Shown here: piece after piece, positions 1 through 64,000 of the stretch | Layout of the letters: every line of letters begins with the position of its first letter | Position numbering within the stretch: the stretch's first letter is position 1 | Assembly: GCA_026988155.1 (NCBI GenBank) | Contig: JALSLW010000037.1 | Location: forward strand, 1 to 64,000 | Length of the DNA stretch: 64,000 bases | Direction of reading: 5' to 3' | Source: Methylomonas sp. | GTDB taxonomy: Bacteria; Pseudomonadota; Gammaproteobacteria; Methylococcales; Methylomonadaceae | Notes under the pieces: generated by a model | Database searches by the model: none | What the model was told of the DNA's origin: nothing | The model's input: the letters and a program-made list of their open reading frames with translations, nothing else | Translations under genes and position numbers: made by a program

Positions 1-149
1 GATACAACATCTGTTTAGGCGAGCATAGTATTTAAGCCACTCAGGGATTATAATGCAGTCTAGTCCCCGCATTATGCAGTCTGATATTTTTAATAGCAGC
101 TCTTCTTTTTGTGATATTTTTCCTGCCCAATGTAACTGCAAACAGCATA

Positions 150-728
150 TTAGTCGGACATACTGCGGCCAAATACTCTCGACTTTTGGTCTGACTGCTT
201 CACTTTACCATCAGTCACAGCATCTATTCTGGGTCTATTTACCATTTTAGATTCAATCCGTTCTAAAACATTACGCTTGTCACGCTCAATGTGATTGCGT
301 TCAATCATTGCATCTGTTCGAAATATTGCATCCCTAACTTTATACTCCTCCGCTCGAATCATTCGCTCTTCATTAATGCGCTTTTCACGTTCTATATCAT
401 TGCGTTCAATCAACGCATCAGTCTGCAATGCGGCTTCTCGCGCTTTTTCCTCTTCAGCACGGATCATGCGTTCCCTGTCATATGCCAGTTTATCCAGCCT
501 TTTTTTCTCATTTTTAGCTGCCAACTCAGCCGCTTTTTTATCCCTCGCAGCCTGTATCTGCTCTTTACTTATTTCATATTTAAGCGAAAACTCATTTTCA
601 TCTTCTTCATTTGGACACGGACTGGATTGATATGATACTTTATCCCCCGAAACACATTTATACATGCCTGCATTAACATTTGTGATGCTACACATTACAA
701 AAATTATAGTAATTTTTTTCATATTCAT
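150..728 (-). CDS. DUF4124-type secreted protein with tandem charged repeats
   Basis: A 192-residue protein with an N-terminal signal peptide (about residues 1-20, ending NVNA) followed by a short DUF4124-like module: MYKC at 22-25 and YQSSPCP at 33-39 match the usual 'YKC...G...Y...PCP' pattern of that periplasmic family. From about residue 60 the chain is highly charged and probably a long helix or coiled coil. It contains two tandem 35-residue repeats (about 86-120 and 121-155), each opening with ERMIRAEE and containing IERN-x-IER. DUF4124 has no established enzymatic role; the domain is often attached to longer envelope proteins. No co-directional neighbour is close, so it looks monocistronic. 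The start could be the first Met or the Met two codons later (MKK). Function is unknown. Confidence 0.75.
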   Translation of the reverse strand: MNMKKITIIFVMCSITNVNAGMYKCVSGDKVSYQSSPCPNEEDENEFSLKYEISKEQIQAARDKKAAELAAKNEKKRLDKLAYDRERMIRAEEEKAREAALQTDALIERNDIEREKRINEERMIRAEEYKVRDAIFRTDAMIERNHIERDKRNVLERIESKMVNRPRIDAVTDGKVKQSDQKSRVFGRSMSD

Positions 729-935
729 TACCTATTATCAAATGTTATAAAGAATAATCCTCAAGTCCTTTTAATCTTGCATGCAATATTATACTGAGAA
801 GACATTAACCTAACATTAATATTATGTGTGCCCCCCCCCCTCTTTCAAATTAAAATACAATATCTGCATTACTGCTTTCATTTAAACTTTAACCCCAGTA
901 ATAGCTCGGCAAAATATAAAAAACAATTTTAGAAT

Positions 936-1080
936 TATCCTAAAAAAATCAGTTGAGCACGCATCTTGTGGGAAATCTGGGCAAAAAAGGCAAAGAATAG
1001 CTTGAAGATAATGGCCGTAGTTCTTATCGAGAGCTATATTCTGCAGAATTTTTTGTCCAGATTTTTCACAAAACCGTGAA
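936..1080. repeat. MITE-like imperfect palindrome
   Basis: The gap between the DUF4124 gene and the tRNA cluster holds a long imperfect inverted repeat. The left arm (about 972-988, AAATCTGGGCAAAAAA) is nearly the reverse complement of the right arm (about 1048-1064, TTTTTTGTCCAGATTT), and an inner pair (AGAATAGCT / AGCTATATTCT) extends it. The outer left edge carries the motif ATCAGTTGAG, which recurs elsewhere as CTCAACTGAT. No transposase is present. The ORF that can be drawn across it (882-1091) is a by-product of the palindrome. The rest of 729-1477 shows related repeat fragments and a run of ten C at 831-840 but no gene I can support. Confidence 0.55.
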
Positions 1081-1142
1081 GCGAAATACACTCACCCATC
1101 TGGTGAATAGTGAAAAACTGGATTAAACAGTTTATTTAATAA

Positions 1143-1430
1143 GTTACAGCTAAACTAAGCGTTCAACTGATTTATTTAGGATAATAGATAGAGTGAACTG
1201 CATTGATCAAAACCGGTGGTTTTCAATCATTTAAAGTCAATTGCTCCGCAGTTGAGTCCTGGGCAATGCTGGTGCCAGATTTTGAATGAGGCGATGAAAA
1301 ATATTTGCAGGGGGCGATTTTAAGGCCGCCTGATAATTTGATTTGGGAGTAAAAATCTGGCAACAGTTACAAATCGTTTGTCAAATTTATGCTGAATTTA
1401 TTTGGCAGGGATAAACTCAACTGATTTTTT
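1143..1430. repeat. Dispersed repeat copies (CAACTGATTTATTTAGG family)
   Basis: Two copies of a short conserved end occur here: TTCAACTGATTTATTTAGGA near 1160-1185 and CTCAACTGATTTTTTAGGA near 1409-1430. Related copies occur at about 936-955 (inverted), 26903-26927 and, more diverged, 63625-63660 (inverted). The interval between the two copies has no convincing ORF. The arrangement looks like decayed transposon or MITE ends. Confidence 0.45.
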
Positions 1431-1477
1431 AGGATGATCGCAACGAATACAAGAGAATCAATTAAAAGGCACTACGC

Positions 1478-1515
1478 ATAAAAAAGGCCTGTAACGAAAA
1501 CGCTACAGGCCTTTA
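1478..1515 (-). terminator. Rho-independent terminator of the csrA-tRNA unit
   Basis: A perfect 11-bp stem, AAAGGCCTGTA (1483-1493) with TACAGGCCTTT (1504-1513). On the minus strand the stem is followed by a T run, which fits termination just downstream of the tRNA-Asn gene. Confidence 0.9.
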
Positions 1516-1521
1516 TTTATT

Positions 1522-1597
1522 TGGCTCCCCCGGACGGGCTCGAACCGCCGACCTAGTGATTAACAGTCACCCGCTCTACCAACTGAGCTACAGGGGA
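1522..1597 (-). tRNA. tRNA-Asn (GTT)
   Basis: A 76-nt cloverleaf on the minus strand with acceptor TCCCCTG pairing to CGGGGGA, D-loop AGCTCAGTTGGTAGAGC, anticodon GTT inside CTGTTAATC, T-loop GGTTCGAGCC and an encoded 3' CCA. It is the last tRNA before the terminator. Confidence 0.95.
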
Positions 1598-1615
1598 ATA
1601 ATCTTTAAGCTAACA

Positions 1616-1692
1616 TGGCGCGCCCGGAGAGATTCGAACTCCCGACCGCTCGGTTCGTAGCCGAGTACTCTATCCAGCTGAGCTACGGGCGC
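1616..1692 (-). tRNA. tRNA-Arg (ACG)
   Basis: A 77-nt cloverleaf on the minus strand. The acceptor GCGCCCG pairs perfectly with CGGGCGC, the anticodon is ACG in GGCTACGAACC, the T-loop is GAGTTCGAATC, and CCA is encoded. ACG is the usual wobble-modified Arg anticodon reading CGN codons. Confidence 0.95.
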
Positions 1693-1755
1693 CTTGTTAA
1701 GCTCTTTATTATGGTTCTTTTCTCTACTTATGTCAACTTTTTATAAAAAAATAAA

Positions 1756-1847
1756 TGGCGGAGAGTGAGGGATTCGAACCCTCGATGGGAGTTAAAGCCC
1801 ATACTCCCTTAGCAGGGGAGCGCCTTCGGCCTCTCGGCCAACTCTCC
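1756..1847 (-). tRNA. tRNA-Ser (GCT)
   Basis: A 92-nt class II tRNA with a long variable arm on the minus strand. The acceptor GGAGAGT pairs with ACTCTCC, the anticodon is GCT in CTGCTAAGG, the T-loop is GGTTCGAATCC, and CCA is encoded. Its 5' end lies only nine bases after the csrA stop codon, so it is probably cut from a csrA-tRNA transcript, as in the csrA-serV-argV arrangement of enterobacteria. Confidence 0.95.
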
Positions 1848-1856
1848 TAAAACTTT

Positions 1857-2057
1857 TTAATCTTCAGAATCGGTTAAGCCAGCTGATTCTGATTGCTCCT
1901 TCTTGATCCTTTCGTAGATCTCTTCCCTATGCACGGACGTTTCTTTAGGTGCATTAATACCAATTCGAACCTGATTGCCTTTTACCCCTAAAACAGTGAC
2001 AGTAACATCATCACCTATCATCAAGGTTTCTCCTACTCTTCGAGTTAAGATAAGCAT
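1857..2057 (-). CDS. csrA: Carbon storage regulator CsrA
   Basis: A 66-residue RNA-binding protein of normal length. It starts [10 protein letters not shown] and contains the VRIGI strand and the EIYERI helix typical of CsrA/RsmA. The protein is a dimer that binds GGA motifs in mRNA leaders and controls carbon metabolism, motility and biofilm formation. A good ribosome-binding site (AGGGAGAG) precedes the ATG. It lies between lysC upstream and tRNA-Ser downstream, the standard gammaproteobacterial position. Confidence 0.97.
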
Positions 2058-2152
2058 AACACTCTCCCTACATTTCCATTTTATTCAGCCGTTTTCTCAT
2101 CAGCCAACCAATCTCTCTATTATAGCTATTTTAATTAAAAAATAAAGAAAAA

Positions 2153-3376
2153 TTACTGATCTTCTTTATCTAAATCAAACGCCTTATGCAAAGCCCGTAC
2201 TGCGAGCTCCAGATATTTCTCATCAACAACCACCGAGATCTTAATTTCAGAGGTTGAAATCATTCTTATATTTATGCCTTCATCAGCCAAAACCCTAAAC
2301 ATTGTACTTGCAATACCTGCATGAGAACGCATTCCGACACCAACAATAGAAATTTTGACAATACTGTCATCCCCCGTTACCTGCTTTGCGCTCAAGTTTT
2401 TACAGATTTCCTCTAAGACGGCTTTTGTTTTTTGATAATCATTTCTATGTACCGTGAAGGTAAAGTCAGTCGTTGCATCAGCCGCTATATTTTGAATAAT
2501 CATATCAACTTCGATATTTTCATCCGCCACTGGACATAAAATCTTAGATGCCACACCAGGTACGTCAGGCACGCCCGTTATTGTCAATTTGGCTTCATCA
2601 CGGTTAAATGCAATGCCTGAAATTAAAGCTCTTTCCATTTCTGATTCCTCATAGGTAATTAAGGTCCCATTACCTTCTTTAAATGTTGACAGCACCCTAA
2701 GTGCAACGTTATATTTTCCAGCAAACTCAACTGAGCGGATCTGCAATACTTTTGAACCCAAGCTGGCCATTTCCAGCATTTCTTCAAAAGTTATCTTATC
2801 CAGTCTCCTGGCCTTTGGCTCCACTCTTGGATCTGTTGTATAGACCCCATCAACATCCGTATAAATATGACACTCTTTTGCTTTTAATGCAGTGGCTAAT
2901 GCTACAGCTGTGGTATCAGACCCACCTCTTCCCAAGGTGGTAATATTTCCATTTTCATCAACTCCCTGAAAGCCGGCAACGACGACAACCAATCCTTGCT
3001 CGAGATCTTTTTTGATATTGCTATCATCAATTTCTCTAACCCTTGCTTTGCTATGCATACTGTCAGTCAATATTTTCACCTGCCCTCCTGTATAAGAACA
3101 TGCAGGACAGTCTAAATCATGCAAAGCCATAGAGAGCAACGACATAGTGACCTGCTCTCCAGTCGAAAGCAATACATCCATTTCTCTGCTAGTAGGTTCA
3201 TCCTGCATCTGTTCAGCCAACGATGTCAGGCGATTTGTTTCACCACTCATTGCAGACACAACGGCGACAATATCGTCACCTCGCTCCTTAGCTTTTTTGA
3301 TTTTTCCTGCAACAGCTTTTATCCGCTCAACTGAGCCAACTGAAGTACCACCAAATTTATATACAAATAATGCCAT
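2153..3376 (-). CDS. lysC: Aspartate kinase
   Basis: A 407-residue aspartokinase that phosphorylates aspartate, the first step towards lysine, threonine and methionine. The N-terminal kinase domain shows VYKFGGTSV at residues 5-13 and the catalytic-loop motif LGRGGSDTTAVALA near 148-161. The C-terminal part (about 260-400) holds two ACT domains, including ITGVPDVPGVA and the VGVGMRSHAG region, which bind the feedback inhibitors. The length is normal for the monofunctional beta-type enzyme of pseudomonads and methanotrophs. It sits between alaS and csrA, all on the minus strand, a widely conserved order. Confidence 0.96.
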   Translation of the reverse strand: MALFVYKFGGTSVGSVERIKAVAGKIKKAKERGDDIVAVVSAMSGETNRLTSLAEQMQDEPTSREMDVLLSTGEQVTMSLLSMALHDLDCPACSYTGGQVKILTDSMHSKARVREIDDSNIKKDLEQGLVVVVAGFQGVDENGNITTLGRGGSDTTAVALATALKAKECHIYTDVDGVYTTDPRVEPKARRLDKITFEEMLEMASLGSKVLQIRSVEFAGKYNVALRVLSTFKEGNGTLITYEESEMERALISGIAFNRDEAKLTITGVPDVPGVASKILCPVADENIEVDMIIQNIAADATTDFTFTVHRNDYQKTKAVLEEICKNLSAKQVTGDDSIVKISIVGVGMRSHAGIASTMFRVLADEGINIRMISTSEIKISVVVDEKYLELAVRALHKAFDLDKEDQ

Positions 3377-3475
3377 TTTTTAACTTACAATATATCCAAG
3401 TGGAGAATCGCTAAACTTAACATCCCCTTACCGCTTCAAACTTATCGGATTACGCTATTGCCAACCCAACCTACT

Positions 3476-6106
3476 TTATCCCTTTAACTTTTCTTGCACC
3501 CAGGCAGGCACCTGCTTTAAAGCTTCTTCCAAGCCAGCAGGGTCATTGCCACCCGCCTGAGCCATATCTGGCCGACCACCACCTTTGCCACCCACTTTTG
3601 TTGCAACAGAATTAACTAAATCCCCTGCTTTTAAATGCCCTATCTGATCTTTTGATACGCCCGCAATAAGACTGACTTTATCGCCCTGAACCGTTGCCAA
3701 GACTATTGCAGCACTGCCTAGCTTATTTTTCAGCTGATCAACCATATCCCGCAAAGACTTTGGGTCAACATCATCTAACTTAACGGCCAGCACTTTGATG
3801 CCATTAATATCTACTGCCTGAGAACTCAATTCTCCACCTGCAGAGCTAGCCAGTTTTGACTTTAAGCGCTCCAACTCTTTTTCTAAAGATTTGTTTTTTT
3901 CTACTAACAGCTTTACTTTATCAGACGCTTTATCTGCTGAACTTTTTACTAACCCGGCAATATCAGCCAATACTTTATCCCGACCTAAAATCCAATCTAA
4001 ACAGGCCTTGCCTGTAACAGCTTCCAGTCGGCGTACTCCTGAAGCCACACCTGTTTCGCTAATAATTTTAAAACAGCCAATATCACCGGAACGTTCAACG
4101 TGGGTACCGCCACATAGCTCCGTTGAAAACCCACCCATTTTTAGCACACGAACCTCATCACCATATTTCTCACCAAATAATGCCATTGCGCCCGCTTTAA
4201 CTGCATCATCTTTAGACATGATTTCAGCAGAAACAGGGGTGTTCATCCGTATCTGCTCATTTACAATCATTTCAATGCTAGCGATTTCTTCTTCCGTCAT
4301 CGGTTCAAAATGGGAAAAATCAAAGCGCAACCTTTCAGGGTTAACCAATGACCCTTTCTGGGTTACATGTTCACCCAATATTTGACGCAATGCGGCATGC
4401 AATAAGTGTGTTGCTGAATGATTGAGCTCAGTAGCTTTTCTATCTTTACCATTAACGCTCAGCTCACAGACTTGTCCGTTTTCGATACTGCCCTGAACAA
4501 CTTTTCCTTTATGCAAAAACAATGTGCCACCCTGTTTCTGGGTATCAAGCACCTTAAAGATAGAACCTCCTACCGTTATCGTTCCGTTGTCGCCAACCTG
4601 TCCGCCCGATTCCGCATAAAAAGGGGTCTGCTCTAAAACCACAACCCCTTCTTCCCCGTTTTGAAGGGACTCAACAGCCTGACCTTTAGAAAACAGGCCA
4701 ACTATCTGTGATGAATCATTCAGACTGTAATATCCAGTAAAATCAGTTTGACTATTGTGCCTAATATCCTGATCATAATCCGCATCAAACTTACCGCCAG
4801 CTCTCGCTCTATTACGCTGAGCAGTCATTTCAAGTTCAAAACCAGCATGATCTACTGTTAAGTTCTGCTCTCTGGCAAAATCAGCCGTTAAATCGACCGG
4901 AAAACCGTAAGTATCATACAGAAGAAATACCACATCACCAGGTATGACATTACCTTCAATTTTAGCGACACTGGCCTCCAAGATTTTCATGCCCTGCTCT
5001 AAAGTTTCAGAAAATCTCTGCTCCTCTTTCTTTAAAACTCGTTCCACCTGTTCCTGTGCCTGTTTTAGTTCAGGAAAAGCCTCACCCATTTCTGAAACTA
5101 ATGGTGCAACTAACTTATAAAAGAAAATATCGTTCACACCTAATCGATAGCCATGCCGGATGGCACGACGGATAATCCGTCTTAATACATAGCCGCGCCC
5201 TTCATTAGATGGCAATACGCCATCTGTCACCATAAAGGCGCATGATCTTATATGATCAGCAATCACCCGTAATGAGCTGTTTGTCAGATCAGCAGTTCCG
5301 GCCAGTTTGGCAGCAACTTTTAACAGACTTTGAAATAGATCAATTTCGTAATTGTTATGCACACCTTGCAAAACCGCCGCTATTCGTTCTAAGCCCATCC
5401 CCGTATCAACAGAAGGCGCAGGCAAAGTATGCAATTCACCCGCCTTATCACGGTCATATTGCATGAATACCAAGTTCCATATTTCAATATAACGATCTCC
5501 GTCTTCCTCTGGTGTTCCCGGCGGCCCTCCTGCGATCTCTTCCCCATGATCATAGAATATTTCAGTGCATGGTCCGCAAGGCCCTATATCTCCCATAGAC
5601 CAAAAGTTATCTTTCGCGCCTATTCTTGATAAACGTGCAGGATCAATTTTTATCTCTTCTAGCCAGATTTCTTCAGCCTCCTGATCTTCATCAAAAACTG
5701 TTATCCATAATTTTTCAGCAGGGATTTCCAATTCTTCAGTTAAAAAATCCCAGGCAAAATGAATGGCATCTTTTTTAAAATAATCGCCAAAACTAAAATT
5801 CCCCAGCATTTCAAAAAAAGTATGGTGTCTAGCTGTATAGCCGACATTTTCCAGGTCATTATGCTTACCGCCAGCCCGCACACAGCGCTGCGATGTTGTC
5901 GCACGCGTATAATTTCGTTTTTCCCGCCCTAAAAATACGTCTTTGAACGGCACCATGCCCGCATTTGTAAACAGCAAGGTCGGATCATTTCCAGGCACAA
6001 GAGAGCTGGAAGGCTGAACCGAGTGCCCCCGCTGTTTAAAGAATTCTAGGAAGGCAGCACGCAACTCTGCACTGGTCATTTTTTTCATGTTATCTAACTT
6101 ACTCAA
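3476..6106 (-). CDS. alaS: Alanyl-tRNA synthetase
   Basis: A full-length (876-residue) alanine-tRNA ligase. The class II catalytic core is at the N-terminus ([16 protein letters not shown] near 45-60, then [16 protein letters not shown]). The editing domain is marked by [12 protein letters not shown] and by the zinc-binding CGGTHV motif near residue 662. The C-Ala domain with [15 protein letters not shown] is at the end. It charges tRNA-Ala and clears mischarged Ser and Gly. The drawn start is MSKLDNMKK; initiation at the Met seven codons in is also possible, since the family consensus begins near 'MTSAELR'. recX lies upstream, 53 bases away. Confidence 0.97.
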
Positions 6107-6159
6107 CTAAAATCATCATTCCCATACCCTGCTTCAAAGGCTTGAGAATTACCCGACAC

Positions 6160-6609
6160 TCACTTTAAAAACTTATTTACCATCTCACTGCTAAAACCGC
6201 GCTGCTGTAAAAACCGCCTACGTTTTAGCCATTCTTTTTGTGGCAACCTACCTTCATCAGCATATTTTTTGCGATAAACCTGTTCCATTAAATCGGACCA
6301 GCTTTCCGCTAAATCCAATATAACAGGTTCCAAATCAAACCCTGAAACCCCTCGCAGCCCTAATTCATAAGTAATTTTTACCGGCCCAAATCCTTTTTTT
6401 ATTCGATATCTGGCATAAGACTCGGCAAAGCGATCATCACTTTGCCAGCCTTCACTTACCAGCTTATCTAAAACGGCCTGTACTGCAGCATGGTCGTATC
6501 CTTTTATTGCCAGTTTATCCAACAATTCTCGCTGACTATGTTCCCGCCTGGTTAGGAGACGTATACAAATTTCTCTAATTTCTTTCGCAAACTCAATCTC
6601 AACAGGCAC
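6160..6609 (-). CDS. recX: Regulatory protein RecX
   Basis: A 149-residue RecX with the expected repeated three-helix modules: RLLTRREHSQRELLDKLA, then DDRFAESYARYRIKKGFGP and a C-terminal RRRFLQQRGFS. RecX caps RecA filaments and limits recombinase activity. It starts five bases after the recA stop codon and is almost certainly co-transcribed with it. Confidence 0.93.
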   Translation of the reverse strand: MPVEIEFAKEIREICIRLLTRREHSQRELLDKLAIKGYDHAAVQAVLDKLVSEGWQSDDRFAESYARYRIKKGFGPVKITYELGLRGVSGFDLEPVILDLAESWSDLMEQVYRKKYADEGRLPQKEWLKRRRFLQQRGFSSEMVNKFLK

Positions 6610-6614
6610 TATAA

Positions 6615-7655
6615 CTATTTAGATTCTTTTTTCTCTTCATCACTATCGTCAGTAGCCACAATCACAACACCTAAAGCCTCTGCACGGATTTTAGTTTCTA
6701 TTTCTTTAGCTATATCCGGATTATCACTCAAGAATGCTTTAACATTCTCCTTACCCTGGCCTATCTTTTGATCGCCATAGCTATACCAGGAGCCTGCTTT
6801 ATTAATAAAGCCATACTTAACACCCAAATCGACCAGTTCACCAAGAAAAGAGACCCCTTCCCCGTAAATAATTTCAAATTCAGCCTGTTTAAAAGGCGGT
6901 GCAACTTTATTTTTAACCACTTTAACTCGAGTTTCGTTGCCGATAACTTCATCACCTTTTTTAATCGCACCAATACGGCGAATATCTAAACGCACTGAAG
7001 CATAAAACTTTAGCGCATTACCGCCCGTGGTTGTTTCAGGATTGCCAAACATTACCCCGATCTTCATCCGCAACTGATTAATAAAAATAACCAAGGTATT
7101 TGAACGCTTAATATTAGCCGTTAGCTTTCTCAATGCCTGTGACATCAGCCTTGCCTGCAATCCCATATGAGAGTCTCCCATATCGCCTTCAATTTCTGCT
7201 TTAGGCGTTAAAGCGGCAACCGAATCAATCACAATCATATCGACAGCACCGGATCGCACCAGCATATCGGTAATTTCCAATGCCTGCTCGCCAGTATCTG
7301 GCTGGGAAATTAATAAATCATCTATATTAATTCCAATTTTCTCAGCATACACAGGGTCTAAAGCATGCTCTGCATCAATAAAGGCGGCAGTACCGCCCTG
7401 TTTTTGCATTTGAGCAATAGTTTCCAGCGTCATAGTGGTTTTACCTGACGATTCCGGGCCATATATTTCTATAACACGTCCCTTTGGCAAACCGCCTGCA
7501 CCCAGTGCAATGTCAAGAGACAATGAGCCCGTCGAAACCACTTCGATTCCCTTTGCCGAAGACACATCACCCATACGCATGACAGAGCCTTTGCCAAACT
7601 GCTTTTCAATCTGCATTAGCGCAGCGCCTAGCGCTTTCTTTTTATTGTCGTCCAT
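6615..7655 (-). CDS. recA: Recombinase RecA
   Basis: A 346-residue recombinase of normal length. The Walker A motif GPESSGKTT is near residues 66-74, the Walker B region is [12 protein letters not shown], and the L2-loop region around [22 protein letters not shown] is intact. The acidic C-terminal tail (DDSDEE) is present. RecA forms filaments on single-stranded DNA for homologous recombination and induces LexA self-cleavage. I see no good LexA box upstream; the best match (AACTGCTTATTATCACATAG, 7731-7750) is poor. Confidence 0.98.
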
Positions 7656-7861
7656 TTTATGCCCGTGGTTTCATTTAAATTTGTTTATCAGCCCTGCCAG
7701 CCCGCATTGCTTAACAAGGTCTAAAAATAACTGCTTATTATCACATAGAGAGGCGCCATGAAACAGCTTTTGATAAATAAAACTTAACCAGTAAACAAAA
7801 GGCAGCCCCTGCATTCAATAGCCGGAAAACAAAATCCAAAATAATTCACACAATATTTTCA

Positions 7862-7895
7862 TTGTCACACTTTTGTAACATTCCTTTTGTATTAT
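7862..7895 (+). promoter_or_regulatory. Possible Pho box and -10 of the porin promoter
   Basis: Two direct repeats, TTGTCAC (7862-7868) and TTGTAAC (7873-7879), are spaced exactly 11 bases, the geometry of a PhoB box, in which repeats replace the -35. A -10-like TATTAT follows at 7890-7895. The rest of the 353-base gap between recA and the porin shows nothing else I can support. Phosphate control is inference from the spacing alone. Confidence 0.4.
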
Positions 7896-8008
7896 CTGTC
7901 TGACTTTTGCGACAGGTTGTAAAAAAACAACAGCTGTCTAATTATTAGTTTTGTAGTGCCGGACAACTGGTTGCAAAAACACAACACAATAACTTTAGGA
8001 AACTAAAA

Positions 8009-9235
8009 ATGACAAAACTTAGCGTAGCCATTAAATCTGCCATATTGGCAGGTGTCGCTTTAACAGCAACTACTGTTTCAGCTTCCGATAAAGAATTATT
8101 AGAAACCCTGTATCAAAACGGCGTTTTAAATAAAGCGCAATATGAGAACCTATCTAAAAAAGCTGATGAAAAACAAGCAACGGCTAGCTTAAGTCCAGAA
8201 ATGGCAAAATCTTTAGATTGGGCTTCCCGCATTAAAATTTCTGGCGACATGCGTGCCAGATTTGAAAGCGTTGATAATGAAGCAAAAATCAAAAAAAATC
8301 GTCAACGTATTCGTGCGCGCCTTGGGATAGAGGCAAAGGTTAACGATGAAGTAAAGGCTGGTTTTCGCATAGTTACTTCAGGTGGCAGAACCTCAACTAA
8401 CTCCTCTCTTGGTAAAAACGACGACGGGTTCCACGGCGATGGCATTTATTTTGACCGTGCCTATATCAACTGGACACCTGAGTTTGCAAATGGTGCAAGT
8501 TTGACTGTCGGTAAATTCAAAATGCCTTGGTTCAGAGTCACAGATAATATTTGGGATAGTGACGTCAACCCTGAAGGTTTAGCTCTTGGCTATACTAGCA
8601 AGGTCGGCCCTGTAAAATTGACTGCCGTTGGCGGTTACTACATTTTAAGTGATAATGGCGACGAAGGACACACTTTCAGTGAAGACCTTAATATGTATCA
8701 TGCCGGATTAAGCGGTGCAATGAAATTTAATAATGCAGTTAAAGCTTCACTTGGCTTTAATGCATTTATTTTTAATGCTAATAATCCGGTTGGTGTTAAT
8801 AGAATGGCGGGCGACCATACTAATGGCGACCTTGATGCGGATTTTAAAATATACGAAGGCGCTGCTAAAGTCGATATCAAAACGGGTATTGTACCAATTA
8901 AAATTTATGGCAACTATGCAGTTAATGCAGCCAGTGATATTAAAGATCACGAAGATACAGCATGGCTAGTCGGTGTTGGCACAAAATGGAATCACTTTAA
9001 ACTGGACTATAACTACCGCGACACCCAAAAGAATGCTGTAACAGATACATTTAATGACTCTGACTTCAATCGTGGCGGTACCGGTGCCAGAGGCCATAAA
9101 GTTAAACTTTCTTATGGCATCAGCAAGAACTTCTCTATTGGGGGGGCATATTTAGCTGCTCAAGACTACACTCAGTCTGGTGGTCAGCATATAGATAGAG
9201 ACACATTTCAACTTGACCTGAAAGCTAAATTCTAA
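8009..9235 (+). CDS. Outer-membrane porin (Porin_5-like)
   Basis: A 408-residue secreted protein with a clear signal peptide ending TVSA (about residue 25). A short helical segment follows (ELLETLYQNGVLNKAQYENL), then from about residue 70 alternating beta strands rich in aromatic and acidic residues, closing with a terminal strand ending in Phe (FQLDLKAKF), as expected for a 16- or 18-strand barrel. The strand IKISGDMRARFE is typical of the 'putative porin' (Porin_5) family of methanotrophs and pseudomonads. It should let small, possibly anionic, solutes through the outer membrane. It stands alone, with a hairpin terminator downstream and a Pho-box-like element upstream. Confidence 0.85.
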   Translation: MTKLSVAIKSAILAGVALTATTVSASDKELLETLYQNGVLNKAQYENLSKKADEKQATASLSPEMAKSLDWASRIKISGDMRARFESVDNEAKIKKNRQRIRARLGIEAKVNDEVKAGFRIVTSGGRTSTNSSLGKNDDGFHGDGIYFDRAYINWTPEFANGASLTVGKFKMPWFRVTDNIWDSDVNPEGLALGYTSKVGPVKLTAVGGYYILSDNGDEGHTFSEDLNMYHAGLSGAMKFNNAVKASLGFNAFIFNANNPVGVNRMAGDHTNGDLDADFKIYEGAAKVDIKTGIVPIKIYGNYAVNAASDIKDHEDTAWLVGVGTKWNHFKLDYNYRDTQKNAVTDTFNDSDFNRGGTGARGHKVKLSYGISKNFSIGGAYLAAQDYTQSGGQHIDRDTFQLDLKAKF

Positions 9236-9263
9236 TCACCCCTGCTTAGAACCATGGCTATAC

Positions 9264-9297
9264 AAAAAAGTCCGGTAGAAAACTATCGGACTTTTTT
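9264..9297. terminator. Bidirectional hairpin terminator
   Basis: AAAAAAGTCCG-GTAG-AAAA-CTAT-CGGACTTTTTT forms a strong stem with A and T tracts on its two sides. It serves the porin (plus) and probably the convergent phosphoesterase (minus). Confidence 0.9.
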
Positions 9298-9309
9298 ATG
9301 CTTCCTGAA

Positions 9310-9981
9310 TTAAAGCTCATTCCCTAACAAATCAACCACTTTGGCATTTCTTACCCCAAACACCTGAATTCCATTTCGAATTCTAGCAGAGTAATGCTCG
9401 TGCAAATGACCATGGAATACCTTTTTCACACCCATTGCTTCCGCTAACTGATCTATCGCAATAAAACCATGCCTATGGCTCCTAGGCCCTTCGTGAGTAA
9501 CTAATATATCGGCTTTTAGCTTTTTCAGTTCAGCCCATTCATCTTGCCAGATTGCCGATTGGTATTTTAAGGAAATCTCCGTAGATTCTACAGATACAGG
9601 CAATGAATTTAAGTAATGCCGTTTGCTCTTCCATTTTGGGCTATGAGGCGGGTACCAGACTCGGCCTAAAAAAATCCCCCCCAGTCCGGCAACTTTAACG
9701 CCGGCAATATCCACTACTTTTAAATGCAGGCTTTGCTCTGCAAGCTGAGAAGAAAAAAGATTGTGATAGTGTTCTGGAGGATCAAAATCATGGTTGCCAG
9801 GTATCCACCAGATTTTAGTTTCCCCAATAATTTCTTGAATATAATCTTGCAGCGGTTTTTTTAACTCATAATCGCCCAATAAAACAGCAGCCTCTGGCTG
9901 GTGTTTTTTTACAGCAGAAATTAATGGCTCAAAATCTCCATGGGGGTCGCCTGCAAATAAGATTTTGCTACTGTCTGCCAT
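9310..9981 (-). CDS. Calcineurin-like metallophosphoesterase
   Basis: A 223-residue single-domain metallophosphoesterase. The metal-ligand motifs appear in order: GDPHGD (residues 11-16), LLGDYE (35-40), GNHDFD (near 63-68), VTHEGP and the terminal GHLHEH. The fold hydrolyses phosphomonoesters or diesters; the substrate cannot be read from the sequence. It is cytoplasmic (no signal peptide). It is convergent with the porin, and the GIY-YIG gene lies 71 bases upstream on the same strand. Confidence 0.88.
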   Translation of the reverse strand: MADSSKILFAGDPHGDFEPLISAVKKHQPEAAVLLGDYELKKPLQDYIQEIIGETKIWWIPGNHDFDPPEHYHNLFSSQLAEQSLHLKVVDIAGVKVAGLGGIFLGRVWYPPHSPKWKSKRHYLNSLPVSVESTEISLKYQSAIWQDEWAELKKLKADILVTHEGPRSHRHGFIAIDQLAEAMGVKKVFHGHLHEHYSARIRNGIQVFGVRNAKVVDLLGNEL

Positions 9982-10052
9982 TATTTTGGGTTTATAAATG
10001 CTGATACTGTATCTAAGGACCTGCCCTGATAGTTACTCAGCATAATGATAGG

Positions 10053-10307
10053 CTAGTTTTCTTCAGATGCAATAAGCTGAAACTTATTTTCCCGTGAGAG
10101 TTTTTTAATTTCAATTTCCCGTTTAGTCGCTGTACTCCGGTCATGCCCACCTTCCAAATAAACCAGTTTCCGAGGTTTTCGCCCCCTGAAATACTTAGCG
10201 CCCTGCTGTAAAGCATGCTGAGCATAACGCCTTTCTATATCTGTCGTTATCCCAGTGTAGAGGGTATCATCTGTACAATGGATAATATAAACAAACCAGT
10301 TTTTCAC
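10053..10307 (-). CDS. GIY-YIG endonuclease-domain protein (UPF0213/YhbQ type)
   Basis: An 84-residue protein consisting of one GIY-YIG domain: WFVYIIHCTDDTLYTGIT holds the paired YII and YTG elements, followed by the catalytic Arg in IERRYAQH and the KREIEIKKL segment. Stand-alone proteins of this type (YhbQ-like) are common in bacteria; nuclease activity is reported for some members and their physiological role is unclear. It lies between a phosphoesterase and a small membrane protein, both on the same strand. Confidence 0.88.
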   Translation of the reverse strand: MKNWFVYIIHCTDDTLYTGITTDIERRYAQHALQQGAKYFRGRKPRKLVYLEGGHDRSTATKREIEIKKLSRENKFQLIASEEN

Positions 10308-10334
10308 TAAATTGGCGGCTGGATAAAAAACTCA

Positions 10335-10613
10335 CTATTCATCTGGCTTTTCATTCCCTACCTTCAAGTTAAAAATAACTGCGCAGGCTAAAGCAACAGC
10401 GATATAGGCATATCGAGAAGTCCACATTAACAGAGTGTTGCGACTATGCATGGCCGCATCTTTAATGGCAGGGTTTACACCAACAGTCCATAGCAATGAA
10501 ACTACAAAATAGACCAAGAACCCTGCGAAAGCCCAATGCACAGGGTTTCTACCATTCGCTGTATTATAAAACCACACTAAAACAAAAATGCCTGCTATTG
10601 ATCCAATAACCAT
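10335..10613 (-). CDS. Small three-helix membrane protein, function unknown
   Basis: A 92-residue hydrophobic protein with about three transmembrane segments: VIGSIAGIFVLVWFY at the N-terminus, WAFAGFLVYFVVSLLWTVGV in the middle and YAYIAVALACAVIFNL near the end, then a short charged tail. A loop with NPAIKDAAMHSRN separates the last two. I do not recognise the family. It lies 27 bases upstream of the GIY-YIG gene and 122 bases downstream of the arsenic operon, so it may be read with either. Confidence 0.7.
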   Translation of the reverse strand: MVIGSIAGIFVLVWFYNTANGRNPVHWAFAGFLVYFVVSLLWTVGVNPAIKDAAMHSRNTLLMWTSRYAYIAVALACAVIFNLKVGNEKPDE

Positions 10614-10735
10614 TTTTAACGCCCTCTATTAGATGTTTTATTAGGCTATCTTATCTATACTGCATAAAAATTAAAACCCTGCATTTAGAGTGGGAAAACA
10701 TATCACATATGTTCAACTTATTTATTTCCCATTCC

Positions 10736-11902
10736 TTAGCTTGGAAACCAGCTTTTTGTACGCTTACAAAAACCAACTAATGCCAGCATTAATGGCACTT
10801 CAATTAGCACTCCGACAACAGTTGCCAAGGCTGCACCTGATGATAAGCCAAACAGCATAACCGCAGTAGCAATAGCTACTTCAAAATGATTAGATGCTCC
10901 TATTAAAGCAGAGGGCGCGGCATTTTCATAAGAAAACCCCCAGTACTTTGCCATTAAATAGGTAATTGCAAATATTAAAACGGTTTGTATTGCCAGCGGA
11001 ATAGCAATCCATAAGATAGTTAATGGGTTTTCAATAATCACCGCGCCTTTAAAGGAGAACAGTAAAACCAGCGTCAGCAGTAAAGCGATAATGGTGATTG
11101 GGGTTAATATATGCAAAAACTTCTGCTCAAACCATTCCAGCCCTTTATGGGCAACTATCCATTTTCGTGAAAAATATCCGGCAAATAAAGGCAGAGCGAC
11201 GTAAATGCTGATAGAAAGCAGTAAAGCCTGCCAAGGCACGGGCAATTGCCCAACACCCAGCAAAAATCCGCCAATCACACCAAACAGTAACAGCATAATC
11301 AGCGAATTAATGGCAACCATCACCAGAGTATGTCCTGCATTGCCATGGGCCAGATAGCCCCAGACCAATACCATCGCTGTACAGGGTGCCACACCAAGCA
11401 AAATGCAGCCTGCCAGATAGCTTCGCCATAATGGTACTTCCAGCATTTTAACGCCTTCTTCTATTACTACCACGCCCGAACCATAGTGACTTCCGACAGC
11501 TAAATCCAGGCCAAAAGGCATTTTGACCAGGTCAACAGCATCCATGCCAATCATCTGCTGAAAAACCAGCCCCAGAAAAAAATAGGCGATGGCATACATG
11601 GTAAAAGGCTTGATAGCCCAATTGACAAATAGCGTTAATGTTACCGGCTTGATACTTTTCCCCGCCTTTACTACTTCGCCAAAATCTATTTTTACCATGA
11701 TGGGGTACATCATAAAAAACAGACAAATAGCTATGGGTATGGATACTACAGGTGCACCGTTGACATCAATGCTCATACTGTCCAATGCTTTAGCAAAACT
11801 TGGCGCATATGCACCAAGTGAAATGCCAATAATGATACACAGGCCTACCCAAAGGGTCAGGTAGCGTTCAAACATTCCCATGTTATGCTGTTTTTCAGTC
11901 AT
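10736..11902 (-). CDS. acr3: Arsenite efflux transporter, ACR3 family
   Basis: A 388-residue inner-membrane protein with about ten transmembrane helices. It matches the ACR3 branch of arsenite exporters: the conserved Cys in [17 protein letters not shown], the [10 protein letters not shown] segment and the late [15 protein letters not shown] motif. It exports As(III) using the proton motive force. It starts two bases after the arsC stop, so arsC and acr3 are translationally linked. As the last gene of the arsR-arsI-arsC-acr3 unit it is expected to be induced by arsenite through ArsR. Confidence 0.95.
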
Positions 11903-11904
11903 GT

Positions 11905-12381
11905 TCAGTCCTCATCAGCCATGGCATTCAGTTTTACAGCTATCTCTTCTGCTGTCATGGTTTCTAATGGTAAAGCCAGCATTTTATTGATGCGACGTTC
12001 CAATATCCCATAGGTCTTTTCAAAAGCGGCAGTAATCTCTTCATCAGTACCTTTTATATGCCCTGGATCAACCAATCCCCAATGCACTTTAGCCGCTTTA
12101 TTTAAATAGACAGGGCAAGTTTCGCCTGCAGCGTTATCGCAAACTGTAATAACAATGTCCATGGACTGATGCTCAAACTCGTCCCAGGATTGGCTTTTAT
12201 AGCCTTCAACTGATAATCCGTGGCGTTTTAACGTAGCTACTGCACCTTTATTTAGCCTGCCGAGCGGATGACTGCCTGCGGAAAAGGCTTTAATCCGCCC
12301 CTGCCCTAAATGATTGAATAAAGCTTCTCCCAGCAAGCTTCGACAGGAGTTGCCGGTACAAATAATAAAAACAGTTAACAT
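11905..12381 (-). CDS. arsC: Arsenate reductase ArsC (LMW-phosphatase fold)
   Basis: A 158-residue arsenate reductase built on the low-molecular-weight phosphatase fold. The active-site loop CTGNSCRS (residues 8-15) gives the Cys-X5-Arg signature, and the downstream HWGLVDPGH segment supplies the general-acid Asp. The sequence resembles the glutathione/glutaredoxin-coupled Pseudomonas type. It reduces As(V) to As(III) for export by the adjacent Acr3. Confidence 0.93.
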
Positions 12382-12578
12382 ATGATTCCTTAAATATTAT
12401 CCACACAGAGCATGGCCACCACTTTCTTAAATAAATTAAATGCAGGCTGGAATGGAACGATAGCTTCACCCCACCCCCACAATTTAACTTTTCTTTATTA
12501 AGTTATAGCGGCAATGCGTACAAAGACGCAGAAACGTCAAAACCCTTCCCCATACCTTAAAAAATGGGGTCAACCCAA

Positions 12579-13031
12579 TCACCCGCAGCAGGATGTTTTT
12601 TTGGGTTCAGGGGTACAGCAAGATGATGAACTATCACTATCTGCAACAGCTTTCTCAGTATTAAATGTAGGGATACTCTTTAAAGAATGAAATGATTCCC
12701 AAGCAATGCCCTGCGGATCCATAACCCAATGCTTATCCGACTCAGAATAGCAACAGGCCGTACCCTGCTGAGTTTCAATTGAGGCCTGTGTTTGATCAAG
12801 GCACTGTTTAATATCCTTTAATTCCTGGTCACTTTCCGCCTGAATACCTAAATGATCCAACCCGATTTGATCACTGCGATTTGAAATGGCAAAATTTACC
12901 CGTGGATCATCCAGCATCCATTTAGCATAGTCTTCATGCTGCACTGTGGGTTTAGCACCAAACATCGTGCTATAAAATTCAATGTTCTTTTGTAGATTTT
13001 CTACAGCAAGGTGGACATGTAATCTTTTCAT
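12579..13031 (-). CDS. arsI: ArsI/CadI-family glyoxalase-fold protein (C-As lyase candidate)
   Basis: A 150-residue vicinal-oxygen-chelate protein. Iron ligands are probably H5 or H7 (KRLHVHLAV), the His of LDHLGIQ and the Glu in IAWESF. The vicinal Cys pair TACCYSESDKHWVMDP matches ArsI, the dioxygenase that breaks the carbon-arsenic bond of trivalent methylarsenicals. The C-terminal tail has two further Cys clusters (SSCCTPE and TSCCG), which could bind As(III). It follows arsR by 26 bases and precedes arsC by 197. A CadI-like cadmium-induced role is the alternative; the operon context favours arsenic. Confidence 0.85.
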   Translation of the reverse strand: MKRLHVHLAVENLQKNIEFYSTMFGAKPTVQHEDYAKWMLDDPRVNFAISNRSDQIGLDHLGIQAESDQELKDIKQCLDQTQASIETQQGTACCYSESDKHWVMDPQGIAWESFHSLKSIPTFNTEKAVADSDSSSSCCTPEPKKTSCCG

Positions 13032-13057
13032 CAGTATTCCTATTTAGTTAGTAATAG

Positions 13058-13405
13058 TTAACAGCACATCGTTAGCTCTGGCCTATTATCCATCTGATGC
13101 AATCGCTTTAAATCGCTGGTAAACGAATCTGTTAGCTCAACAGCTGTCAGCGCTTCATCAATGAGAGGAAAAATCCAGTCAGCTAGCGCTGGGTTAATCT
13201 GGTAATAAACCCATTGACCTTCTCGACTATCTATCAATAGGCCACATTGCCTTAAAGAAGCTAAATGCCGGGATATTTTAGGCTGTGATAAAGCCAGGGC
13301 AGTAGTTAATTCACACACACAAAGCTTTCCTTCCTTTTGCAACAAGGTAATACAGCGCAACCGCGTATCATCGGATAAACATTTAAAAAATTGAGCGGGT
13401 GACAT
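13058..13405 (-). CDS. arsR: Arsenic-responsive repressor ArsR
   Basis: A winged-helix repressor of about 115 residues. The start chosen is MSPAQFFKCLSDDTRLR, preceded by the ribosome-binding site AAAGGTAGG; the longer upstream reading frame runs through the promoter and is unlikely to be translated. The metal site KLCVCELT lies on the DNA-recognition side, as in the classic ArsR, followed by the recognition helix LSQPKISRHLASLR. It ends with a Cys pair (TMCC). Binding of As(III) should release it from the operator and turn on arsI, arsC and acr3. Confidence 0.92.
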   Translation of the reverse strand: MSPAQFFKCLSDDTRLRCITLLQKEGKLCVCELTTALALSQPKISRHLASLRQCGLLIDSREGQWVYYQINPALADWIFPLIDEALTAVELTDSFTSDLKRLHQMDNRPELTMCC

Positions 13406-13420
13406 AAACCTACCTTTTTT

Positions 13421-13442
13421 GAATATACGTATAAGCATATAT
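13421..13442 (-). promoter_or_regulatory. Putative ArsR operator / promoter
   Basis: A perfect 10-bp palindrome, TATACGTATA (13424-13433), sits in an AT-rich stretch just upstream of the arsR ribosome-binding site, with flanking ATAT half-sites on both sides. Its position over the probable -10 fits autorepression by ArsR. Confidence 0.5.
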
Positions 13443-13483
13443 AAAAGCCAAAGAAAAAACAAGTGCAATCAGCTAAAAACATT

Positions 13484-13520
13484 CAGAGTCAGTTTCATTT
13501 TAAAAATCAAACTGACCCTG
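13484..13520 (-). terminator. Hairpin downstream of the PEP-CTERM gene
   Basis: GTCAGTTT and AAACTGAC form a stem around a 13-base loop, extended by CAG/CTG beyond one mismatch. On the minus strand it is followed by GAATGTTTTT. A weak intrinsic terminator for the gene ending at 13537 is the likeliest reading. Confidence 0.4.
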
Positions 13521-13536
13521 TATAAAAAAACAGCAA

Positions 13537-14382
13537 TTATGATTTTTCAGATTTACGAGAAAAAGAAACCAAACCAAGCAGCCCACTCATCATAAACCAA
13601 GCTGTTGCAGGTACGGGAACGGCACTGATAGTCACTGTTGCTAAACCTTTTGGGTAAAGAGTGTTAGAGTTAAAGTCAAACGAGGACAAATCAAAATTGG
13701 AGGGGGTGTTTAAAAAATCACCATAAGCGCTATCAACAGTATGCACAACACCATTTTCATCTGCACCAATATTTGGCCCTGCCTGCATAGGAGGCAGCCC
13801 TGCAAATAGCCCATTGCCTGCCGAGCTTGAAAAATCATTAACCTCAGTACCCGCGTCATTAATCGTGCCATTGACACCAATATTAAAAGAAACCGAATGG
13901 CCATTGCTAAATAGATCTTCTAAACTATGGGCGAACGGGTTTTCATTAGCAATAAAGTAATCACTGCTTGGCAGCACCATACTTGCATATGAAAGATATT
14001 GATTATCAAGCGTACCAGATAAATCAAAAACAGCGGATACTGTACTGCCTGCAGCAATTGGCGCTGAACCGATAGATCCCTGAACACGATTTCCCGATGC
14101 AACTGTTGATGTTGCAATTAAACTACCATTAGCTGCAAAATTTGCCGCCAAAGATGCTGAATTCCCATCTTCTGCTAATGACTGCAATTGACTGCTGGCG
14201 ACTACACCAGAATTATAGCTATCATAACTTCCATTGTGAAACCCCACCCAGACAGGTGTAAGAGCAACACCACCAGCACTTGCATTATTTGTGATCGTAA
14301 CTTTAACTTGAACTGCTTCAACATTAGCTATAGAAACAAGCCCTAACAAACTAATCGCAGATAAAATTTTCACTTTATTCAT
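13537..14382 (-). CDS. Spondin-domain PEP-CTERM protein
   Basis: A 281-residue exported protein. A signal peptide (to about IANVEA, residue 23) precedes a spondin-N-like beta domain: VKVTITNNA, LTPVWVGFHNGSYDSYNSG and the AGSTVSAVFDL strand are typical. The C-terminus is a PEP-CTERM sorting tail of the VPxPA subtype: VPVPATAWFMMSGLLGLV followed by basic residues (SRKSEK). Such proteins are processed by exosortase and exposed on or released from the surface, commonly with exopolysaccharide. No exosortase gene is in the window. It is transcribed divergently from the adjacent two-component system. Confidence 0.88.
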   Translation of the reverse strand: MNKVKILSAISLLGLVSIANVEAVQVKVTITNNASAGGVALTPVWVGFHNGSYDSYNSGVVASSQLQSLAEDGNSASLAANFAANGSLIATSTVASGNRVQGSIGSAPIAAGSTVSAVFDLSGTLDNQYLSYASMVLPSSDYFIANENPFAHSLEDLFSNGHSVSFNIGVNGTINDAGTEVNDFSSSAGNGLFAGLPPMQAGPNIGADENGVVHTVDSAYGDFLNTPSNFDLSSFDFNSNTLYPKGLATVTISAVPVPATAWFMMSGLLGLVSFSRKSEKS

Positions 14383-14450
14383 TTTAAAAACTCCATAATT
14401 GACACGGAAAATACCGTGCTGTTTAGACTAAAATAAAAAAGTTGCGTAAC

Positions 14451-14483
14451 AATCACGTAATTATCACATAACTATCACATTGC
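14451..14483. promoter_or_regulatory. Three 11-bp direct repeats in the divergent promoter region
   Basis: The core ATCAC occurs three times at exact 11-bp spacing (14452, 14463, 14474), in the units AATCACGTAAT, TATCACATAAC and TATCACATTGC. Eleven-base-pair repeats are the normal site geometry for OmpR/PhoB-family regulators. The site lies between the spondin-like gene and the response-regulator gene, so autoregulation or control of the PEP-CTERM gene is plausible. Confidence 0.5.
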
Positions 14484-14555
14484 CATAGACCAGCAACATA
14501 ATTCTGTGATATTTAGAGTTTATAATCATCACTTCAAATTGCATTATTTACTGTT

Positions 14556-15260
14556 ATGTCGGCCAAAAAAATATTATTGATTGAAGACAATGAAGATATG
14601 GCTCAATTGCTGGCTCTTCACCTACGAGATCTCCAGCACAGTGTCGAATTGTGTTTTGATGGTGACTCTGGCTTAAAACAGGCAGAAAATTATCAATATG
14701 ATTTAATTATTCTAGACTTAATGCTGCCAGGGAAAGATGGTTTAACAATCTGCAGGGCAATCCGAAAGAATCATTACTACACCCCCATATTGATGCTAAC
14801 CGCTAAAGACTCTGAATTAGACCGAGTAAGGGGGCTAGAAACAGGGGCAGATGATTATGTCACTAAACCTTTCAGCATTACTGAAGTGCTCGCACGCATT
14901 AAAGCTATTTTTCGCCGATCAGATGCAATCAATTCAAGTAATGGAGATGATTTATCACAGATAATTAATCGAGGCCAGATAACTATCAATCTTGAGAAAC
15001 ACAGCGTTAATATTGCAAATCGAGCAATTGATCTAACAGCAAAAGAGTTTGAGTTACTGCTGTTTTTTGCCCGACACCCAGGCCGTGTGTATTCCCGCAA
15101 TGAATTGCTGGATCAAATTTGGGGGTATTCTCATGATGGCTATGAACATACAGTAAACTCTCATATCAATAGGTTGAGAATTAAAATTGAAGTCGACTCA
15201 AAACATCCTGTTTATATCCAAACTGTCTGGGGTGTTGGCTATAAATTTTTAGAACAGTAA
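14556..15260 (+). CDS. OmpR-family response regulator
   Basis: A 234-residue DNA-binding response regulator. The receiver domain (1-120) has the acidic pair E10-D11, the phospho-acceptor D54 in IILDLMLPGKDG and the conserved Lys in DYVTKPFS. The C-terminal winged-helix domain (about 140-230) shows LTAKEFELLLFFARHPGRVYSR and the terminal TVWGVGYKF. Its partner kinase begins two bases after its stop. The regulated pathway is not evident; an envelope role is suggested by the kinase's periplasmic domain and the neighbouring secreted proteins. Confidence 0.93.
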   Translation: MSAKKILLIEDNEDMAQLLALHLRDLQHSVELCFDGDSGLKQAENYQYDLIILDLMLPGKDGLTICRAIRKNHYYTPILMLTAKDSELDRVRGLETGADDYVTKPFSITEVLARIKAIFRRSDAINSSNGDDLSQIINRGQITINLEKHSVNIANRAIDLTAKEFELLLFFARHPGRVYSRNELLDQIWGYSHDGYEHTVNSHINRLRIKIEVDSKHPVYIQTVWGVGYKFLEQ

Positions 15261-15262
15261 TT

Positions 15263-16732
15263 ATGATGTTTAAATCCCTATTTGCCAAACTTACATTAAC
15301 TCTACTTTTACTGTTTATTTTGCTCAGTTTATTGACTATTTCTGTGACCTTTTTTGCCACCGACTATTACCAGCAAGAGGTTATGCAAAAACTTAATGGC
15401 AAAATTGCCAGCCATATCGTTAAAGAATCAAATATTTTGCAGGAGGGGCAAATCAATCACTCAGCATTGCAGCAATTATTTAGCTCTCTTATGGTATTAA
15501 ACCCTAATTTAGAGATTTATTTAATAGATCATAAAGGTGAAATATTAGAGTATTCCGCCCCACCCTGGAAAGTCGTCAGGTTTTCAGTCGATGTTAAGCC
15601 TATTAAACGCTTTTTATCTGGTAAAACCATTCTTCCTCTACGAGGTGACGACCCTAGAAATCTTGAACAATCTAAAGTTTTTTCTGCCACTCCTGTTCCC
15701 TTTAAAAACAAACCCGACGGCTATCTTTATGTAATTCTTGGCGGTGAGGAATATGACACTATTGTTGAAAAAATTAATGACAGTTATATTTTAAGAAGCA
15801 GTTTACTAGCCACTGTTTTGGGGCTCATTGTTGTTTTTTTCTTTGGTCTTTTGCTGTTTGCCAGCTTAACCCGGCGTCTAAAAAAGTTGTCTATTGCCGT
15901 TAACAGCTTTGAAAACAACTCTCAACGAACACCAAGCTTTCCTGCCTTTCGGAAACAGGGAGACGAAATTGACCACTTAACTGCCGCTTTTCAAAGCATG
16001 GCATTAAAAATTCATCATCAACTTGATAACTTAAAAACAACAGATAATTTACGCAGAGAGTTAGTTGCCAATGTTTCCCATGATTTACGAACCCCATTAG
16101 CAACATTGCAAGGCTATATAGAAACGCTACTCATTAAGGAATCAACCCTCACTGAAAAAGATCGTCGCAGTTACTTGCAAACAGCAATAAAACATTGCGC
16201 CAGGCTTAACAAATTAGTCTCCGAGCTATTTGAACTTGCAAGACTGGATGCCCACGAAACCAGACCTCAACAAGAAGTTTTCAATTTAGCAGAACTGGTT
16301 GAAGATATTATTCAGAAATTCTTATTATCCGGCGAACAAAAACACATAGAATTAACAGCTGAATATAATTCCACTGCATTATTCGTTTATGCTGACATCA
16401 GCTTAATTGAGCGGGTCTTAGTCAATTTGCTGGAAAATTCATTTCGTTTTGTAGCTAAAGAAGGGAAAATCACTGTTACTTTGGTTGAACTTAAGCAACA
16501 CATACAAATTCAAGTTAGTGATAACGGAATTGGCATCCCAGAAACGGAAGTGCCTTTAATTTTCGACCGGTTTTATCAATTGGACAAAAGCCGTGATGTA
16601 GAAAATGTTAATAGCGGTTTAGGTCTTGCTATTGTGAAAAGAATTCTGGAACTTCATAACAGCTTTATTGAAGTAAATAGTATCCCAAATAAAAAAACGA
16701 CGTTTTCATTCAGCCTGCCAGTTAAAATTTGA
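15263..16732 (+). CDS. Sensor histidine kinase
   Basis: A 489-residue membrane kinase. TM1 is at about 9-30, a periplasmic sensor of about 145 residues follows, and TM2 lies near 178-202 (LLATVLGLIVVFFFGLLLF). A HAMP linker then leads to the dimerisation box with H273 (NVSHDLRTPLATL). The ATPase domain has the N box (ERVLVNLLENSFRF), G1 (VSDNGIGIP), F box (IFDRFYQ) and G2 (GLGLAIVKR). It phosphorylates the regulator encoded immediately upstream. The signal is unknown. Confidence 0.93.
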   Translation: MMFKSLFAKLTLTLLLLFILLSLLTISVTFFATDYYQQEVMQKLNGKIASHIVKESNILQEGQINHSALQQLFSSLMVLNPNLEIYLIDHKGEILEYSAPPWKVVRFSVDVKPIKRFLSGKTILPLRGDDPRNLEQSKVFSATPVPFKNKPDGYLYVILGGEEYDTIVEKINDSYILRSSLLATVLGLIVVFFFGLLLFASLTRRLKKLSIAVNSFENNSQRTPSFPAFRKQGDEIDHLTAAFQSMALKIHHQLDNLKTTDNLRRELVANVSHDLRTPLATLQGYIETLLIKESTLTEKDRRSYLQTAIKHCARLNKLVSELFELARLDAHETRPQQEVFNLAELVEDIIQKFLLSGEQKHIELTAEYNSTALFVYADISLIERVLVNLLENSFRFVAKEGKITVTLVELKQHIQIQVSDNGIGIPETEVPLIFDRFYQLDKSRDVENVNSGLGLAIVKRILELHNSFIEVNSIPNKKTTFSFSLPVKI

Positions 16733-16818
16733 TAAATTCAGCATGGTGATAAATTACTTCACTTTTAATCTCACCTATAACACTCAACAATACTATTTAA
16801 TAAATCAGTCACTTAAAT

Positions 16819-17919
16819 ATGAAAATTAAACTTTCAACACTCATCATGCTAATTAGCATTCTACTTATTTCAGCCTGTGTCGAATCAAAACAGCCGACTC
16901 AAGCATTAACTAAATCAGAATTATCAATTGCCACTTTCGCTGGCGGCTGCTTTTGGTGTGTAGAATCAGATTTTGAAAAGGTTCCAGGCGTACATCAGGC
17001 TATTTCTGGCTTCAGCGGGGGGGATATTCCCAACCCCAGTTATAAGCAAGTTTCTGCTGGTGGTACTGGATATGTAGAAGCAGTGCAAGTTTATTATGAC
17101 CCCAGCATCATATCTTACGATGATCTACTGCAAGCATTCTGGAGACAAATTAATCCAACGGATAACAAAGGTCAATTTGTCGACCGTGGAAAACATTATC
17201 GTCCTGTCATTTTTTATCATGACAAAAAACAGCAGACGATAGCCGAACTATCAAAACAAAACCTACAGGCATCCGGTCGCTTCAATAAGCCTATAACTAC
17301 TGAAATCACTCAATTTAAAACTTTTTATAGTGCAGAAGACTATCATCAGGATTATTACAAGAAAAACCCAATCCGTTATAAATACTATCGTTACAACTCG
17401 GGTAGAGATCAATATTTAACTAAAACCTGGGGCGATGATTTAAAACTCACCCCATCCAGTGCACATCAATTTGTTAAGCCTTCCGACAAAATAATTCGTA
17501 AAAAACTTAGTCCTTTACAATATAAGGTCACCCAACAGGATGGGACTGAACAGGCATTTAAAAACAGCTATTGGGATGAAAAAAGGTTGGGGATTTATGT
17601 CGATATTGTTAGTGGCGAACCGCTATTTTCATCAATAGATAAATTTAAATCGGGAACTGGCTGGCCAAGTTTTACTAAACCTTTAACAGCTGAACACATC
17701 ATCGAAAAAACTGATTATTTTTTACTTTACCCTAGAACTGAGGTTCGCAGTAAATATGCAGATTCACATCTAGGGCATGTATTTAAAGATGGACCGAAAC
17801 CGACAGGACTTAGGTATTGCATTAACTCAGCTTCTCTGCGTTTTATTCCCGTCAAAGAACTTCAAAATGCAGGCTATGGTGAATATCTTAAGTATTTTAA
17901 ACAGCTAGAAAACAAGTAG
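16819..17919 (+). CDS. msrAB: Methionine sulfoxide reductase MsrA-MsrB fusion, lipoprotein
   Basis: A 366-residue two-domain repair enzyme. The N-terminus carries a lipoprotein signal with lipobox LISAC (lipidated C20), so it is exported and membrane-anchored. The MsrA domain has catalytic C44 in [12 protein letters not shown] and reduces the S-sulfoxide. The MsrB domain (from about residue 215) shows [18 protein letters not shown] and the catalytic Cys in [12 protein letters not shown] and reduces the R-sulfoxide. The structural zinc CxxC pairs of many MsrB proteins are absent, as in other fused forms. Envelope methionine repair under oxidative stress is the expected role. It follows the two-component genes by 86 bases. 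Confidence 0.93.
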
Positions 17920-18039
17920 CAGAAACACTTTCTGCGGCCTTTGCCACCTGATAATTATCAATAGCTGATCACTCGCCAAGTATATTAATTTCAAACAGCC
18001 TAAACTGGTATACTGCCCGCTCAAAAGGAGTCTAAAAAA

Positions 18040-18354
18040 ATGTCAGAATTTAATAACGTCACAATCATCAAAAAAGCCAACGTCTATTTTGATGGTAACG
18101 TCAGTAGCCGTACGGTAAAATTTCCTGATGGGTCAAGCAAAACGCTTGGCTTTATGTTGCCTGGCGAATATACCTTCAATACTGCTGATAAAGAATTGAT
18201 GGAAATTATTGACGGCAATCTTCAGGTACTGCTGCCCAAAAGCAGTAACTGGCAAACGGTAACAGGAGGTGAATCCTTTAATGTTCCTGCCAATGCTAAA
18301 TTTACGGTAAAAGTTCAGTCGCCCACTGATTACTGCTGTTCATTCATTAAATAA
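18040..18354 (+). CDS. ppnP: Pyrimidine/purine nucleoside phosphorylase PpnP
   Basis: A 104-residue single-domain cupin-like protein of the YaiE/DUF1255 family, recognisable by [26 protein letters not shown] and the C-terminal YCCSFI. The E. coli homologue phosphorolyses a broad set of nucleosides. A strong ribosome-binding site (AAAAGGAG) precedes the ATG. The NYN gene starts five bases after its stop, so the two are probably co-transcribed. Confidence 0.92.
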
Positions 18355-18359
18355 TCACT

Positions 18360-18833
18360 ATGGAAAAAATTGCTATTTTTGTTGATGTGCAAAATATTTA
18401 TTACACTACACGCCAACATTATCGACAGCAGTTTAATTACAAAGCATTTTGGGCTAAAGCAACGGCTAATAAAGAAGTTTCTGGTGCCTTTGCCTATGCT
18501 ATAGACAAAGGCGATGCTAAGCAGCAGAGTTTTCAAAACATCCTTAGAAACATTGGCTTTCAGGTCAAGCTAAAACCTTATATTCAGCGTAAAGACGGCT
18601 CGGCTAAAGGAGATTGGGATGTGGGCATCACTTTAGATGCATTTGAACTGGCTGCTACCGTAGACACTATTATTTTATTGTCAGGAGATGGAGATTTTGA
18701 TCTGCTGCTGCACAAAGCCCGCCAGGCTTACAAAACAAAAAGTATTGTTTATGGTGTAACCGCTTTAACTGCACCTAGCCTAATCAATTCGTCTGATCAG
18801 TTTATTGCCATCGGGAATGAACTGTTGATGTAA
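18360..18833 (+). CDS. NYN/LabA-type PIN-like nuclease-domain protein
   Basis: A 157-residue protein with the NYN (LabA/DUF88) fold. Conserved acidic residues are seen in IFVDVQNIYY (residues 6-15), GDWDVGITLDAF near 83-94 and LLSGDGDFDLLL near 105-116, the three positions expected to bind metal. Proteins of this fold are RNases or predicted RNases. It sits five bases downstream of ppnP. Substrate unknown. Confidence 0.85.
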   Translation: MEKIAIFVDVQNIYYTTRQHYRQQFNYKAFWAKATANKEVSGAFAYAIDKGDAKQQSFQNILRNIGFQVKLKPYIQRKDGSAKGDWDVGITLDAFELAATVDTIILLSGDGDFDLLLHKARQAYKTKSIVYGVTALTAPSLINSSDQFIAIGNELLM

Positions 18834-18847
18834 ATATTTTTTCCTAA

Positions 18848-18997
18848 GGAGCGAGGAATTAATGATTTCCGAATTTTGGCTTGCCTTTTTTCTCCAAAGA
18901 AACACTAACAAAATCGTTGTGTAGTCTGCTATGCGCCCATTTTATTAGCAGTCAAAATTCTTGGCCAAACTTTCGGAAGTTATTAAATCCTCGCTCC
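18848..18997. repeat. 150-bp MITE-like inverted repeat
   Basis: The left terminal repeat (18848-18885, beginning GGAGCGAGGAATTAATGA) is the reverse complement, with a few mismatches and gaps, of the right end (18962-18997, ending TTATTAAATCCTCGCTCC). About 35 bp of each arm pair, leaving a central segment of about 75 bp. No ORF of substance is contained; one that can be drawn across it (18881-19066) has no recognisable content. It occupies most of the gap upstream of sbcD. Confidence 0.75.
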
Positions 18998-19092
18998 AAA
19001 ATGATACATGTATATTTATTCACCTTTACACATCACCCCAATCCTCTTAGAAAAAGAGGAAGATAAATACACTGCTTTAATACAAAAACACT

Positions 19093-20241
19093 ATGCGTTT
19101 TATACACACCGCTGACTGGCACTTGGGACGTATTTTTCACAACGTCTCACTGCTTGATGATCAAAAGTATATACTCAATAAGCTCATCAGCACGATTGAG
19201 CAAGAAAAACCCGATGCCATTATTATCGCAGGTGATGTCTATGACAAGGCAATTCCCTCCGAAGGTGCTGTTAATTTATTAGAAAACTTTATTAATCGGG
19301 TTGCAGGACATCTAGCGGTACCGGTTATTATCATTAGCGGCAACCATGACAGCGGTGCCCGCTTGAGCTTTGCCTCATCCATCCTGAAAAAATCTAATGT
19401 CTTTATTAATGGCAAGCCGACCCTTGATACCCTACCTATTGTATTAAATGATAAGTTTGGCGAGGTATTTTTTTACCCCCTGCCCTACTTATCGCCTCTA
19501 GCAGCCCGTTCTCTATATAAAGATTCTGAGATAAAATCTCATCAAGACGTAATTAAACGGCAAGTAGCCTGCATTACTCATGAACATCCAAAAAATAAGC
19601 GCTGTGTATTGATTATGCATGAGTTTGTCATCGGTGCCGAAGAGAGTGATTCAGAGCGACAACTTAGCGTCGGAGGCACTTCTTATATCGAATCAGGCAT
19701 TATTGAACATTTTGATTACGTTGCCATGGGACACCTGCACCGCCCACAAGCGACCGGCCATGAACATATCCGCTATTCTGGCTCATTATTAAAATACAGT
19801 TTCAGCGAAGTGAATCACAATAAAGGAGTGACAGAAATAAGCCTGGATGCCAAAGGCTTTGCAGACTGTCAACATATCGCGTTAAAGCCTTTGCGTGATA
19901 TGCGCATTATTTCTGGTACGCTGGATGATATTTTGCTGCAGGCAGGCATGGATACCCAGACGGATGATTATCTTTGTGCAGAACTGTTAGACAATGGTGA
20001 ACTTTATGATCCCATGCGTCGCTTACAGGAGGTCTATCCAAACACTTTGGAAATAAGACGGCCCAATAAACCTGGCAGTCAAAAGATTGACCAGGACAAA
20101 AGCTTTAAAGATCTGCATAAGCAAAATACTGCTCAGCTATTTGACGAATTTTACCAGCATGTCTGCAGTCAGCCATTAAACAAACGACAGCAGTTTTTTG
20201 TTAAAACACTGGTTGAACGGCTTGAAGAGGATAAAGAATGA
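19093..20241 (+). CDS. sbcD: Exonuclease subunit SbcD (Mre11-like)
   Basis: A 382-residue nuclease subunit. Phosphoesterase motifs are all present: HTADWHLGR (4-12), IIAGDVYDKA, SGNHDSGAR, a late VMHEF and AMGHLHRPQ. With SbcC it cleaves hairpins and protein-blocked DNA ends. The stop overlaps the start of sbcC by four bases, a translational coupling. The ATG is not preceded by a strong ribosome-binding site. Confidence 0.95.
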   Translation: MRFIHTADWHLGRIFHNVSLLDDQKYILNKLISTIEQEKPDAIIIAGDVYDKAIPSEGAVNLLENFINRVAGHLAVPVIIISGNHDSGARLSFASSILKKSNVFINGKPTLDTLPIVLNDKFGEVFFYPLPYLSPLAARSLYKDSEIKSHQDVIKRQVACITHEHPKNKRCVLIMHEFVIGAEESDSERQLSVGGTSYIESGIIEHFDYVAMGHLHRPQATGHEHIRYSGSLLKYSFSEVNHNKGVTEISLDAKGFADCQHIALKPLRDMRIISGTLDDILLQAGMDTQTDDYLCAELLDNGELYDPMRRLQEVYPNTLEIRRPNKPGSQKIDQDKSFKDLHKQNTAQLFDEFYQHVCSQPLNKRQQFFVKTLVERLEEDKE

Positions 20242-23200
20242 GACCTCTGCATTTAAGCATAAGCGCTTTTGGGCCGTATGCCGAACATCTGAGTTTAGAT
20301 TTTCAGCTATTAGGCGAACGCAACCTGTTTTTAATCACAGGCGATATTGGTGCAGGAAAAACCACTGTTTTCGATGCTATCTGCTGTGCTTTATATGGTG
20401 AATCCTCAGGCGGCGAAAGAACGGTTGAAGATATGCGTTCGCATCATGCTTTAGCTGATACCCGGACGGAAATAACCTTAGACTTTTCCATTCAGGGGGC
20501 ATTGTATCGAGCCTGGTTTTCGCCTAAACAGAAAACCCCAAAAAAAAGAGGTGAAGGTTTTACCGAGCAGACGGTGCAATCGGCTTTGTACCAAATAGAT
20601 TTTGTTGGGCAGACAATTGAAGAAACGACCTTACTATGCGAAAGCATCAGTAAAACCAAACCGGAGATAGAAGCTCTAATTGGTTTTAACGTTAATCAGT
20701 TTCGTCAGGTTGTGATGCTGGCACAGGGGAAATTTAGGGAATTATTAACGGCCAACTCTGCTGACAGGGAAGATATTTTAAAAACCTTGGTTGATACTGA
20801 GTTTTTATCTAGCTTTGAACGAAAGCTTAAAACTCTGGAAAGTGAACTCAAGCAAAAAGTGACTGATCTGGAATCACAGATCAAAGGGCTATTAAAAAGT
20901 GAGAATGTTGATTCAGCTGACAGTCTTTTGCCTCAGCTGAATCATGTAAAACAATTATGCGCCAAATCAGAAGAACAGATTTGCCTTGCCGAGACCATTC
21001 GGCTAAAGGCCGAAACTGATTTGAATCAGGCCATTGCCATCAATAAGCTTTTTGATCAGCAAAAAGATCTACTCATTGCGAAAAAAGATCTGGCTGAACA
21101 AAAAGAAACAATTGAAGCTTTGGCCTTATCATTAAAAACACATGTTATCGCAGAAAAAATTTGGCCTGATTATCGGCTATTTGAAGACGCTGAAAAAAAA
21201 CAGGCTCTACTCAATATTGCCTTGACTGAGGCAGAAAAAAATAAGCAAAAATTTAAGCAGCTCGCCAAAACTGCTTCGCATGAACTGAATAGCCTTGAGT
21301 CAGGCAAACAGGCTCAGGAACAGAGAAAATTAGAATTACATGCTCTAAGGCAGACCAATGAAGCCCTGTCTTCATTGGCTGTTAATAAAAAAATGTTTCA
21401 ACAAGCAACTAGTCTGCTAAAAAGTTCTGAGCACAAATTATCGCTATGTGAAAACAATGCCGACGAATACAGTCACCAGTTTGAATCCAATGAAACCGCA
21501 ATCAGCGATCTTGGCTCCTGTGACACCGTATTAATCAGCACTCAGCATCAGTTAGCGCGGAAGAAAGATCAGTTAAAACAGCTGAAACGTATTGAAGAAA
21601 CGGAAAAAAAACAGCATCAGACTGAAATAGCCGCCTCTGATATGAAAAAACAGTTAACTCAGCAAAATTTGACTAGCCAGTCACTGGAAGAGTCATTGCA
21701 ACTGCTAGAGTCTGCCCGACTCCAAGACCTGGCATCTCACCTGGCTAAGCAACTGAAACTTGGAACTGCCTGTACCGTTTGCGGCAGTTATGATCATCCG
21801 ATGCCTGCCACTCCACCTTCCCATGTTCCATCTGACAGGCAAATAAATGAAGCAAAGCAGCAATTGAAAAGTGAGAAAGAGAGACTGCTAATACTCCAGC
21901 AGCAATCAGATAAACAGCAAAACCAGTTAGCAGGTATTGCCAGTGTACTGGCTGAGCTGAAAGATTCATTACCCGCCGATAAGAATAATATAGAAACCTG
22001 TAGTCAAGAAATTTCTGAGCTTGAACGATTAATTAAATCAATCGACCAGCAAGTTAAGAAAAAAAAGGAGCTGCAGCTAGAACAAGTTAAACTTAAACAG
22101 TTTTTAAAAGGGATTAAAGCTGAACTTTCCGCTTTGCGTCCGCAAGCTATAGACCATCGTACCCAAGTAAATACTCTGGAAGGACAAATACAAAACCAGC
22201 TTAAAACCATTCCTAGTCAATATCAGGATAAACTCAACCTGAACCAGGAAATCGGCCAGTTAGACCATGATATTTCAAAATTTGAGCAGCAATTTAAATC
22301 TGTATCACTGGAGAATCAGACCGCTCAGCAGCTGTTTAATACCGCTTTAGGCACGTTAAGCAGTACTGAAGCACAGCTACAGAAATCATCTGATGATTTT
22401 AATCAGAAAAAAGAATTTGTCGATCGCGCCATTAAGCTCTCCTGTTTTGCCGATTTATCTGCCCTAAAATCAGCCCGGCTGCCGGAGCAGGAATTTTTAA
22501 GCCGAACCGAACAGTGGGAAAACTACCAAAATGAAACCTTGAAAATTGAAACCCAGCTTAATAAATTAGCGCCTCAGCTAGCCAACAAAACCCAATTAGC
22601 ATTAACACCTATAGAAAATCAGTACCAGCAGGCACAAAGCAAAAAAAACGAGCTGTTAAAACAGAAAGGCCAGTTAGATCAGCGCTATACGGTTTTAGAT
22701 AGCCTGATTAAAAAAGTGGCGACAGAAGCCGATAATTTAAAGAAAGCGGTAGAGGATTATCAGCAAACCAGTCATTTATCTAAAATTGCTAATGGCACCG
22801 GCTATCAGGGCAGTAAATTGAGCTTTAGCCGTTTTCTGTTAGGCCGTTTATTAGATGAAATTTTACAAGCGGCCTCCGGCCGTCTAGAAATGATGAGCGA
22901 GGGACGCTATCAGTTACTCCGCAAGTTAGACCAATCCAATAAACAGTCAGCCTTTGGATTGGATATAGAATTAATTGATGCTTATACTGGACAAAAAAGA
23001 CCCGTTAACACTTTTTCAGGCGGTGAAGGTTTTCTTGCATCATTATCACTTGCCTTGGGTTTAAGCGAGGTGGTCCAAAATAATGCGGGCGGCATTCATC
23101 TGGATACTCTATTTATAGATGAAGGTTTTGGATCATTAAATGATGAAGCTTTGGAACAGGCAATTAATGTATTGACAGCGCTTAGCGGCAATGGCCGACT

Positions 23201-23303
23201 TGTTGCCGTTATCAGTCATGTGAGCGAACTTAAAGAACGCATCGATGCTCAGCTAGTCGTTAGAAAAACGTCTAAGGGCAGTTCTGCTGAATTTGTGCTT
23301 TGA
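20238..23303 (+). CDS. sbcC: Exonuclease subunit SbcC (Rad50-like ATPase)
   Basis: A 1021-residue SMC-like ATPase. Walker A is GDIGAGKTTVFD near 35-46, the Q-loop follows at FRQVVMLAQGKF, and the signature FSGGEGFLASLSLALG is near 925. Walker B LDTLFIDEGFGSLN is near 955-968. Between them run two long coiled coils joined at a zinc hook, C512-T-V-C515, almost exactly central. It pairs with SbcD to process DNA ends and palindromes. Confidence 0.96.
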   Translation: MRPLHLSISAFGPYAEHLSLDFQLLGERNLFLITGDIGAGKTTVFDAICCALYGESSGGERTVEDMRSHHALADTRTEITLDFSIQGALYRAWFSPKQKTPKKRGEGFTEQTVQSALYQIDFVGQTIEETTLLCESISKTKPEIEALIGFNVNQFRQVVMLAQGKFRELLTANSADREDILKTLVDTEFLSSFERKLKTLESELKQKVTDLESQIKGLLKSENVDSADSLLPQLNHVKQLCAKSEEQICLAETIRLKAETDLNQAIAINKLFDQQKDLLIAKKDLAEQKETIEALALSLKTHVIAEKIWPDYRLFEDAEKKQALLNIALTEAEKNKQKFKQLAKTASHELNSLESGKQAQEQRKLELHALRQTNEALSSLAVNKKMFQQATSLLKSSEHKLSLCENNADEYSHQFESNETAISDLGSCDTVLISTQHQLARKKDQLKQLKRIEETEKKQHQTEIAASDMKKQLTQQNLTSQSLEESLQLLESARLQDLASHLAKQLKLGTACTVCGSYDHPMPATPPSHVPSDRQINEAKQQLKSEKERLLILQQQSDKQQNQLAGIASVLAELKDSLPADKNNIETCSQEISELERLIKSIDQQVKKKKELQLEQVKLKQFLKGIKAELSALRPQAIDHRTQVNTLEGQIQNQLKTIPSQYQDKLNLNQEIGQLDHDISKFEQQFKSVSLENQTAQQLFNTALGTLSSTEAQLQKSSDDFNQKKEFVDRAIKLSCFADLSALKSARLPEQEFLSRTEQWENYQNETLKIETQLNKLAPQLANKTQLALTPIENQYQQAQSKKNELLKQKGQLDQRYTVLDSLIKKVATEADNLKKAVEDYQQTSHLSKIANGTGYQGSKLSFSRFLLGRLLDEILQAASGRLEMMSEGRYQLLRKLDQSNKQSAFGLDIELIDAYTGQKRPVNTFSGGEGFLASLSLALGLSEVVQNNAGGIHLDTLFIDEGFGSLNDEALEQAINVLTALSGNGRLVAVISHVSELKERIDAQLVVRKTSKGSSAEFVL

Positions 23304-23368
23304 AATATTAAAGAAAATAAAGTAGGCTGGGGTGAAGCTCTAGCACAACCTCAGCATTACCTGAAAGT

Positions 23369-23680
23369 TTAATCCACCGTAAATAATTTATCAAAATTGG
23401 CTATTGCCAAAATTTTCTTAACATCTGGCTTTGCACCCTTTAACCGTACAGCACTTTTGCTTTCACCCACTTTATCGCGCAACACCAATAACATGCCGAG
23501 CGCAGAACTATCAAGGTAATCTACCCGCCCCATATCCACAATAATGGTACTGACTCCGCTTTCTGCCTGTTCGGTTGCTTTACGAAAATCCTGATGAATT
23601 CCAAAATCAAAACGCCCTGAAATATTAATGGTCAATGTTTTTGTACTTGCATCTAACCGTGTCTCTATTGCCATAATCAA
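23369..23680 (-). CDS. STAS-domain protein (anti-sigma-factor antagonist type)
   Basis: A 103-residue single STAS domain. The segment IIVDMGRVDYLDSSALGMLLVLRDK holds the conserved D-S-S at the phosphorylation site of SpoIIAA-like proteins. It is the last gene of the chemotaxis operon, 40 bases after the small receptor. Its phosphorylating partner is not in the window; in related clusters such proteins may couple chemotaxis signalling to another output. Confidence 0.85.
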   Translation of the reverse strand: MIMAIETRLDASTKTLTINISGRFDFGIHQDFRKATEQAESGVSTIIVDMGRVDYLDSSALGMLLVLRDKVGESKSAVRLKGAKPDVKKILAIANFDKLFTVD

Positions 23681-23720
23681 ATTCCCTTAATCTAAAATAT
23701 ACCTAAAGTTTAGTACCTTA

Positions 23721-24917
23721 TTAAAATAATTCAATGTCACCTTCTTCTACAGAGGATTGAGAAACTGCTTTTTTCTCTTTTGCATTCCATTGTTTTTTCA
23801 TATCATTTAAACGGGTAACGCCTTGTTCTAACTCACTAGCCCAAACAGGCCCAGTCCCTGTTTTAAAAGTACCAAGACCAATCCTGACCTCATCACTCAT
23901 GGCTTGAAAATGCTGGGTATTTAATTCTAAAAACTCAATCATTTGCCTGGCCAAGTCTTCAAACTGCAGCCCTCTCACAGCATCTCCAACACTGGATTCA
24001 ATCTGGTCAGTCATACCGGAAACTTCAGATATTTTAATGGCTATATCATCATTCATCCGGGCAATGCCAACCAGCATTGCATCAACATTGGATTTAGAGG
24101 TAATGGCAACATTCATGTCTTTTGATGCCATTTTCTCAACCATCTCATAAGCCACGGCAATATTTTTCTTTGATGCATTAACCACAACTCTAATCTCTTC
24201 ACTAAATTTATCAGAATTTTTAGATAAATTACGTACTTCATCCGCGACCACGGCAAACCCTCTGCCTGCCTCCCCAGCCCTAGCCGCTTCAATGGCGGCA
24301 TTTAATGCCAATAAGTTAGTTTGTTCAGCAATTCCCTGCACATCAGTCAACAGCTTTTCTACCTTAGCCATATGTTCGCCCAGGTCATAAATTACACCCA
24401 CCATTTCCATGCTCTGTTTGCTGATTTGCAATGTGTTATCAATAAAATAGTTTAGAACTTCATCCGTTTCTTTAGAAAATTTTGTAAAATTTAAACCTTC
24501 ATCTGCTGAATCAGATTCTTCTCCTAAATTATTCATTAAGGAACGGACAACAGCTGACTGACCAGATGTTAAACCATGCAAATTATTAAAACTGCCCAAC
24601 ATGGTCGCCACAGCATTTGCTACAACACTTTTTAGCTGCGCCAATTCAGAATGGAATGAAACAACTTCTTGCTCAATGCAAGACTCTATCCCAGAAACAT
24701 ATTGATCAATTGCTTTATTGAGAACCTGATCATCTGTCGCATCCTGTATGTCAGTGGCCTGGTGATAATTTTGGGCACGATAGAGGTAGAAAATTCCCAC
24801 AATAAAAATAATGGGCAATGCTATCCAATAGAGAATCTCTATTGAAACAAAAACGGGCAGCAGCATTGCTGTCAAAAACAAAACCAGAAGGAACCAGATT
24901 TTTTTTATAAAAATCAT
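23721..24917 (-). CDS. Methyl-accepting chemotaxis protein with a CheZ-like C-terminal motif
   Basis: A 398-residue receptor. Two membrane segments at the N-terminus (about 7-25 and 28-47) are nearly back to back, so there is no periplasmic sensor domain. The signalling hairpin tip is near 195-230 ([18 protein letters not shown] and VADEVRNLS). Beyond the receptor hairpin lies [15 protein letters not shown] (316-330); D321 and Q325 give the D-x-x-x-Q spacing of the catalytic D/Q pair of the CheY phosphatase CheZ (DLTGQ in E. coli). The last residues, EGDIELF, resemble the CheY-binding tail of CheZ in position and character. No separate cheZ lies in this operon. That it dephosphorylates CheY is inference. 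Confidence 0.85.
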
Positions 24918-24928
24918 ATCTTCCTCCT

Positions 24929-26014
24929 TTATCTTGCTAAAGCCAAAATCTGCGTGGCAATTTTATCCAGCGGCATCACATGATCAGCAGCCCCTAACTT
25001 AAACGCCTCCCCCGGCATACCCCAAACCACACTGCTTGCCTCATCCTGAACAATATTAACCGACCCCGCATCTTTCATTTCTTTCATCGCTTTTGCTCCA
25101 TCTGCTCCCATGCCTGTCAGCATGACACCGATAGCATTACTGCCTACATTTTGTGCAACTGAGCGAAACATTACCTCAACCGAAGGTTTGTGCCGATTAA
25201 CCGGTGGCCCATCATTTAATTGACAAATATATCGGGCACCATCCCTAATCACCAATAAATGCTGGTCGCCAGGAGCAATATAAATATTGCCTGGCAAAAT
25301 TTGCTGGCCATTTTGTGCAATGCATACAGACATCTCCGTCACTTCATTTACATGCTTGGCAAATGATGCACTAAAGGCCGCGGGCAAATGCTGAGAAATA
25401 ACAATGGCAGGCGTAGTCATTGGCAAGCCGGCAACAACATCTTTAACAGCTTCAGTTCCCCCTGTAGATGAGCCTAATGCAATGATTCTATCAGTGGTTT
25501 TAAAATGCTGTTTTGCTGGGGCTGCCTGAATAACAGAGCTGGCAGAATGCTTTATCTGAGCTGAAGGAGCTGCCTTTTTTACACCCATGGCAACGTCAGA
25601 AGAACGAACTCGTGCCTTAGCAGCCATTCTAACTTTAGCAATAATATCTTCGGCATATTCATTCAGTGAATTCGATACATCAACTTTTGGCTTGGCAACA
25701 AAATCAACCGCACCCAGCTCTAATGCCTCTAATGTAACTGCAGCACCCTTTTCAGTCAGCGTTGAAATCATTACCACCGGCATTGGTCTTAAGCGCATTA
25801 AATTGCGTAAAAAGGTCAACCCATCCATACGAGGCATTTCAACATCCAGGGTCAATACATCTGGATTGAGTTTTTTAATTTTCTCTCTTGCAACCAGTGG
25901 ATCAACGGCTGAACCAACTACCTCAATGTCATCAGATGAATTGAATATTTTAGTCAGCATCTGTCTAATTAGAGCTGAATCATCAATAATCAATAATCGT
26001 ATTTTTTTACTCAT
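24929..26014 (-). CDS. cheB: Chemotaxis methylesterase/deamidase CheB
   Basis: A 361-residue protein. The N-terminal receiver domain has phospho-acceptor D57 in [13 protein letters not shown] linker of about 60 residues follows, and the methylesterase domain has the catalytic triad S183 (GSSTGG), H209 (ISQHLP) and D305 (MGADGA). It removes methyl groups from receptor glutamates to reset adaptation and is activated by CheA. It lies 10 bases after cheD, within the operon. Confidence 0.95.
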
Positions 26015-26024
26015 CCATCAGTTC

Positions 26025-26663
26025 CTAAAATAATTCAACATCACTGACCACAGGCTCATCTTTAATTGATGTTTGATACTGTTTTTCACGGGACACAATT
26101 GTCTCATTATGCAAATCTTTGACTTTTTTCATCCTTACTTTGCCTGTCTTTGGAAAATAAATCAGTTTTCGCGGATAAATATCGCCTAAATCCTGAGAGG
26201 TAAGCATTAAACCCTCCGCATCAATATAATCAAGAACAAATTCAATATTCCTGAAACCAACATCACCCATAGTAGGAATAATCTTTCCTCCGCCAAACAC
26301 TTTTACTTCCAGGTTTTTTCGCTTACCGCCATTGGCCAAAATCATATTTATCAAATGTTCCATTGCATAGTTTCCGTAACGCGTTGCGTTACCTACTACG
26401 GATTCAGCCCCTGCACTTAATTTCTGTTTGTTTGTTTCAGGAAGCATAAAATGATTCATGCCACCGACTCCAGAGACGGAATCTCTGATACATGCGGATA
26501 TACAAGAACCCAGAACAGTGGTCATGCATTCATTTTCAGTTGTTACATAATATTCACCAGGTAAAATTCTGGCACACACCATGTTACTTTCCTTATCCCA
26601 ATATCGTTTAATATTGCTGAATTCAGATATTGATGGCGGTGTGATTTTTTTTGTCTGGCTCAT
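26025..26663 (-). CDS. cheD: Chemoreceptor glutamine deamidase CheD
   Basis: A 212-residue CheD. Catalytic C54 is in LGSCISACIRD and H71 in GGMNHFMLP; the later FGGGKIIP and IGFRN-type region (VGFRNIEFVL) completes the family pattern. It deamidates receptor glutamines to create methylation sites. The protein ends VVSDVELF, sharing the D-[VI]-E-L-F terminus with the small receptor encoded two genes downstream. The C-terminal extension after about residue 175 is longer than in minimal CheD proteins. Confidence 0.94.
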   Translation of the reverse strand: MSQTKKITPPSISEFSNIKRYWDKESNMVCARILPGEYYVTTENECMTTVLGSCISACIRDSVSGVGGMNHFMLPETNKQKLSAGAESVVGNATRYGNYAMEHLINMILANGGKRKNLEVKVFGGGKIIPTMGDVGFRNIEFVLDYIDAEGLMLTSQDLGDIYPRKLIYFPKTGKVRMKKVKDLHNETIVSREKQYQTSIKDEPVVSDVELF

Positions 26664-26762
26664 ATGACTATCATGTATCCTTTAAATTTTAATTTCTTAT
26701 AGATGCTGCTCCCTCCTATCCCAATATCATTAAGTTAAGAGGTTTATAGAGCAAATTAAGTC

Positions 26763-26812
26763 TGGGGATGGGGCTTTAGCCCCGTATTTGTAGGGACTAA
26801 AGCCCTACCTCC
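26763..26812. repeat. REP-like palindrome (GGCTTTAGCC core)
   Basis: GGGGCTTTAGCCCC and TAGGGACTAAAGCCCTA form two adjacent palindromes that also pair with each other. The GGCTTTAGCC core is shared with the element at 47433-47493. It lies in the 272-base gap between cheR and cheD, the largest in the operon. It could be a REP-type element or an mRNA structure affecting distal gene expression. Confidence 0.6.
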
Positions 26813-26899
26813 GAATGTTTTATTCACACCTTAACGACATTGCCTCCTATCCCTATTTTTTACCTATAGGAAGCTTAAACCTAAAAAAATTTGTTGCTC

Positions 26900-26930
26900 G
26901 CTAAACTCAACTGATTTATTTAGGTTAAAC
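26900..26930. repeat. Copy of the CAACTGATTTATTTAGG repeat
   Basis: CTAAACTCAACTGATTTATT continuing as TAGG matches the copies near 1160, 1409 and 936 (inverted). It lies immediately downstream of the cheR stop codon in the cheR-cheD gap. Confidence 0.5.
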
Positions 26931-26935
26931 AAGTA

Positions 26936-27769
26936 TTACTTTATTTTTTTATATATCGTATTCCCAATCAAGTCAAAACAGGTATCAAGCTGATTTAACG
27001 ATTCTGAATGCCCAATCAATAAATGAGAACCTATCGCAAGCAATTCACCATATCTTTGCGCCAAGCGCTCTTTTGTATCCCTATCAAAATAAATGAGAAC
27101 GTTTCTGCAAAAAATAAAGTCGAATTTATTCTTCATAGGCCATTCTTTCATCAAATTAAGCTGCTTAAATTGAATCAAAGCCCGCAAGTCTGGGTGAGTC
27201 TTTACTTTAACGGCATTATTGGCTTTTCCTTTCTTAAACCAGCGCTTTATTGTTGCTTCAGGCAAACCGTCTACCCTATCACTGTTATAAATGCCCGTTG
27301 CTGCAGTCTGTAAAACATTGGTATCCAAATCTGTCGCCAAAATTTTTATTTCCCAGCCATTGGGGACATTTTCTAATAATGTCATAGCTATAGAATAGGG
27401 CTCTTCACCCGTGGAGCAGCCTGCCGACCAAACTCTTATTGTCTTTTTTGTATTATTTCTTTTTAGAACTTCGGGAATAATGGTGTCTCTTAAATAATCA
27501 AAATGGTGTTTTTCTCTAAAAAAAGAGGTCAGATTAGTAGTGACTGCATTAATAAATTCTGTAAATTCTTTTTCAGGATTATTTTTGAGGTACTGGCAAT
27601 ATTCCTTAAAATTTGCCAGACCGTGCATTCTCAGCCTTTTTGATAACCTGGAATAAAACATATCAAATTTATCATCTGGAACTAGAATTCCTGAATGTTC
27701 ATTAGATATTTTTCTTAAAAAATCAAAATCTTTCCTGGTATATAGAAACTCACGCTGTTTATCTGACAC
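26936..27769 (-). CDS. cheR: Chemotaxis methyltransferase CheR
   Basis: A 277-residue S-adenosylmethionine-dependent methyltransferase. The N-terminal helical domain ends in the TTNLTSFFRE signature; the catalytic domain shows IRVWSAGCSTGEEPYSIAM (SAM-binding) and FDFIFCRNVLIYFD. It methylates receptor glutamates. The large receptor of the same operon carries a tail that could dock it. Seventy-two bases separate it from the STAS gene upstream. Confidence 0.95.
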   Translation of the reverse strand: MSDKQREFLYTRKDFDFLRKISNEHSGILVPDDKFDMFYSRLSKRLRMHGLANFKEYCQYLKNNPEKEFTEFINAVTTNLTSFFREKHHFDYLRDTIIPEVLKRNNTKKTIRVWSAGCSTGEEPYSIAMTLLENVPNGWEIKILATDLDTNVLQTAATGIYNSDRVDGLPEATIKRWFKKGKANNAVKVKTHPDLRALIQFKQLNLMKEWPMKNKFDFIFCRNVLIYFDRDTKERLAQRYGELLAIGSHLLIGHSESLNQLDTCFDLIGNTIYKKIK

Positions 27770-27841
27770 TATTATCCTCTTGGGCTGCTGGGGTAATAAT
27801 TAAAAAATATCATGTTCATAAGCCTATGGAATAAAAGTGAC

Positions 27842-28390
27842 CTAAAAGAAGCCGGCGGCGGCCTGATCAATCTCTAACATTTCTGCTAAACCCAAAACTT
27901 CAGCTGATTCAATAAATTTATCTGAAGGAAAATCAAAAATAACTTCTTTATGCAACTTAATCGCAGCCTGTTTCAGCACAATCAATAACTGCAAGGTAGC
28001 TGTATCTATCGAAGTTACTTCCGATGCATCAACTTCAATTTTATCCTGACCTTCCAGCAGCACTAGCAAATGTTCATATAGTATGCCTACCTTTTGTATA
28101 TTGAGCGTTGCATCTAAAATAATTTTGAACTCATCTGCTTGTCCAGCACCGTTTTCACTAACTGAGGCATCAGCCATTTCCTCAACGGCCTGTGACTCAG
28201 CCGTCAACTCCTGCACGACTTCTGCAGGCACTGTGGGTTCAGCTGACTCATTCACTGACTGCCCAGCCTTAACATCAACTGCTGACTCACTGGCTTGCTC
28301 CACTTCAGACGACTCCGTAGTTTGGCTATTTCCATCATCATTATTCATCCATGCCAGCGGATCAAAACCAATCATATCTTTTTCTGCCAT
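27842..28390 (-). CDS. STAS-domain protein with long acidic N-terminal region
   Basis: A 182-residue protein. Residues 1-90 are acidic and low-complexity (runs of E, S, V), probably disordered. Residues 95-180 form a STAS-like domain with IEVDASEVTSIDTATLQLLIVLKQAA, where Thr replaces the usual phosphorylatable Ser after Asp. Its start overlaps the stop of the ParA gene by one base, so the two are coupled. A second STAS protein closes the operon. Confidence 0.8.
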   Translation of the reverse strand: MAEKDMIGFDPLAWMNNDDGNSQTTESSEVEQASESAVDVKAGQSVNESAEPTVPAEVVQELTAESQAVEEMADASVSENGAGQADEFKIILDATLNIQKVGILYEHLLVLLEGQDKIEVDASEVTSIDTATLQLLIVLKQAAIKLHKEVIFDFPSDKFIESAEVLGLAEMLEIDQAAAGFF

Positions 28391-29151
28391 TACATAACCC
28401 TCCCCTCTAAAAAGTCATCGGCCAAGTTTCTAAAGTCTCTTGCAGAGCGACTTCCTGGGCGATATTCAAGTATAGTTTTTCCAAAACTAGGACATTCTGC
28501 CAATAACGCCGTTTCCCTAATCACCGTGTTTAACACTTGATTAGGGAAATACTTCAGCATTTTCCCCAATACATCTTTAGAAATTCTTCGGGTCGTCGCA
28601 TATCTGGACATAACTAAAGATAGCTTGTATTTTTTCTTTAATACCTGTTCGAAGCGTTTTATTGTCCCCATCATATGTGACAAGCCCTGCAATGATAAAA
28701 AATCACCTGCCATTGGGATTAAAACTTCATCGGCTGCAAATAGTGCATTAGCAACTAAAACACCTGATGACGGCGGACAATCAATAAACACAAAGTCTTG
28801 ATCATTCAGATTTTCATGCAGTGCTTTTCGCAGCAAATCGCCTCTATTTGCTCCGCCTTCAGACAACTGTTCAATTTCATGCAGCTTTGGACCAGCAACA
28901 ACTAATTGCAAATTATCTCTCACTGGAATCAAATTCTTAACGATATCAGCTTCACCTAGCAGAACCTCATCAAGCCCCGGTCTATTAGGGTTAACCACTC
29001 CAAATGAAAGAGCAAGATGCCCTTGAGGATCTAGATCAATAACCGTTATTTTCTTACCTGACTTTGCCAGTGCATGAGTCAAATTAGTCGTCGTTGTTGT
29101 TTTGCCAACGCCGCCTTTTTGATTAATAATTGCAACTACCCGTTCAGCCAT
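28390..29151 (-). CDS. ParA/MinD-family ATPase of the chemotaxis operon (ParC-like)
   Basis: A 253-residue ATPase with the deviant Walker A motif NQKGGVGKTTTTTN (residues 10-23), Walker B FVFIDCPPSSG and the DLDPQGHLA switch. Among chemotaxis operons of polarly flagellated gammaproteobacteria a ParA relative next to cheW (ParC in Vibrio) positions the receptor arrays at the pole and passes them to daughter cells. The same role is likely here. Both neighbouring stops and starts overlap by a base. Confidence 0.9.
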   Translation of the reverse strand: MAERVVAIINQKGGVGKTTTTTNLTHALAKSGKKITVIDLDPQGHLALSFGVVNPNRPGLDEVLLGEADIVKNLIPVRDNLQLVVAGPKLHEIEQLSEGGANRGDLLRKALHENLNDQDFVFIDCPPSSGVLVANALFAADEVLIPMAGDFLSLQGLSHMMGTIKRFEQVLKKKYKLSLVMSRYATTRRISKDVLGKMLKYFPNQVLNTVIRETALLAECPSFGKTILEYRPGSRSARDFRNLADDFLEGRVM

Positions 29152-29633
29152 TAGCCGGCAATTCCCTCAAACTCTTCTGAGTCCAATAATTTGTCTGTAT
29201 CCAATAGCATTACCATATGATTTTTACCTACATGCATGCCTCTCATATACCGGGTATCTATTTTAGAACCCAGTTTTGGACTGTCCTTGATTTCTGCAAT
29301 AGTAATGTCCAATACATCCGACACCCCATCTGCAACAATTCCCACTACATTTGATCCCTGCGAACCTTCAACACAAAGTACAATAACTACCGTAACAGGT
29401 GAATATTCCATTTTCTCCATGCCAAACCGTTCACGTAAATCAACGATAGGAACAATTTCTCCACGTAAATTTAACGCACCTTTAATATAGTCTGGTGTAT
29501 TGGGTATTTCTCTTACTGGCTCCCATCCTCTGATTTCCTGAACCTTAAGAATTTCTATACCATAAGCTTCACCCGCAAGCTCAAAAGTTAAAAACTGTTC
29601 CACCTTTTGGTCTACCAATGCTTCAGTTGCCAT
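29151..29633 (-). CDS. cheW: Chemotaxis coupling protein CheW
   Basis: A 160-residue CheW. LTFELAGEAYGIEILKVQEIRGWEPVREIPN is split over the first two strands, and NLRGEIVPIVDLRERFG is the conserved core. It bridges receptors and CheA. It is one of two CheW proteins in the operon, encoded directly after the large receptor and overlapping parA by a base. Confidence 0.95.
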   Translation of the reverse strand: MATEALVDQKVEQFLTFELAGEAYGIEILKVQEIRGWEPVREIPNTPDYIKGALNLRGEIVPIVDLRERFGMEKMEYSPVTVVIVLCVEGSQGSNVVGIVADGVSDVLDITIAEIKDSPKLGSKIDTRYMRGMHVGKNHMVMLLDTDKLLDSEEFEGIAG

Positions 29634-29666
29634 AACGCTGACTCTTCTGTTTACCGTTTAAAGTCA

Positions 29667-32387
29667 TTAGAAGTCCTCCCATTCATCATCTGCCCCTGAA
29701 CTGCTAGCCGAAAAAGAAGGCTGGGAAACTGACTTTTGCGGAGCGGGTGCAGCTATTGGCTGAGCTGAGGCCGATCCATTATTACCCGATATACTCTGTT
29801 CTACCTCACCCAATAACTTGACAATTCGATCTGACAGGGATGAAACTGTATTGTAATCTTGTGATGCCGCCTGGTCATTATGCTGATCCTTATGAGAGAT
29901 ACACGATTGCACGTTCTTATGCATATCAACATGCAGTTTTTCCAACTCCTTCATTGCTGGCAAGTGGCCGTGTTCAGCCAACCCGGTAGAATACAGCCAT
30001 TTTCCTAAATCACAGTCTCTATGAGACGCAGCCTGATCCATTGTTAATGCTTCTGAACCATCAAGAAAACCTCTTAACCGACCCTTCCAGGCCAGGTGCT
30101 TGCTTTTTGCCAAAGCAAAATCCAAAGAATTTGATCCGATGCCAGATGCAGATGCATGTGTATGTTGATGCACTGAAGTTCCTGCTCCCCCTGCACCTAT
30201 TTTAAAAAAAGATAATAACTGCGCCATTGAAGTAGACTGGTCACTCATGGCAACACTCGAAGCAGAAGCTTCTTCTGCCAAAGCGGCATTTTGCTGTGTG
30301 ATTTCATCCATCTGCGATACAGCCTGATTCACTTGCTCTATTCCTTGAGACTGTTCAACACTGGCCGCGGCAATTTCTGCAACGATATCACCTACTTTCT
30401 TAACCCCTGTAACAATCTCATTCAATGAAGTTCCTGTTTGATTAACAAATTCAGTGCCCGACCTGACTTTTTGCAGACTTGTTTGGATCAAATCCTTACT
30501 TTCTTTAGCTGCCGTCGCACTTCGCTGTGCCAGGTTTCTGACTTCTGTTGCTACCACCGAAAAACCTCTACCCTGTTCACCTGCTCGGGCAGCTTCTACT
30601 GAAGCATTGAGAGCCAGCAAATTGGTCTGAAAAGCAATTTCATCAATTACACCAATAATTTCAGCAATTTTATTGCTGCTGACATTTATTTCCTGCATAG
30701 CCGAAACTGCAGAAGTAACGACTTCCCCTCCCTTTTCTGCTAACTGTCTAGCAGAAGTCGCTACTTGATTGGCCTGCTGAGCATTATCGGCATTATTTTT
30801 AACTGTACTGGTTAATTCTTCCATACTGGATGCCGTTTCCTCCAGGTTGGCGGCCTGCTGTTCGACTCGATTAGACAAATTGTTATTGCCACTGGCAATT
30901 TCCTGTGCCGAACTGTTTATAAACTCTGCTGAATCATTCACTTGCCCAACAATTTCAGCTATTTTGTCCATTGAGGCATTAATGCTATTTTTACATTCTA
31001 AATAAGTACCTTGATAATCGCTGGTAATTCGCTTGCTTAAGTCGCCATTTGCCATGTTTTGCATAGAACTGCTGACATCTGAAAAAACATTTTCTATATT
31101 TTCCGTCAGTTCATTAATACCCTCACTGAGCTTTTCAAAAAAACCTTCTTTGTCTGCCATTTCAATGCGTGAGCGCAAGTTCCCTGCTTTTATATCTTCA
31201 ACTATAGTTTCAATTTCTTTCTCGATTTTTACTTCTTTAGTCCGGTCCAGCCACTCAACTACTATGCCAATACGATCGCCATTTTCATCGTTCACTGGAT
31301 TTGCTACAAAGTCCATATGCCTGCCGCCAATTATCAAGCTGGCTTTTACAGTACTATTTAATTTTGCCAGCATCCCTCTCTGATGTTCAGGTTTTTTATG
31401 AAACTGGTCTATATTGGCACCGAGCAACTCATTTGACCTAAACTCTGGCAAATCTTTTCGTATATCGGACTCCGCATTATTAAACAGTTCCTGAACCGTA
31501 CTATTCATATAGATAATATCTAAATTATTATCTGCAACCATCACACTAGAGCTTACGTTATCCAGTGCCTGTTTGATCCGCATTGAACCGGCCGCCAGTT
31601 CCTGCACTTCCGAAAGATCTGCATTCAGCTTAACCTGCATGCCATAAATGGCTTTATACATATCGCCAATTTGATCGCTTCTATCCACATCAATGGTATT
31701 CCTGTATTGTCCATTTGCTAGCTGGTAGGATATTCCTATCACTTTTTCCAATGCAGCCCTATAATCCTGTACCATTTTAATGCCTATCATAGAGGCTATT
31801 CCGGTAAGTACTGCAACACCTGCCAGCATAGGCATATTGCCTTGCTGATATAGCAGAAACATGAAGTATAGGCTAGGAATCAACAGACCAGCTAAGACAA
31901 TGCCTGCTTTTAACCCTAGGCTCATTTCTTTCATATTTTTCAGTATTAATGCCATGCCTTTGGGTCGTATTTCTGCTTTATTGGCATTAAGCTGCTGATA
32001 CAGGTCTTCTGCTGCACTAATTTGCTGGCGGCTCGGTGCATATCGTACTGACAGCAGTTCATCCACTCGGCCATTTTTGTACACAGGCGTTACGTTGGCC
32101 TCTACCCAATAATAGTCACCTGTTTTAGTTCTATTTTTAACAGGTGCCGTCCAGGGATTGCCAGCTTTACAGCAGTTCCATAAGTCTTCAAAAGCAGCCG
32201 ATGGCATATCAGGATGGCGAACCACATTATGGCTTTTGCCAACCAGCTCCTCTTTACTAAAGCCACTGATATCTATAAACGCCTGATTAGCATAGGTAAT
32301 AACCCCCTTTAAATTTGTTCGGGTAACCAGAATATCACCTTTTTTCATAGTCACTTCATGATCAGTGACCGGCATATTAATTTTCAT
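29667..32387 (-). CDS. Aer-like PAS chemoreceptor with CZB domain and CheR-docking-type tail
   Basis: A 906-residue receptor. An N-terminal Aer-like PAS domain (about 10-125; YANQAFIDISGFSKEELVG) is followed by two membrane segments near 155-205, a second PAS-like domain (about 275-390), HAMP-like helices and the signalling hairpin ([20 protein letters not shown]). A zinc-binding CZB domain lies near 750-840 (HLAWKGRLRGFL, then HRDCDLGKWLY and two more His). The extreme C-terminus, EWEDF, fits the x-W-x-x-F pentapeptide used by E. coli receptors to tether CheR. The architecture suggests redox or energy sensing from the cytoplasm. Confidence 0.92.
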   Translation of the reverse strand: MKINMPVTDHEVTMKKGDILVTRTNLKGVITYANQAFIDISGFSKEELVGKSHNVVRHPDMPSAAFEDLWNCCKAGNPWTAPVKNRTKTGDYYWVEANVTPVYKNGRVDELLSVRYAPSRQQISAAEDLYQQLNANKAEIRPKGMALILKNMKEMSLGLKAGIVLAGLLIPSLYFMFLLYQQGNMPMLAGVAVLTGIASMIGIKMVQDYRAALEKVIGISYQLANGQYRNTIDVDRSDQIGDMYKAIYGMQVKLNADLSEVQELAAGSMRIKQALDNVSSSVMVADNNLDIIYMNSTVQELFNNAESDIRKDLPEFRSNELLGANIDQFHKKPEHQRGMLAKLNSTVKASLIIGGRHMDFVANPVNDENGDRIGIVVEWLDRTKEVKIEKEIETIVEDIKAGNLRSRIEMADKEGFFEKLSEGINELTENIENVFSDVSSSMQNMANGDLSKRITSDYQGTYLECKNSINASMDKIAEIVGQVNDSAEFINSSAQEIASGNNNLSNRVEQQAANLEETASSMEELTSTVKNNADNAQQANQVATSARQLAEKGGEVVTSAVSAMQEINVSSNKIAEIIGVIDEIAFQTNLLALNASVEAARAGEQGRGFSVVATEVRNLAQRSATAAKESKDLIQTSLQKVRSGTEFVNQTGTSLNEIVTGVKKVGDIVAEIAAASVEQSQGIEQVNQAVSQMDEITQQNAALAEEASASSVAMSDQSTSMAQLLSFFKIGAGGAGTSVHQHTHASASGIGSNSLDFALAKSKHLAWKGRLRGFLDGSEALTMDQAASHRDCDLGKWLYSTGLAEHGHLPAMKELEKLHVDMHKNVQSCISHKDQHNDQAASQDYNTVSSLSDRIVKLLGEVEQSISGNNGSASAQPIAAPAPQKSVSQPSFSASSSGADDEWEDF

Positions 32388-32429
32388 TATTTATCTCCTC
32401 TACCCATCAAGGTGCATATTAGGTTTTTA

Positions 32430-32939
32430 TTAATTTTCATCGTCATCATCTAAGCCATCTAATTTCAATAATTTTTCAACATCAAGCAGCATCACCATCC
32501 GGCCATCTACCGACGCTAAACCATTGATGAATTCTGTACTAACTTTAGTTCCAAAATTGGGGGCATCCTGTATGGTTTTTTTATCAACATCCACTACATC
32601 CGACACCGAATCAACCACCACCCCCATAACTCGCGTTTTACCTTCTGCAGTCTGCATTTGCAATACCACAACCACTGTTAATGGCGAATATTCCAAATGC
32701 CCCAAACCAAACCGCTCCCGCAAGTCAATGATAGGCACAATGGCTCCTCTCAGGTTAACCACTCCTTTCTCATAGCTTGGTACATTAGGTATTCGAGAAA
32801 CTGGCTCCCAACTTCGAATTTCCTGTACTCTAAGAATATCTACGCCATATTCCTCATCACCCAAAGTAAAGCTTAAAAACTGAACCAGGTTTTCCAGTTT
32901 CTTTTCTTCAGTTTCAACTTGTTCAGCTTGTTCTGCCAT
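32430..32939 (-). CDS. cheW: Chemotaxis coupling protein CheW
   Basis: A 169-residue CheW, distinct from the other copy in the operon. LSFTLGDEEYGVDILRVQEI and the core NLRGAIVPIIDLRERFG are present. It has a charged N-terminal extension of about 20 residues and an acidic tail (LDDDDEN). It lies six bases after cheA. Confidence 0.95.
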   Translation of the reverse strand: MAEQAEQVETEEKKLENLVQFLSFTLGDEEYGVDILRVQEIRSWEPVSRIPNVPSYEKGVVNLRGAIVPIIDLRERFGLGHLEYSPLTVVVVLQMQTAEGKTRVMGVVVDSVSDVVDVDKKTIQDAPNFGTKVSTEFINGLASVDGRMVMLLDVEKLLKLDGLDDDDEN

Positions 32940-32945
32940 AATTTT

Positions 32946-35021
32946 TTATTGATTTGATAATCTTACTAAACCGGGAATATCCAGAATCAGAGCAACAGAA
33001 CCATCACCTAGAATGGTTGCACCAGAAACACCTTCTACTTTTCTATAATTTGCTTCTAATGACTTAATGACAACTTGCTGCTGCCCTAGCAGGTCATCGA
33101 TAAATAATCCACAGCGCATCCCCTGTCCATCAACCACTACAACCAGGCCTTCTGTCAATTTTGTCGCCTGTACAGTTTTTACATCAAAAATCTCATGCAT
33201 TCTGACTATGGGTAAATATTCATTCCGCAGGCGAAAAGTCTCCCCCTTGCCTGCCACACGATTAACCATGGTTTCATTAACATTAATAGATTCTATAATT
33301 GCACCTAATGGCACTATAAAGCGTTCATCGCCTACTGCAATTGATTGTCCATCCATAATTGCCAATGTGAGAGGCAAATGAATGGCTATGGTCGAGCCTT
33401 TTCCCAGCTCCGAAATGATTTCTATATTGCCGCCTAGCGATTGGATATTTCTTCTGACTACATCCATCCCTACACCACGCCCTGAAACATCTGTCAGCTT
33501 TTCTGCTGTAGAAAATCCAGCCATGAAAATCAGTTCATATGTCTGTTTGTCAGTCAGTATGGAATCTTCGTCAATCAGACCTTTTTCTATTGCCTTAGCC
33601 CTTAACATGTCTTTGTTAAGTCCTTTACCGTCATCCCTTACTTCAATGACGATATTGCCTCCTCTATGATAGGCTTCCAGCGTAATTGTGCCTGTTTCCG
33701 GCTTGCCCGCCGCCACACGGTCAGCGGGCATTTCAATGCCATGGTCTAAGCTATTTCTGACTAAATGAACCAAGGGGTCACTTAATAATTCGACAACCGT
33801 TTTATCAACTTCCGTGTGCTCGCCAACCATCACCAATTCGATTTTTTTATCTAACTTAGTGCTCAAGTCGTGCACTAATCGTGGAAAACGGCTAAAAACA
33901 AAACTAATTGGCAGCATGCGGATATTCATCACACTTTCCTGCAATTCTCTGGTGTGACGCTCTAATTGTGACAAGCCATTTTTAAGCTGGTCCAGCTTAT
34001 TTAATTCAAAGTTTTCACCTACTAGGCCTAACATGGACTGGGTGATAACAAGCTCACCAACCATATTAATCAAAGTATCAATCTTACTGGTATCCACCCT
34101 AATAGAACTTGAACCTTTAGCTGCTGGTTTTGCTGGCTGTTTTTTACTTGCTGCGGGTTTAACCGGCTTATTGACTACCTCTGTTTTAGTTTTAGGTTCT
34201 GAGGATTGCTGATTGGCATTTTCTTTAACGGAGGACTCTTCAATCGGTGCAATGCCGTTATCATTTTGACTTCGCTCATCCAATGGCTGAATAGCCAAAT
34301 CACAATCATCTTCAACCCAGTCAAAAATATCATTGATTTCAGAAATGGGAATATCACCGGCAATATCTAAATTCCATGATAAATGACATTCCTCTGGATC
34401 CAGGTCATAAAAATCAGGAACGCCTTGAAAATCGACTGTTACTGCCAACTCACCTAATGAAGCAAGTTCTCTGAACATTCTGACAGGATCATTGCCTGTT
34501 TTAAGTAAATTGGTATGGGGACTAAATGCAATTCGCCACCCGCCTTCACTTTCTTTCTCAGAGCCTAGTTCTAAAACTGGTTCTCCAGGGGGGGCTACAG
34601 AATTATTTTCCGGTGAAGCTTCATTAACTTGATTGCCGTTTAGTTCAATTTCCAATGCTTTTTTATACTCAGTTACACTAGGAACATCTATCTCCTGCTC
34701 ATCCTGAATAGCGGTCAACATTTCTCTTAAACAATCGACTGACCCTAAAAGCACGTCAACGGCAGGCTGAGTTACTTGCCTGCGCCCATCCCGCATTTCA
34801 TCAAGCAGGGTTTCCATAACATGAGTAAAATCAGAAACTGCAGTAAAACCAAAGGTTCCACTGCCTCCTTTTATGGAGTGAGCCGCTCTAAAAATAGTAT
34901 TAATATCTTCAGCATCAACATCTCCCATATCAAGGTTTAACAACCCTGTTTCCATTATGTCCAGACCTTCAAAACTCTCTTCAAAAAAGACCTGGTGGAA
35001 CTGTGCCATATCGATTGACAT
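32946..35021 (-). CDS. cheA: Chemotaxis histidine kinase CheA
   Basis: A 691-residue kinase. The HPt (P1) domain has phospho-acceptor H48 in FRAAHSIKGGSGTFG. A P2-like region follows near 160-250 (WRIAFSPHTNLLKTGNDP). A Lys/Ala/Pro-rich linker leads to P3 dimerisation helices, the P4 ATPase (LVRNSLDHGIE, VRDDGKGLN, GRGVGMDVVR) and the P5 CheW-like domain at the C-terminus. It phosphorylates CheY and CheB. It follows cheY by 47 bases. Confidence 0.96.
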   Translation of the reverse strand: MSIDMAQFHQVFFEESFEGLDIMETGLLNLDMGDVDAEDINTIFRAAHSIKGGSGTFGFTAVSDFTHVMETLLDEMRDGRRQVTQPAVDVLLGSVDCLREMLTAIQDEQEIDVPSVTEYKKALEIELNGNQVNEASPENNSVAPPGEPVLELGSEKESEGGWRIAFSPHTNLLKTGNDPVRMFRELASLGELAVTVDFQGVPDFYDLDPEECHLSWNLDIAGDIPISEINDIFDWVEDDCDLAIQPLDERSQNDNGIAPIEESSVKENANQQSSEPKTKTEVVNKPVKPAASKKQPAKPAAKGSSSIRVDTSKIDTLINMVGELVITQSMLGLVGENFELNKLDQLKNGLSQLERHTRELQESVMNIRMLPISFVFSRFPRLVHDLSTKLDKKIELVMVGEHTEVDKTVVELLSDPLVHLVRNSLDHGIEMPADRVAAGKPETGTITLEAYHRGGNIVIEVRDDGKGLNKDMLRAKAIEKGLIDEDSILTDKQTYELIFMAGFSTAEKLTDVSGRGVGMDVVRRNIQSLGGNIEIISELGKGSTIAIHLPLTLAIMDGQSIAVGDERFIVPLGAIIESINVNETMVNRVAGKGETFRLRNEYLPIVRMHEIFDVKTVQATKLTEGLVVVVDGQGMRCGLFIDDLLGQQQVVIKSLEANYRKVEGVSGATILGDGSVALILDIPGLVRLSNQ

Positions 35022-35068
35022 AGACTTTCCTACTCATTAATGTAGTTATTTAGCATTGTTAACGGCTC

Positions 35069-35431
35069 TTAACCTAAAACTTTCTTTATTGTTTTTAACA
35101 ATTGATCAGGGTTAAAAGGCTTTACGATCCAGCCTGTTGCACCTGCCGCTTTACCTGCCTGTTTTTTATCCATTCCTGATTCTGTAGTTAACATCAGCAT
35201 AGGAATAAACTTAAAGTCAGGCAGTGCCCGCAAGTCCTTTATTAAGGTAATGCCATCTTTATTCGGCATATTTACATCAGTCACCACACAGTCAAATTTT
35301 TGTGTTTTTGCCTTATTTAAAGCATCTACACCATCAACCGCTTCAACTACTGTGTAGCCGGCCCCTTTTAATGTGAATGAGACCATTTGTCTCATGGATG
35401 CTGAATCATCTACTGCAAGTATGCTTGCCAC
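35069..35431 (-). CDS. cheY: Chemotaxis response regulator CheY
   Basis: A 120-residue single receiver domain with D8-D9, phospho-acceptor D52 (VVTDVNMPNKDG) and the conserved Lys in WIVKPFNPDQ. Phospho-CheY sets flagellar rotation. It is the first gene of the 12-gene operon. The 218-base gap upstream must hold the operon promoter; I see no clear sigma-28 site there. Confidence 0.95.
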   Translation of the reverse strand: MASILAVDDSASMRQMVSFTLKGAGYTVVEAVDGVDALNKAKTQKFDCVVTDVNMPNKDGITLIKDLRALPDFKFIPMLMLTTESGMDKKQAGKAAGATGWIVKPFNPDQLLKTIKKVLG

Positions 35432-35590
35432 GGTTTTCTCCTAAACATTCTATAAACTAACAAGGCTGTTAATTCCTCATTTGTTTTGAAGTATAGACTA
35501 TAGAAAAAAACTTTTAGTCAATCCGCTTTATTTTTTCTTGCTTTGATCAAAGCTTTGTGAAGGGTTTTACAGCATGAAATATGGGAGGGT

Positions 35591-35628
35591 AAAAAAAAGG
35601 CCCACCCCTGTAAAGAAGTGAGCCTTTA
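35591..35628 (-). terminator. Rho-independent terminator
   Basis: AAAGGCTCAC pairs with GTGGGCCTTT on the minus strand, followed by a run of eight T. It closes the 97-residue protein gene ending at 35650 and insulates the che operon from it. Confidence 0.85.
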
Positions 35629-35649
35629 ATCAATTATTCTGAAGTTGCT

Positions 35650-35943
35650 TTACTCTTCACCGACCCAGTCAGTCAGTGCCGCTATAATCTCTCTAGCCTG
35701 TTTTTCACTGGAAATATTAAATTTTGATTTTTGGGAATATTCTCCATTCAGTTTTCGATAGCGCCGAATAGTGAACTTATCAGGACCATATTCTTCTTTA
35801 GTACGGTTCCAATCCTGATAGCGATAAATAACAGTTGCCCATGCGCCTTTACTCAGAATTTTTTTATCGAGTTCTTTAACTGTTTCAATACCGCCATCTT
35901 CATAAGCAACCGTTAACTCTTCTACTGTTTCAGCCATTTCCAT
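35650..35943 (-). CDS. Conserved small protein, function unknown (possibly PC4-like)
   Basis: A 97-residue soluble, charged protein. The segment GAWATVIYRYQDWNR followed by FTIRRYRKLNGEYSQKSKFN and a final helix (EKQAREIIAALTDW) suggests four beta strands and a helix, an arrangement reminiscent of the PC4/YdbC single-stranded-nucleic-acid-binding fold. That similarity is by eye and weak. It is a single-gene unit with its own terminator. Confidence 0.65.
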   Translation of the reverse strand: MEMAETVEELTVAYEDGGIETVKELDKKILSKGAWATVIYRYQDWNRTKEEYGPDKFTIRRYRKLNGEYSQKSKFNISSEKQAREIIAALTDWVGEE

Positions 35944-35990
35944 CTCATTTTAAATTAATTTTTCCGAAGTCTAGCACAACAATCGTCAGA

Positions 35991-36959
35991 TTACTCAGAA
36001 ATAAATAAGCCGAATGCTCTGCACCCTTCCCCCGTTTCAATGGTATCGGTCACTTTTAATGTTTTTGCATCAATCACCGAAACAGTGCTATCAAACCAGT
36101 TTGCGACATATACATGCTGACCATCAGGATGAGTACTGATTCCTTCAGGTTTTTCCCCCACCTCAATCACTGAAATAACTTTTGATGTTGCAGTATCAAT
36201 AACTGAAACTGTGCTGTCGTCCTGATTAGTTACAAAAAGCAAGCTATCATTCAATGCTAATGCAGTTGCATAGGGTCTGGCACCTACCTTTATGGTTGTC
36301 ATTTTTTTTAAATCAGGTACTTGCAGAACGGTTACATCATCACTTTCCACATTTGCGGTGTAAATGCGTTCCCCAGCCTTATTGACAGACAAGCCAAAAG
36401 GGTGGGAGCCTACTTTAGCTGTACTTCTAATTTTCAATGTTGATAAATCAATTTGCGAAATCGTATTATCCACTCGATTAGCCACATAAAGCCAGCGATT
36501 ATCTTCACTCACCATCATCCCTGAAGGAGATTTCCCTACCTGAATAACTTTTATTAATTTAAATGCCTGGGTATCAAAAACCGATACCGTATTTTCATAC
36601 CAGTCAGCTACAAAAACACGCTCTCCGGTTACATCTACAGCAATTCCAAGTGAAGCACCGGCTACTTTTACAAACCGTATCCGCCTTTTTGTTTTAATAT
36701 CTAAAACCGCAAATCCGCCGCCACTTGGGGTACTGATATAAACTTGCGCCCTGTTATTGTTAACAGCTACACCTGCTGGCTTGCCAGTGACGGCTATGGT
36801 ACTGATAATTATATTGCTTTGGGTATCAATAACAGAGACGGAGTTATCCAGTTGGTTTGTTATAAAGGCATAGGACTTTGCCATTGCTGAAGCGTTAAAC
36901 AGTACTGTAATAGCAAGTAAAATAACACTTTTCATTTTTAGCTTAAGAGAATCTTTCAA
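35991..36959 (-). CDS. Periplasmic YVTN-family beta-propeller protein
   Basis: A 322-residue exported protein. The signal peptide ends near ASAMA (residue 28). Seven repeats follow with the YVTN pattern: VYISTPSG, VFVADWYENTVSVFDT, LYVANRVDNTISQID, IYTANVESDDVTVL, LFVTNQDDSTVSVIDT, VYVANWFDSTVSVIDA. Such propellers are found next to PQQ-dependent alcohol dehydrogenase genes in methylotrophs. It lies 106 bases downstream of the MxaD-like gene on the same strand, though a strong hairpin separates them. Confidence 0.85.
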   Translation of the reverse strand: MKDSLKLKMKSVILLAITVLFNASAMAKSYAFITNQLDNSVSVIDTQSNIIISTIAVTGKPAGVAVNNNRAQVYISTPSGGGFAVLDIKTKRRIRFVKVAGASLGIAVDVTGERVFVADWYENTVSVFDTQAFKLIKVIQVGKSPSGMMVSEDNRWLYVANRVDNTISQIDLSTLKIRSTAKVGSHPFGLSVNKAGERIYTANVESDDVTVLQVPDLKKMTTIKVGARPYATALALNDSLLFVTNQDDSTVSVIDTATSKVISVIEVGEKPEGISTHPDGQHVYVANWFDSTVSVIDAKTLKVTDTIETGEGCRAFGLFISE

Positions 36960-37011
36960 GCTGTCACCTCAGGTTAATTTTATAGGCTGAATAAAATAAT
37001 ATAAAAAAGGG

Positions 37012-37046
37012 GTTGTTTTTACTTTAAAAACAACCCCTTTTTTTGC
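37012..37046. terminator. Strong bidirectional-type hairpin
   Basis: AAAAAAGGGGTTGTTTTT and its complement AAAAACAACCCCTTTTTTT form a long stem with a four- to six-base loop. On the minus strand it directly follows the MxaD-like gene and should end most of its transcripts. Confidence 0.88.
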
Positions 37047-37065
37047 TATCAATGAGTGACAGAGA

Positions 37066-37668
37066 CTATCTTTTCATTGTCACTTTAACTTCTGAAGAGT
37101 TAGCACCCGAATCAAACTTCTGACCCAGAGCAACTAGCCCCTCTGTCAAAACAGCCGTTACTGCCTTATCAGCCGCTTCTTCATTCAGCTCTTCAGGCGG
37201 GTTGTTATTAACATATCCACGGTAATAAGTTGCGACCCAAGTAACTACTGATTTATTGCCTTTAGCTTTTACAGTCAGTGTTGCCTGATAATTTTCTACC
37301 GGTAACACGGGGATATCTTCATCCTGACCAGCATGCTGAATGGTCTTAACTGTACTCATATCAGTGATTTTATACTTATATGACATTTTATCTGCTTTGT
37401 AGGCTTTTAGCTCTTCGGTAATTGTTCCTCCTCCTTCAAGAGTTAAGACACGAACAGAACCTTTTTCATTACCTTTGTCAGCTGTAGTATTTGCAATCCC
37501 CGGATGCCATGACATATCGTCAAAGTTTTTGATCACATCCCACACTTTATCTGCAGGTGCGTCAATTGTAATCGTCAATGTCAATTTTCCTCTAACGGGT
37601 CCGTGCGCAGTAGCAACAGCGGAAAATAAGAATAAAACCAACGAAATAAATAGCGAAATTTTCTTCAT
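37066..37668 (-). CDS. mxaD: MxaD-like periplasmic SRPBCC protein
   Basis: A 200-residue exported protein with a signal peptide ending ATAHG, as in MxaD. The SRPBCC fold is marked by ITIDAPADKVWDVIKNFDDMSWHPGI, split by gaps in relatives, then LEGGGTITEELKAYKADKMSYKY and the late YYRGYVNNNPPEELNEEAA, a segment characteristic of MxaD. MxaD promotes electron transfer from methanol dehydrogenase to its cytochrome c(L) in Methylobacterium. No dehydrogenase gene lies in the window, so this may be an orphan paralogue serving MxaF or XoxF elsewhere. Confidence 0.78.
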   Translation of the reverse strand: MKKISLFISLVLFLFSAVATAHGPVRGKLTLTITIDAPADKVWDVIKNFDDMSWHPGIANTTADKGNEKGSVRVLTLEGGGTITEELKAYKADKMSYKYKITDMSTVKTIQHAGQDEDIPVLPVENYQATLTVKAKGNKSVVTWVATYYRGYVNNNPPEELNEEAADKAVTAVLTEGLVALGQKFDSGANSSEVKVTMKR

Positions 37669-37985
37669 ATTACATCCTAATTAATGGAGTTTAAAAACCA
37701 AGATTCTAATTATAAAACACTATGATGCCACTAGCATCCGTATTATTGAAAAACACCTATTTTTTATAAAAAGGCAGAACATATAATCCCTTTTAAATGC
37801 TTAACCTAGAGTGAATATCCACCTTATAAATAGTTTGGCAACAACTTGCCTCTATCAAGACAAAAATTTGACACACGCCTTAAAAAAACCCACAAACCAT
37901 TGAATTAAATATAAATAAAATTTATGGCACAAAACAAGCTATTCAGTTAGGTAATATTACATTCAAGACATAACGGGATTGAATC
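37669..37985. other. Divergent intergenic region, no gene seen
   Basis: An AT-rich gap of 317 bases between the MxaD-like gene (minus) and the diguanylate cyclase (plus). It must carry both promoters. TTGGCAACAACTTGCC near 37847 resembles a sigma-54 site, but its GG-GC spacing is one base short. I see nothing else. Confidence 0.4.
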
Positions 37986-38888
37986 ATGAAAAAAAAATCA
38001 GCTAACCTAGCCGTTGTAAGCAATAACACTTTTGAAGCATCAAAAGCTGTAAACCTGCATCATTATGATATTAGCAGCGCCTTGCAAACAACGCTAGAAT
38101 TTAATGAATTAATCACTATTTTCAGCAATCAAATAAAAGGCCTGATTCCGCATAATGGCTTTGTTTATGAAAATGAAGCATTTGGTTTAAATATAAGCCA
38201 AGGCATTAAGACAAAAAACTCCTGTTCTTATGAATTAAAGGTTGAAGACATGTCGCTTGGCAGTTTAAAAATTATGCGTAGACAGCAATTTGCAGATGAA
38301 GAAATAAAACTGTTAGAAACACTGCTTTGTTCATTAATCTATCCATTAAAAAATGCCACTCTGTATAACCAGGCTTTGAAAATGGCTTTTACAGACCCTT
38401 TAACGAAAACCAATAACAGAACTTCTTTTAGTGACTCTCTGCAAAGAGAGATCAACTTATCACAAAGGAATTCTCGTGATTTATCACTTGTTTTTTTTGA
38501 TATTGATCATTTTAAACAGGTTAATGATACGTATGGACATGAATGTGGTGATATGGTATTGGCTTCTGCTGCCAACTGCATTAAAGAGTCTCTCCGAGGC
38601 AGCGATATTGTTTTCCGTTATGGCGGAGAAGAATTTGTCATCCTTTTAAGCGACACCGATCTTGCCGGAGCAAAAATAATTTCAGAAAGGATTCGCGCAA
38701 AAATTGAAAACCATACGATTGCCTATGGCATGGCCACATTAAAATTAACGGCAAGTCTTGGCATCAGTACCTTAAGAAAAGATGATACCCCCGAATCTTT
38801 AACCAACCGGGCTGATAAAGCGATGTATTATGCTAAAGAAAAAGGCAGAAATCAGGTTCAAACTGAATCAGCTGTCCAATTAGTTTAA
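37986..38888 (+). CDS. Diguanylate cyclase (GGDEF domain)
   Basis: A 300-residue cytoplasmic protein. The N-terminal 130 residues form a GAF-like region of low similarity. The GGDEF domain (about 135-295) has FFDIDHFKQVNDTYGHECGD (split over the metal site) and the active-site RYGGEEF near 214. An RxxD inhibitory site (RGSD) lies five residues before it, so product inhibition is expected. It makes cyclic di-GMP. It is a single gene. Confidence 0.92.
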   Translation: MKKKSANLAVVSNNTFEASKAVNLHHYDISSALQTTLEFNELITIFSNQIKGLIPHNGFVYENEAFGLNISQGIKTKNSCSYELKVEDMSLGSLKIMRRQQFADEEIKLLETLLCSLIYPLKNATLYNQALKMAFTDPLTKTNNRTSFSDSLQREINLSQRNSRDLSLVFFDIDHFKQVNDTYGHECGDMVLASAANCIKESLRGSDIVFRYGGEEFVILLSDTDLAGAKIISERIRAKIENHTIAYGMATLKLTASLGISTLRKDDTPESLTNRADKAMYYAKEKGRNQVQTESAVQLV

Positions 38889-39000
38889 AAAAATAATACC
38901 CATTACAAGGATGTAAAGGACTTTTCTTAAAATTCTTTCACTGCTAAAGGAAAGTACTCCTATACGTTATAATCATCAGTTTATTTTAGATGATTTATTA

Positions 39001-39894
39001 ATGGTTAATAATGCAGAGTGGCAACATATCGCCAAACAGATCGAACAAGCTATTGACCAACCTTTTATTATTGCTGACATTCAGCCTGTTTCTGGCGGCT
39101 GTATTAACTCTGCCTATCTGCTGCAAAGCAAAAACAGCAGTTACTTTATAAAACTCAACCAGGCAAATTTAATTGCCATGTTTGAAGCAGAGTACTCTGG
39201 TCTGGAGGAAATGGCACAGAGCAATACTATAAAAGCCCCCCGCCCTATTCTTTCTGGAGTATTTGCCAATAATGCCTTTTTAGTTTTAGAATCCTTCGCT
39301 CTTAAACCTGGCGACCGGCAATCAGACGAAAAACTAGGTCAACAATTAGCAGGCTTGCATCATCTCAAGAAGCCATTTTTTGGCTGGCATTTAAACAACA
39401 CCATTGGCTCAACTGAGCAGGTAAACACTTCTACTGATAACTGGCCTCACTTTTGGCGAGATAACCGCTTAGGTTTCCAGCTATCACTTGCTGAAAAAAA
39501 TGGTTTTACTGGAAAACTAATCCAGTCAGGTGAAAAACTGTCCAGTTCTTTGCACAAATTTTTCGAAAGTCACACCCCGCACCCTTCAATGCTTCATGGC
39601 GATCTATGGTCAGGAAATGCATCAATGACCAGCCTTGGCGAACCGATCATTTATGATCCAGCCTGCTATTATGGCGATAGAGAAACCGATATTGCCATGA
39701 CTGAACTGTTTGGAGGCTTTAGTGCTAATTTTTATGCCAGTTATAACGAATCCTACCCGCTGTCCTCAGACTATTCAATTCGTAAAACACTGTACAACCT
39801 TTACCATATTCTTAATCACTTAAATTTATTTGGAGCCAGCTATCAGCAGCAGGCACAAAATATGATTGATTCCCTGTTATCTGAAATTTCCTAA
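39001..39894 (+). CDS. Fructosamine kinase family protein
   Basis: A 297-residue aminoglycoside-phosphotransferase-fold kinase of the fructosamine/ketosamine-3-kinase family. ISGGCINSAYLL-type P-loop equivalent (VSGGCINSAYLL, residues 29-40), YFIKLNQ with the ATP-binding Lys, LHGDLWSGNA (catalytic loop) and IYDPACYYGDRETDIAMTE are present. Relatives phosphorylate sugar adducts on proteins so that they fall off (deglycation). The EamA gene begins 14 bases later, so the two are probably co-transcribed. Confidence 0.92.
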   Translation: MVNNAEWQHIAKQIEQAIDQPFIIADIQPVSGGCINSAYLLQSKNSSYFIKLNQANLIAMFEAEYSGLEEMAQSNTIKAPRPILSGVFANNAFLVLESFALKPGDRQSDEKLGQQLAGLHHLKKPFFGWHLNNTIGSTEQVNTSTDNWPHFWRDNRLGFQLSLAEKNGFTGKLIQSGEKLSSSLHKFFESHTPHPSMLHGDLWSGNASMTSLGEPIIYDPACYYGDRETDIAMTELFGGFSANFYASYNESYPLSSDYSIRKTLYNLYHILNHLNLFGASYQQQAQNMIDSLLSEIS

Positions 39895-39908
39895 ACCTTT
39901 TACCAGCC

Positions 39909-40826
39909 ATGCGTATAGCACTTGCTTTCATTAGCGTTATCCTATTATGGGCAACAACCCCCCTTGCCATAAAATGGAGCGGGGAAGGTCCTGGCTTTAT
40001 CTTTGGTGCTGGCTCACGCATGGCAATAGGTGCCATCTGCATGCTTTCATTATTAATCATCCGACGCCAACGCCTGCCATTGCACCGTAAAGCTAAAATG
40101 ACTTATTTTGCGGTTGCCATACAGATATATGGTGCAATGCTTTCAGTTTACTGGGGAGCTCAATATGTTCCTTCTGGCTGGATCTCAGTTATTTTTGGGC
40201 TGTCGCCCTTTTTAACCGCCTTTTTTGCGGCTATCTGGCTAAAAGAACGAAGCCTAACTTTTGGAAAGATCTGCTCTTATTTTTTAGGCGTTTCTGGCTT
40301 AAGCATTATGTTTAGCTCGGCATTGCAGCTAAATATTCAGGCCGTCTATGGCATTATCGCTATTTTAACAGCTGTTTCATTGCAAACTGCCAGTGCCGTC
40401 TGGGTAAAGCGCATCCATGCCAAACTGCCGGCTTCCATACAGGTTACAGGTGGGCTGGTTTTTGCTCTTCCTGTCTACCTGCTGACCTGGGGAGTATTTG
40501 ATAACGCCTTATGGCCGAGCAATTTAAGCATGATGAACATAGCTTCCATCGTTTATTTAGGTGTAATTGCAACGACCATCGGCTTTGTACTCTACTATTA
40601 TTTGCTTATCCATCTGCCTGCAACTACCGTTGGGTTTATCCCAATGATATCTCCCGTTCTGGCACTCTATTTAGGACACACCATCAACCACGAACCTCTT
40701 ACTGTCAAAATATTGGCAGGTACAGCTTTAATACTCTCTGCACTAATCATGCATCAGTTTTTTGACTATTTTATTCTCCGGCTTTTTAGAAAACTCAAAC
40801 CGGCACGTAATAATCTAAAAAAATGA
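39909..40826 (+). CDS. EamA/DMT-family transporter
   Basis: A 305-residue inner-membrane protein with ten predicted transmembrane helices in two EamA repeats. The first repeat includes ALAFISVILLWATTPLAIKW and SGWISVIFGLSPFLTAFFAAIWLKE; the second includes IVYLGVIATTIGFVLYYYLL and FIPMISPVLALYLG. The substrate of this drug/metabolite exporter family cannot be told from the sequence. It follows the fructosamine-kinase-like gene closely. Confidence 0.9.
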   Translation: MRIALAFISVILLWATTPLAIKWSGEGPGFIFGAGSRMAIGAICMLSLLIIRRQRLPLHRKAKMTYFAVAIQIYGAMLSVYWGAQYVPSGWISVIFGLSPFLTAFFAAIWLKERSLTFGKICSYFLGVSGLSIMFSSALQLNIQAVYGIIAILTAVSLQTASAVWVKRIHAKLPASIQVTGGLVFALPVYLLTWGVFDNALWPSNLSMMNIASIVYLGVIATTIGFVLYYYLLIHLPATTVGFIPMISPVLALYLGHTINHEPLTVKILAGTALILSALIMHQFFDYFILRLFRKLKPARNNLKK

Positions 40827-40841
40827 CCGGAGGCTAAGTCT

Positions 40842-41003
40842 AAGGTAACGCGCATTAAATAACCTACCCAGATTGCGCAGGGTTTTTATTCATCTTCAAG
40901 GCGCAACGAAGGGAGCATAGCAAGCTATGTGACCGAAGTTGCAACGCTGAAGACGGATAAAAAGACAAGCAAGATTGGTGGGTTATTTATTGCGAGTTGC
41001 CTA
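40842..41003. repeat. 160-bp MITE-like element with terminal inverted repeats
   Basis: The left end AGGTAACGCGCATTAAATAA and the reverse complement of the right end AGGCAACTCGCAATAAATAA match at all but about three positions, and inner arms (CCTACCCAGATT / AATCTTGCTTG side) extend the pairing. A central CATAG-CAAG-CTATG hairpin lies at 40916-40929. A diverged piece of the right end recurs at 63203-63233. No ORF is contained. Confidence 0.75.
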
Positions 41004-41061
41004 ACATGCTCAATTAATTAAAATGGTGCATCAAGCACCATTACAAAGCAGACAAATACTG

Positions 41062-41352
41062 TTAAATAGCATTTACAAGCAAACGCTTTTCCATTTCAGC
41101 TGAAACTAAAGCATCATGATGCCGTTTGAGCATTGAACATGTAGGTCGCGGAGAAAGTTCCGATTCAACTTCAGCCTGAAGGGTACTAAAAAAATGACGT
41201 TTTAGCGTAGCATCTTCTGGGATGGCTAATTTATTTCCCACCCTTTCCTGATCAGAAGGTGACTGAGACCCAGTTAAGGCCTTACTTACAGGTGTATATA
41301 CAATGACATAGGCTAATGCTAAGCCCACTATTAAGAATAAAACAGTTTCCAT
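41062..41352 (-). CDS. Small single-helix membrane protein, function unknown
   Basis: A 96-residue protein. One transmembrane helix at the N-terminus (LFLIVGLALAYVIVYTPVS) is followed by a charged cytoplasmic part with KRHFFSTLQAEVESEL and KRHHDALVSAEMEKRL. I do not recognise the family. It is a single gene, with the MITE-like element just downstream. Confidence 0.65.
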   Translation of the reverse strand: METVLFLIVGLALAYVIVYTPVSKALTGSQSPSDQERVGNKLAIPEDATLKRHFFSTLQAEVESELSPRPTCSMLKRHHDALVSAEMEKRLLVNAI

Positions 41353-41790
41353 TCAAACTCCAATAATTATTTAATAAAATAGAAAGTCAAAAAGGCATGC
41401 AAAAAATTATTATGCAAACTCATTAACCCTTACTTACAAGCAAAAATTAAGCCAGCATAAAAACCAGAAACAAACAGCTTAATTCCACCTTACCCATCAA
41501 TTAAAATATCATTAAAATTCAAATTCTTACATATATAATTCAAATAACAATCTCCCCCCCCCACCTTTACTGATCCCCTTTCCCAAACTGTAATTAATGC
41601 ACCTTAGTGGATATAGTTAGCCAATAGTCTCCTTAAAAAATTACCTTCTCAGTTAAAAACTCATTTTTAATGGTAGAATGGCCAAAATTATACCAAGAAG
41701 AGCTTTATGAACTCTTGAATATCTAACCAGTCAATATCAATCTATGTAAAATTTGTCACATACTCTCTTTGCCCAACTTGCCATATATAA
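41353..41790. other. Intergenic region with a nine-C run
   Basis: A gap of 438 bases between divergently transcribed genes. It is AT-rich except for a run of nine C at 41554-41562. I see no RNA or protein gene. It must hold the promoter of the GGDEF-EAL gene. Confidence 0.4.
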
Positions 41791-44280
41791 ATGAGTAACT
41801 TCCATATTCTTTACCTAGACAGCGATAACTTTATTGCCAGTCAAGTCAAAATGCGTCTTGAATGGAAGGGCTACCACGTTATTTCGGCAGGTTCAGAGCA
41901 AGAGCTCTTAACAAACATAGCTCAACAATTATTGCCTTATGACCTATTAATTGTAGATTACTTAACCCCCAGTCCTAATGCTTTTTCTTTATTGGAAGAT
42001 TTAAAACTGCAAAACTTTTCTCCTCCGACAATCATTGTCAATGCAGAAAAAGACCCCAAGCTGATTGCCGAAGCAATGCACCTAGGATGCATGGATTATG
42101 TTGTAAAAGATCCATTAATCCAAAACTTTACTGAACAGCTCAGTTTTAGCATTTTTCAATCAATTGCAAAACTGCAACTGAACAGAACTCTGTCTAAAAA
42201 CAAAAAACACGTGCCAGAACAGTTGGCTAAAAAACCAGGCCATACAAAAACCGTATCCTCTGAAGCAGATACATCAGGTACAACTTGGGAGTATTCGCTT
42301 TCTAAAAAAATAGTGCAATGGTTTCCTGCTCAAGGTTCAGCAAAAAAGACGCTCTCTTATGATAAATATATATCAAGGATTCATGCTGATGATGTCGCTC
42401 TGGTCAAAACAAAACACAACACTTGCCTATATGCCCACATTCCAGTCAACTATAGTTTTCGCTATTTATCTGATAATGAAATAACCACCTTTCATGCCTT
42501 CATAAAGCCTGATGTTGATAGCAACGGAGTTGTAAACCGTTTATATGGTCGTCTACAGACTGATTCGGCACAACAGCAGGCAGACCAAAACCTGCAGCTC
42601 AAGCTTTCTTTTTTTGAACATACCAAAGATGCCATTTTTATTACTGATGCGCAAAAAAAAATTATTTCTATCAATAATGCATTTACAACCATTAGCGGTT
42701 TATCTGAACAGGATGCTTTAACAAAAGACTGCAGCATTCTTAATACAGAACAATTTGATAGTGATTTTTTTAACAACGTTGGCAAGACTTTAAAAAAAAA
42801 CCACTATTGGCAAGGTGAAGTTTCAATTCGGCACCTAAACGGCCATTCAATTCCTGCCTGGCAGTCTATTTATATTTTAAAAGATAAAGCAGGAAAAATT
42901 TTTCAGACTATCTCTATATTAAGAGATATCAGCCAGCAAAAAGAGGTTGAAGAATCTATAAAATTTCAGGCAAACTACGATCCTCTGACTCACTTGCCAA
43001 ACCGTACCTTATTTAGAGATAGATTAGCCAATGCCATAAAACAATGTCAGCGCAACGAGAAAAAACTAGCTCTAATGCTGTTAGACCTTAACAAATTCAA
43101 ATGGATAAATGACACCTATGGACACCATGTTGGTGATTGTCTGCTACAGGAAACTACAAAAAAATTACTGTCCGCAATCAGAAGTTCAGATACTGTAGCT
43201 CGTCTAGGCGGTGATGAATTTTGCATCATAGTCCCTGAACTGGAAAAAATAACCGATGCCGAATTAATTGCCAGGAAAATTTTTAACTCATTCGAAAAGC
43301 CAATAGTTATTGATCATCAGGAAATTTTTATCTCAGGAAGCATAGGTATTGCCATTTTCCCCGATGATGGCAGCAATCTGGTGACGTTGCAAAAAAATGC
43401 AGATAGCGCCATGTATATAGCAAAAAACCATGATGACAATAGCTTCTATTACTATACTCAGGCATTGCAGCAAGAGACTGAAAAGCGTTTAAACCTGATT
43501 ACTGATATGCGCTCAGCAATCGTCAGGCAGGAGTTTACAATATATTATCAGCCCACTATAGACCTGCAAAATAACAAAGTTGTCGGTGCTGAAGCCCTAT
43601 TGCGCTGGAATCACCCGACGGCAGGCTATATTCCATTAAATGATTTCATTCCAATCGCAGAAGAAAGCGGACTCATCCGTGAGATTGGAAATTGGGTCAT
43701 CAATGAAGTTGCCTGCAACATGCACCACTGGTCAACTTTAGGACTGCCTCCCATTCATATTTCAATTAATCAATCTTCTACTCAGTATAATCAGCCCGAT
43801 TGCCATCATGAATGGCTAGCTATTTTAAAAAAAAACCAAGTTCCTCCAGGATGCATTACTTTTGAGATACCTGAAAATATTTTTATCGAAAAAAAAAGCA
43901 GTCACCTTAAAAGCATTAAAAAACTCAAACAGGAAGGCATTCAAATTTCCCTTGATAGTTTTGGCACAGGCTACTCTTCCTTAAGCTATCTAAAGAAATT
44001 CCCCTTTGATGCTATAAAAATTGACCGTTCATATATTCACAGTATGACTAGCAACCCTACTGATGCCATTCTGGTAGAAACCATTATCATTCTGGCAAAC
44101 AAACTAAACATCAGAATCATTGCCACAGGAGTTGAAAACCAGGAACAGTTAGAACTATTGGGCCAGTTAGATCAGCAATGCCGCTATGCTCAGGGAAATC
44201 ATTTCAGCAAACCCCTGTCACTTGATGAATTTGAACAGTTCATGAAAATACAAAACAAATTAGGGTCGTATCTTAAATAG
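41791..44280 (+). CDS. REC-PAS-GGDEF-EAL cyclic di-GMP protein with degenerate EAL site
   Basis: An 829-residue cytoplasmic protein. Domains in order: receiver (1-120; LLIVDYLTPSP holds the likely phospho-acceptor), a linker, PAS near 270-385 (DAIFITDAQKKIISINNAF), GGDEF near 395-555 (RLGGDEF at about 471-477 with an RSSD inhibitory site before it) and EAL near 570-820. The GGDEF site is intact. In the EAL domain the EAL motif (GAEALLRW) is present, but the usual DDFGTGYSS reads LDSFGTGYSS (S723) and the usual EGVE reads TGVE (T779). It is therefore probably a cyclase, with an EAL domain that binds or senses rather than cleaves. Confidence 0.92.
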   Translation: MSNFHILYLDSDNFIASQVKMRLEWKGYHVISAGSEQELLTNIAQQLLPYDLLIVDYLTPSPNAFSLLEDLKLQNFSPPTIIVNAEKDPKLIAEAMHLGCMDYVVKDPLIQNFTEQLSFSIFQSIAKLQLNRTLSKNKKHVPEQLAKKPGHTKTVSSEADTSGTTWEYSLSKKIVQWFPAQGSAKKTLSYDKYISRIHADDVALVKTKHNTCLYAHIPVNYSFRYLSDNEITTFHAFIKPDVDSNGVVNRLYGRLQTDSAQQQADQNLQLKLSFFEHTKDAIFITDAQKKIISINNAFTTISGLSEQDALTKDCSILNTEQFDSDFFNNVGKTLKKNHYWQGEVSIRHLNGHSIPAWQSIYILKDKAGKIFQTISILRDISQQKEVEESIKFQANYDPLTHLPNRTLFRDRLANAIKQCQRNEKKLALMLLDLNKFKWINDTYGHHVGDCLLQETTKKLLSAIRSSDTVARLGGDEFCIIVPELEKITDAELIARKIFNSFEKPIVIDHQEIFISGSIGIAIFPDDGSNLVTLQKNADSAMYIAKNHDDNSFYYYTQALQQETEKRLNLITDMRSAIVRQEFTIYYQPTIDLQNNKVVGAEALLRWNHPTAGYIPLNDFIPIAEESGLIREIGNWVINEVACNMHHWSTLGLPPIHISINQSSTQYNQPDCHHEWLAILKKNQVPPGCITFEIPENIFIEKKSSHLKSIKKLKQEGIQISLDSFGTGYSSLSYLKKFPFDAIKIDRSYIHSMTSNPTDAILVETIIILANKLNIRIIATGVENQEQLELLGQLDQQCRYAQGNHFSKPLSLDEFEQFMKIQNKLGSYLK

Positions 44281-44318
44281 GGCGTATATTGTTGAGTGGG
44301 TGAGCACAAGATAGTTTT

Positions 44319-46535
44319 TTAACCCAAGCTCTTTTTCTTTCCCAACCATTTCTGAAGCTCTTTCATAGCATATCGATAGCCGGCTTCTTCTATCTTTTTT
44401 GCATCTTTATATGCCATTAATGAAAATTCATTTACCGGAGGCTGTAAGTACAGATCAGCAACCCCATCCATCCCTTTTTTTCTTTGCGCCAACCCGCCAA
44501 TCATACTGGCTCGGGTTAATATTTCTATCATACCGAGACTGCTATTATCCTCTGCCATAGGGTTTATTTTATTCAGCAGCAATTGCCACCCGCTAACTCC
44601 GCCGCGGTGGTCATCATTGTTCATTAAATCTTCACATGCATTCACATCAACAGCAATAATGGTTCCGCCATCGTTCATCTCCGCCATTACATCAACGGGT
44701 ACATTATTTAGTAAAGCACCATCAACCAGCAAATCACCGCCTACAACCTGAGGAGGAAACAAGCCTGGCGGCACATTGCTATTTAAAACGGCAGCAAGCA
44801 AGGATCCGCTGCTATGAGTCATCACCGTTGCACGGCTGATATTGCATGAAACCGAAAAAAAACGCAGCCAAAGATCCTCAATCTCCCTATCACCAAACAT
44901 ATCAAGCAATGCTTTGGTCATTCTTTTACCCGAAAAAAGTGAACGGATTGGCAGAGTAAACCGGTCTCCATGCAAACATAGCCGAAGAGTCCGTTCAATC
45001 ATCTCAACATGCGTCCATTGCATTGCATATTGGGCAGCAATCACGGCTCCTATGCTATTTCCGCCGATAAGGTCTACAGGAATATTCAGCTCGTTTAAGG
45101 CACGAATAACACCAATATGAGCAAAACCTTTTGCTCCGCCGCCACCTAAAACTATGCCGATTGAATTTCCCGTTAAAAACCTTGCTACACGGCTATAGTC
45201 AGCCCTATTTTCGTCTCTAATATGATAATGTGCATTTAATGTACGTCCTTTCAGCCAACTCGATGATTGTTCTGGAACTGAATTTGAACTGGGGTGATTA
45301 AGCAGCAGCGTTTTTTTTACGCGCTTTTGTCCCAACTCATTTAAAATGTTTTTCTCTAAATCGCTTTTCTCCGGCCTTGCTTTCCTATTGGCCAAAAATA
45401 AAACATGGTCAGCCTGCCTCAGACATCTAAGTGTCCAATGCGTCATTGAATCATCAGTTACATAAACAACATAACGGTGTGTGATTTCCTGCTCAGCCAG
45501 CCAATGCAATAGAGAATGATTATATTCACTGTTAAATGCCGACTGCGCAATCCCTTTATGGCTAAAAGCGGCATCAACTCTATCACTAGTTAAAAAGATG
45601 GTCTGACCAAATTCACTTAATGCGACAGTGAGCTGCTGAATGACCTCTGGCTTTTTTGTCTGAGACAAATCGGCAAAAACAAAAGTATCTGCAGGTTTCA
45701 GAGGAGATTTATTAGTCTCCAATATATAGTTAACCGAACTCTTAACAAACGTCTGACTTATTTCAATAGGATAGATCTTTAACACCTTTTCATAAGATGC
45801 TCGGCTTAACTTAGCAACAGTAGAATCCCGGATAGATAAAGCATTAGCAAGACGGGAAGACTGGCAAATAACACCTATTTCGCCAATAGGTTCTCCACGG
45901 CCTGCGATTCGCAAATCTTCAAAATTTGACCCTGCAGAAGAGCGGTAAACTTGGAACTGCCCCGCAATGATAATATATAGCTCATCAGAAATATCTTCTT
46001 GCTTTATCAGCAATGTATTGGACGGAATAGAAAGAATCTCCATCTCGCTAATCAGACGACGCACTATTTTTTCGCTCAAACCTTCAAATAAATGGCTCAG
46101 ATGCAGTGCCAGTATTGTCCGGTTCCAGAATAGGCGGTTAATTATTTTTAAAGCCAATAACTGGCTCTGCTCTGGAAACTGCTTGCCAAGCTCGCGAAAC
46201 TCAGCACATGATAAAAAATAAAGCGTGGTATCTTCAGTAACTTGTGCACCGACAGATCGAACACTGCCACCCTCAGGCAAAAACTCACCAACTAAATGGT
46301 TCGATTCTGCATGGGATAAGATATAGCATTCGCCATCTCTATTTGTATAAACCTGAACTTGGCCCGAAAGAACCAAATATAAACCTTTAACATCATCACC
46401 CTGCTTAAAAAGCGTTTCTGATGCCTTAACCGTTTTTTTTTCTAATTTTCGCTCAATTTCTTTTAAAAAAGTTTCATCCTCAACCCCTGAAAATAAAATA
46501 TTGTTGAGAACAGATTTTTCTGCACGGACAGCCAT
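44319..46535 (-). CDS. Patatin-like phospholipase with two cyclic-nucleotide-binding domains (NTE-like)
   Basis: A 738-residue protein resembling neuropathy target esterase. Two CNBD/Crp-type domains lie at about 20-130 and 145-260 (EPIGEIGVICQSSRLANALSI in the second, split over the cradle). A central segment (280-430) resembles the NTE linker. The patatin domain begins IGIVLGGGGAKGFAHIG; the nucleophile Ser is near 493 in GGNSIGAV and the partner Asp near 602 in VDGALLNNVP. It should hydrolyse phospholipid or lysophospholipid acyl chains. It lies 13 bases after the LolA-like gene, in the same operon as the MMPL exporter. Confidence 0.92.
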   Translation of the reverse strand: MAVRAEKSVLNNILFSGVEDETFLKEIERKLEKKTVKASETLFKQGDDVKGLYLVLSGQVQVYTNRDGECYILSHAESNHLVGEFLPEGGSVRSVGAQVTEDTTLYFLSCAEFRELGKQFPEQSQLLALKIINRLFWNRTILALHLSHLFEGLSEKIVRRLISEMEILSIPSNTLLIKQEDISDELYIIIAGQFQVYRSSAGSNFEDLRIAGRGEPIGEIGVICQSSRLANALSIRDSTVAKLSRASYEKVLKIYPIEISQTFVKSSVNYILETNKSPLKPADTFVFADLSQTKKPEVIQQLTVALSEFGQTIFLTSDRVDAAFSHKGIAQSAFNSEYNHSLLHWLAEQEITHRYVVYVTDDSMTHWTLRCLRQADHVLFLANRKARPEKSDLEKNILNELGQKRVKKTLLLNHPSSNSVPEQSSSWLKGRTLNAHYHIRDENRADYSRVARFLTGNSIGIVLGGGGAKGFAHIGVIRALNELNIPVDLIGGNSIGAVIAAQYAMQWTHVEMIERTLRLCLHGDRFTLPIRSLFSGKRMTKALLDMFGDREIEDLWLRFFSVSCNISRATVMTHSSGSLLAAVLNSNVPPGLFPPQVVGGDLLVDGALLNNVPVDVMAEMNDGGTIIAVDVNACEDLMNNDDHRGGVSGWQLLLNKINPMAEDNSSLGMIEILTRASMIGGLAQRKKGMDGVADLYLQPPVNEFSLMAYKDAKKIEEAGYRYAMKELQKWLGKKKSLG

Positions 46536-46548
46536 TTATAATATAGCT

Positions 46549-47340
46549 CTACCTTGCTCGCTTCAATGTAGCTTTATCAAAGTTTCGCTTTGAAAAACCA
46601 TTTCTAAAGACATAATTTTCCCATACTAAAACGGTACTCTTGCCATTTTGATGGTTAACCATCAGCATTTCATCTGGGCGCCAATATTTTTTCAAATACT
46701 GCCTATAGTTATTTTGTTCCAAGGTTTTTAACAGCGAATCTTTACGGTCATAATAATCTGTTTTTATAGGAATATACCGTTCTTTATCTATCCAAACAAT
46801 TTGTCGGGTATATCCAGAATGCTTATATTGCGGATAGAACTCAACCACAAAGCATTCTTTATCCTTTAACACCTCATCTCTTAAATACTTATACTTATAC
46901 TTTTTCACCTCAAATGAAGTTAAATCTTCAAAAGCAAATTCACTGCCTAAATAAGGGCCTGATTTGTTACTGGAAGAGATTCGCTTCACTCGCTTTAAAG
47001 CGGGTAAATAAAGCCACTGTTCATCGGGCACCAGTGCATGAGTATAGCTTAAAAAAGCGGTACCTTTAATATCTCGAGGTTTACTAAAAACACTTAAACT
47101 TTTATCTCCGTCACCTTTCACTTCCAATGTTTTCATGGTTAAAACGCGCACACTTTCATCGCCATTTCTATTACGCAAAATCATCTTTAAATCTGATTTG
47201 CTATCGCCAAAGCCTGTATCCCGGAGATCGACCTCCTGAACAATTTGCAAGCCTTGCTCTTCAGCGGTTAGGGCAATTGCCTGCCCACAGAAGACATTCA
47301 GTAAAATTAATAAAAATAATCTATTCATTTTTGTTCGCAT
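46549..47340 (-). CDS. Outer membrane lipoprotein-sorting family protein (LolA-like)
   Basis: A 263-residue exported protein. The signal peptide ends near GQAIA (residue 23). The remainder is a LolA/LppX-like half-barrel of the type annotated 'outer membrane lipoprotein-sorting protein': EWLYLPALKRVKRI (DEQWLYLPALKRVKR), GSEFAFEDLTSFEV and WRPDEMLMVNHQNGKST are characteristic. Such proteins are regularly encoded with an MMPL/RND exporter, as here, and presumably carry a hydrophobic substrate across the periplasm. Confidence 0.88.
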   Translation of the reverse strand: MRTKMNRLFLLILLNVFCGQAIALTAEEQGLQIVQEVDLRDTGFGDSKSDLKMILRNRNGDESVRVLTMKTLEVKGDGDKSLSVFSKPRDIKGTAFLSYTHALVPDEQWLYLPALKRVKRISSSNKSGPYLGSEFAFEDLTSFEVKKYKYKYLRDEVLKDKECFVVEFYPQYKHSGYTRQIVWIDKERYIPIKTDYYDRKDSLLKTLEQNNYRQYLKKYWRPDEMLMVNHQNGKSTVLVWENYVFRNGFSKRNFDKATLKRAR

Positions 47341-47432
47341 TAATTAATTTTCAAAAAAACTCTATCGGACAGCATAGATAGCCTTATCTTTCTAATGCCT
47401 CTAGGTGTCTGAGCATATTTAATTTCATTTTC

Positions 47433-47493
47433 TGTAGGAGTGGCTTTAGCCACGATTAAATCACCTATGGTCGTGGCTAAAGCCACTCCTGCC
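47433..47493. repeat. REP-like palindrome
   Basis: GTAGGAGTGGCTTTAGCCAC and its near-perfect inverted copy GTGGCTAAAGCCACTCCTGC flank a 17-base spacer. The core GTAGGAG-x-GGCTTTAGCC is a REP sequence type widespread in gammaproteobacteria, usually mobilised by RAYT transposases. It lies in the gap between the MMPL exporter and the LolA-like gene. Confidence 0.8.
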
Positions 47494-47601
47494 TAATTTT
47501 AAAATTGAAACTGTTAGCTTAATAATATGTTAATCTCCAGTATAGCAGTGCAGGCAAAACCTGCTTATCCTTTCACCCAATCCTGCAGTAAAATTTCAGC
47601 T

Positions 47602-49998
47602 TTATTTTTTATCCAGAAATATCAGCAGCGGAGGCAGAAATAATAAATCCAGAAACAGCGCTATGGCAATAGTCATTGCTGTCATGATTCCCATCTCTGC
47701 ATTCATTGTAAAATGTGAAAAGCCCAAAACTATAAATCCACTGACCAATACAGCGGAGGTTATCCATAACGCAACCCCAACTGTAGAAAAAGCATACTCT
47801 ACCGCCTGTGCTTTATCTAGCTTTTTTTCAACCCTGGCCCTCTGGTATTTACTCATAAAATGTACTGTATCATCAACCACAATACCTAAAGTAATCCCTG
47901 TCACAACTGATAATGCTAATCCGATGTTGCCATCTATCAATCCCCAAATTCCAAAAGCTACGGCGGCGGGCACTAAATTAGGGATTAAGCTTATTAATCC
48001 AAGTCTAACGGATTTAAAGGCAAAGACCAGGATTAAGGAAATTAAAATAAGAGCCATCCCTGTTCCTTCTATCATTCTTACAATATTACGCTTGCCAATA
48101 TTTGCAAACATTAAATCCGTACTTGCCGAAGCAAAGGTAACATTCGGCATTTGCCGTTTCAATTCTGCACTTAGCCTTTCTTCTAAAGCCAGCACTTCAT
48201 TTGAACTCAAACTTTTTATGGTTACAATCATCCTGACTCCAGATTTATCCAGATTGATTTGATCATTTAAGTCCAACCCATAAGGCAATGACATTTCATA
48301 CATCAATAAGTATTGTGCTGCTAAATCACGCTTTTCAGGTAATTTGTACCATGCCTGATCATCGCCATGCATACTTTTATTAAGCCTTTTATATGTATCG
48401 CTCACCGTGTTGACATGAATAACTTCAGGCTGTTCCTTTAGCCAAAAAGAAAACTGATCAATTTTTTGTAAAAACTCCGGTTCATTGACAGCTCCTTCCT
48501 TATTCGTCGCAACCGAATACTCAATAGAATAGATTCCTCCCATATTTTCACTTAAAAAATCTGTTGCCTGTCTAAACGGAATGGTACTGTCAAAATATTT
48601 TACAAACTCATCATTCAGTTCATTTAGCGGTAAGAAACTAATGAATACTACTGATACGATAGCATTAAACAGCAACAGGCCCTTATAGCGCCGTACAACA
48701 AATTTTGCCAAAGAGGCAATAAATCTAGGTTTTTCCTTTTGTCCTGAAGATGAAATCACCACGTTACATAAAAATAAGAACTTATATTTTCCTAAAGATA
48801 ATTCTTTTAACGAACCAAATACACGGGATTTTCCCTTTTTTTCTGAACTTGCACGAACCTTTAGTGGCAACACACTTAATAGGGCAGGTAAAAAAGTAAC
48901 GGTTAATACCAAAGCCAGTATTGCCCCAATGGCCACCACATTGCCCAAATCTCTAAATGGGGGTGCATCGCTAAAATTCATGCTTAAAAAGCCAATCGCT
49001 GTGGTAACGCTAGTTAAAAAGATAGGCTGAAAATTAATCCTAATGCTTTCCCGCATCGCCTCTATTTTTTCTTCCCCAGCCCGCATATTGTGCAGAATGG
49101 TGACCAATAAATGTACACAGTCAGCCACAATCAGAGTCAAAATTATAATGGGAGCGGTCGCAGAAGTAGGAGTTAAAAAAAGCCCCATCCAACCCATCGC
49201 CCCCATACTGGCAATAGTAGACAGCATAATTAACAAAACAACGGCGAGGGTGGCAATAATAGAACGAAGGCACAGCAGCAGTACAAAAACCACCAGACCA
49301 TACATAATGGGAACTAAAGTTTCATTGTCATTCAGAGAGGCTTCGACAAACGCATTTCCCATCATAACTACGCCCGTTAAATGCAAGGTCAAATCTGGAT
49401 ATTTCGCTTCAATTTCTCTGGCAATTTCCCGTGCCTTGGCAGCAACTTCCAATGATTCCAGGCTATCTTTGCCCGGCAGCTGAATCGTCACATTAACCCC
49501 GGAAACATGACCTCTTTTTGAAATCAGCCGATTGAGCAATAAAGGCTCATTAATGGCAATCTGCTTGATTCTTTCCAGGCTTTTCTTTGATACATCCGCA
49601 TCTTCAGGTACCAAGTCAGACACAATAAGATCATCACCTTCCGCAACAGTATGCTGAAAGTTAGTTATAGAATCTACTCGGCTAGAATAGGGGATTTTCC
49701 AAGCTTTCTCGGTAAGTTCCGATATCGCCTGCAATACTTCACCTGTAAAAATATTTTCACCTGCAGGTTCCACAACAAATAGCACATTATCACTTTTACT
49801 ATAGGTATCCTGAATCGCCTCAAAAGCGAGTAACTGGGGGTTGTCCTGACTGAAATATACGCGGTAATCACTTTTGAACTCGAGATTTTTAGCACCAACA
49901 GCCAACCCCGCCACGACTAGAATTGAGAAAACAATAACCCACCAAGGGTAACTGGTTACAAAAAAGCTCAATTTTGTTATGAATTTTTTCTCTTGCAT
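47602..49998 (-). CDS. MMPL/RND-family exporter
   Basis: A 798-residue inner-membrane transporter with the RND-like layout: one N-terminal helix, a periplasmic loop, six helices (from about 225), a second periplasmic loop and six more helices. Conserved pieces include LTPTSATAPIIILTLIVADCVH in TM4 and VVTGITLGIVVDDTVHFMSKY in the second half, with the acidic residues of the proton relay. The cytoplasmic loop near 385-420 is somewhat long. With the LolA-like and patatin proteins downstream it likely moves a lipid or hydrophobic compound. Substrate unknown. Confidence 0.92.
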   Translation of the reverse strand: MQEKKFITKLSFFVTSYPWWVIVFSILVVAGLAVGAKNLEFKSDYRVYFSQDNPQLLAFEAIQDTYSKSDNVLFVVEPAGENIFTGEVLQAISELTEKAWKIPYSSRVDSITNFQHTVAEGDDLIVSDLVPEDADVSKKSLERIKQIAINEPLLLNRLISKRGHVSGVNVTIQLPGKDSLESLEVAAKAREIAREIEAKYPDLTLHLTGVVMMGNAFVEASLNDNETLVPIMYGLVVFVLLLCLRSIIATLAVVLLIMLSTIASMGAMGWMGLFLTPTSATAPIIILTLIVADCVHLLVTILHNMRAGEEKIEAMRESIRINFQPIFLTSVTTAIGFLSMNFSDAPPFRDLGNVVAIGAILALVLTVTFLPALLSVLPLKVRASSEKKGKSRVFGSLKELSLGKYKFLFLCNVVISSSGQKEKPRFIASLAKFVVRRYKGLLLFNAIVSVVFISFLPLNELNDEFVKYFDSTIPFRQATDFLSENMGGIYSIEYSVATNKEGAVNEPEFLQKIDQFSFWLKEQPEVIHVNTVSDTYKRLNKSMHGDDQAWYKLPEKRDLAAQYLLMYEMSLPYGLDLNDQINLDKSGVRMIVTIKSLSSNEVLALEERLSAELKRQMPNVTFASASTDLMFANIGKRNIVRMIEGTGMALILISLILVFAFKSVRLGLISLIPNLVPAAVAFGIWGLIDGNIGLALSVVTGITLGIVVDDTVHFMSKYQRARVEKKLDKAQAVEYAFSTVGVALWITSAVLVSGFIVLGFSHFTMNAEMGIMTAMTIAIALFLDLLFLPPLLIFLDKK

Positions 49999-50064
49999 TA
50001 ATACTCCGCTAGCTTTGCGAGATGAAACTAATTTATAGTATAGAACAAAAAAATAGATAAAAAT

Positions 50065-50299
50065 TCATACTAGGCTATAACAAAAGGGATTAACAGTACC
50101 TGCTAACTCATAACGATCTTCTATGTACATCAAAAACTCGACAACTTGCAAGACCGGCATCAGCAGGAACCGAGGCTTTAAAAACTCTGTTAATGCCCTG
50201 ACATTACCAATGGTATTCACCTAGTTTCCATCATTTTTAAAGACTGCATACCCAGCAAAAACCATTAAAGCCCCCCACTAATATAAAAATACTTTTCAT
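50065..50299 (-). pseudogene. Broken small membrane-protein gene (frameshift in G run plus TAG)
   Basis: From an ATG at 50299 the minus strand reads MKSIFILVGG; removing one base from the run of six G (about 50271-50276) joins it to ALMVFAGYAVFKNDGN, which then meets an in-frame TAG. After the TAG the frame stays open for about 50 residues (VNTIGNVRALTEFLKPRFLL, MPVLQVVEFLMYIEDRYELA) up to TGA at 50065. This is too coherent to be chance. The intact product would be about 78 residues with an N-terminal membrane helix. It lies just upstream of the MMPL exporter on the same strand. Sequencing error in the G run is possible, but does not explain the TAG. Confidence 0.6.
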
Positions 50300-50519
50300 T
50301 TTTTTTAACCCTAAATCCCCTAGCTTGTTTTTTTTCACTATAATTAAAATCTTTAAGGTATTGTTCTGAAAAGAACCTTACTTATGGATTAACCTTAAAC
50401 CAAGCTAGAAATTTGACGTTTTCTTACCTGGGTGTATTAAACTTCTAATTTTACATAGATCAATTAAACCATTTTAACTGCGTATTCTATTGCCAAACAT
50501 CTTAATGATAGGTAGCCTT

Positions 50520-51020
50520 ATGACCAATAAAAAAAACCATGAAAAAATCAACATCGATCTATGCATTAGAAAATTAAATAAAATCCATAAACAGCGACTA
50601 GGGGCATTTGGGCCACCGATTGGCATGATAATGATTATTTTATTTGCTTTTGCTCTGTTACCTTTATTTATTTTTCTTGTTGTATTCAATAAACTCTATT
50701 TTTGGATCCGTAAGCAAAAACCCATCGACCCTAAGCCATACTTTAATTTTGATCGTCATAACCTCCCTCACCTTCGTCTAGTGGACAAAATCTGGTGTGA
50801 GTACTGCGAATGGGCTAATGGCTCATTACAGTGGGCTTTAGCCATAACTAACGAGATAGAACGAAGATATTGCCCAATTCAAAACCAATGTCATCCTCAT
50901 TGCGAAAAAGCTAAAAAATGGCGTGATGAATTCATATCTTACGAACATAAACCTAACGATATTGATGAATATTACTCTGACCGGTACTTACAGGAATCTA
51001 AATTAGATGACCAACCTTGA
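50520..51020 (+). CDS. Cys-rich single-span membrane protein, function unknown
   Basis: A protein of about 166 residues from the Met chosen (MTNKKNHE); an in-frame Met ten codons earlier is possible. A hydrophobic helix (GMIMIILFAFALLPLFIFLV) lies near residues 40-65. The C-terminal part has a conserved-looking cysteine pattern: IWCEYCEWANG, then RRYCPIQNQC, then HPHCEKAKKW. Five Cys and two His could bind a metal or act in redox chemistry. I cannot name the family. It lies 89 bases upstream of the ThiF-like gene, same strand, and may be its partner. Confidence 0.7.
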   Translation: MTNKKNHEKINIDLCIRKLNKIHKQRLGAFGPPIGMIMIILFAFALLPLFIFLVVFNKLYFWIRKQKPIDPKPYFNFDRHNLPHLRLVDKIWCEYCEWANGSLQWALAITNEIERRYCPIQNQCHPHCEKAKKWRDEFISYEHKPNDIDEYYSDRYLQESKLDDQP

Positions 51021-51109
51021 AAAACAACTTGTTCACAGAATATTCCTGGATTAATGTTCAATTAGCACCTCAAAAAAAACAATCTCAATAGCTTATCAAG
51101 GCCTACACT

Positions 51110-51979
51110 ATGTCAAAAAAATTTACATTTGATTACAATACCGCATTTTCCAGAAATATAGGCTGGGTTACCGAAGAAGAACAGCAAATATTACGAAGTA
51201 AGCGTATTGCAATTGCAGGCATGGGCGGTGTTGGTGGCAGTCACCTGCTTACTCTATCCAGACTAGGCATCGGAAACTTTAATATCGCAGATTTTGATAA
51301 ATTTGAATTAGCTAACTTTAACCGCCAGGCTGGAGCCTCCATTTCTCACATTGATATGGATAAATCGGAAACCATGGCAAACATGGCTCATGATATAAAT
51401 CCAGAACTTGATATTAAACGCTTTGATCAAGGTGTCACCGAAGAAAATCTTGATGATTTTCTAAAAGACGTTGACTTATATATAGATGGGCTTGATTTTT
51501 TTGTATTAGATATGCGCCAAAAAGTCTTTGAAAAATGCTATCAACTTGGTATTCCTGCCATTACTGCGGCTCCAATGGGTATGGGCACTGCATTGTTAAC
51601 CTTTATGCCCGGAAAAATGAGTTTTGAACAGTATTTTAGATTTGAAGGAGCATCTCCTATCCACCAGCAAGTTCTATTTATTATCGGTTTAACTCCATCT
51701 TTCCTTCATAATAGCTACCTAGACAAAAGCACTGTCAGCTTTTTTAACAAAAAGGGTCCATCAACTCCAATGGCCTGCGAACTCTGTGCCGGCGTGACAG
51801 CAACAGAAGCTTTGAAAATCATATTAAAGCGAGGCAAGCTACAATGTGCTCCCTGGGGCTACCAATTTGATGCCTATAGAAACAAATTTAAAAAAACTTG
51901 GCGACCCTGGGGCAATAATAACCCAATACAAAAGCTAGCCTTTTATATTGCATGCAAAATTCTTTTGAAAAACAAATAA
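51110..51979 (+). CDS. ThiF/E1-family adenylyltransferase
   Basis: A 289-residue E1-like enzyme. The nucleotide-binding motif is IAGMGGVGGSHLL, followed by DFDKFELANFNRQ (Mg/ATP and the Arg finger) and a later IDGLDFF. Only one zinc-type Cys pair is seen (MACELCAG); canonical relatives have two. The enzyme should adenylate a C-terminal carboxylate of a protein or peptide, or a small molecule. No ThiS/MoaD-like carrier is encoded nearby. Relatives are found fused to nitroreductase-like domains (the MoeY type); here a nitroreductase-fold protein lies 3.4 kb downstream on the other strand. Confidence 0.9.
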   Translation: MSKKFTFDYNTAFSRNIGWVTEEEQQILRSKRIAIAGMGGVGGSHLLTLSRLGIGNFNIADFDKFELANFNRQAGASISHIDMDKSETMANMAHDINPELDIKRFDQGVTEENLDDFLKDVDLYIDGLDFFVLDMRQKVFEKCYQLGIPAITAAPMGMGTALLTFMPGKMSFEQYFRFEGASPIHQQVLFIIGLTPSFLHNSYLDKSTVSFFNKKGPSTPMACELCAGVTATEALKIILKRGKLQCAPWGYQFDAYRNKFKKTWRPWGNNNPIQKLAFYIACKILLKNK

Positions 51980-52175
51980 ACAATCTACTGTTACACATAA
52001 TGCCGACTTTAAAGACTAGACAAGCATGTCATTTGGATTCAGAATTTAGGTCTTTCTCAAAAAAGACGTTAATATACCACTTGCTAAAACCAAAAATATT
52101 TCATAAACATAATAAACTTATCCTCATATCTCCACCTTTCTGCCCATTTTAACTGCCATTCAATCTCTCGATAAT

Positions 52176-53870
52176 ATGAATATTTACAAACAAATAATTA
52201 AATACCCGTTTACAATAATTGTTTTATCTCAACTGTCTCTAAACTATACAGTTTCAGCAGCAAGCTATGACATATTTGATGACAATAAAAGTTTCATTAT
52301 AGATAAAAATGGTAAAGCCCTCGAAGAAATAAATGGTTTTCCATCAAATTTCAAGTACATAACAAAAAATGAGGCGATAAAGAAAAATACTGACAAGAAC
52401 TATATTTTTATTTTTAAATTAATAAAAGAAAACCAACTATTAATAGCAAAAAACAAACTAGCCTTACTTTTAAGCGACACCCCAGATGATGCACAACTTT
52501 ATAATTTGCAAGCTTTACTAGAAACCCGACAGAACAATACCACAGCCGCAAAGCACAGTTATCAAAAAGCGATCAGCCTTAACAGAAATAACATTGATGC
52601 CTACCTGAGTTTAGCGAAAATATATTTCTTGGAAGGTGAGCTAAGCCAATCTAAAGACTACGTAAATAAAGCACTAAGCATCAATAAGCAACCTATTTTC
52701 GCCTACCTTTTACTTGCAGAAATCGCTTCAAAACAAAACAACAACAATGAAGTGGAAAAAATCCTACTATCAGCATTTACAATTGTGAAAGGCAATATAG
52801 CTGCTGAAACACAATTATTGACTACGCTAGGAAGATTTTACGTAAACCAAGAACGGCCAAAAAAATTCCTCTCCAAAGCTCAAGATTTTGCCAAACGCTA
52901 CCCAAACAAGGTAGAAGCACTATCAACTCTTGTAAGTGCTCAATTTGCAAATAATGACATCTCATCAGCAGAAAAAACTCTAAGGGAAATTGTTTCTACA
53001 TACACTCAAGACACTAAACATAGACTGGTTCTAGCTAAATTGCTCGGCGAACGCCCAAATAAGAGTAAAGAAGTGCTTCGCTTAATAGATGAAACCCTTA
53101 ATATTGAACCAAATAACCTGCACGCATTAACTTTTAAAACCAGCTACTTTATAAAAGCGGAACAATATAAAAAAGCAATGGCGACTGCTAATCATATTAA
53201 TACACTAGCACCCACTCTAGCCATTGGAAATCAGCTGAAAGGTAATATTTACATCGCAGAAAAAAAACTTACCGAAGCACAAGATGCCTATCAGAAAGCT
53301 TATCAAATAGAGCCTAGCAAAAAATTATTATCCAGCCTAATAGGACTAATGATAAACCAGGGTAAGCAGACTTCTGCCATTAACTTTCTCAAGAAAGAGC
53401 TAGAAAAAAACAATAGAAATTTAGATGTCCTTTTTAAACTGGCTCTGATATATCAACAGCAAAACGATATTGATTTAGCTCAAAAGTACTATGAGCTCAT
53501 ACTGGCAGAACAGCCTAGCAATATAAATGCTTTAAATAACTTGGCCTGGCTTTACTTGACCCAGAATAACCCAAAAGCAATTCCAACTGCAAAAAAAGCT
53601 TACGAAAGCTCAGGAAAGGCAGCTGCTATAGCTGATACTTATGGTTATATTTTGATTAAACAGGGAAAGAAAAAAGAGGGATTAGCCATCCTTGAAAAAG
53701 CCGCAGAATCCCTGCCTAAAGTATATGATATTCAGTATCATCTTGCAGAAGCCAATTCGATAAATGGGCACAAACAGCAAGCAATTAAGATTTTAAGAAA
53801 AATTACTAGCATTCAGGAAAACTATTCTGAAAAAGAAGCCGCTTTTAGACTATTAAAAAAATTAAATTGA
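52176..53870 (+). CDS. Exported TPR-repeat protein
   Basis: A 564-residue protein with an N-terminal signal segment (about 1-30, ending VSAAS). From residue 95 it consists of tandem tetratricopeptide repeats, for example AAKHSYQKAISLNRNNIDAY and AQDAYQKAYQIEPSKKLL, about twelve in all. The closest kind known to me is the TPR protein of PEP-CTERM/exopolysaccharide systems (PrsT-like), which fits the PEP-CTERM gene next door. Its codon use is more AT-rich than the surrounding housekeeping genes. It acts as a periplasmic or outer-membrane scaffold by inference. Confidence 0.82.
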   Translation: MNIYKQIIKYPFTIIVLSQLSLNYTVSAASYDIFDDNKSFIIDKNGKALEEINGFPSNFKYITKNEAIKKNTDKNYIFIFKLIKENQLLIAKNKLALLLSDTPDDAQLYNLQALLETRQNNTTAAKHSYQKAISLNRNNIDAYLSLAKIYFLEGELSQSKDYVNKALSINKQPIFAYLLLAEIASKQNNNNEVEKILLSAFTIVKGNIAAETQLLTTLGRFYVNQERPKKFLSKAQDFAKRYPNKVEALSTLVSAQFANNDISSAEKTLREIVSTYTQDTKHRLVLAKLLGERPNKSKEVLRLIDETLNIEPNNLHALTFKTSYFIKAEQYKKAMATANHINTLAPTLAIGNQLKGNIYIAEKKLTEAQDAYQKAYQIEPSKKLLSSLIGLMINQGKQTSAINFLKKELEKNNRNLDVLFKLALIYQQQNDIDLAQKYYELILAEQPSNINALNNLAWLYLTQNNPKAIPTAKKAYESSGKAAAIADTYGYILIKQGKKKEGLAILEKAAESLPKVYDIQYHLAEANSINGHKQQAIKILRKITSIQENYSEKEAAFRLLKKLN

Positions 53871-53971
53871 CAAAAAAAGTGCCTGATTGCCCATGAACTC
53901 CTATCATATTGTATAAAAAAACTTGACAGCCCCCAGTTCTTTTTGTTGGTGGTACGCCTACAGTTAAATTT

Positions 53972-53998
53972 CACCCCATTTAAGATGGGGGTGTTTTA
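53972..53998 (+). terminator. Hairpin after the TPR gene
   Basis: CACCCCAT and ATGGGGGTG pair around TTAAG, followed by TTTTAAT. It is a plausible terminator for the TPR gene; the run-up sequence also resembles an IS200/IS605 end, which I cannot confirm. Confidence 0.5.
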
Positions 53999-54084
53999 AT
54001 CCCATATAGAAATAAAATGGCCACCAAAGGTTATACTTACTGAACTGAAGACACCTAGTCTGATACAACAGGAATTTCAAATAT

Positions 54085-54122
54085 AAAAAAACCTCGCATA
54101 ACTAACATGCGAGGTTTTTTTT
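54085..54122. terminator. Bidirectional hairpin terminator
   Basis: AAAAAACCTCGCA and TGCGAGGTTTTTTTT form a perfect stem with a nine-base loop and A/T tracts on both sides. It ends the PEP-CTERM gene (minus). Confidence 0.9.
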
Positions 54123-54148
54123 AAATCTATAAAATACTACTTAAGTAT

Positions 54149-54952
54149 TTATGCAGATTTTTTTTTACGCAGCGATGAAGCACCGAAACCAATAAGCCCC
54201 ATGCCTAGTAAGGCAACACTACTTGGTTCTGGAACTGAAACACTGGTTAAACCACGAATATCAGCAGAACCAGCTAAACACCATTGTCCAACAGTTGCTT
54301 GACCAGTTGTACAGCCAGTTGTGTCATCATTAACATTTAGCAAAAAGTTATTACCAGATGTTGCTATAGCAGCATCTGCAAAACCGCCTGTTCCAGTAGC
54401 TATTCCATTTGAATCAAGAAAATTAACAACTGCAGCAGACCCACCAACAACCTCAAGCAACCCAGTTGAAGCAAAACTCAATGAAGCACCTGCAAAGGTA
54501 CCTGAAGCATTAAGATCATTTCCTGAAGCATCTGCAACCCCAGCAAAGTTCGCCCATGAGGATAGGCCTTGAATGTTTGAAACATTAGTAGCTGAATCAG
54601 AATTAAGAAGATTGCTTAAACTGCCTAGATAAAAGTTAGCTTGTCCATTAGAAAAACCAACAGCAGTATTTGAAAAGCTAGTAACATCATATTGAAAAGT
54701 AAAATACAATCTATTTCCACTAGCGTAATTACTATTGCCATTAACCGTATTTACTTGACCATAGCCAAATAATTGCTGAGCACTACCATCGCCATTAAAA
54801 GCACCATTAATAAACGTAGAAGCAAGCGTAGTAGTTTCAAGATGACCGAGCTGTCCAGCAGCTCCAAAATCTACTCCGTCAACTACGATTGCAGATGCGC
54901 TTCCCGATGCCAATAGTGCCGTTGCACCGATAATTGTTGATAATTTGTTCAT
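54149..54952 (-). CDS. PEP-CTERM surface protein
   Basis: A 267-residue exported protein. The signal peptide ends near GSASA (residue 21). The body is rich in Gly, Ser, Asn and Ala with beta-strand character and one Cys pair (TGCTTGQATVGQWC). The C-terminal sorting signal is canonical: VPEPSSVALLGMGLIGFGAS followed by LRKKKSA. Exosortase would cleave it during export. It is convergent with the TPR gene. Confidence 0.92.
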   Translation of the reverse strand: MNKLSTIIGATALLASGSASAIVVDGVDFGAAGQLGHLETTTLASTFINGAFNGDGSAQQLFGYGQVNTVNGNSNYASGNRLYFTFQYDVTSFSNTAVGFSNGQANFYLGSLSNLLNSDSATNVSNIQGLSSWANFAGVADASGNDLNASGTFAGASLSFASTGLLEVVGGSAAVVNFLDSNGIATGTGGFADAAIATSGNNFLLNVNDDTTGCTTGQATVGQWCLAGSADIRGLTSVSVPEPSSVALLGMGLIGFGASSLRKKKSA

Positions 54953-55377
54953 GATATAAACCTCATTTAGTTTGATTAAGAGTCACGATTATTAAAGCAC
55001 CATCTGTGCCAAAAATAAAATAAATAACATAACACATTGATAATAAAACAATAACATCCTAACCTACAAACAAAGAAACTTTCAAAAAAACCTGGCTTGT
55101 AAAAAAAACTGACACCTTATCTATCCTTTTCCCGCTCCCTCCTCCAAAAGCAGTCTTTAATTCTAGAAAATACCTTAACTATAAAGCCACTCGAAAATTT
55201 AATGATGAAAAAATGACTGAGCAATCAATAACCCATCTTTTAAGAACTATTCTAGCGCTCTGTCAAACCTGGTTTCATGAGCAAAACACTAGCCCGTCAT
55301 TCCCGAAGCCTCTTATCGAGAATGACGGGGGTTTAAAAATCATCCCCTTCAACCCAATATTGATAGATCAACTGATT
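54953..55377. other. Intergenic region upstream of the PEP-CTERM gene
   Basis: A 425-base AT-rich gap. It must carry the promoter of the PEP-CTERM gene and contains the palindrome listed separately at 55293-55330. A 67-codon frame crossing the palindrome (55213-55416) has no recognisable content and overlaps the nitroreductase end. Confidence 0.4.
55293..55330. repeat. REP-like palindrome (CCGTCATTCCC type)
   Basis: CCCGTCATTC and GAATGACGGG pair around an 18-base loop. The CGTCATTCCC...GAATGACG pattern is a common bacterial intergenic palindrome. It lacks a T tract on either strand, so it is not a simple terminator. Confidence 0.65.
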
Positions 55378-56463
55378 CTATCGTTTATATTCCAGCTGCT
55401 CCAAGGAGAGCCTTAAAGATCGTGCCTTTGCAGGTTTTCCATAACCTATTCTGCCTACAAATACAGCCTTATCAATAACTGCTTCACCCCCCATCAGTCG
55501 CTTGAAAACTTTTGACAAATCAACAGCATAGTCATGTATTTTTTGAGTTTTAGTAAATTCTACTTTGTTTTTGATATACCCTGAGAAAATTAACGGAGTC
55601 ATTTCTGGCTGTAATTGCAAACCAAGCATGGTGGATGTTAACCAAAAGCGCTGTACTGCTCTCCCAGCATTAAGATAGTCTTCCATCGTTCTTGGTTCTT
55701 TCTCAGCCACTAGAGAAAAATGGGCGGCACAAGCAATTCCAGGCAATAAATCCAATTCTATTCTCGGCAACAGCGTTCCCGCCAAAAAAGTGTTAAGAAA
55801 GCTGACACGCTTCCAGCTTTTCATAGCCCATCGCATCATTCGCATAGCCACCATATCCAGCCCAACCGCCTGGTCAGGTATTTTGTCATCACTAAAACGG
55901 CTATTCCACTCAATAATTGTACTATGAGTAGGAAAAGCCTCTGGTAAAATGAGACGCAATCTACCATTCTTATACATTAAAAAAGCTGCCTGCAATCTTG
56001 CCCGCCAGCCTTCAATCCATTTTATATTGTAAAAATTTCCGACACTCTGCTCCAGTTTGCTTTTGTCTTTGAGGCTGAGTGGAGTTGTTTTTAACATTCG
56101 ACGCTGCACACTGCGTTTAGGCAAATATAAAAATAAAGGATCCTGTTCAATATTTTTGTCTTCGATCAATTGCACATTAATAGTTGGTTTTGTTTCCAGG
56201 GCATTCTCATCCAACTGAAATTCTGCTCTGCACTTAAAGGCACTGGCTGCGATAGCTATACTTTCAAGCAAGGCACCTATCGCCAGCTGACTGGCATGAC
56301 CCTCTAGGTCATACACACAATGATCTCGTGTATCATAGCCATGCACAATAAAACAATGCGTGTCTACAATTTCAAATCGCCAGGTTTGCATATTGTCACC
56401 ACTGGGTGCCCAGCGCGCATGATCGAGAATATTTTCGGCAGTAGTTTGAAATCTATTTTTCAT
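55378..56463 (-). CDS. Nitroreductase-fold protein
   Basis: A protein of about 361 residues from the Met chosen (MKNRFQTT), preceded by AAAGAG at proper spacing; the frame stays open 48 codons further upstream but that stretch does not look coding. The N-terminus has the FMN-binding signature HARWAPSGDNMQTWRFE; a second nitroreductase-like half ends with FWLTSTMLGLQLQPEMTP. The roughly doubled length is typical of the ThiF-associated (MoeY-like) branch rather than the 200-residue NfsB type. It could be the redox partner of the ThiF-like enzyme upstream. Substrate unknown. Confidence 0.8.
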   Translation of the reverse strand: MKNRFQTTAENILDHARWAPSGDNMQTWRFEIVDTHCFIVHGYDTRDHCVYDLEGHASQLAIGALLESIAIAASAFKCRAEFQLDENALETKPTINVQLIEDKNIEQDPLFLYLPKRSVQRRMLKTTPLSLKDKSKLEQSVGNFYNIKWIEGWRARLQAAFLMYKNGRLRLILPEAFPTHSTIIEWNSRFSDDKIPDQAVGLDMVAMRMMRWAMKSWKRVSFLNTFLAGTLLPRIELDLLPGIACAAHFSLVAEKEPRTMEDYLNAGRAVQRFWLTSTMLGLQLQPEMTPLIFSGYIKNKVEFTKTQKIHDYAVDLSKVFKRLMGGEAVIDKAVFVGRIGYGKPAKARSLRLSLEQLEYKR

Positions 56464-56904
56464 TGGCAATACTCTTTCTCTTTGATATTGAAATCGGTTT
56501 GATTTAGACCAGAACCAAATTAAACTGTAAAAGGAATTTAGGGCATTAGAAATAAAATGCATTATTATTACAATAGCATGCCCACTTTTCTCACTAAAGT
56601 TAAGCAAGAAGAACTTAAGAAATGCACACGAAATAACTTGAACAGCTGAATCCTTTTACAATTCTAGTCCAAAAAAACCGGGTAAGTGTAAACTTTATCT
56701 ATTTCTAGGCCTACCCATAAAGGTTTTCAAAAACAAACAGAGGCCTACACTCTTTGACTATGTCTCTATACGTGCCATCGGCTACGCTTTTCTAGCAGCT
56801 GAACAGCTGTGTCAATAACCGCACCCAAAGAGACAAATAATCAGATAATTCATATAAGGATTAAGTTCTGGCCAGGTCGTAAACGTCAATTAAACACTGA
56901 GCCT
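56464..56904. other. Intergenic region, no gene seen
   Basis: A gap of 441 bases between tusC and the nitroreductase gene. I looked here for the missing tusB (about 95 codons) on the minus strand and found no frame resembling it. Two copies of AGGCCTAC (near 56708 and 56741) are the only repeats noted. Confidence 0.45.
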
Positions 56905-57261
56905 TTAAATAATTATGTCATACCCTGCCATTAAAACATTTACATCTTTCCTATAAAACTCTTTCACAGGCAAGCTTAAATCACCGGGTCTTAAACCTCG
57001 TTCCTGCAGCGAATCCACTTCTATATACAAGTCATTTACATCATAAATATTCAATGCATTAAAAATGGAAGCGGTCTCTTTTAAGCCCTGCTTTTCTGGC
57101 TGCTGTCCCTTTTTCAACTGAAACACACCATCATCTAAAAACAGTAAAGCAACCTTTTGATCAAAAGCGGCTGCGGTGAGAATAACATCTAACTTTTCCT
57201 GCAGCTCAATGCCTTTATGCGGCGGCTTATCCATAATAAACAAGAATTTCTTCATTATCAT
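56905..57261 (-). CDS. tusC: Sulfur-relay protein TusC/DsrF
   Basis: A 118-residue DsrE/F-fold protein. KKFLFIMDKPPHKGIELQEKLD at the start is split from FLDDGVFQLKKGQQP, the family signature. It forms a heterohexamer with TusD and TusB that passes sulfur to TusE during tRNA 2-thiouridine synthesis (or in DsrEFH sulfur oxidation). Translation may start at the third codon (MKK). It overlaps tusD by four bases. TusB, normally next, is absent. Confidence 0.9.
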   Translation of the reverse strand: MIMKKFLFIMDKPPHKGIELQEKLDVILTAAAFDQKVALLFLDDGVFQLKKGQQPEKQGLKETASIFNALNIYDVNDLYIEVDSLQERGLRPGDLSLPVKEFYRKDVNVLMAGYDIII

Positions 57262-57647
57262 CCAAATTCGATAAAACGATCAGCAAGCAATGTAGCCTCC
57301 AATAACTGCCCTAAGCCTGAAATTCTGAAGCCCTCGGCTAAATCCTGATCTAGCTTGCCCTGTCTTTTAGCCTCGTCATCAAATAGCAGACCACGCCTTT
57401 GAGCGGCTGAAATGCAGACCACTAAATCAATCTGCTGCTCTTTAGCCAGTTTAGACCACTTTTTAGTCATTTGCAGTTCATCATCTGGCAGGATTGAATA
57501 TTTCAATGCATGATAAATGCCTTCCTGATAAAAAAACACTCTTAAAACCTGGTGATTCATCTTTAATGCCGCTTTAATAAACTGATATGCGCAATAGCCT
57601 GAGTTTGTGCTATTTGGGCTGGCATTAATCTGTATGGCATATTTCAT
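57258..57647 (-). CDS. tusD: Sulfur-relay protein TusD/DsrE
   Basis: A 129-residue DsrE-type protein. The persulfide-carrying Cys lies in LVVCISAAQRRGLL near residue 78, and the C-terminal GLGQLLEATLLADRFIEFG is typical. It is the sulfur-accepting subunit of the TusBCD complex. It heads the tusD-tusC pair and diverges from bepA with an 85-base gap. Confidence 0.92.
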   Translation of the reverse strand: MKYAIQINASPNSTNSGYCAYQFIKAALKMNHQVLRVFFYQEGIYHALKYSILPDDELQMTKKWSKLAKEQQIDLVVCISAAQRRGLLFDDEAKRQGKLDQDLAEGFRISGLGQLLEATLLADRFIEFG

Positions 57648-57732
57648 TTTTAAATCATCATTAGTTTGTCGTTTTTTATTCTATAATGCAAGTATCTGTT
57701 GAACCAAGCATTTCTTTTCCTGTCTAGCCAAT

Positions 57733-59190
57733 ATGCCATTTACCCCTAAAAAATTTATTCTTGCTCTGGCTCTGTCGTCCTTCTGCGTTCAGCCTCAAGC
57801 CACTGAGATAGAAAAGATACAGTTGCCTGATATGGGGGACTCGACAGGCACGTTAATCTCGCCTGCACAGGAAAAGGAATTAGGCGATGCTTTTTTTCGC
57901 AGTTTGCACAGCAGAGTAAAAATTAGCCAGGATGCCGAAGTGCAGCAATACATTCAGTCAATTGGCAGGCAATTAGCGGCCAATAGCGACACCCCCTCCA
58001 ACCCATTCCATTTTTTTGTAGTATTAGACAAACAAATCAATGCCTTTGCCGGCCCTGGCGGCTATATCGGCATAAATTCAGGCCTGCTAATATTAACCGA
58101 ATCAGAAAGTGAACTGGCATCAGTTATGGCGCACGAAATCGCCCACGTAACACAGCGCCATTTATACCGTGCATTTGAGGCCGCCAGCCGGCTATCTATC
58201 CCTACCGCAGCGGCAACTTTAGCTGCTATATTAATAGGAACTCAATCTCCAGCTTTGGCACAGGCCGCTTTAGTTGCAATACAGGCAGGCAGCATACAGT
58301 TTCAAATTGACTTTACCCGCGATAATGAAAAAGAAGCTGATCGTGAGGGCATGCAGACCTTGGCCAAATCGAATTATGACCCTAGAGCCATGCCAACTTT
58401 CTTTGAACGTTTACAGCAATCCAGTCGCTATTATGGTCAAAATATTCCAGAATTTTTACGAACCCACCCTGTTTCTGTTTCCCGTATTTCTGATACTCGG
58501 GGGCGATCAAATAAATACCCTTATAAACAGTACCCCGATTCGCAAAGCTATCTGCTAACCCAGGCAAAACTTAGAGTGATGACATCTTCTAAACTGAACG
58601 ATGTCCTTAGTCATTTTCGGTCTAAGCTGCACTTGGGCACAGCTAAGCAACAGGCTGTTGCCAGATATGGCATCGCATTGATTCACCTTGAAAACCAAAA
58701 CTATTCAGAAGCGGAAAAACAGTTCCGGCAATTAGCCAGGCAATATCCCGAACAGCCTCAGTATGCCTATGCACTGGCAAAAACAGCATTGCAAGCCCTG
58801 CATTATGATAAGGCGCTGTCGCTATTTAAAACTGCTCTTATTCAATTTCCAACGAATAATGCAATAAAAATAGAATACATCTCTACTTTGCTTAAAGATA
58901 AGAAACCGGCACAGGCCAAAGCCATTTTAGAAACATTGGACTACCAAACAAAAACGCAGCCCCTATATTTTGAATTGCTCGCTCAAGCTTATGCAGACTT
59001 GAAGCAGGAAGCTGAATCGCATCGCTATATAGCTGAATATTATTATGCAATAGGCCAGACCCCCTTTGCCATTTTACAAATCAAATTAGCTAAAAAATCC
59101 AAAGATATAAATTTTTATCTGCAAGCCATTCTTAATGAGCGTTTAGCATTTTTTGTCAATGAAGAAAATGAACGTAAACTGAACCAATAA
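57733..59190 (+). CDS. bepA: Periplasmic M48 metalloprotease BepA
   Basis: A 485-residue exported protease. After a signal peptide (to about residue 23) comes LPDMGDSTGTLISPAQEKELG, the N-terminal pattern of BepA/YfgC. The zinc motif is H134-E-I-A-H138 with the third ligand Glu in DNEKEADREGM near 200. From about residue 300 TPR-like repeats form the C-terminal domain (YSEAEKQFRQLARQYPEQPQ). BepA promotes LptD maturation and degrades stalled outer-membrane proteins on the BAM complex. Confidence 0.94.
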   Translation: MPFTPKKFILALALSSFCVQPQATEIEKIQLPDMGDSTGTLISPAQEKELGDAFFRSLHSRVKISQDAEVQQYIQSIGRQLAANSDTPSNPFHFFVVLDKQINAFAGPGGYIGINSGLLILTESESELASVMAHEIAHVTQRHLYRAFEAASRLSIPTAAATLAAILIGTQSPALAQAALVAIQAGSIQFQIDFTRDNEKEADREGMQTLAKSNYDPRAMPTFFERLQQSSRYYGQNIPEFLRTHPVSVSRISDTRGRSNKYPYKQYPDSQSYLLTQAKLRVMTSSKLNDVLSHFRSKLHLGTAKQQAVARYGIALIHLENQNYSEAEKQFRQLARQYPEQPQYAYALAKTALQALHYDKALSLFKTALIQFPTNNAIKIEYISTLLKDKKPAQAKAILETLDYQTKTQPLYFELLAQAYADLKQEAESHRYIAEYYYAIGQTPFAILQIKLAKKSKDINFYLQAILNERLAFFVNEENERKLNQ

Positions 59191-59367
59191 CAGTTAAACT
59201 GATATTTTATTAGCAAAAAGTCTGCCAGCGCCATAAAAAACAATGCCTAAATTTACCAAAAAAATATAAGCTTTTGTATTTAAAGTTTATTTTAACCTCG
59301 CCTGCTTTTTTTGATCTGAATCAATTTTTTTGATGGACACCACACTTTTTATTGATATAAACTACCC

Positions 59368-59551
59368 CCAGCTTAAAGATGACTTGGCAACAAGTTATCC
59401 TTACGTGGAGGGAAGCGGCCTATAAGGCTAATATAACAACAATAATAATATTAGTAACTGCTTGATAAACTTTGTCTTAGAGACTTAGGCGTATGCAACA
59501 TAATAATAACAATAATAAATAAACGCGAGGCCCGCATCTGCGGGCTTTTTT
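59368..59551 (+). ncRNA. Candidate small RNA with CrcZ-like A-rich Hfq/Crc motifs
   Basis: Between bepA and the convergent hydantoinase gene a plus-strand transcript is suggested by a promoter-like pair (TGGACA 59334-59339 and TATAAA 59356-59361, 16-base spacer) and a strong terminator at 59530-59551. It has no ORF. Two A-rich repeats, AACAACAATAATAATA (59435-59450) and AACATAATAATAACAATAAT (59497-59516), match the AAnAAnAA motif that Hfq/Crc bind in Pseudomonas CrcZ and CrcY. A small hairpin GCC-TATAA-GGC lies near the 5' part. The 5' end is an estimate. Confidence 0.5.
59530..59551 (+). terminator. Rho-independent terminator of the candidate sRNA
   Basis: GCCCGCA-TC-TGCGGGC followed by TTTTTT. 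The T tract is on the plus strand only, so it does not serve the hydantoinase gene on the minus strand, and it is 340 bases past the bepA stop. Confidence 0.88.
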
Positions 59552-59575
59552 ATGCCTGCTGATTAACCTAGAAAG

Positions 59576-62500
59576 TCATCCATAGCCCCCACCTGCCGGC
59601 GTTTTAATTTCCAGGGAATCACCCTGCAACACATTAACTTGTGCGCAGCCTTCCAGTTTAACTGCTTCGCCGTGATAGCGAATAAGCTGATTTTCACCCA
59701 TTGCACCTGCACAGCCGCCATGCAAACCAAAAGGCGGTTTAACTCGATGGCTGGAAAGTATACTGACAGTCATTGGGGTAAAGAATTTAATCTTTCTGAT
59801 CACACCATTGCCACCATGAAACTTACCTCCACCACCGCTATTTTGACGAATAGAAAATTCTTCCAATAAAACAGGAAAGCGCCACTCTAAAACTTCAGGA
59901 TCAGTAATGCGCGAATTGGTCATATGAGTATGCACGGCATCGCAACCGTTAAAATCAGCACCCGCACCGGCACCACCGCATATGGTTTCATAATATTGAT
60001 ACTCATCATTGCCGAAGGTCAGATTATTCATCGTTCCCTGAGAACCCGCCAAAACACCTAATGCGCCATATAAAGCATCGACAATATACTGCGAGGTTTC
60101 GACATTGCCTGCAACAACCGCTGCAGGATATTTTGGATTTAGCATAGACCCATCCGGAATGATAACTTTCAGAGGCTGTAAGCAACCGGCATTCAAAGGG
60201 ATATCATCATTAACCAATGTTCTAAACACATAAAGTACCGCAGCTTTACACACAGCGGCCGGTGCATTGAAATTATTATCCAGCTGTGGACTGGTACCCG
60301 TAAAATCAACAGTCGCGCTTTGCAGTTCAGAATGGATAGTTATTTTAACGGCAATTTTTGCATCATTATCTAAGATATACTCAAAGTATCCGCCTGATAA
60401 AGTGGACAGCAACCTACGTATAGATTCGGCGGCGTTATTTTGTACATGCTGCATATAGCTTTGTACAGTAGCTAACGAATACTGCTCGATCATTTTTTTC
60501 AGCTCTGATATGCCTTTGTTATTGGCTGCGATTTGTGCCTGTAAATCCGCAATATTTTGTTCAATATTTCGTGCTGGGTGCTCAGAAGATTGCAGCCATT
60601 CACATACCGCCTGTTCTTGAAAAACATCATCCAGCACAATTCTCAAGCCCGCACTTAATAGACCTTCTTCACTGATATGCCGGCTATATGCGGGCATTGA
60701 AGCTGCGGTAATGCCACCTATATCCGCGTGATGACCCCGTGAAGCAACATAAAACAGACATTTATTGTCTTCCGAAAAAACAGCACTCACAACCGTTATA
60801 TCTGGCAAATGTGTACCGCCTTGATAGGGCGAATTTAGTAAATAGACTTCACCCTGCCTGATGGTTTCAGCCTTTAATAAAGCCTTTACAGCCTCCCCCA
60901 TTGAACCTAAATGCACAGGAATATGCGGCGCATTCGCAATTAACTCACCTTGCTGATCGAATAGGGCACAGGAAAAGTCCAGCCGTTCTTTTATATTGAC
61001 CGAATAGGCAGTCTTTTGCAGTACAAAACCCATTTGTTCCGCAATCGACATAAAAAGTTTATTGAAAATTTCCAGCATAACTGGGTCGACCTTTGTCCCA
61101 ATTGCATTTTCCTGTGTTAATGGCTTAATGCGAGTGAGAATTAAATCTTGTTCTGGGTTCACGTCTGCCTGCCATTCAGGCTCAATAATAATTGTTGAGG
61201 TAGGTTCAATAATAATTGCTGCGCCACGGATGATTTGTCCGCTCGCTAAATCTGATCGCTGGTAAATCGGAGTGCTGTGAAAACAGCCATTACTGAACAT
61301 CGGCAGATTTTTTAAAGGTACCCCATATTGCAAAGGACTTTCTGGCATTACCGGTTCAGCACTATGATTTTTTGCAATTACCTCAACCAATAAAGATTCG
61401 ACAATTAAAGCTGTATCGCGACATCTAAAACCAAACTGCAGTTGATACAGGCTTTCAAACTCCGTGAGCATAGATTCTTTATCCGCATATAAAACGGCTA
61501 ACGCAGTATCGGTGCCCAAATAACGGCAATATACTCTGCAAATAAAACTGATAGACTGTGAATCTTCAGCCTGCTGGCAAATTTCTGTTTCCGCCTGCTT
61601 TTTTAACGCAGCGAAACTTTCAGCTAAGCTTTCCGCTGTCACATCTCCCCAAAGCTGTTCCAGAACTTTATCTTTTAATAGACGGAAATCAGCCAAACCC
61701 ATGCCATAAGCAGATAAGACACCCGCAAACGGATGTATCATTATTGTGTGCATACCCAGTCTATCTGCCACTTTACAGGCATGCTGCCCGCCAGCCGCCC
61801 CATAGCAGCAAAGCGTATATTCTGAGACGTTATAGCCTTTCTGTACTGAAATCCTTTTAATTGCCGTCACCATGTTTTCAACTGCAATCGTTAAAAAACC
61901 TTCTGCAACCTGTTCAAGGCTAGGCTGGCTATCTGTCTGCTGTTTTATCTCATCGGCAAGCTCTTTGAACAGCTGTTTAACGCAGTCACGGTCTAAAGAT
62001 AAATCTCCGTTTTCACCAAACACTTTAGGGAATAACGGCAGTTTTCCCAACATAAGATTAGCATCGGTAACTGTTAAACGGCCACCACGCCGATAAGCCG
62101 CCGGGCCAGGATTTGCACCTGCCGATTCAGGCCCAACCCGATAGCGGCTGCCATCAAAAAATAGCAGTGAACCGCCGCCTGCTGCCACCGTATGAATATT
62201 CATCATCGGGACGCGCATTCGCACTCCGGCTACTTCAGTTTCAAAACTGCGTTCTAATTCACCGCAATAATGAGCAACATCTGTAGATGTTCCGCCCATA
62301 TCAAAGGCGATAATCTTACCAAAACCAGCCCGCTCAGCTGTTGCTATTGCTCCGACAATGCCGCCTGCCGGTCCTGATAGAATACTGTCTTTGCCTTGAA
62401 AACTATAGGCATCAGCCAATCCGCCATTCGATTGCATAAACATTAAACGTGGCAGTTTTTTAGAAGCCAACCCTTCTGAGACCTGTAAGACATACCGTCG

Positions 62501-63166
62501 CAACAGCGGCGACAAATAGGCATCAACCACAGTGGTATCACCCCGGCTGACGATTTTCATAAAAGGACTCACCTGATGTGAAACTGAAATCTGTTCAAAA
62601 CCGATTTTATTTGCCAATTCAGCCAACTTCAACTCATGTCTGGGATACCGCCAGGCATGCATCAATACAATAGCAATGGCACGAAAGCCCTTGTCATAAA
62701 GTCTCTGCAATGAAACCCGAGCCTGCTGAATATTTAAAGGAGTAAGAATTTTCCCGTTTACATTGACTCGTTCTTGAATTTCCTGCACTTCCTTATAAAG
62801 CAATTCAGGCGGCCGAATATTTAAGGCAAAAATGTCGGGGCGATTCTGATAGCCAATTTTCAGACAGTCTTTAAACCCTGTGGTGATCAATAGTGCCACA
62901 GGCTCTCCCTTGCGTTCTAACAGTGCATTAGTTCCAACCGTTGTTCCCATTTTAACGGCCGATATTTTTTCGCCATCAAGCTCACCCCCAAGCATTGTTC
63001 GCATCGCTTCCAGCGCAGCATCCTGGTACTGTTCCGGATTTTCAGAGAGCAGTTTGCAGCTAATCAGCCGCCCGTCCGGTCTACAGGCAACAACATCAGT
63101 AAATGTACCACCTCTATCAACCCAAAATTGCCAGCGCCTATCAGAATCATTCATTTTATTAACCAT
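59576..63166 (-). CDS. Fused hydantoinase/oxoprolinase (HyuA-HyuB)
   Basis: A 1196-residue protein with both halves of the ATP-dependent hydantoinase/5-oxoprolinase family. The HyuA half (1 to about 680) starts WVDRGGTFTDVVA and has IIAFDMGGTSTDVAHY with the ATPase site and AGGGSLLFF. The HyuB half (about 695-1196) has FSCALFDQQGELIANAPHIP-type sequence split from HLGSMGEAVKALL, plus GGAGAGADFNGCDAVHTHM and the terminal GGGGKFHGGNGVIRK. Full-length fused forms resemble eukaryotic 5-oxoprolinase, which opens 5-oxoproline to glutamate; that is the best guess. The start may be the Met at codon 5. Confidence 0.9.
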   Translation of the reverse strand: MVNKMNDSDRRWQFWVDRGGTFTDVVACRPDGRLISCKLLSENPEQYQDAALEAMRTMLGGELDGEKISAVKMGTTVGTNALLERKGEPVALLITTGFKDCLKIGYQNRPDIFALNIRPPELLYKEVQEIQERVNVNGKILTPLNIQQARVSLQRLYDKGFRAIAIVLMHAWRYPRHELKLAELANKIGFEQISVSHQVSPFMKIVSRGDTTVVDAYLSPLLRRYVLQVSEGLASKKLPRLMFMQSNGGLADAYSFQGKDSILSGPAGGIVGAIATAERAGFGKIIAFDMGGTSTDVAHYCGELERSFETEVAGVRMRVPMMNIHTVAAGGGSLLFFDGSRYRVGPESAGANPGPAAYRRGGRLTVTDANLMLGKLPLFPKVFGENGDLSLDRDCVKQLFKELADEIKQQTDSQPSLEQVAEGFLTIAVENMVTAIKRISVQKGYNVSEYTLCCYGAAGGQHACKVADRLGMHTIMIHPFAGVLSAYGMGLADFRLLKDKVLEQLWGDVTAESLAESFAALKKQAETEICQQAEDSQSISFICRVYCRYLGTDTALAVLYADKESMLTEFESLYQLQFGFRCRDTALIVESLLVEVIAKNHSAEPVMPESPLQYGVPLKNLPMFSNGCFHSTPIYQRSDLASGQIIRGAAIIIEPTSTIIIEPEWQADVNPEQDLILTRIKPLTQENAIGTKVDPVMLEIFNKLFMSIAEQMGFVLQKTAYSVNIKERLDFSCALFDQQGELIANAPHIPVHLGSMGEAVKALLKAETIRQGEVYLLNSPYQGGTHLPDITVVSAVFSEDNKCLFYVASRGHHADIGGITAASMPAYSRHISEEGLLSAGLRIVLDDVFQEQAVCEWLQSSEHPARNIEQNIADLQAQIAANNKGISELKKMIEQYSLATVQSYMQHVQNNAAESIRRLLSTLSGGYFEYILDNDAKIAVKITIHSELQSATVDFTGTSPQLDNNFNAPAAVCKAAVLYVFRTLVNDDIPLNAGCLQPLKVIIPDGSMLNPKYPAAVVAGNVETSQYIVDALYGALGVLAGSQGTMNNLTFGNDEYQYYETICGGAGAGADFNGCDAVHTHMTNSRITDPEVLEWRFPVLLEEFSIRQNSGGGGKFHGGNGVIRKIKFFTPMTVSILSSHRVKPPFGLHGGCAGAMGENQLIRYHGEAVKLEGCAQVNVLQGDSLEIKTPAGGGYG

Positions 63167-63202
63167 AACCTACGCAACTACTGCCAAAGGACTTAAGGTG
63201 GT

Positions 63203-63233
63203 CAAAAAGACTAGCAAGATTGGGTGATTATCT
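63203..63233. repeat. Partial copy of the 40.8-kb MITE-like element
   Basis: AAAAAGACTAGCAAGATTGG followed by GTGATTATCTA aligns with the right end of the element at 40842-41003 (AAAAAGACAAGCAAGATTGG then TGGGTTATTTA). Only this end is present here. Confidence 0.55.
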
Positions 63234-63248
63234 ATTTCTGCCCCCCTC

Positions 63249-63413
63249 TTACTCGATTTTTTTACTTTTATACACTTCATCGACGACTCTTTTAAACCAA
63301 AGAGGCCGAAAAATAGCGGCAAACAGGCAAAGCAAAGTGGTAGTTGGAAATGGCAAAAAACTGGCGACACTCATTAATAAGAGAAATAAAATAGTATAAA
63401 TACGTGTTTTCAT
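63249..63413 (-). CDS. 54-residue membrane protein
   Basis: A short frame encodes MKTRIYTILFLLLMSVASFL, then about 20 further hydrophobic residues (TTTLLCLFAAIFRPLWF) and a charged end KRVVDEVYKSKKIE. Two membrane segments and a basic, amphipathic C-terminus of the FRP-x-WF-K-x-x-V type look like a genuine small conserved protein rather than chance. A longer frame in another phase on the same strand (63170-63370) has no such structure. Function unknown. Confidence 0.6.
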   Translation of the reverse strand: MKTRIYTILFLLLMSVASFLPFPTTTLLCLFAAIFRPLWFKRVVDEVYKSKKIE

Positions 63414-63489
63414 AAATTGGCTATGCTTGTGTCATTAAATTTCAAAATGCTAGCCTACACTCAAACCTGACTAACAACAAGGTAAAAAA

Positions 63490-63609
63490 ATGAACGCGGC
63501 TATGGAAAGCATAGGCCTGTCGTCACTCAAGCTTGAGAAAATAAACAAGCTAGTTAACTCGCCTAAATTGCTACAACTCATTTTGTCCAATTGCGATTTC
63601 GCACTGTAA
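63490..63609 (+). CDS. Short ORF with good ribosome-binding site, possibly a gene remnant
   Basis: A 39-codon frame (MNAAMESIGLSSLKLEKINK, ending ILSNCDFAL) is preceded by AAGGTAAAAAA directly before the ATG. It could be a genuine small protein or the 5' end of a truncated gene. I do not recognise it. Confidence 0.35.
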   Translation: MNAAMESIGLSSLKLEKINKLVNSPKLLQLILSNCDFAL

Positions 63610-63635
63610 ACCTGTGATCATAAAAAAATTAGTTG

Positions 63636-63694
63636 ACAGCTAAGTTCAGCTGTAATTTGCCAAACAAGTTTTTTGTTTCACACGTTTTGTGAAA
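63636..63694. promoter_or_regulatory. Two palindromes upstream of the TehA/SLAC1 gene
   Basis: ACAGCT-AAGTTC-AGCTGT (63636-63653) is a perfect interrupted palindrome, and TTTCACA-CGTTT-TGTGAAA (63676-63694) is a second. They could be regulator sites for the downstream gene. Against this, both share sequence with the repeat region near 1055-1170 (inverted), so they may be part of a dispersed repeat. Confidence 0.35.
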
Positions 63695-63784
63695 AATCCG
63701 TGTTCATGCTGATTTATTTGAGATGATAGGTCAGTTATATTTCAATCTGACCCAAATAGCCATGCAACCCAGAGGAAGATTACT

Positions 63785-64000
63785 ATGCAAGAAAACTCAA
63801 AGCTAAAGAATTTCCCTGTCTCGTTTTTTTCCGTCGTGATGGGCCTGGCTGGACTGACTATTGCCTGGGATAAATCTCTTGCTATGCTAGGATTCAGCAT
63901 GCCAGTTAATTATTTGTTGGCGACCGTTACCGGCTTTATTTTCCTTATCCTTGCCGGTGCCTATCTAACAAAAATCATACAGTACCGAAGTGCTGTGATT
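63785..64000 (+). CDS. TehA/SLAC1-family channel or transporter (5' part only)
   Basis: The first 72 codons of a membrane protein cut by the window end. LKNFPVSFFSVVMGLAGLTI followed by AWDK is the characteristic start of the TDT/TehA/SLAC1 family, and a second helix (YLLATVTGFIFLILAGAYLT) follows. A strong ribosome-binding site (GAGGAAG) precedes the ATG. Relatives move anions, tellurite or dicarboxylates. Confidence 0.85.
   Translation, partial: MQENSKLKNFPVSFFSVVMGLAGLTIAWDKSLAMLGFSMPVNYLLATVTGFIFLILAGAYLTKIIQYRSAVI

Follow-up and report, generated by a model that had tools for sequence, protein, structure and literature searches.

The window (the whole stretch of 64,000 nucleotides of Methylomonas sp. 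DNA that was analysed) held an operon of 12 genes, read from 35431 down to 23369 in the order cheY, cheA, cheW, PAS/HAMP/MCP/CZB receptor, cheW, parA-like, STAS, cheR, cheD, cheB, McpA-like receptor and STAS (Pfam; Table 1). The McpA-like receptor, gene 11, occupied the open reading frame named in the original prediction, on the minus strand. Translation bore out its length of 398 residues, and a hydrophobic stretch at the N-terminus, read by eye, left no room for a periplasmic domain, again as predicted. The D-x-x-x-Q pair D321 and Q325 was present in the translated frame.

Table 1. Positions of the receptor, its parts and the neighbouring chemosensory genes in the window
Feature	Position	Strand	Basis or note
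CheY, single receiver domain; proposed substrate	35069..35431	minus	PF00072, E = 1e-26
CheA kinase: Hpt, dimerisation, ATPase and CheW-like domains	32946..35021	minus	Pfam
PAS/HAMP/MCP/CZB receptor, ends EWEDF; F7 aer2-like receptor position	29667..32387	minus	Pfam
CheR methyltransferase (PF01739)	26936..27769	minus	E = 6.6e-64
CheD deamidase (PF03975)	26025..26663	minus	E = 1.6e-26
CheD last eight codons, ending SDVELF; tail type as in the receptor	26028..26051	minus	Sequence
CheB methylesterase (PF01339 plus receiver)	24929..26014	minus	Pfam
McpA-like chemoreceptor, 398 aa	23721..24917	minus	ORF; membrane stretch, MCP hairpin, CheZ-like C-terminal helix, acidic tail
N-terminal hydrophobic membrane stretch, residues 7-47 (about)	24777..24899	minus	Sequence, by eye
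MCPsignal domain (PF00015), residues 167-310	23988..24419	minus	Pfam, E = 5.1e-29
CheZ-like D-x-x-x-Q element LQFEDLARQ, residues 317-325	23943..23969	minus	Conservation, CheZ profile comparison, helical register
D321 codon	23955-23957	minus	Inside LQFEDLARQ
Q325 codon	23943-23945	minus	Inside LQFEDLARQ
C-terminal tail EEGDIELF, residues 391-398; proposed docking peptide	23724..23747	minus	CheD-type tail
STAS protein downstream of the McpA-like receptor	23369..23680	minus	E = 2.6e-15

The gene order resembled the one that Ortega et al. (PMC7184735) give for 'stage 1' F7 clusters, and the receptor was therefore named McpA-like, after the kind represented by VCA1088 and CttP/PA0180. It had the MCP signalling domain of that kind, a predicted transmembrane region without a large periplasmic domain (by eye), and a position beside cheB, cheD, cheR and STAS in an F7-type cluster (gene order compared with section 10 of PMC7184735). 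We infer the F7 class of the cluster from gene order, not from CheA phylogeny. Compared with the stage 1 order in that section, the window cluster had an extra parA-like gene, the first of its two STAS genes preceded cheR instead of cheY, and its last STAS gene was not followed by one for a serine phosphatase. The parA-like gene (28390-29151) is not on the stage 1 gene list of section 10; of 98 neighbourhood loci, many of which were short, 18 had such a gene assigned. In an NCBIfam scan the receptor matched seven MCP models, each under its own cut-off, and CheZ was not among the matches.

CttP/PA0180 of P. aeruginosa and VCA1088/Mlp44 of V. cholerae occupy the same place near cheB-cheD-cheR and STAS and are, like the window receptor, predicted transmembrane receptors (PMC7184735, PMC7534058). 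The passages of these two papers that describe them ascribe a phosphatase element to neither, in which they differ from the reading developed here. According to the review among the two, VCA1088 had no experimental reports, and deletion of McpA-like receptors is described as leaving F7 arrays in place (PMC7184735).

Conservation and helical setting of the D-x-x-x-Q pair

At E 1e-40, a search with a 13-orthologue profile recovered the family from 63 of 274 genomes of the class, among them the genome of the window. Of 19 genomes searched behind named loci, 8 had the family at E 1e-40, and none of four Pseudomonas genomes (G334-G337) gave a match. The conservation set comprised the 94 frames above 190 bits among 239 receptor-like frames at E 1e-20 (145 below were dropped), with L246 and second copies counted. 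D321 was kept in 93 of the 94 and Q325 also in 93, both together in 92, and residues 322-324 were variable. After filtering at 70% identity or less, 80 of the 82 remaining sequences had both residues, and D321 and Q325 were the two most conserved columns outside the tip region (residues 190-236); D267, F110 and Q120 were also conserved outside the tip in this filtered set. One exception (L246) had lost both D321 and the ELF tail, and the other (L227) had lost Q325 and kept the tail.

Vibrio and Shewanella members of the family carried the element. In Vibrio, Shewanella and Alteromonas, E320 was replaced by A, T, S or G while D and Q stayed, as in the LQFAD and LQFTD of Vibrio, the LQFSD of Shewanella and the QFGD of Alteromonas. 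In the genome of V. mimicus (L265) the McpA-like gene was split over two frames, with LQFTDIVSQ and the tail on the second piece. Alignment A1, with 13 rows, did not include L021 (identical in gene to L246, which has lost D321), L030 (truncated at the edge of its contig), the second copies of G003 and G034, or matches of lower score. Alignment A3 took the first 12 relatives by tblastn rank plus four rows of a second receptor group, the FQDR type, and its invariant columns are biased for these four, which were picked for showing the element. The near-invariant F-x-D-x-x-x-Q element is a real property of a receptor family and not one motif in one protein.

Helical-wheel phases were fitted with the motif left out. 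At a period of 3.5, the angle from the core in McpA was 113 degrees for D and 164-165 degrees for Q, against 107-113 and 159-164 degrees in CheZ; with seven heptad positions, agreement in register is expected by chance about one time in seven. At a period of 3.6 the values were 77-96 (D) and 117-136 degrees (Q) in McpA and 122-131 and 162-171 degrees in CheZ, a difference of some 35 to 45 degrees.

The AlphaFold2 monomer model (17 sequences) was of low confidence (mean pLDDT 76.8, pTM 0.41) and placed helices at 62-132 and 144-353, the latter unbroken where the hairpin tip was expected. With this pTM and the tip absent, the model was rejected as a source of geometry, both for the reach to CheY and for the bundle. 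The nine best Foldseek matches were MCPs, and no CheZ was among the 50 matches listed. Matches to solved MCP structures stopped at or before profile position 320, so that the element lies just past the part with known structure.

Similarity to CheZ

The context that the original prediction quoted for E. coli CheZ was confirmed: the alignment of PDB chain 1kmi_Z reads FQDLTGQ at D143-Q147. The likeness of the receptor to CheZ (1kmi_Z, PF04344) lies in a helical F-[QE]-D-[ILM]-x-x-Q, in the same heptad position at period 3.5, and in a small residue five before D. CheZ has A-x-x-F-Q immediately before its D-x-x-x-Q (as given in PMC7750401), and S, A or G stood at that position in 86 of the 94 McpA-like receptors. 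The two differ in that CheZ is a soluble protein, whereas the window element sits in a membrane receptor without the DDLLxSLGF end and below the Pfam cut-off.

The CheZ profile was built from 39 of 46 loci, seven having failed the filter for motif and tail. Motif-centred tails of the 94 McpA-like receptors aligned with it ungapped and D on D (Prob 87, E = 4e-6), as did those of seven FQDR-type receptors (Prob 92, E = 6.7e-7). With the seven motif residues masked, the FQDR type kept E = 3.1e-4 in the same register and the McpA-like match fell to E = 0.14, by which the match between McpA and CheZ rests on the motif. Windows were also cut on the receptor side with the tip, not the motif, as anchor; inclusion depended on the tip pattern and enough length, the windows took 62 to 79 of the 94 McpA-like proteins and, from the 138 generic ones, 32 to 129, and two generic windows were too thin to be used. 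Among the McpA windows, the four containing the motif gave E = 1.1e-5 to 4e-5 against CheZ and aligned D on D (by column arithmetic) and Q on Q, compared with E = 1.8e-3 to 0.075 for the eight McpA windows without the motif and E = 7.6e-3 to 0.39 for the ten generic MCP windows.

Comparisons of whole proteins were negative or indecisive. An hhalign run over the whole length of the receptor family and CheZ gave no significant match and aligned the wrong region. The search of the window receptor against Pfam CheZ (PF04344), which the original prediction had proposed, gave no match at E ≤ 1; the receptor had the D-x-x-x-Q pair of CheZ in a helix and a score short of the gathering cut-off. A custom CheZ HMM reached a best i-E of 0.001 on the 94 McpA-like proteins, and one of the 138 generic MCPs reached 6e-5, elsewhere in CheZ; single-sequence HMM scores are not decisive, since a generic MCP outscored the best McpA-like match.

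The Pfam CheZ model matched 12 places below its cut-off in 74 receptor-bearing genomes. Eight were short receptor frames with FQDxxxQ in the tail, of which L314 did not fit the MCP pattern, although a divergent MCP tip is present. Three were MCPs in which the expected place lacked the element, among them L315, in which F-A-D-S-L-E-Q was matched in another part of CheZ, and one was not an MCP by pattern. Loose versions of D-x-x-x-Q occurred elsewhere in receptors.

The FQDR type is a separate group of short MCPs with stronger similarity to CheZ than the McpA-like receptors. It shares with them a hydrophobic N-terminus and has the element LQFQDRxxQ and a hydrophobic [IV]TFF-like tail. FQDR-type genes adjoined cheY in L240 (5039-6247) and L241 (8855-10078). 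They were found in 6 of 249 genomes of the phylum at E 1e-50, and further members exist below that cut-off. LQFQDRxxQ or a close version was seen in L240, L241, L306-L310, L312, L313, L314, L316-L318 and L320. A frame of 443 aa (L322, G069:C30) with FQDITRQ and the tail NIELF looked intermediate among the McpA-like, FQDR-type and CheZ motifs.

The C-terminal tail and the genes for CheY-P termination

The original prediction likened the receptor tail to the CheY-docking end of CheZ. The tail, EEGDIELF, is acidic and hydrophobic as described, but it is not a CheZ docking end: the CheZ of the same genome, with the catalytic sequence FQDITGQ, has the C-terminal end DDVDDLLSSLGF and finishes in DDLLSSLGF, and no end of the DDLLxSLGF type was found in the receptor. 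The identification was rejected on this difference and because CheD carries a tail similar to that of the receptor.

The tail pattern was found in 90 of the 94 McpA-like receptors. Frames were assigned to families by their best match among the che genes of the window. An [IV][ED]LF-like tail ended 90 of the 102 frames assigned to the receptor, 33 of the 45 assigned to CheD and none of those assigned to the other ten families. Both genes were present in 43 loci, with the tail in both proteins in 34, in the receptor only in seven and in CheD only in two. In three of the seven (L185, L218, L225) CheD had VELF or VELW followed by further residues. In L209 and L215 the receptor tail was now DFF or VFF, and the CheD end also differed (VFFLSD, VSFL). 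These patterns suggest that receptor and CheD probably dock on one common partner; that it is CheY is a guess.

Similar ends were seen in two other proteins. An MCP with a CZB domain on contig C49 of the genome of the window (L304:2493-4022) ended in GEIDLF. A frame of 233 aa near a receptor cluster (L247:5168-5866, G018), with no Pfam family over cut-off, ended in DEIELF and may share the docking tail.

The claim that cheZ, cheC and cheX are missing held for the 12 genes of the operon (Pfam) and failed for the genome. A normal full-length cheZ was found on contig C5, in surroundings read by eye as fliA, cheY, cheZ and cheA, and two proteins matching CheC/CheX were found on C92 and C64. The one on C92 (G000:C92:13578-14249, L302) had a response regulator on one side and a PAS-GGDEF-EAL protein on the other, and the one on C64 (G000:C64:9406-10026, L303:5407-6027) beside a histidine kinase. 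A normal cheZ elsewhere, combined with no effect of mutating the pair, was what the original prediction had set against itself, and the first half of this combination is what was found.

The genomic cheZ does not settle how the F7 CheY is switched off. In the account of Ortega et al. (PMC7184735), every organism that has an F7 system of stage 1 or 2 carries an F6 system as well, cheZ belongs only to F6 systems, and stage 1 and 2 F7 clusters have cheY and no cheZ; Shewanella oneidensis and Methylomicrobium alcaliphilum are two species named there with F7 systems. CheY4 of V. cholerae, likewise, is described as expected not to use CheZ.

That receptor-bearing genomes go without CheZ was rejected, as 68 of 74 had CheZ above the Pfam cut-off. 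CheC and CheX were searched for in 23 of 75 genomes, including the six without CheZ over cut-off. Five of these six were also without a CheC/CheX match (G073, G130, G144, G260, G275); the sixth, G163, had no CheZ over cut-off but CheX was present. In three of the five (L218, L238, L225) cheY and cheA adjoined the receptor, and in L232 only a weak CheY-like frame was found, far off. The locus of G073 (L239) was a contig of 3.3 kb whose receptor was a partial FQDI-type frame, outside the 94.

Candidate functions of the receptor element

The preferred reading, with a probability of roughly 0.55, is that the receptor carries a CheZ-type phosphatase for the F7 CheY. The original proposal of a CheZ-like phosphatase thus stands in part: the near-invariant D/Q pair and the profile match to CheZ, obtained without using the motif as anchor on the receptor side, argue for it, and the tail and the genomic cheZ argue against it. 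The element is more likely to work like CheZ than the receptor is to be a CheZ, since neither the Pfam score nor the docking end is that of CheZ.

In E. coli CheZ, D143 contacts the active site of CheY and Q147 positions the hydrolytic water. In the receptor, the dimer would form a four-helix bundle of the N-terminal helix (about 62-132) against the C-terminal helix (about 271-353), on which F7 CheY-P would dock, perhaps aided by the acidic ELF tail. D321 would contact the active site of CheY, and Q325 would position the water that hydrolyses the aspartyl phosphate; the part of the Gln in dephosphorylation by CheZ is stated in PMC5231405. The tip of the receptor would then act on CheA and its membrane-proximal part would drain CheY-P, and CheD, with its similar tail, may dock on the same partner and hence be tied to CheY-P.

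That D and Q are invariant is also compatible with a binding site that has no catalytic role. In this case the D-x-x-x-Q helix would, together with the ELF tail, serve for CheY docking, the receptor holding CheY near CheA or acting as a buffer, with the signal ended by CheZ, a CheC-like protein or self-hydrolysis. The genome does have a CheZ and two CheC/CheX-like proteins, and the tail common to CheD looks like a docking peptide. However, exactly the two catalytic residues of CheZ are near-invariant while E320 and 322-324 are free, which exceeds the apparent need of docking and makes this explanation improbable.

Equally, the element might bind a partner other than CheY (STAS, CheD, CheB or CheR) or be a structural feature of the bundle next to the membrane, its likeness to CheZ being convergence on a short helical motif. 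STAS and CheD are among the frequent gene neighbours, the tail is common to McpA and CheD, the masked McpA tail keeps no similarity to CheZ, and D267, F110 and Q120 are conserved outside the tip too. This was judged unlikely, as the FQDR type keeps the element beside another cheY (L240, L241) and retains weak similarity to CheZ after masking, and the heptad position equals that of CheZ at period 3.5. A chance occurrence of D and Q at a spacing of four residues within a helical protein, for which the weakness of the pattern, its loose versions in other receptors and the match in L315 could be cited, is already refuted by the conservation of each residue in 93 of 94 sequences, and the CheZ profile alignment obtained without anchoring on the motif also speaks against it.

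A CheY phosphatase inside another chemotaxis protein has a likeness in CheA3 of Rhodobacter sphaeroides, presented as a bifunctional kinase-phosphatase (PMC2924250); there the host protein is a kinase, and in the window it is a receptor. Among the papers of the open literature that were listed, judged by title and the beginning of the abstract, none reported a receptor with a CheZ-like element.

A wider reading is possible but doubtful. McpA-like and FQDR-type receptors would form a class with a CheY-P phosphatase built into the stalk, and stalk and CheZ would share ancestry: CheZ may be a hairpin that derives from a receptor and has been freed of the signalling tip, or descent may have run the other way. 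On losing McpA, the F7 lineage would have exchanged the phosphatase in the receptor for a stand-alone CheZ, relying on the cheY and cheZ of F6; the change of F7 systems from stage 2 to 3 is described in PMC7184735.

The tail common to receptor and CheD predicts one partner for the receptor and the deamidase. If a phosphatase is indeed carried by the receptor, kinase control and signal termination would be joined in one receptor molecule. This would account for the switching-off of the F7 CheY where the cluster lacks cheZ, assign a function to McpA-like receptors and suggest where CheZ came from.
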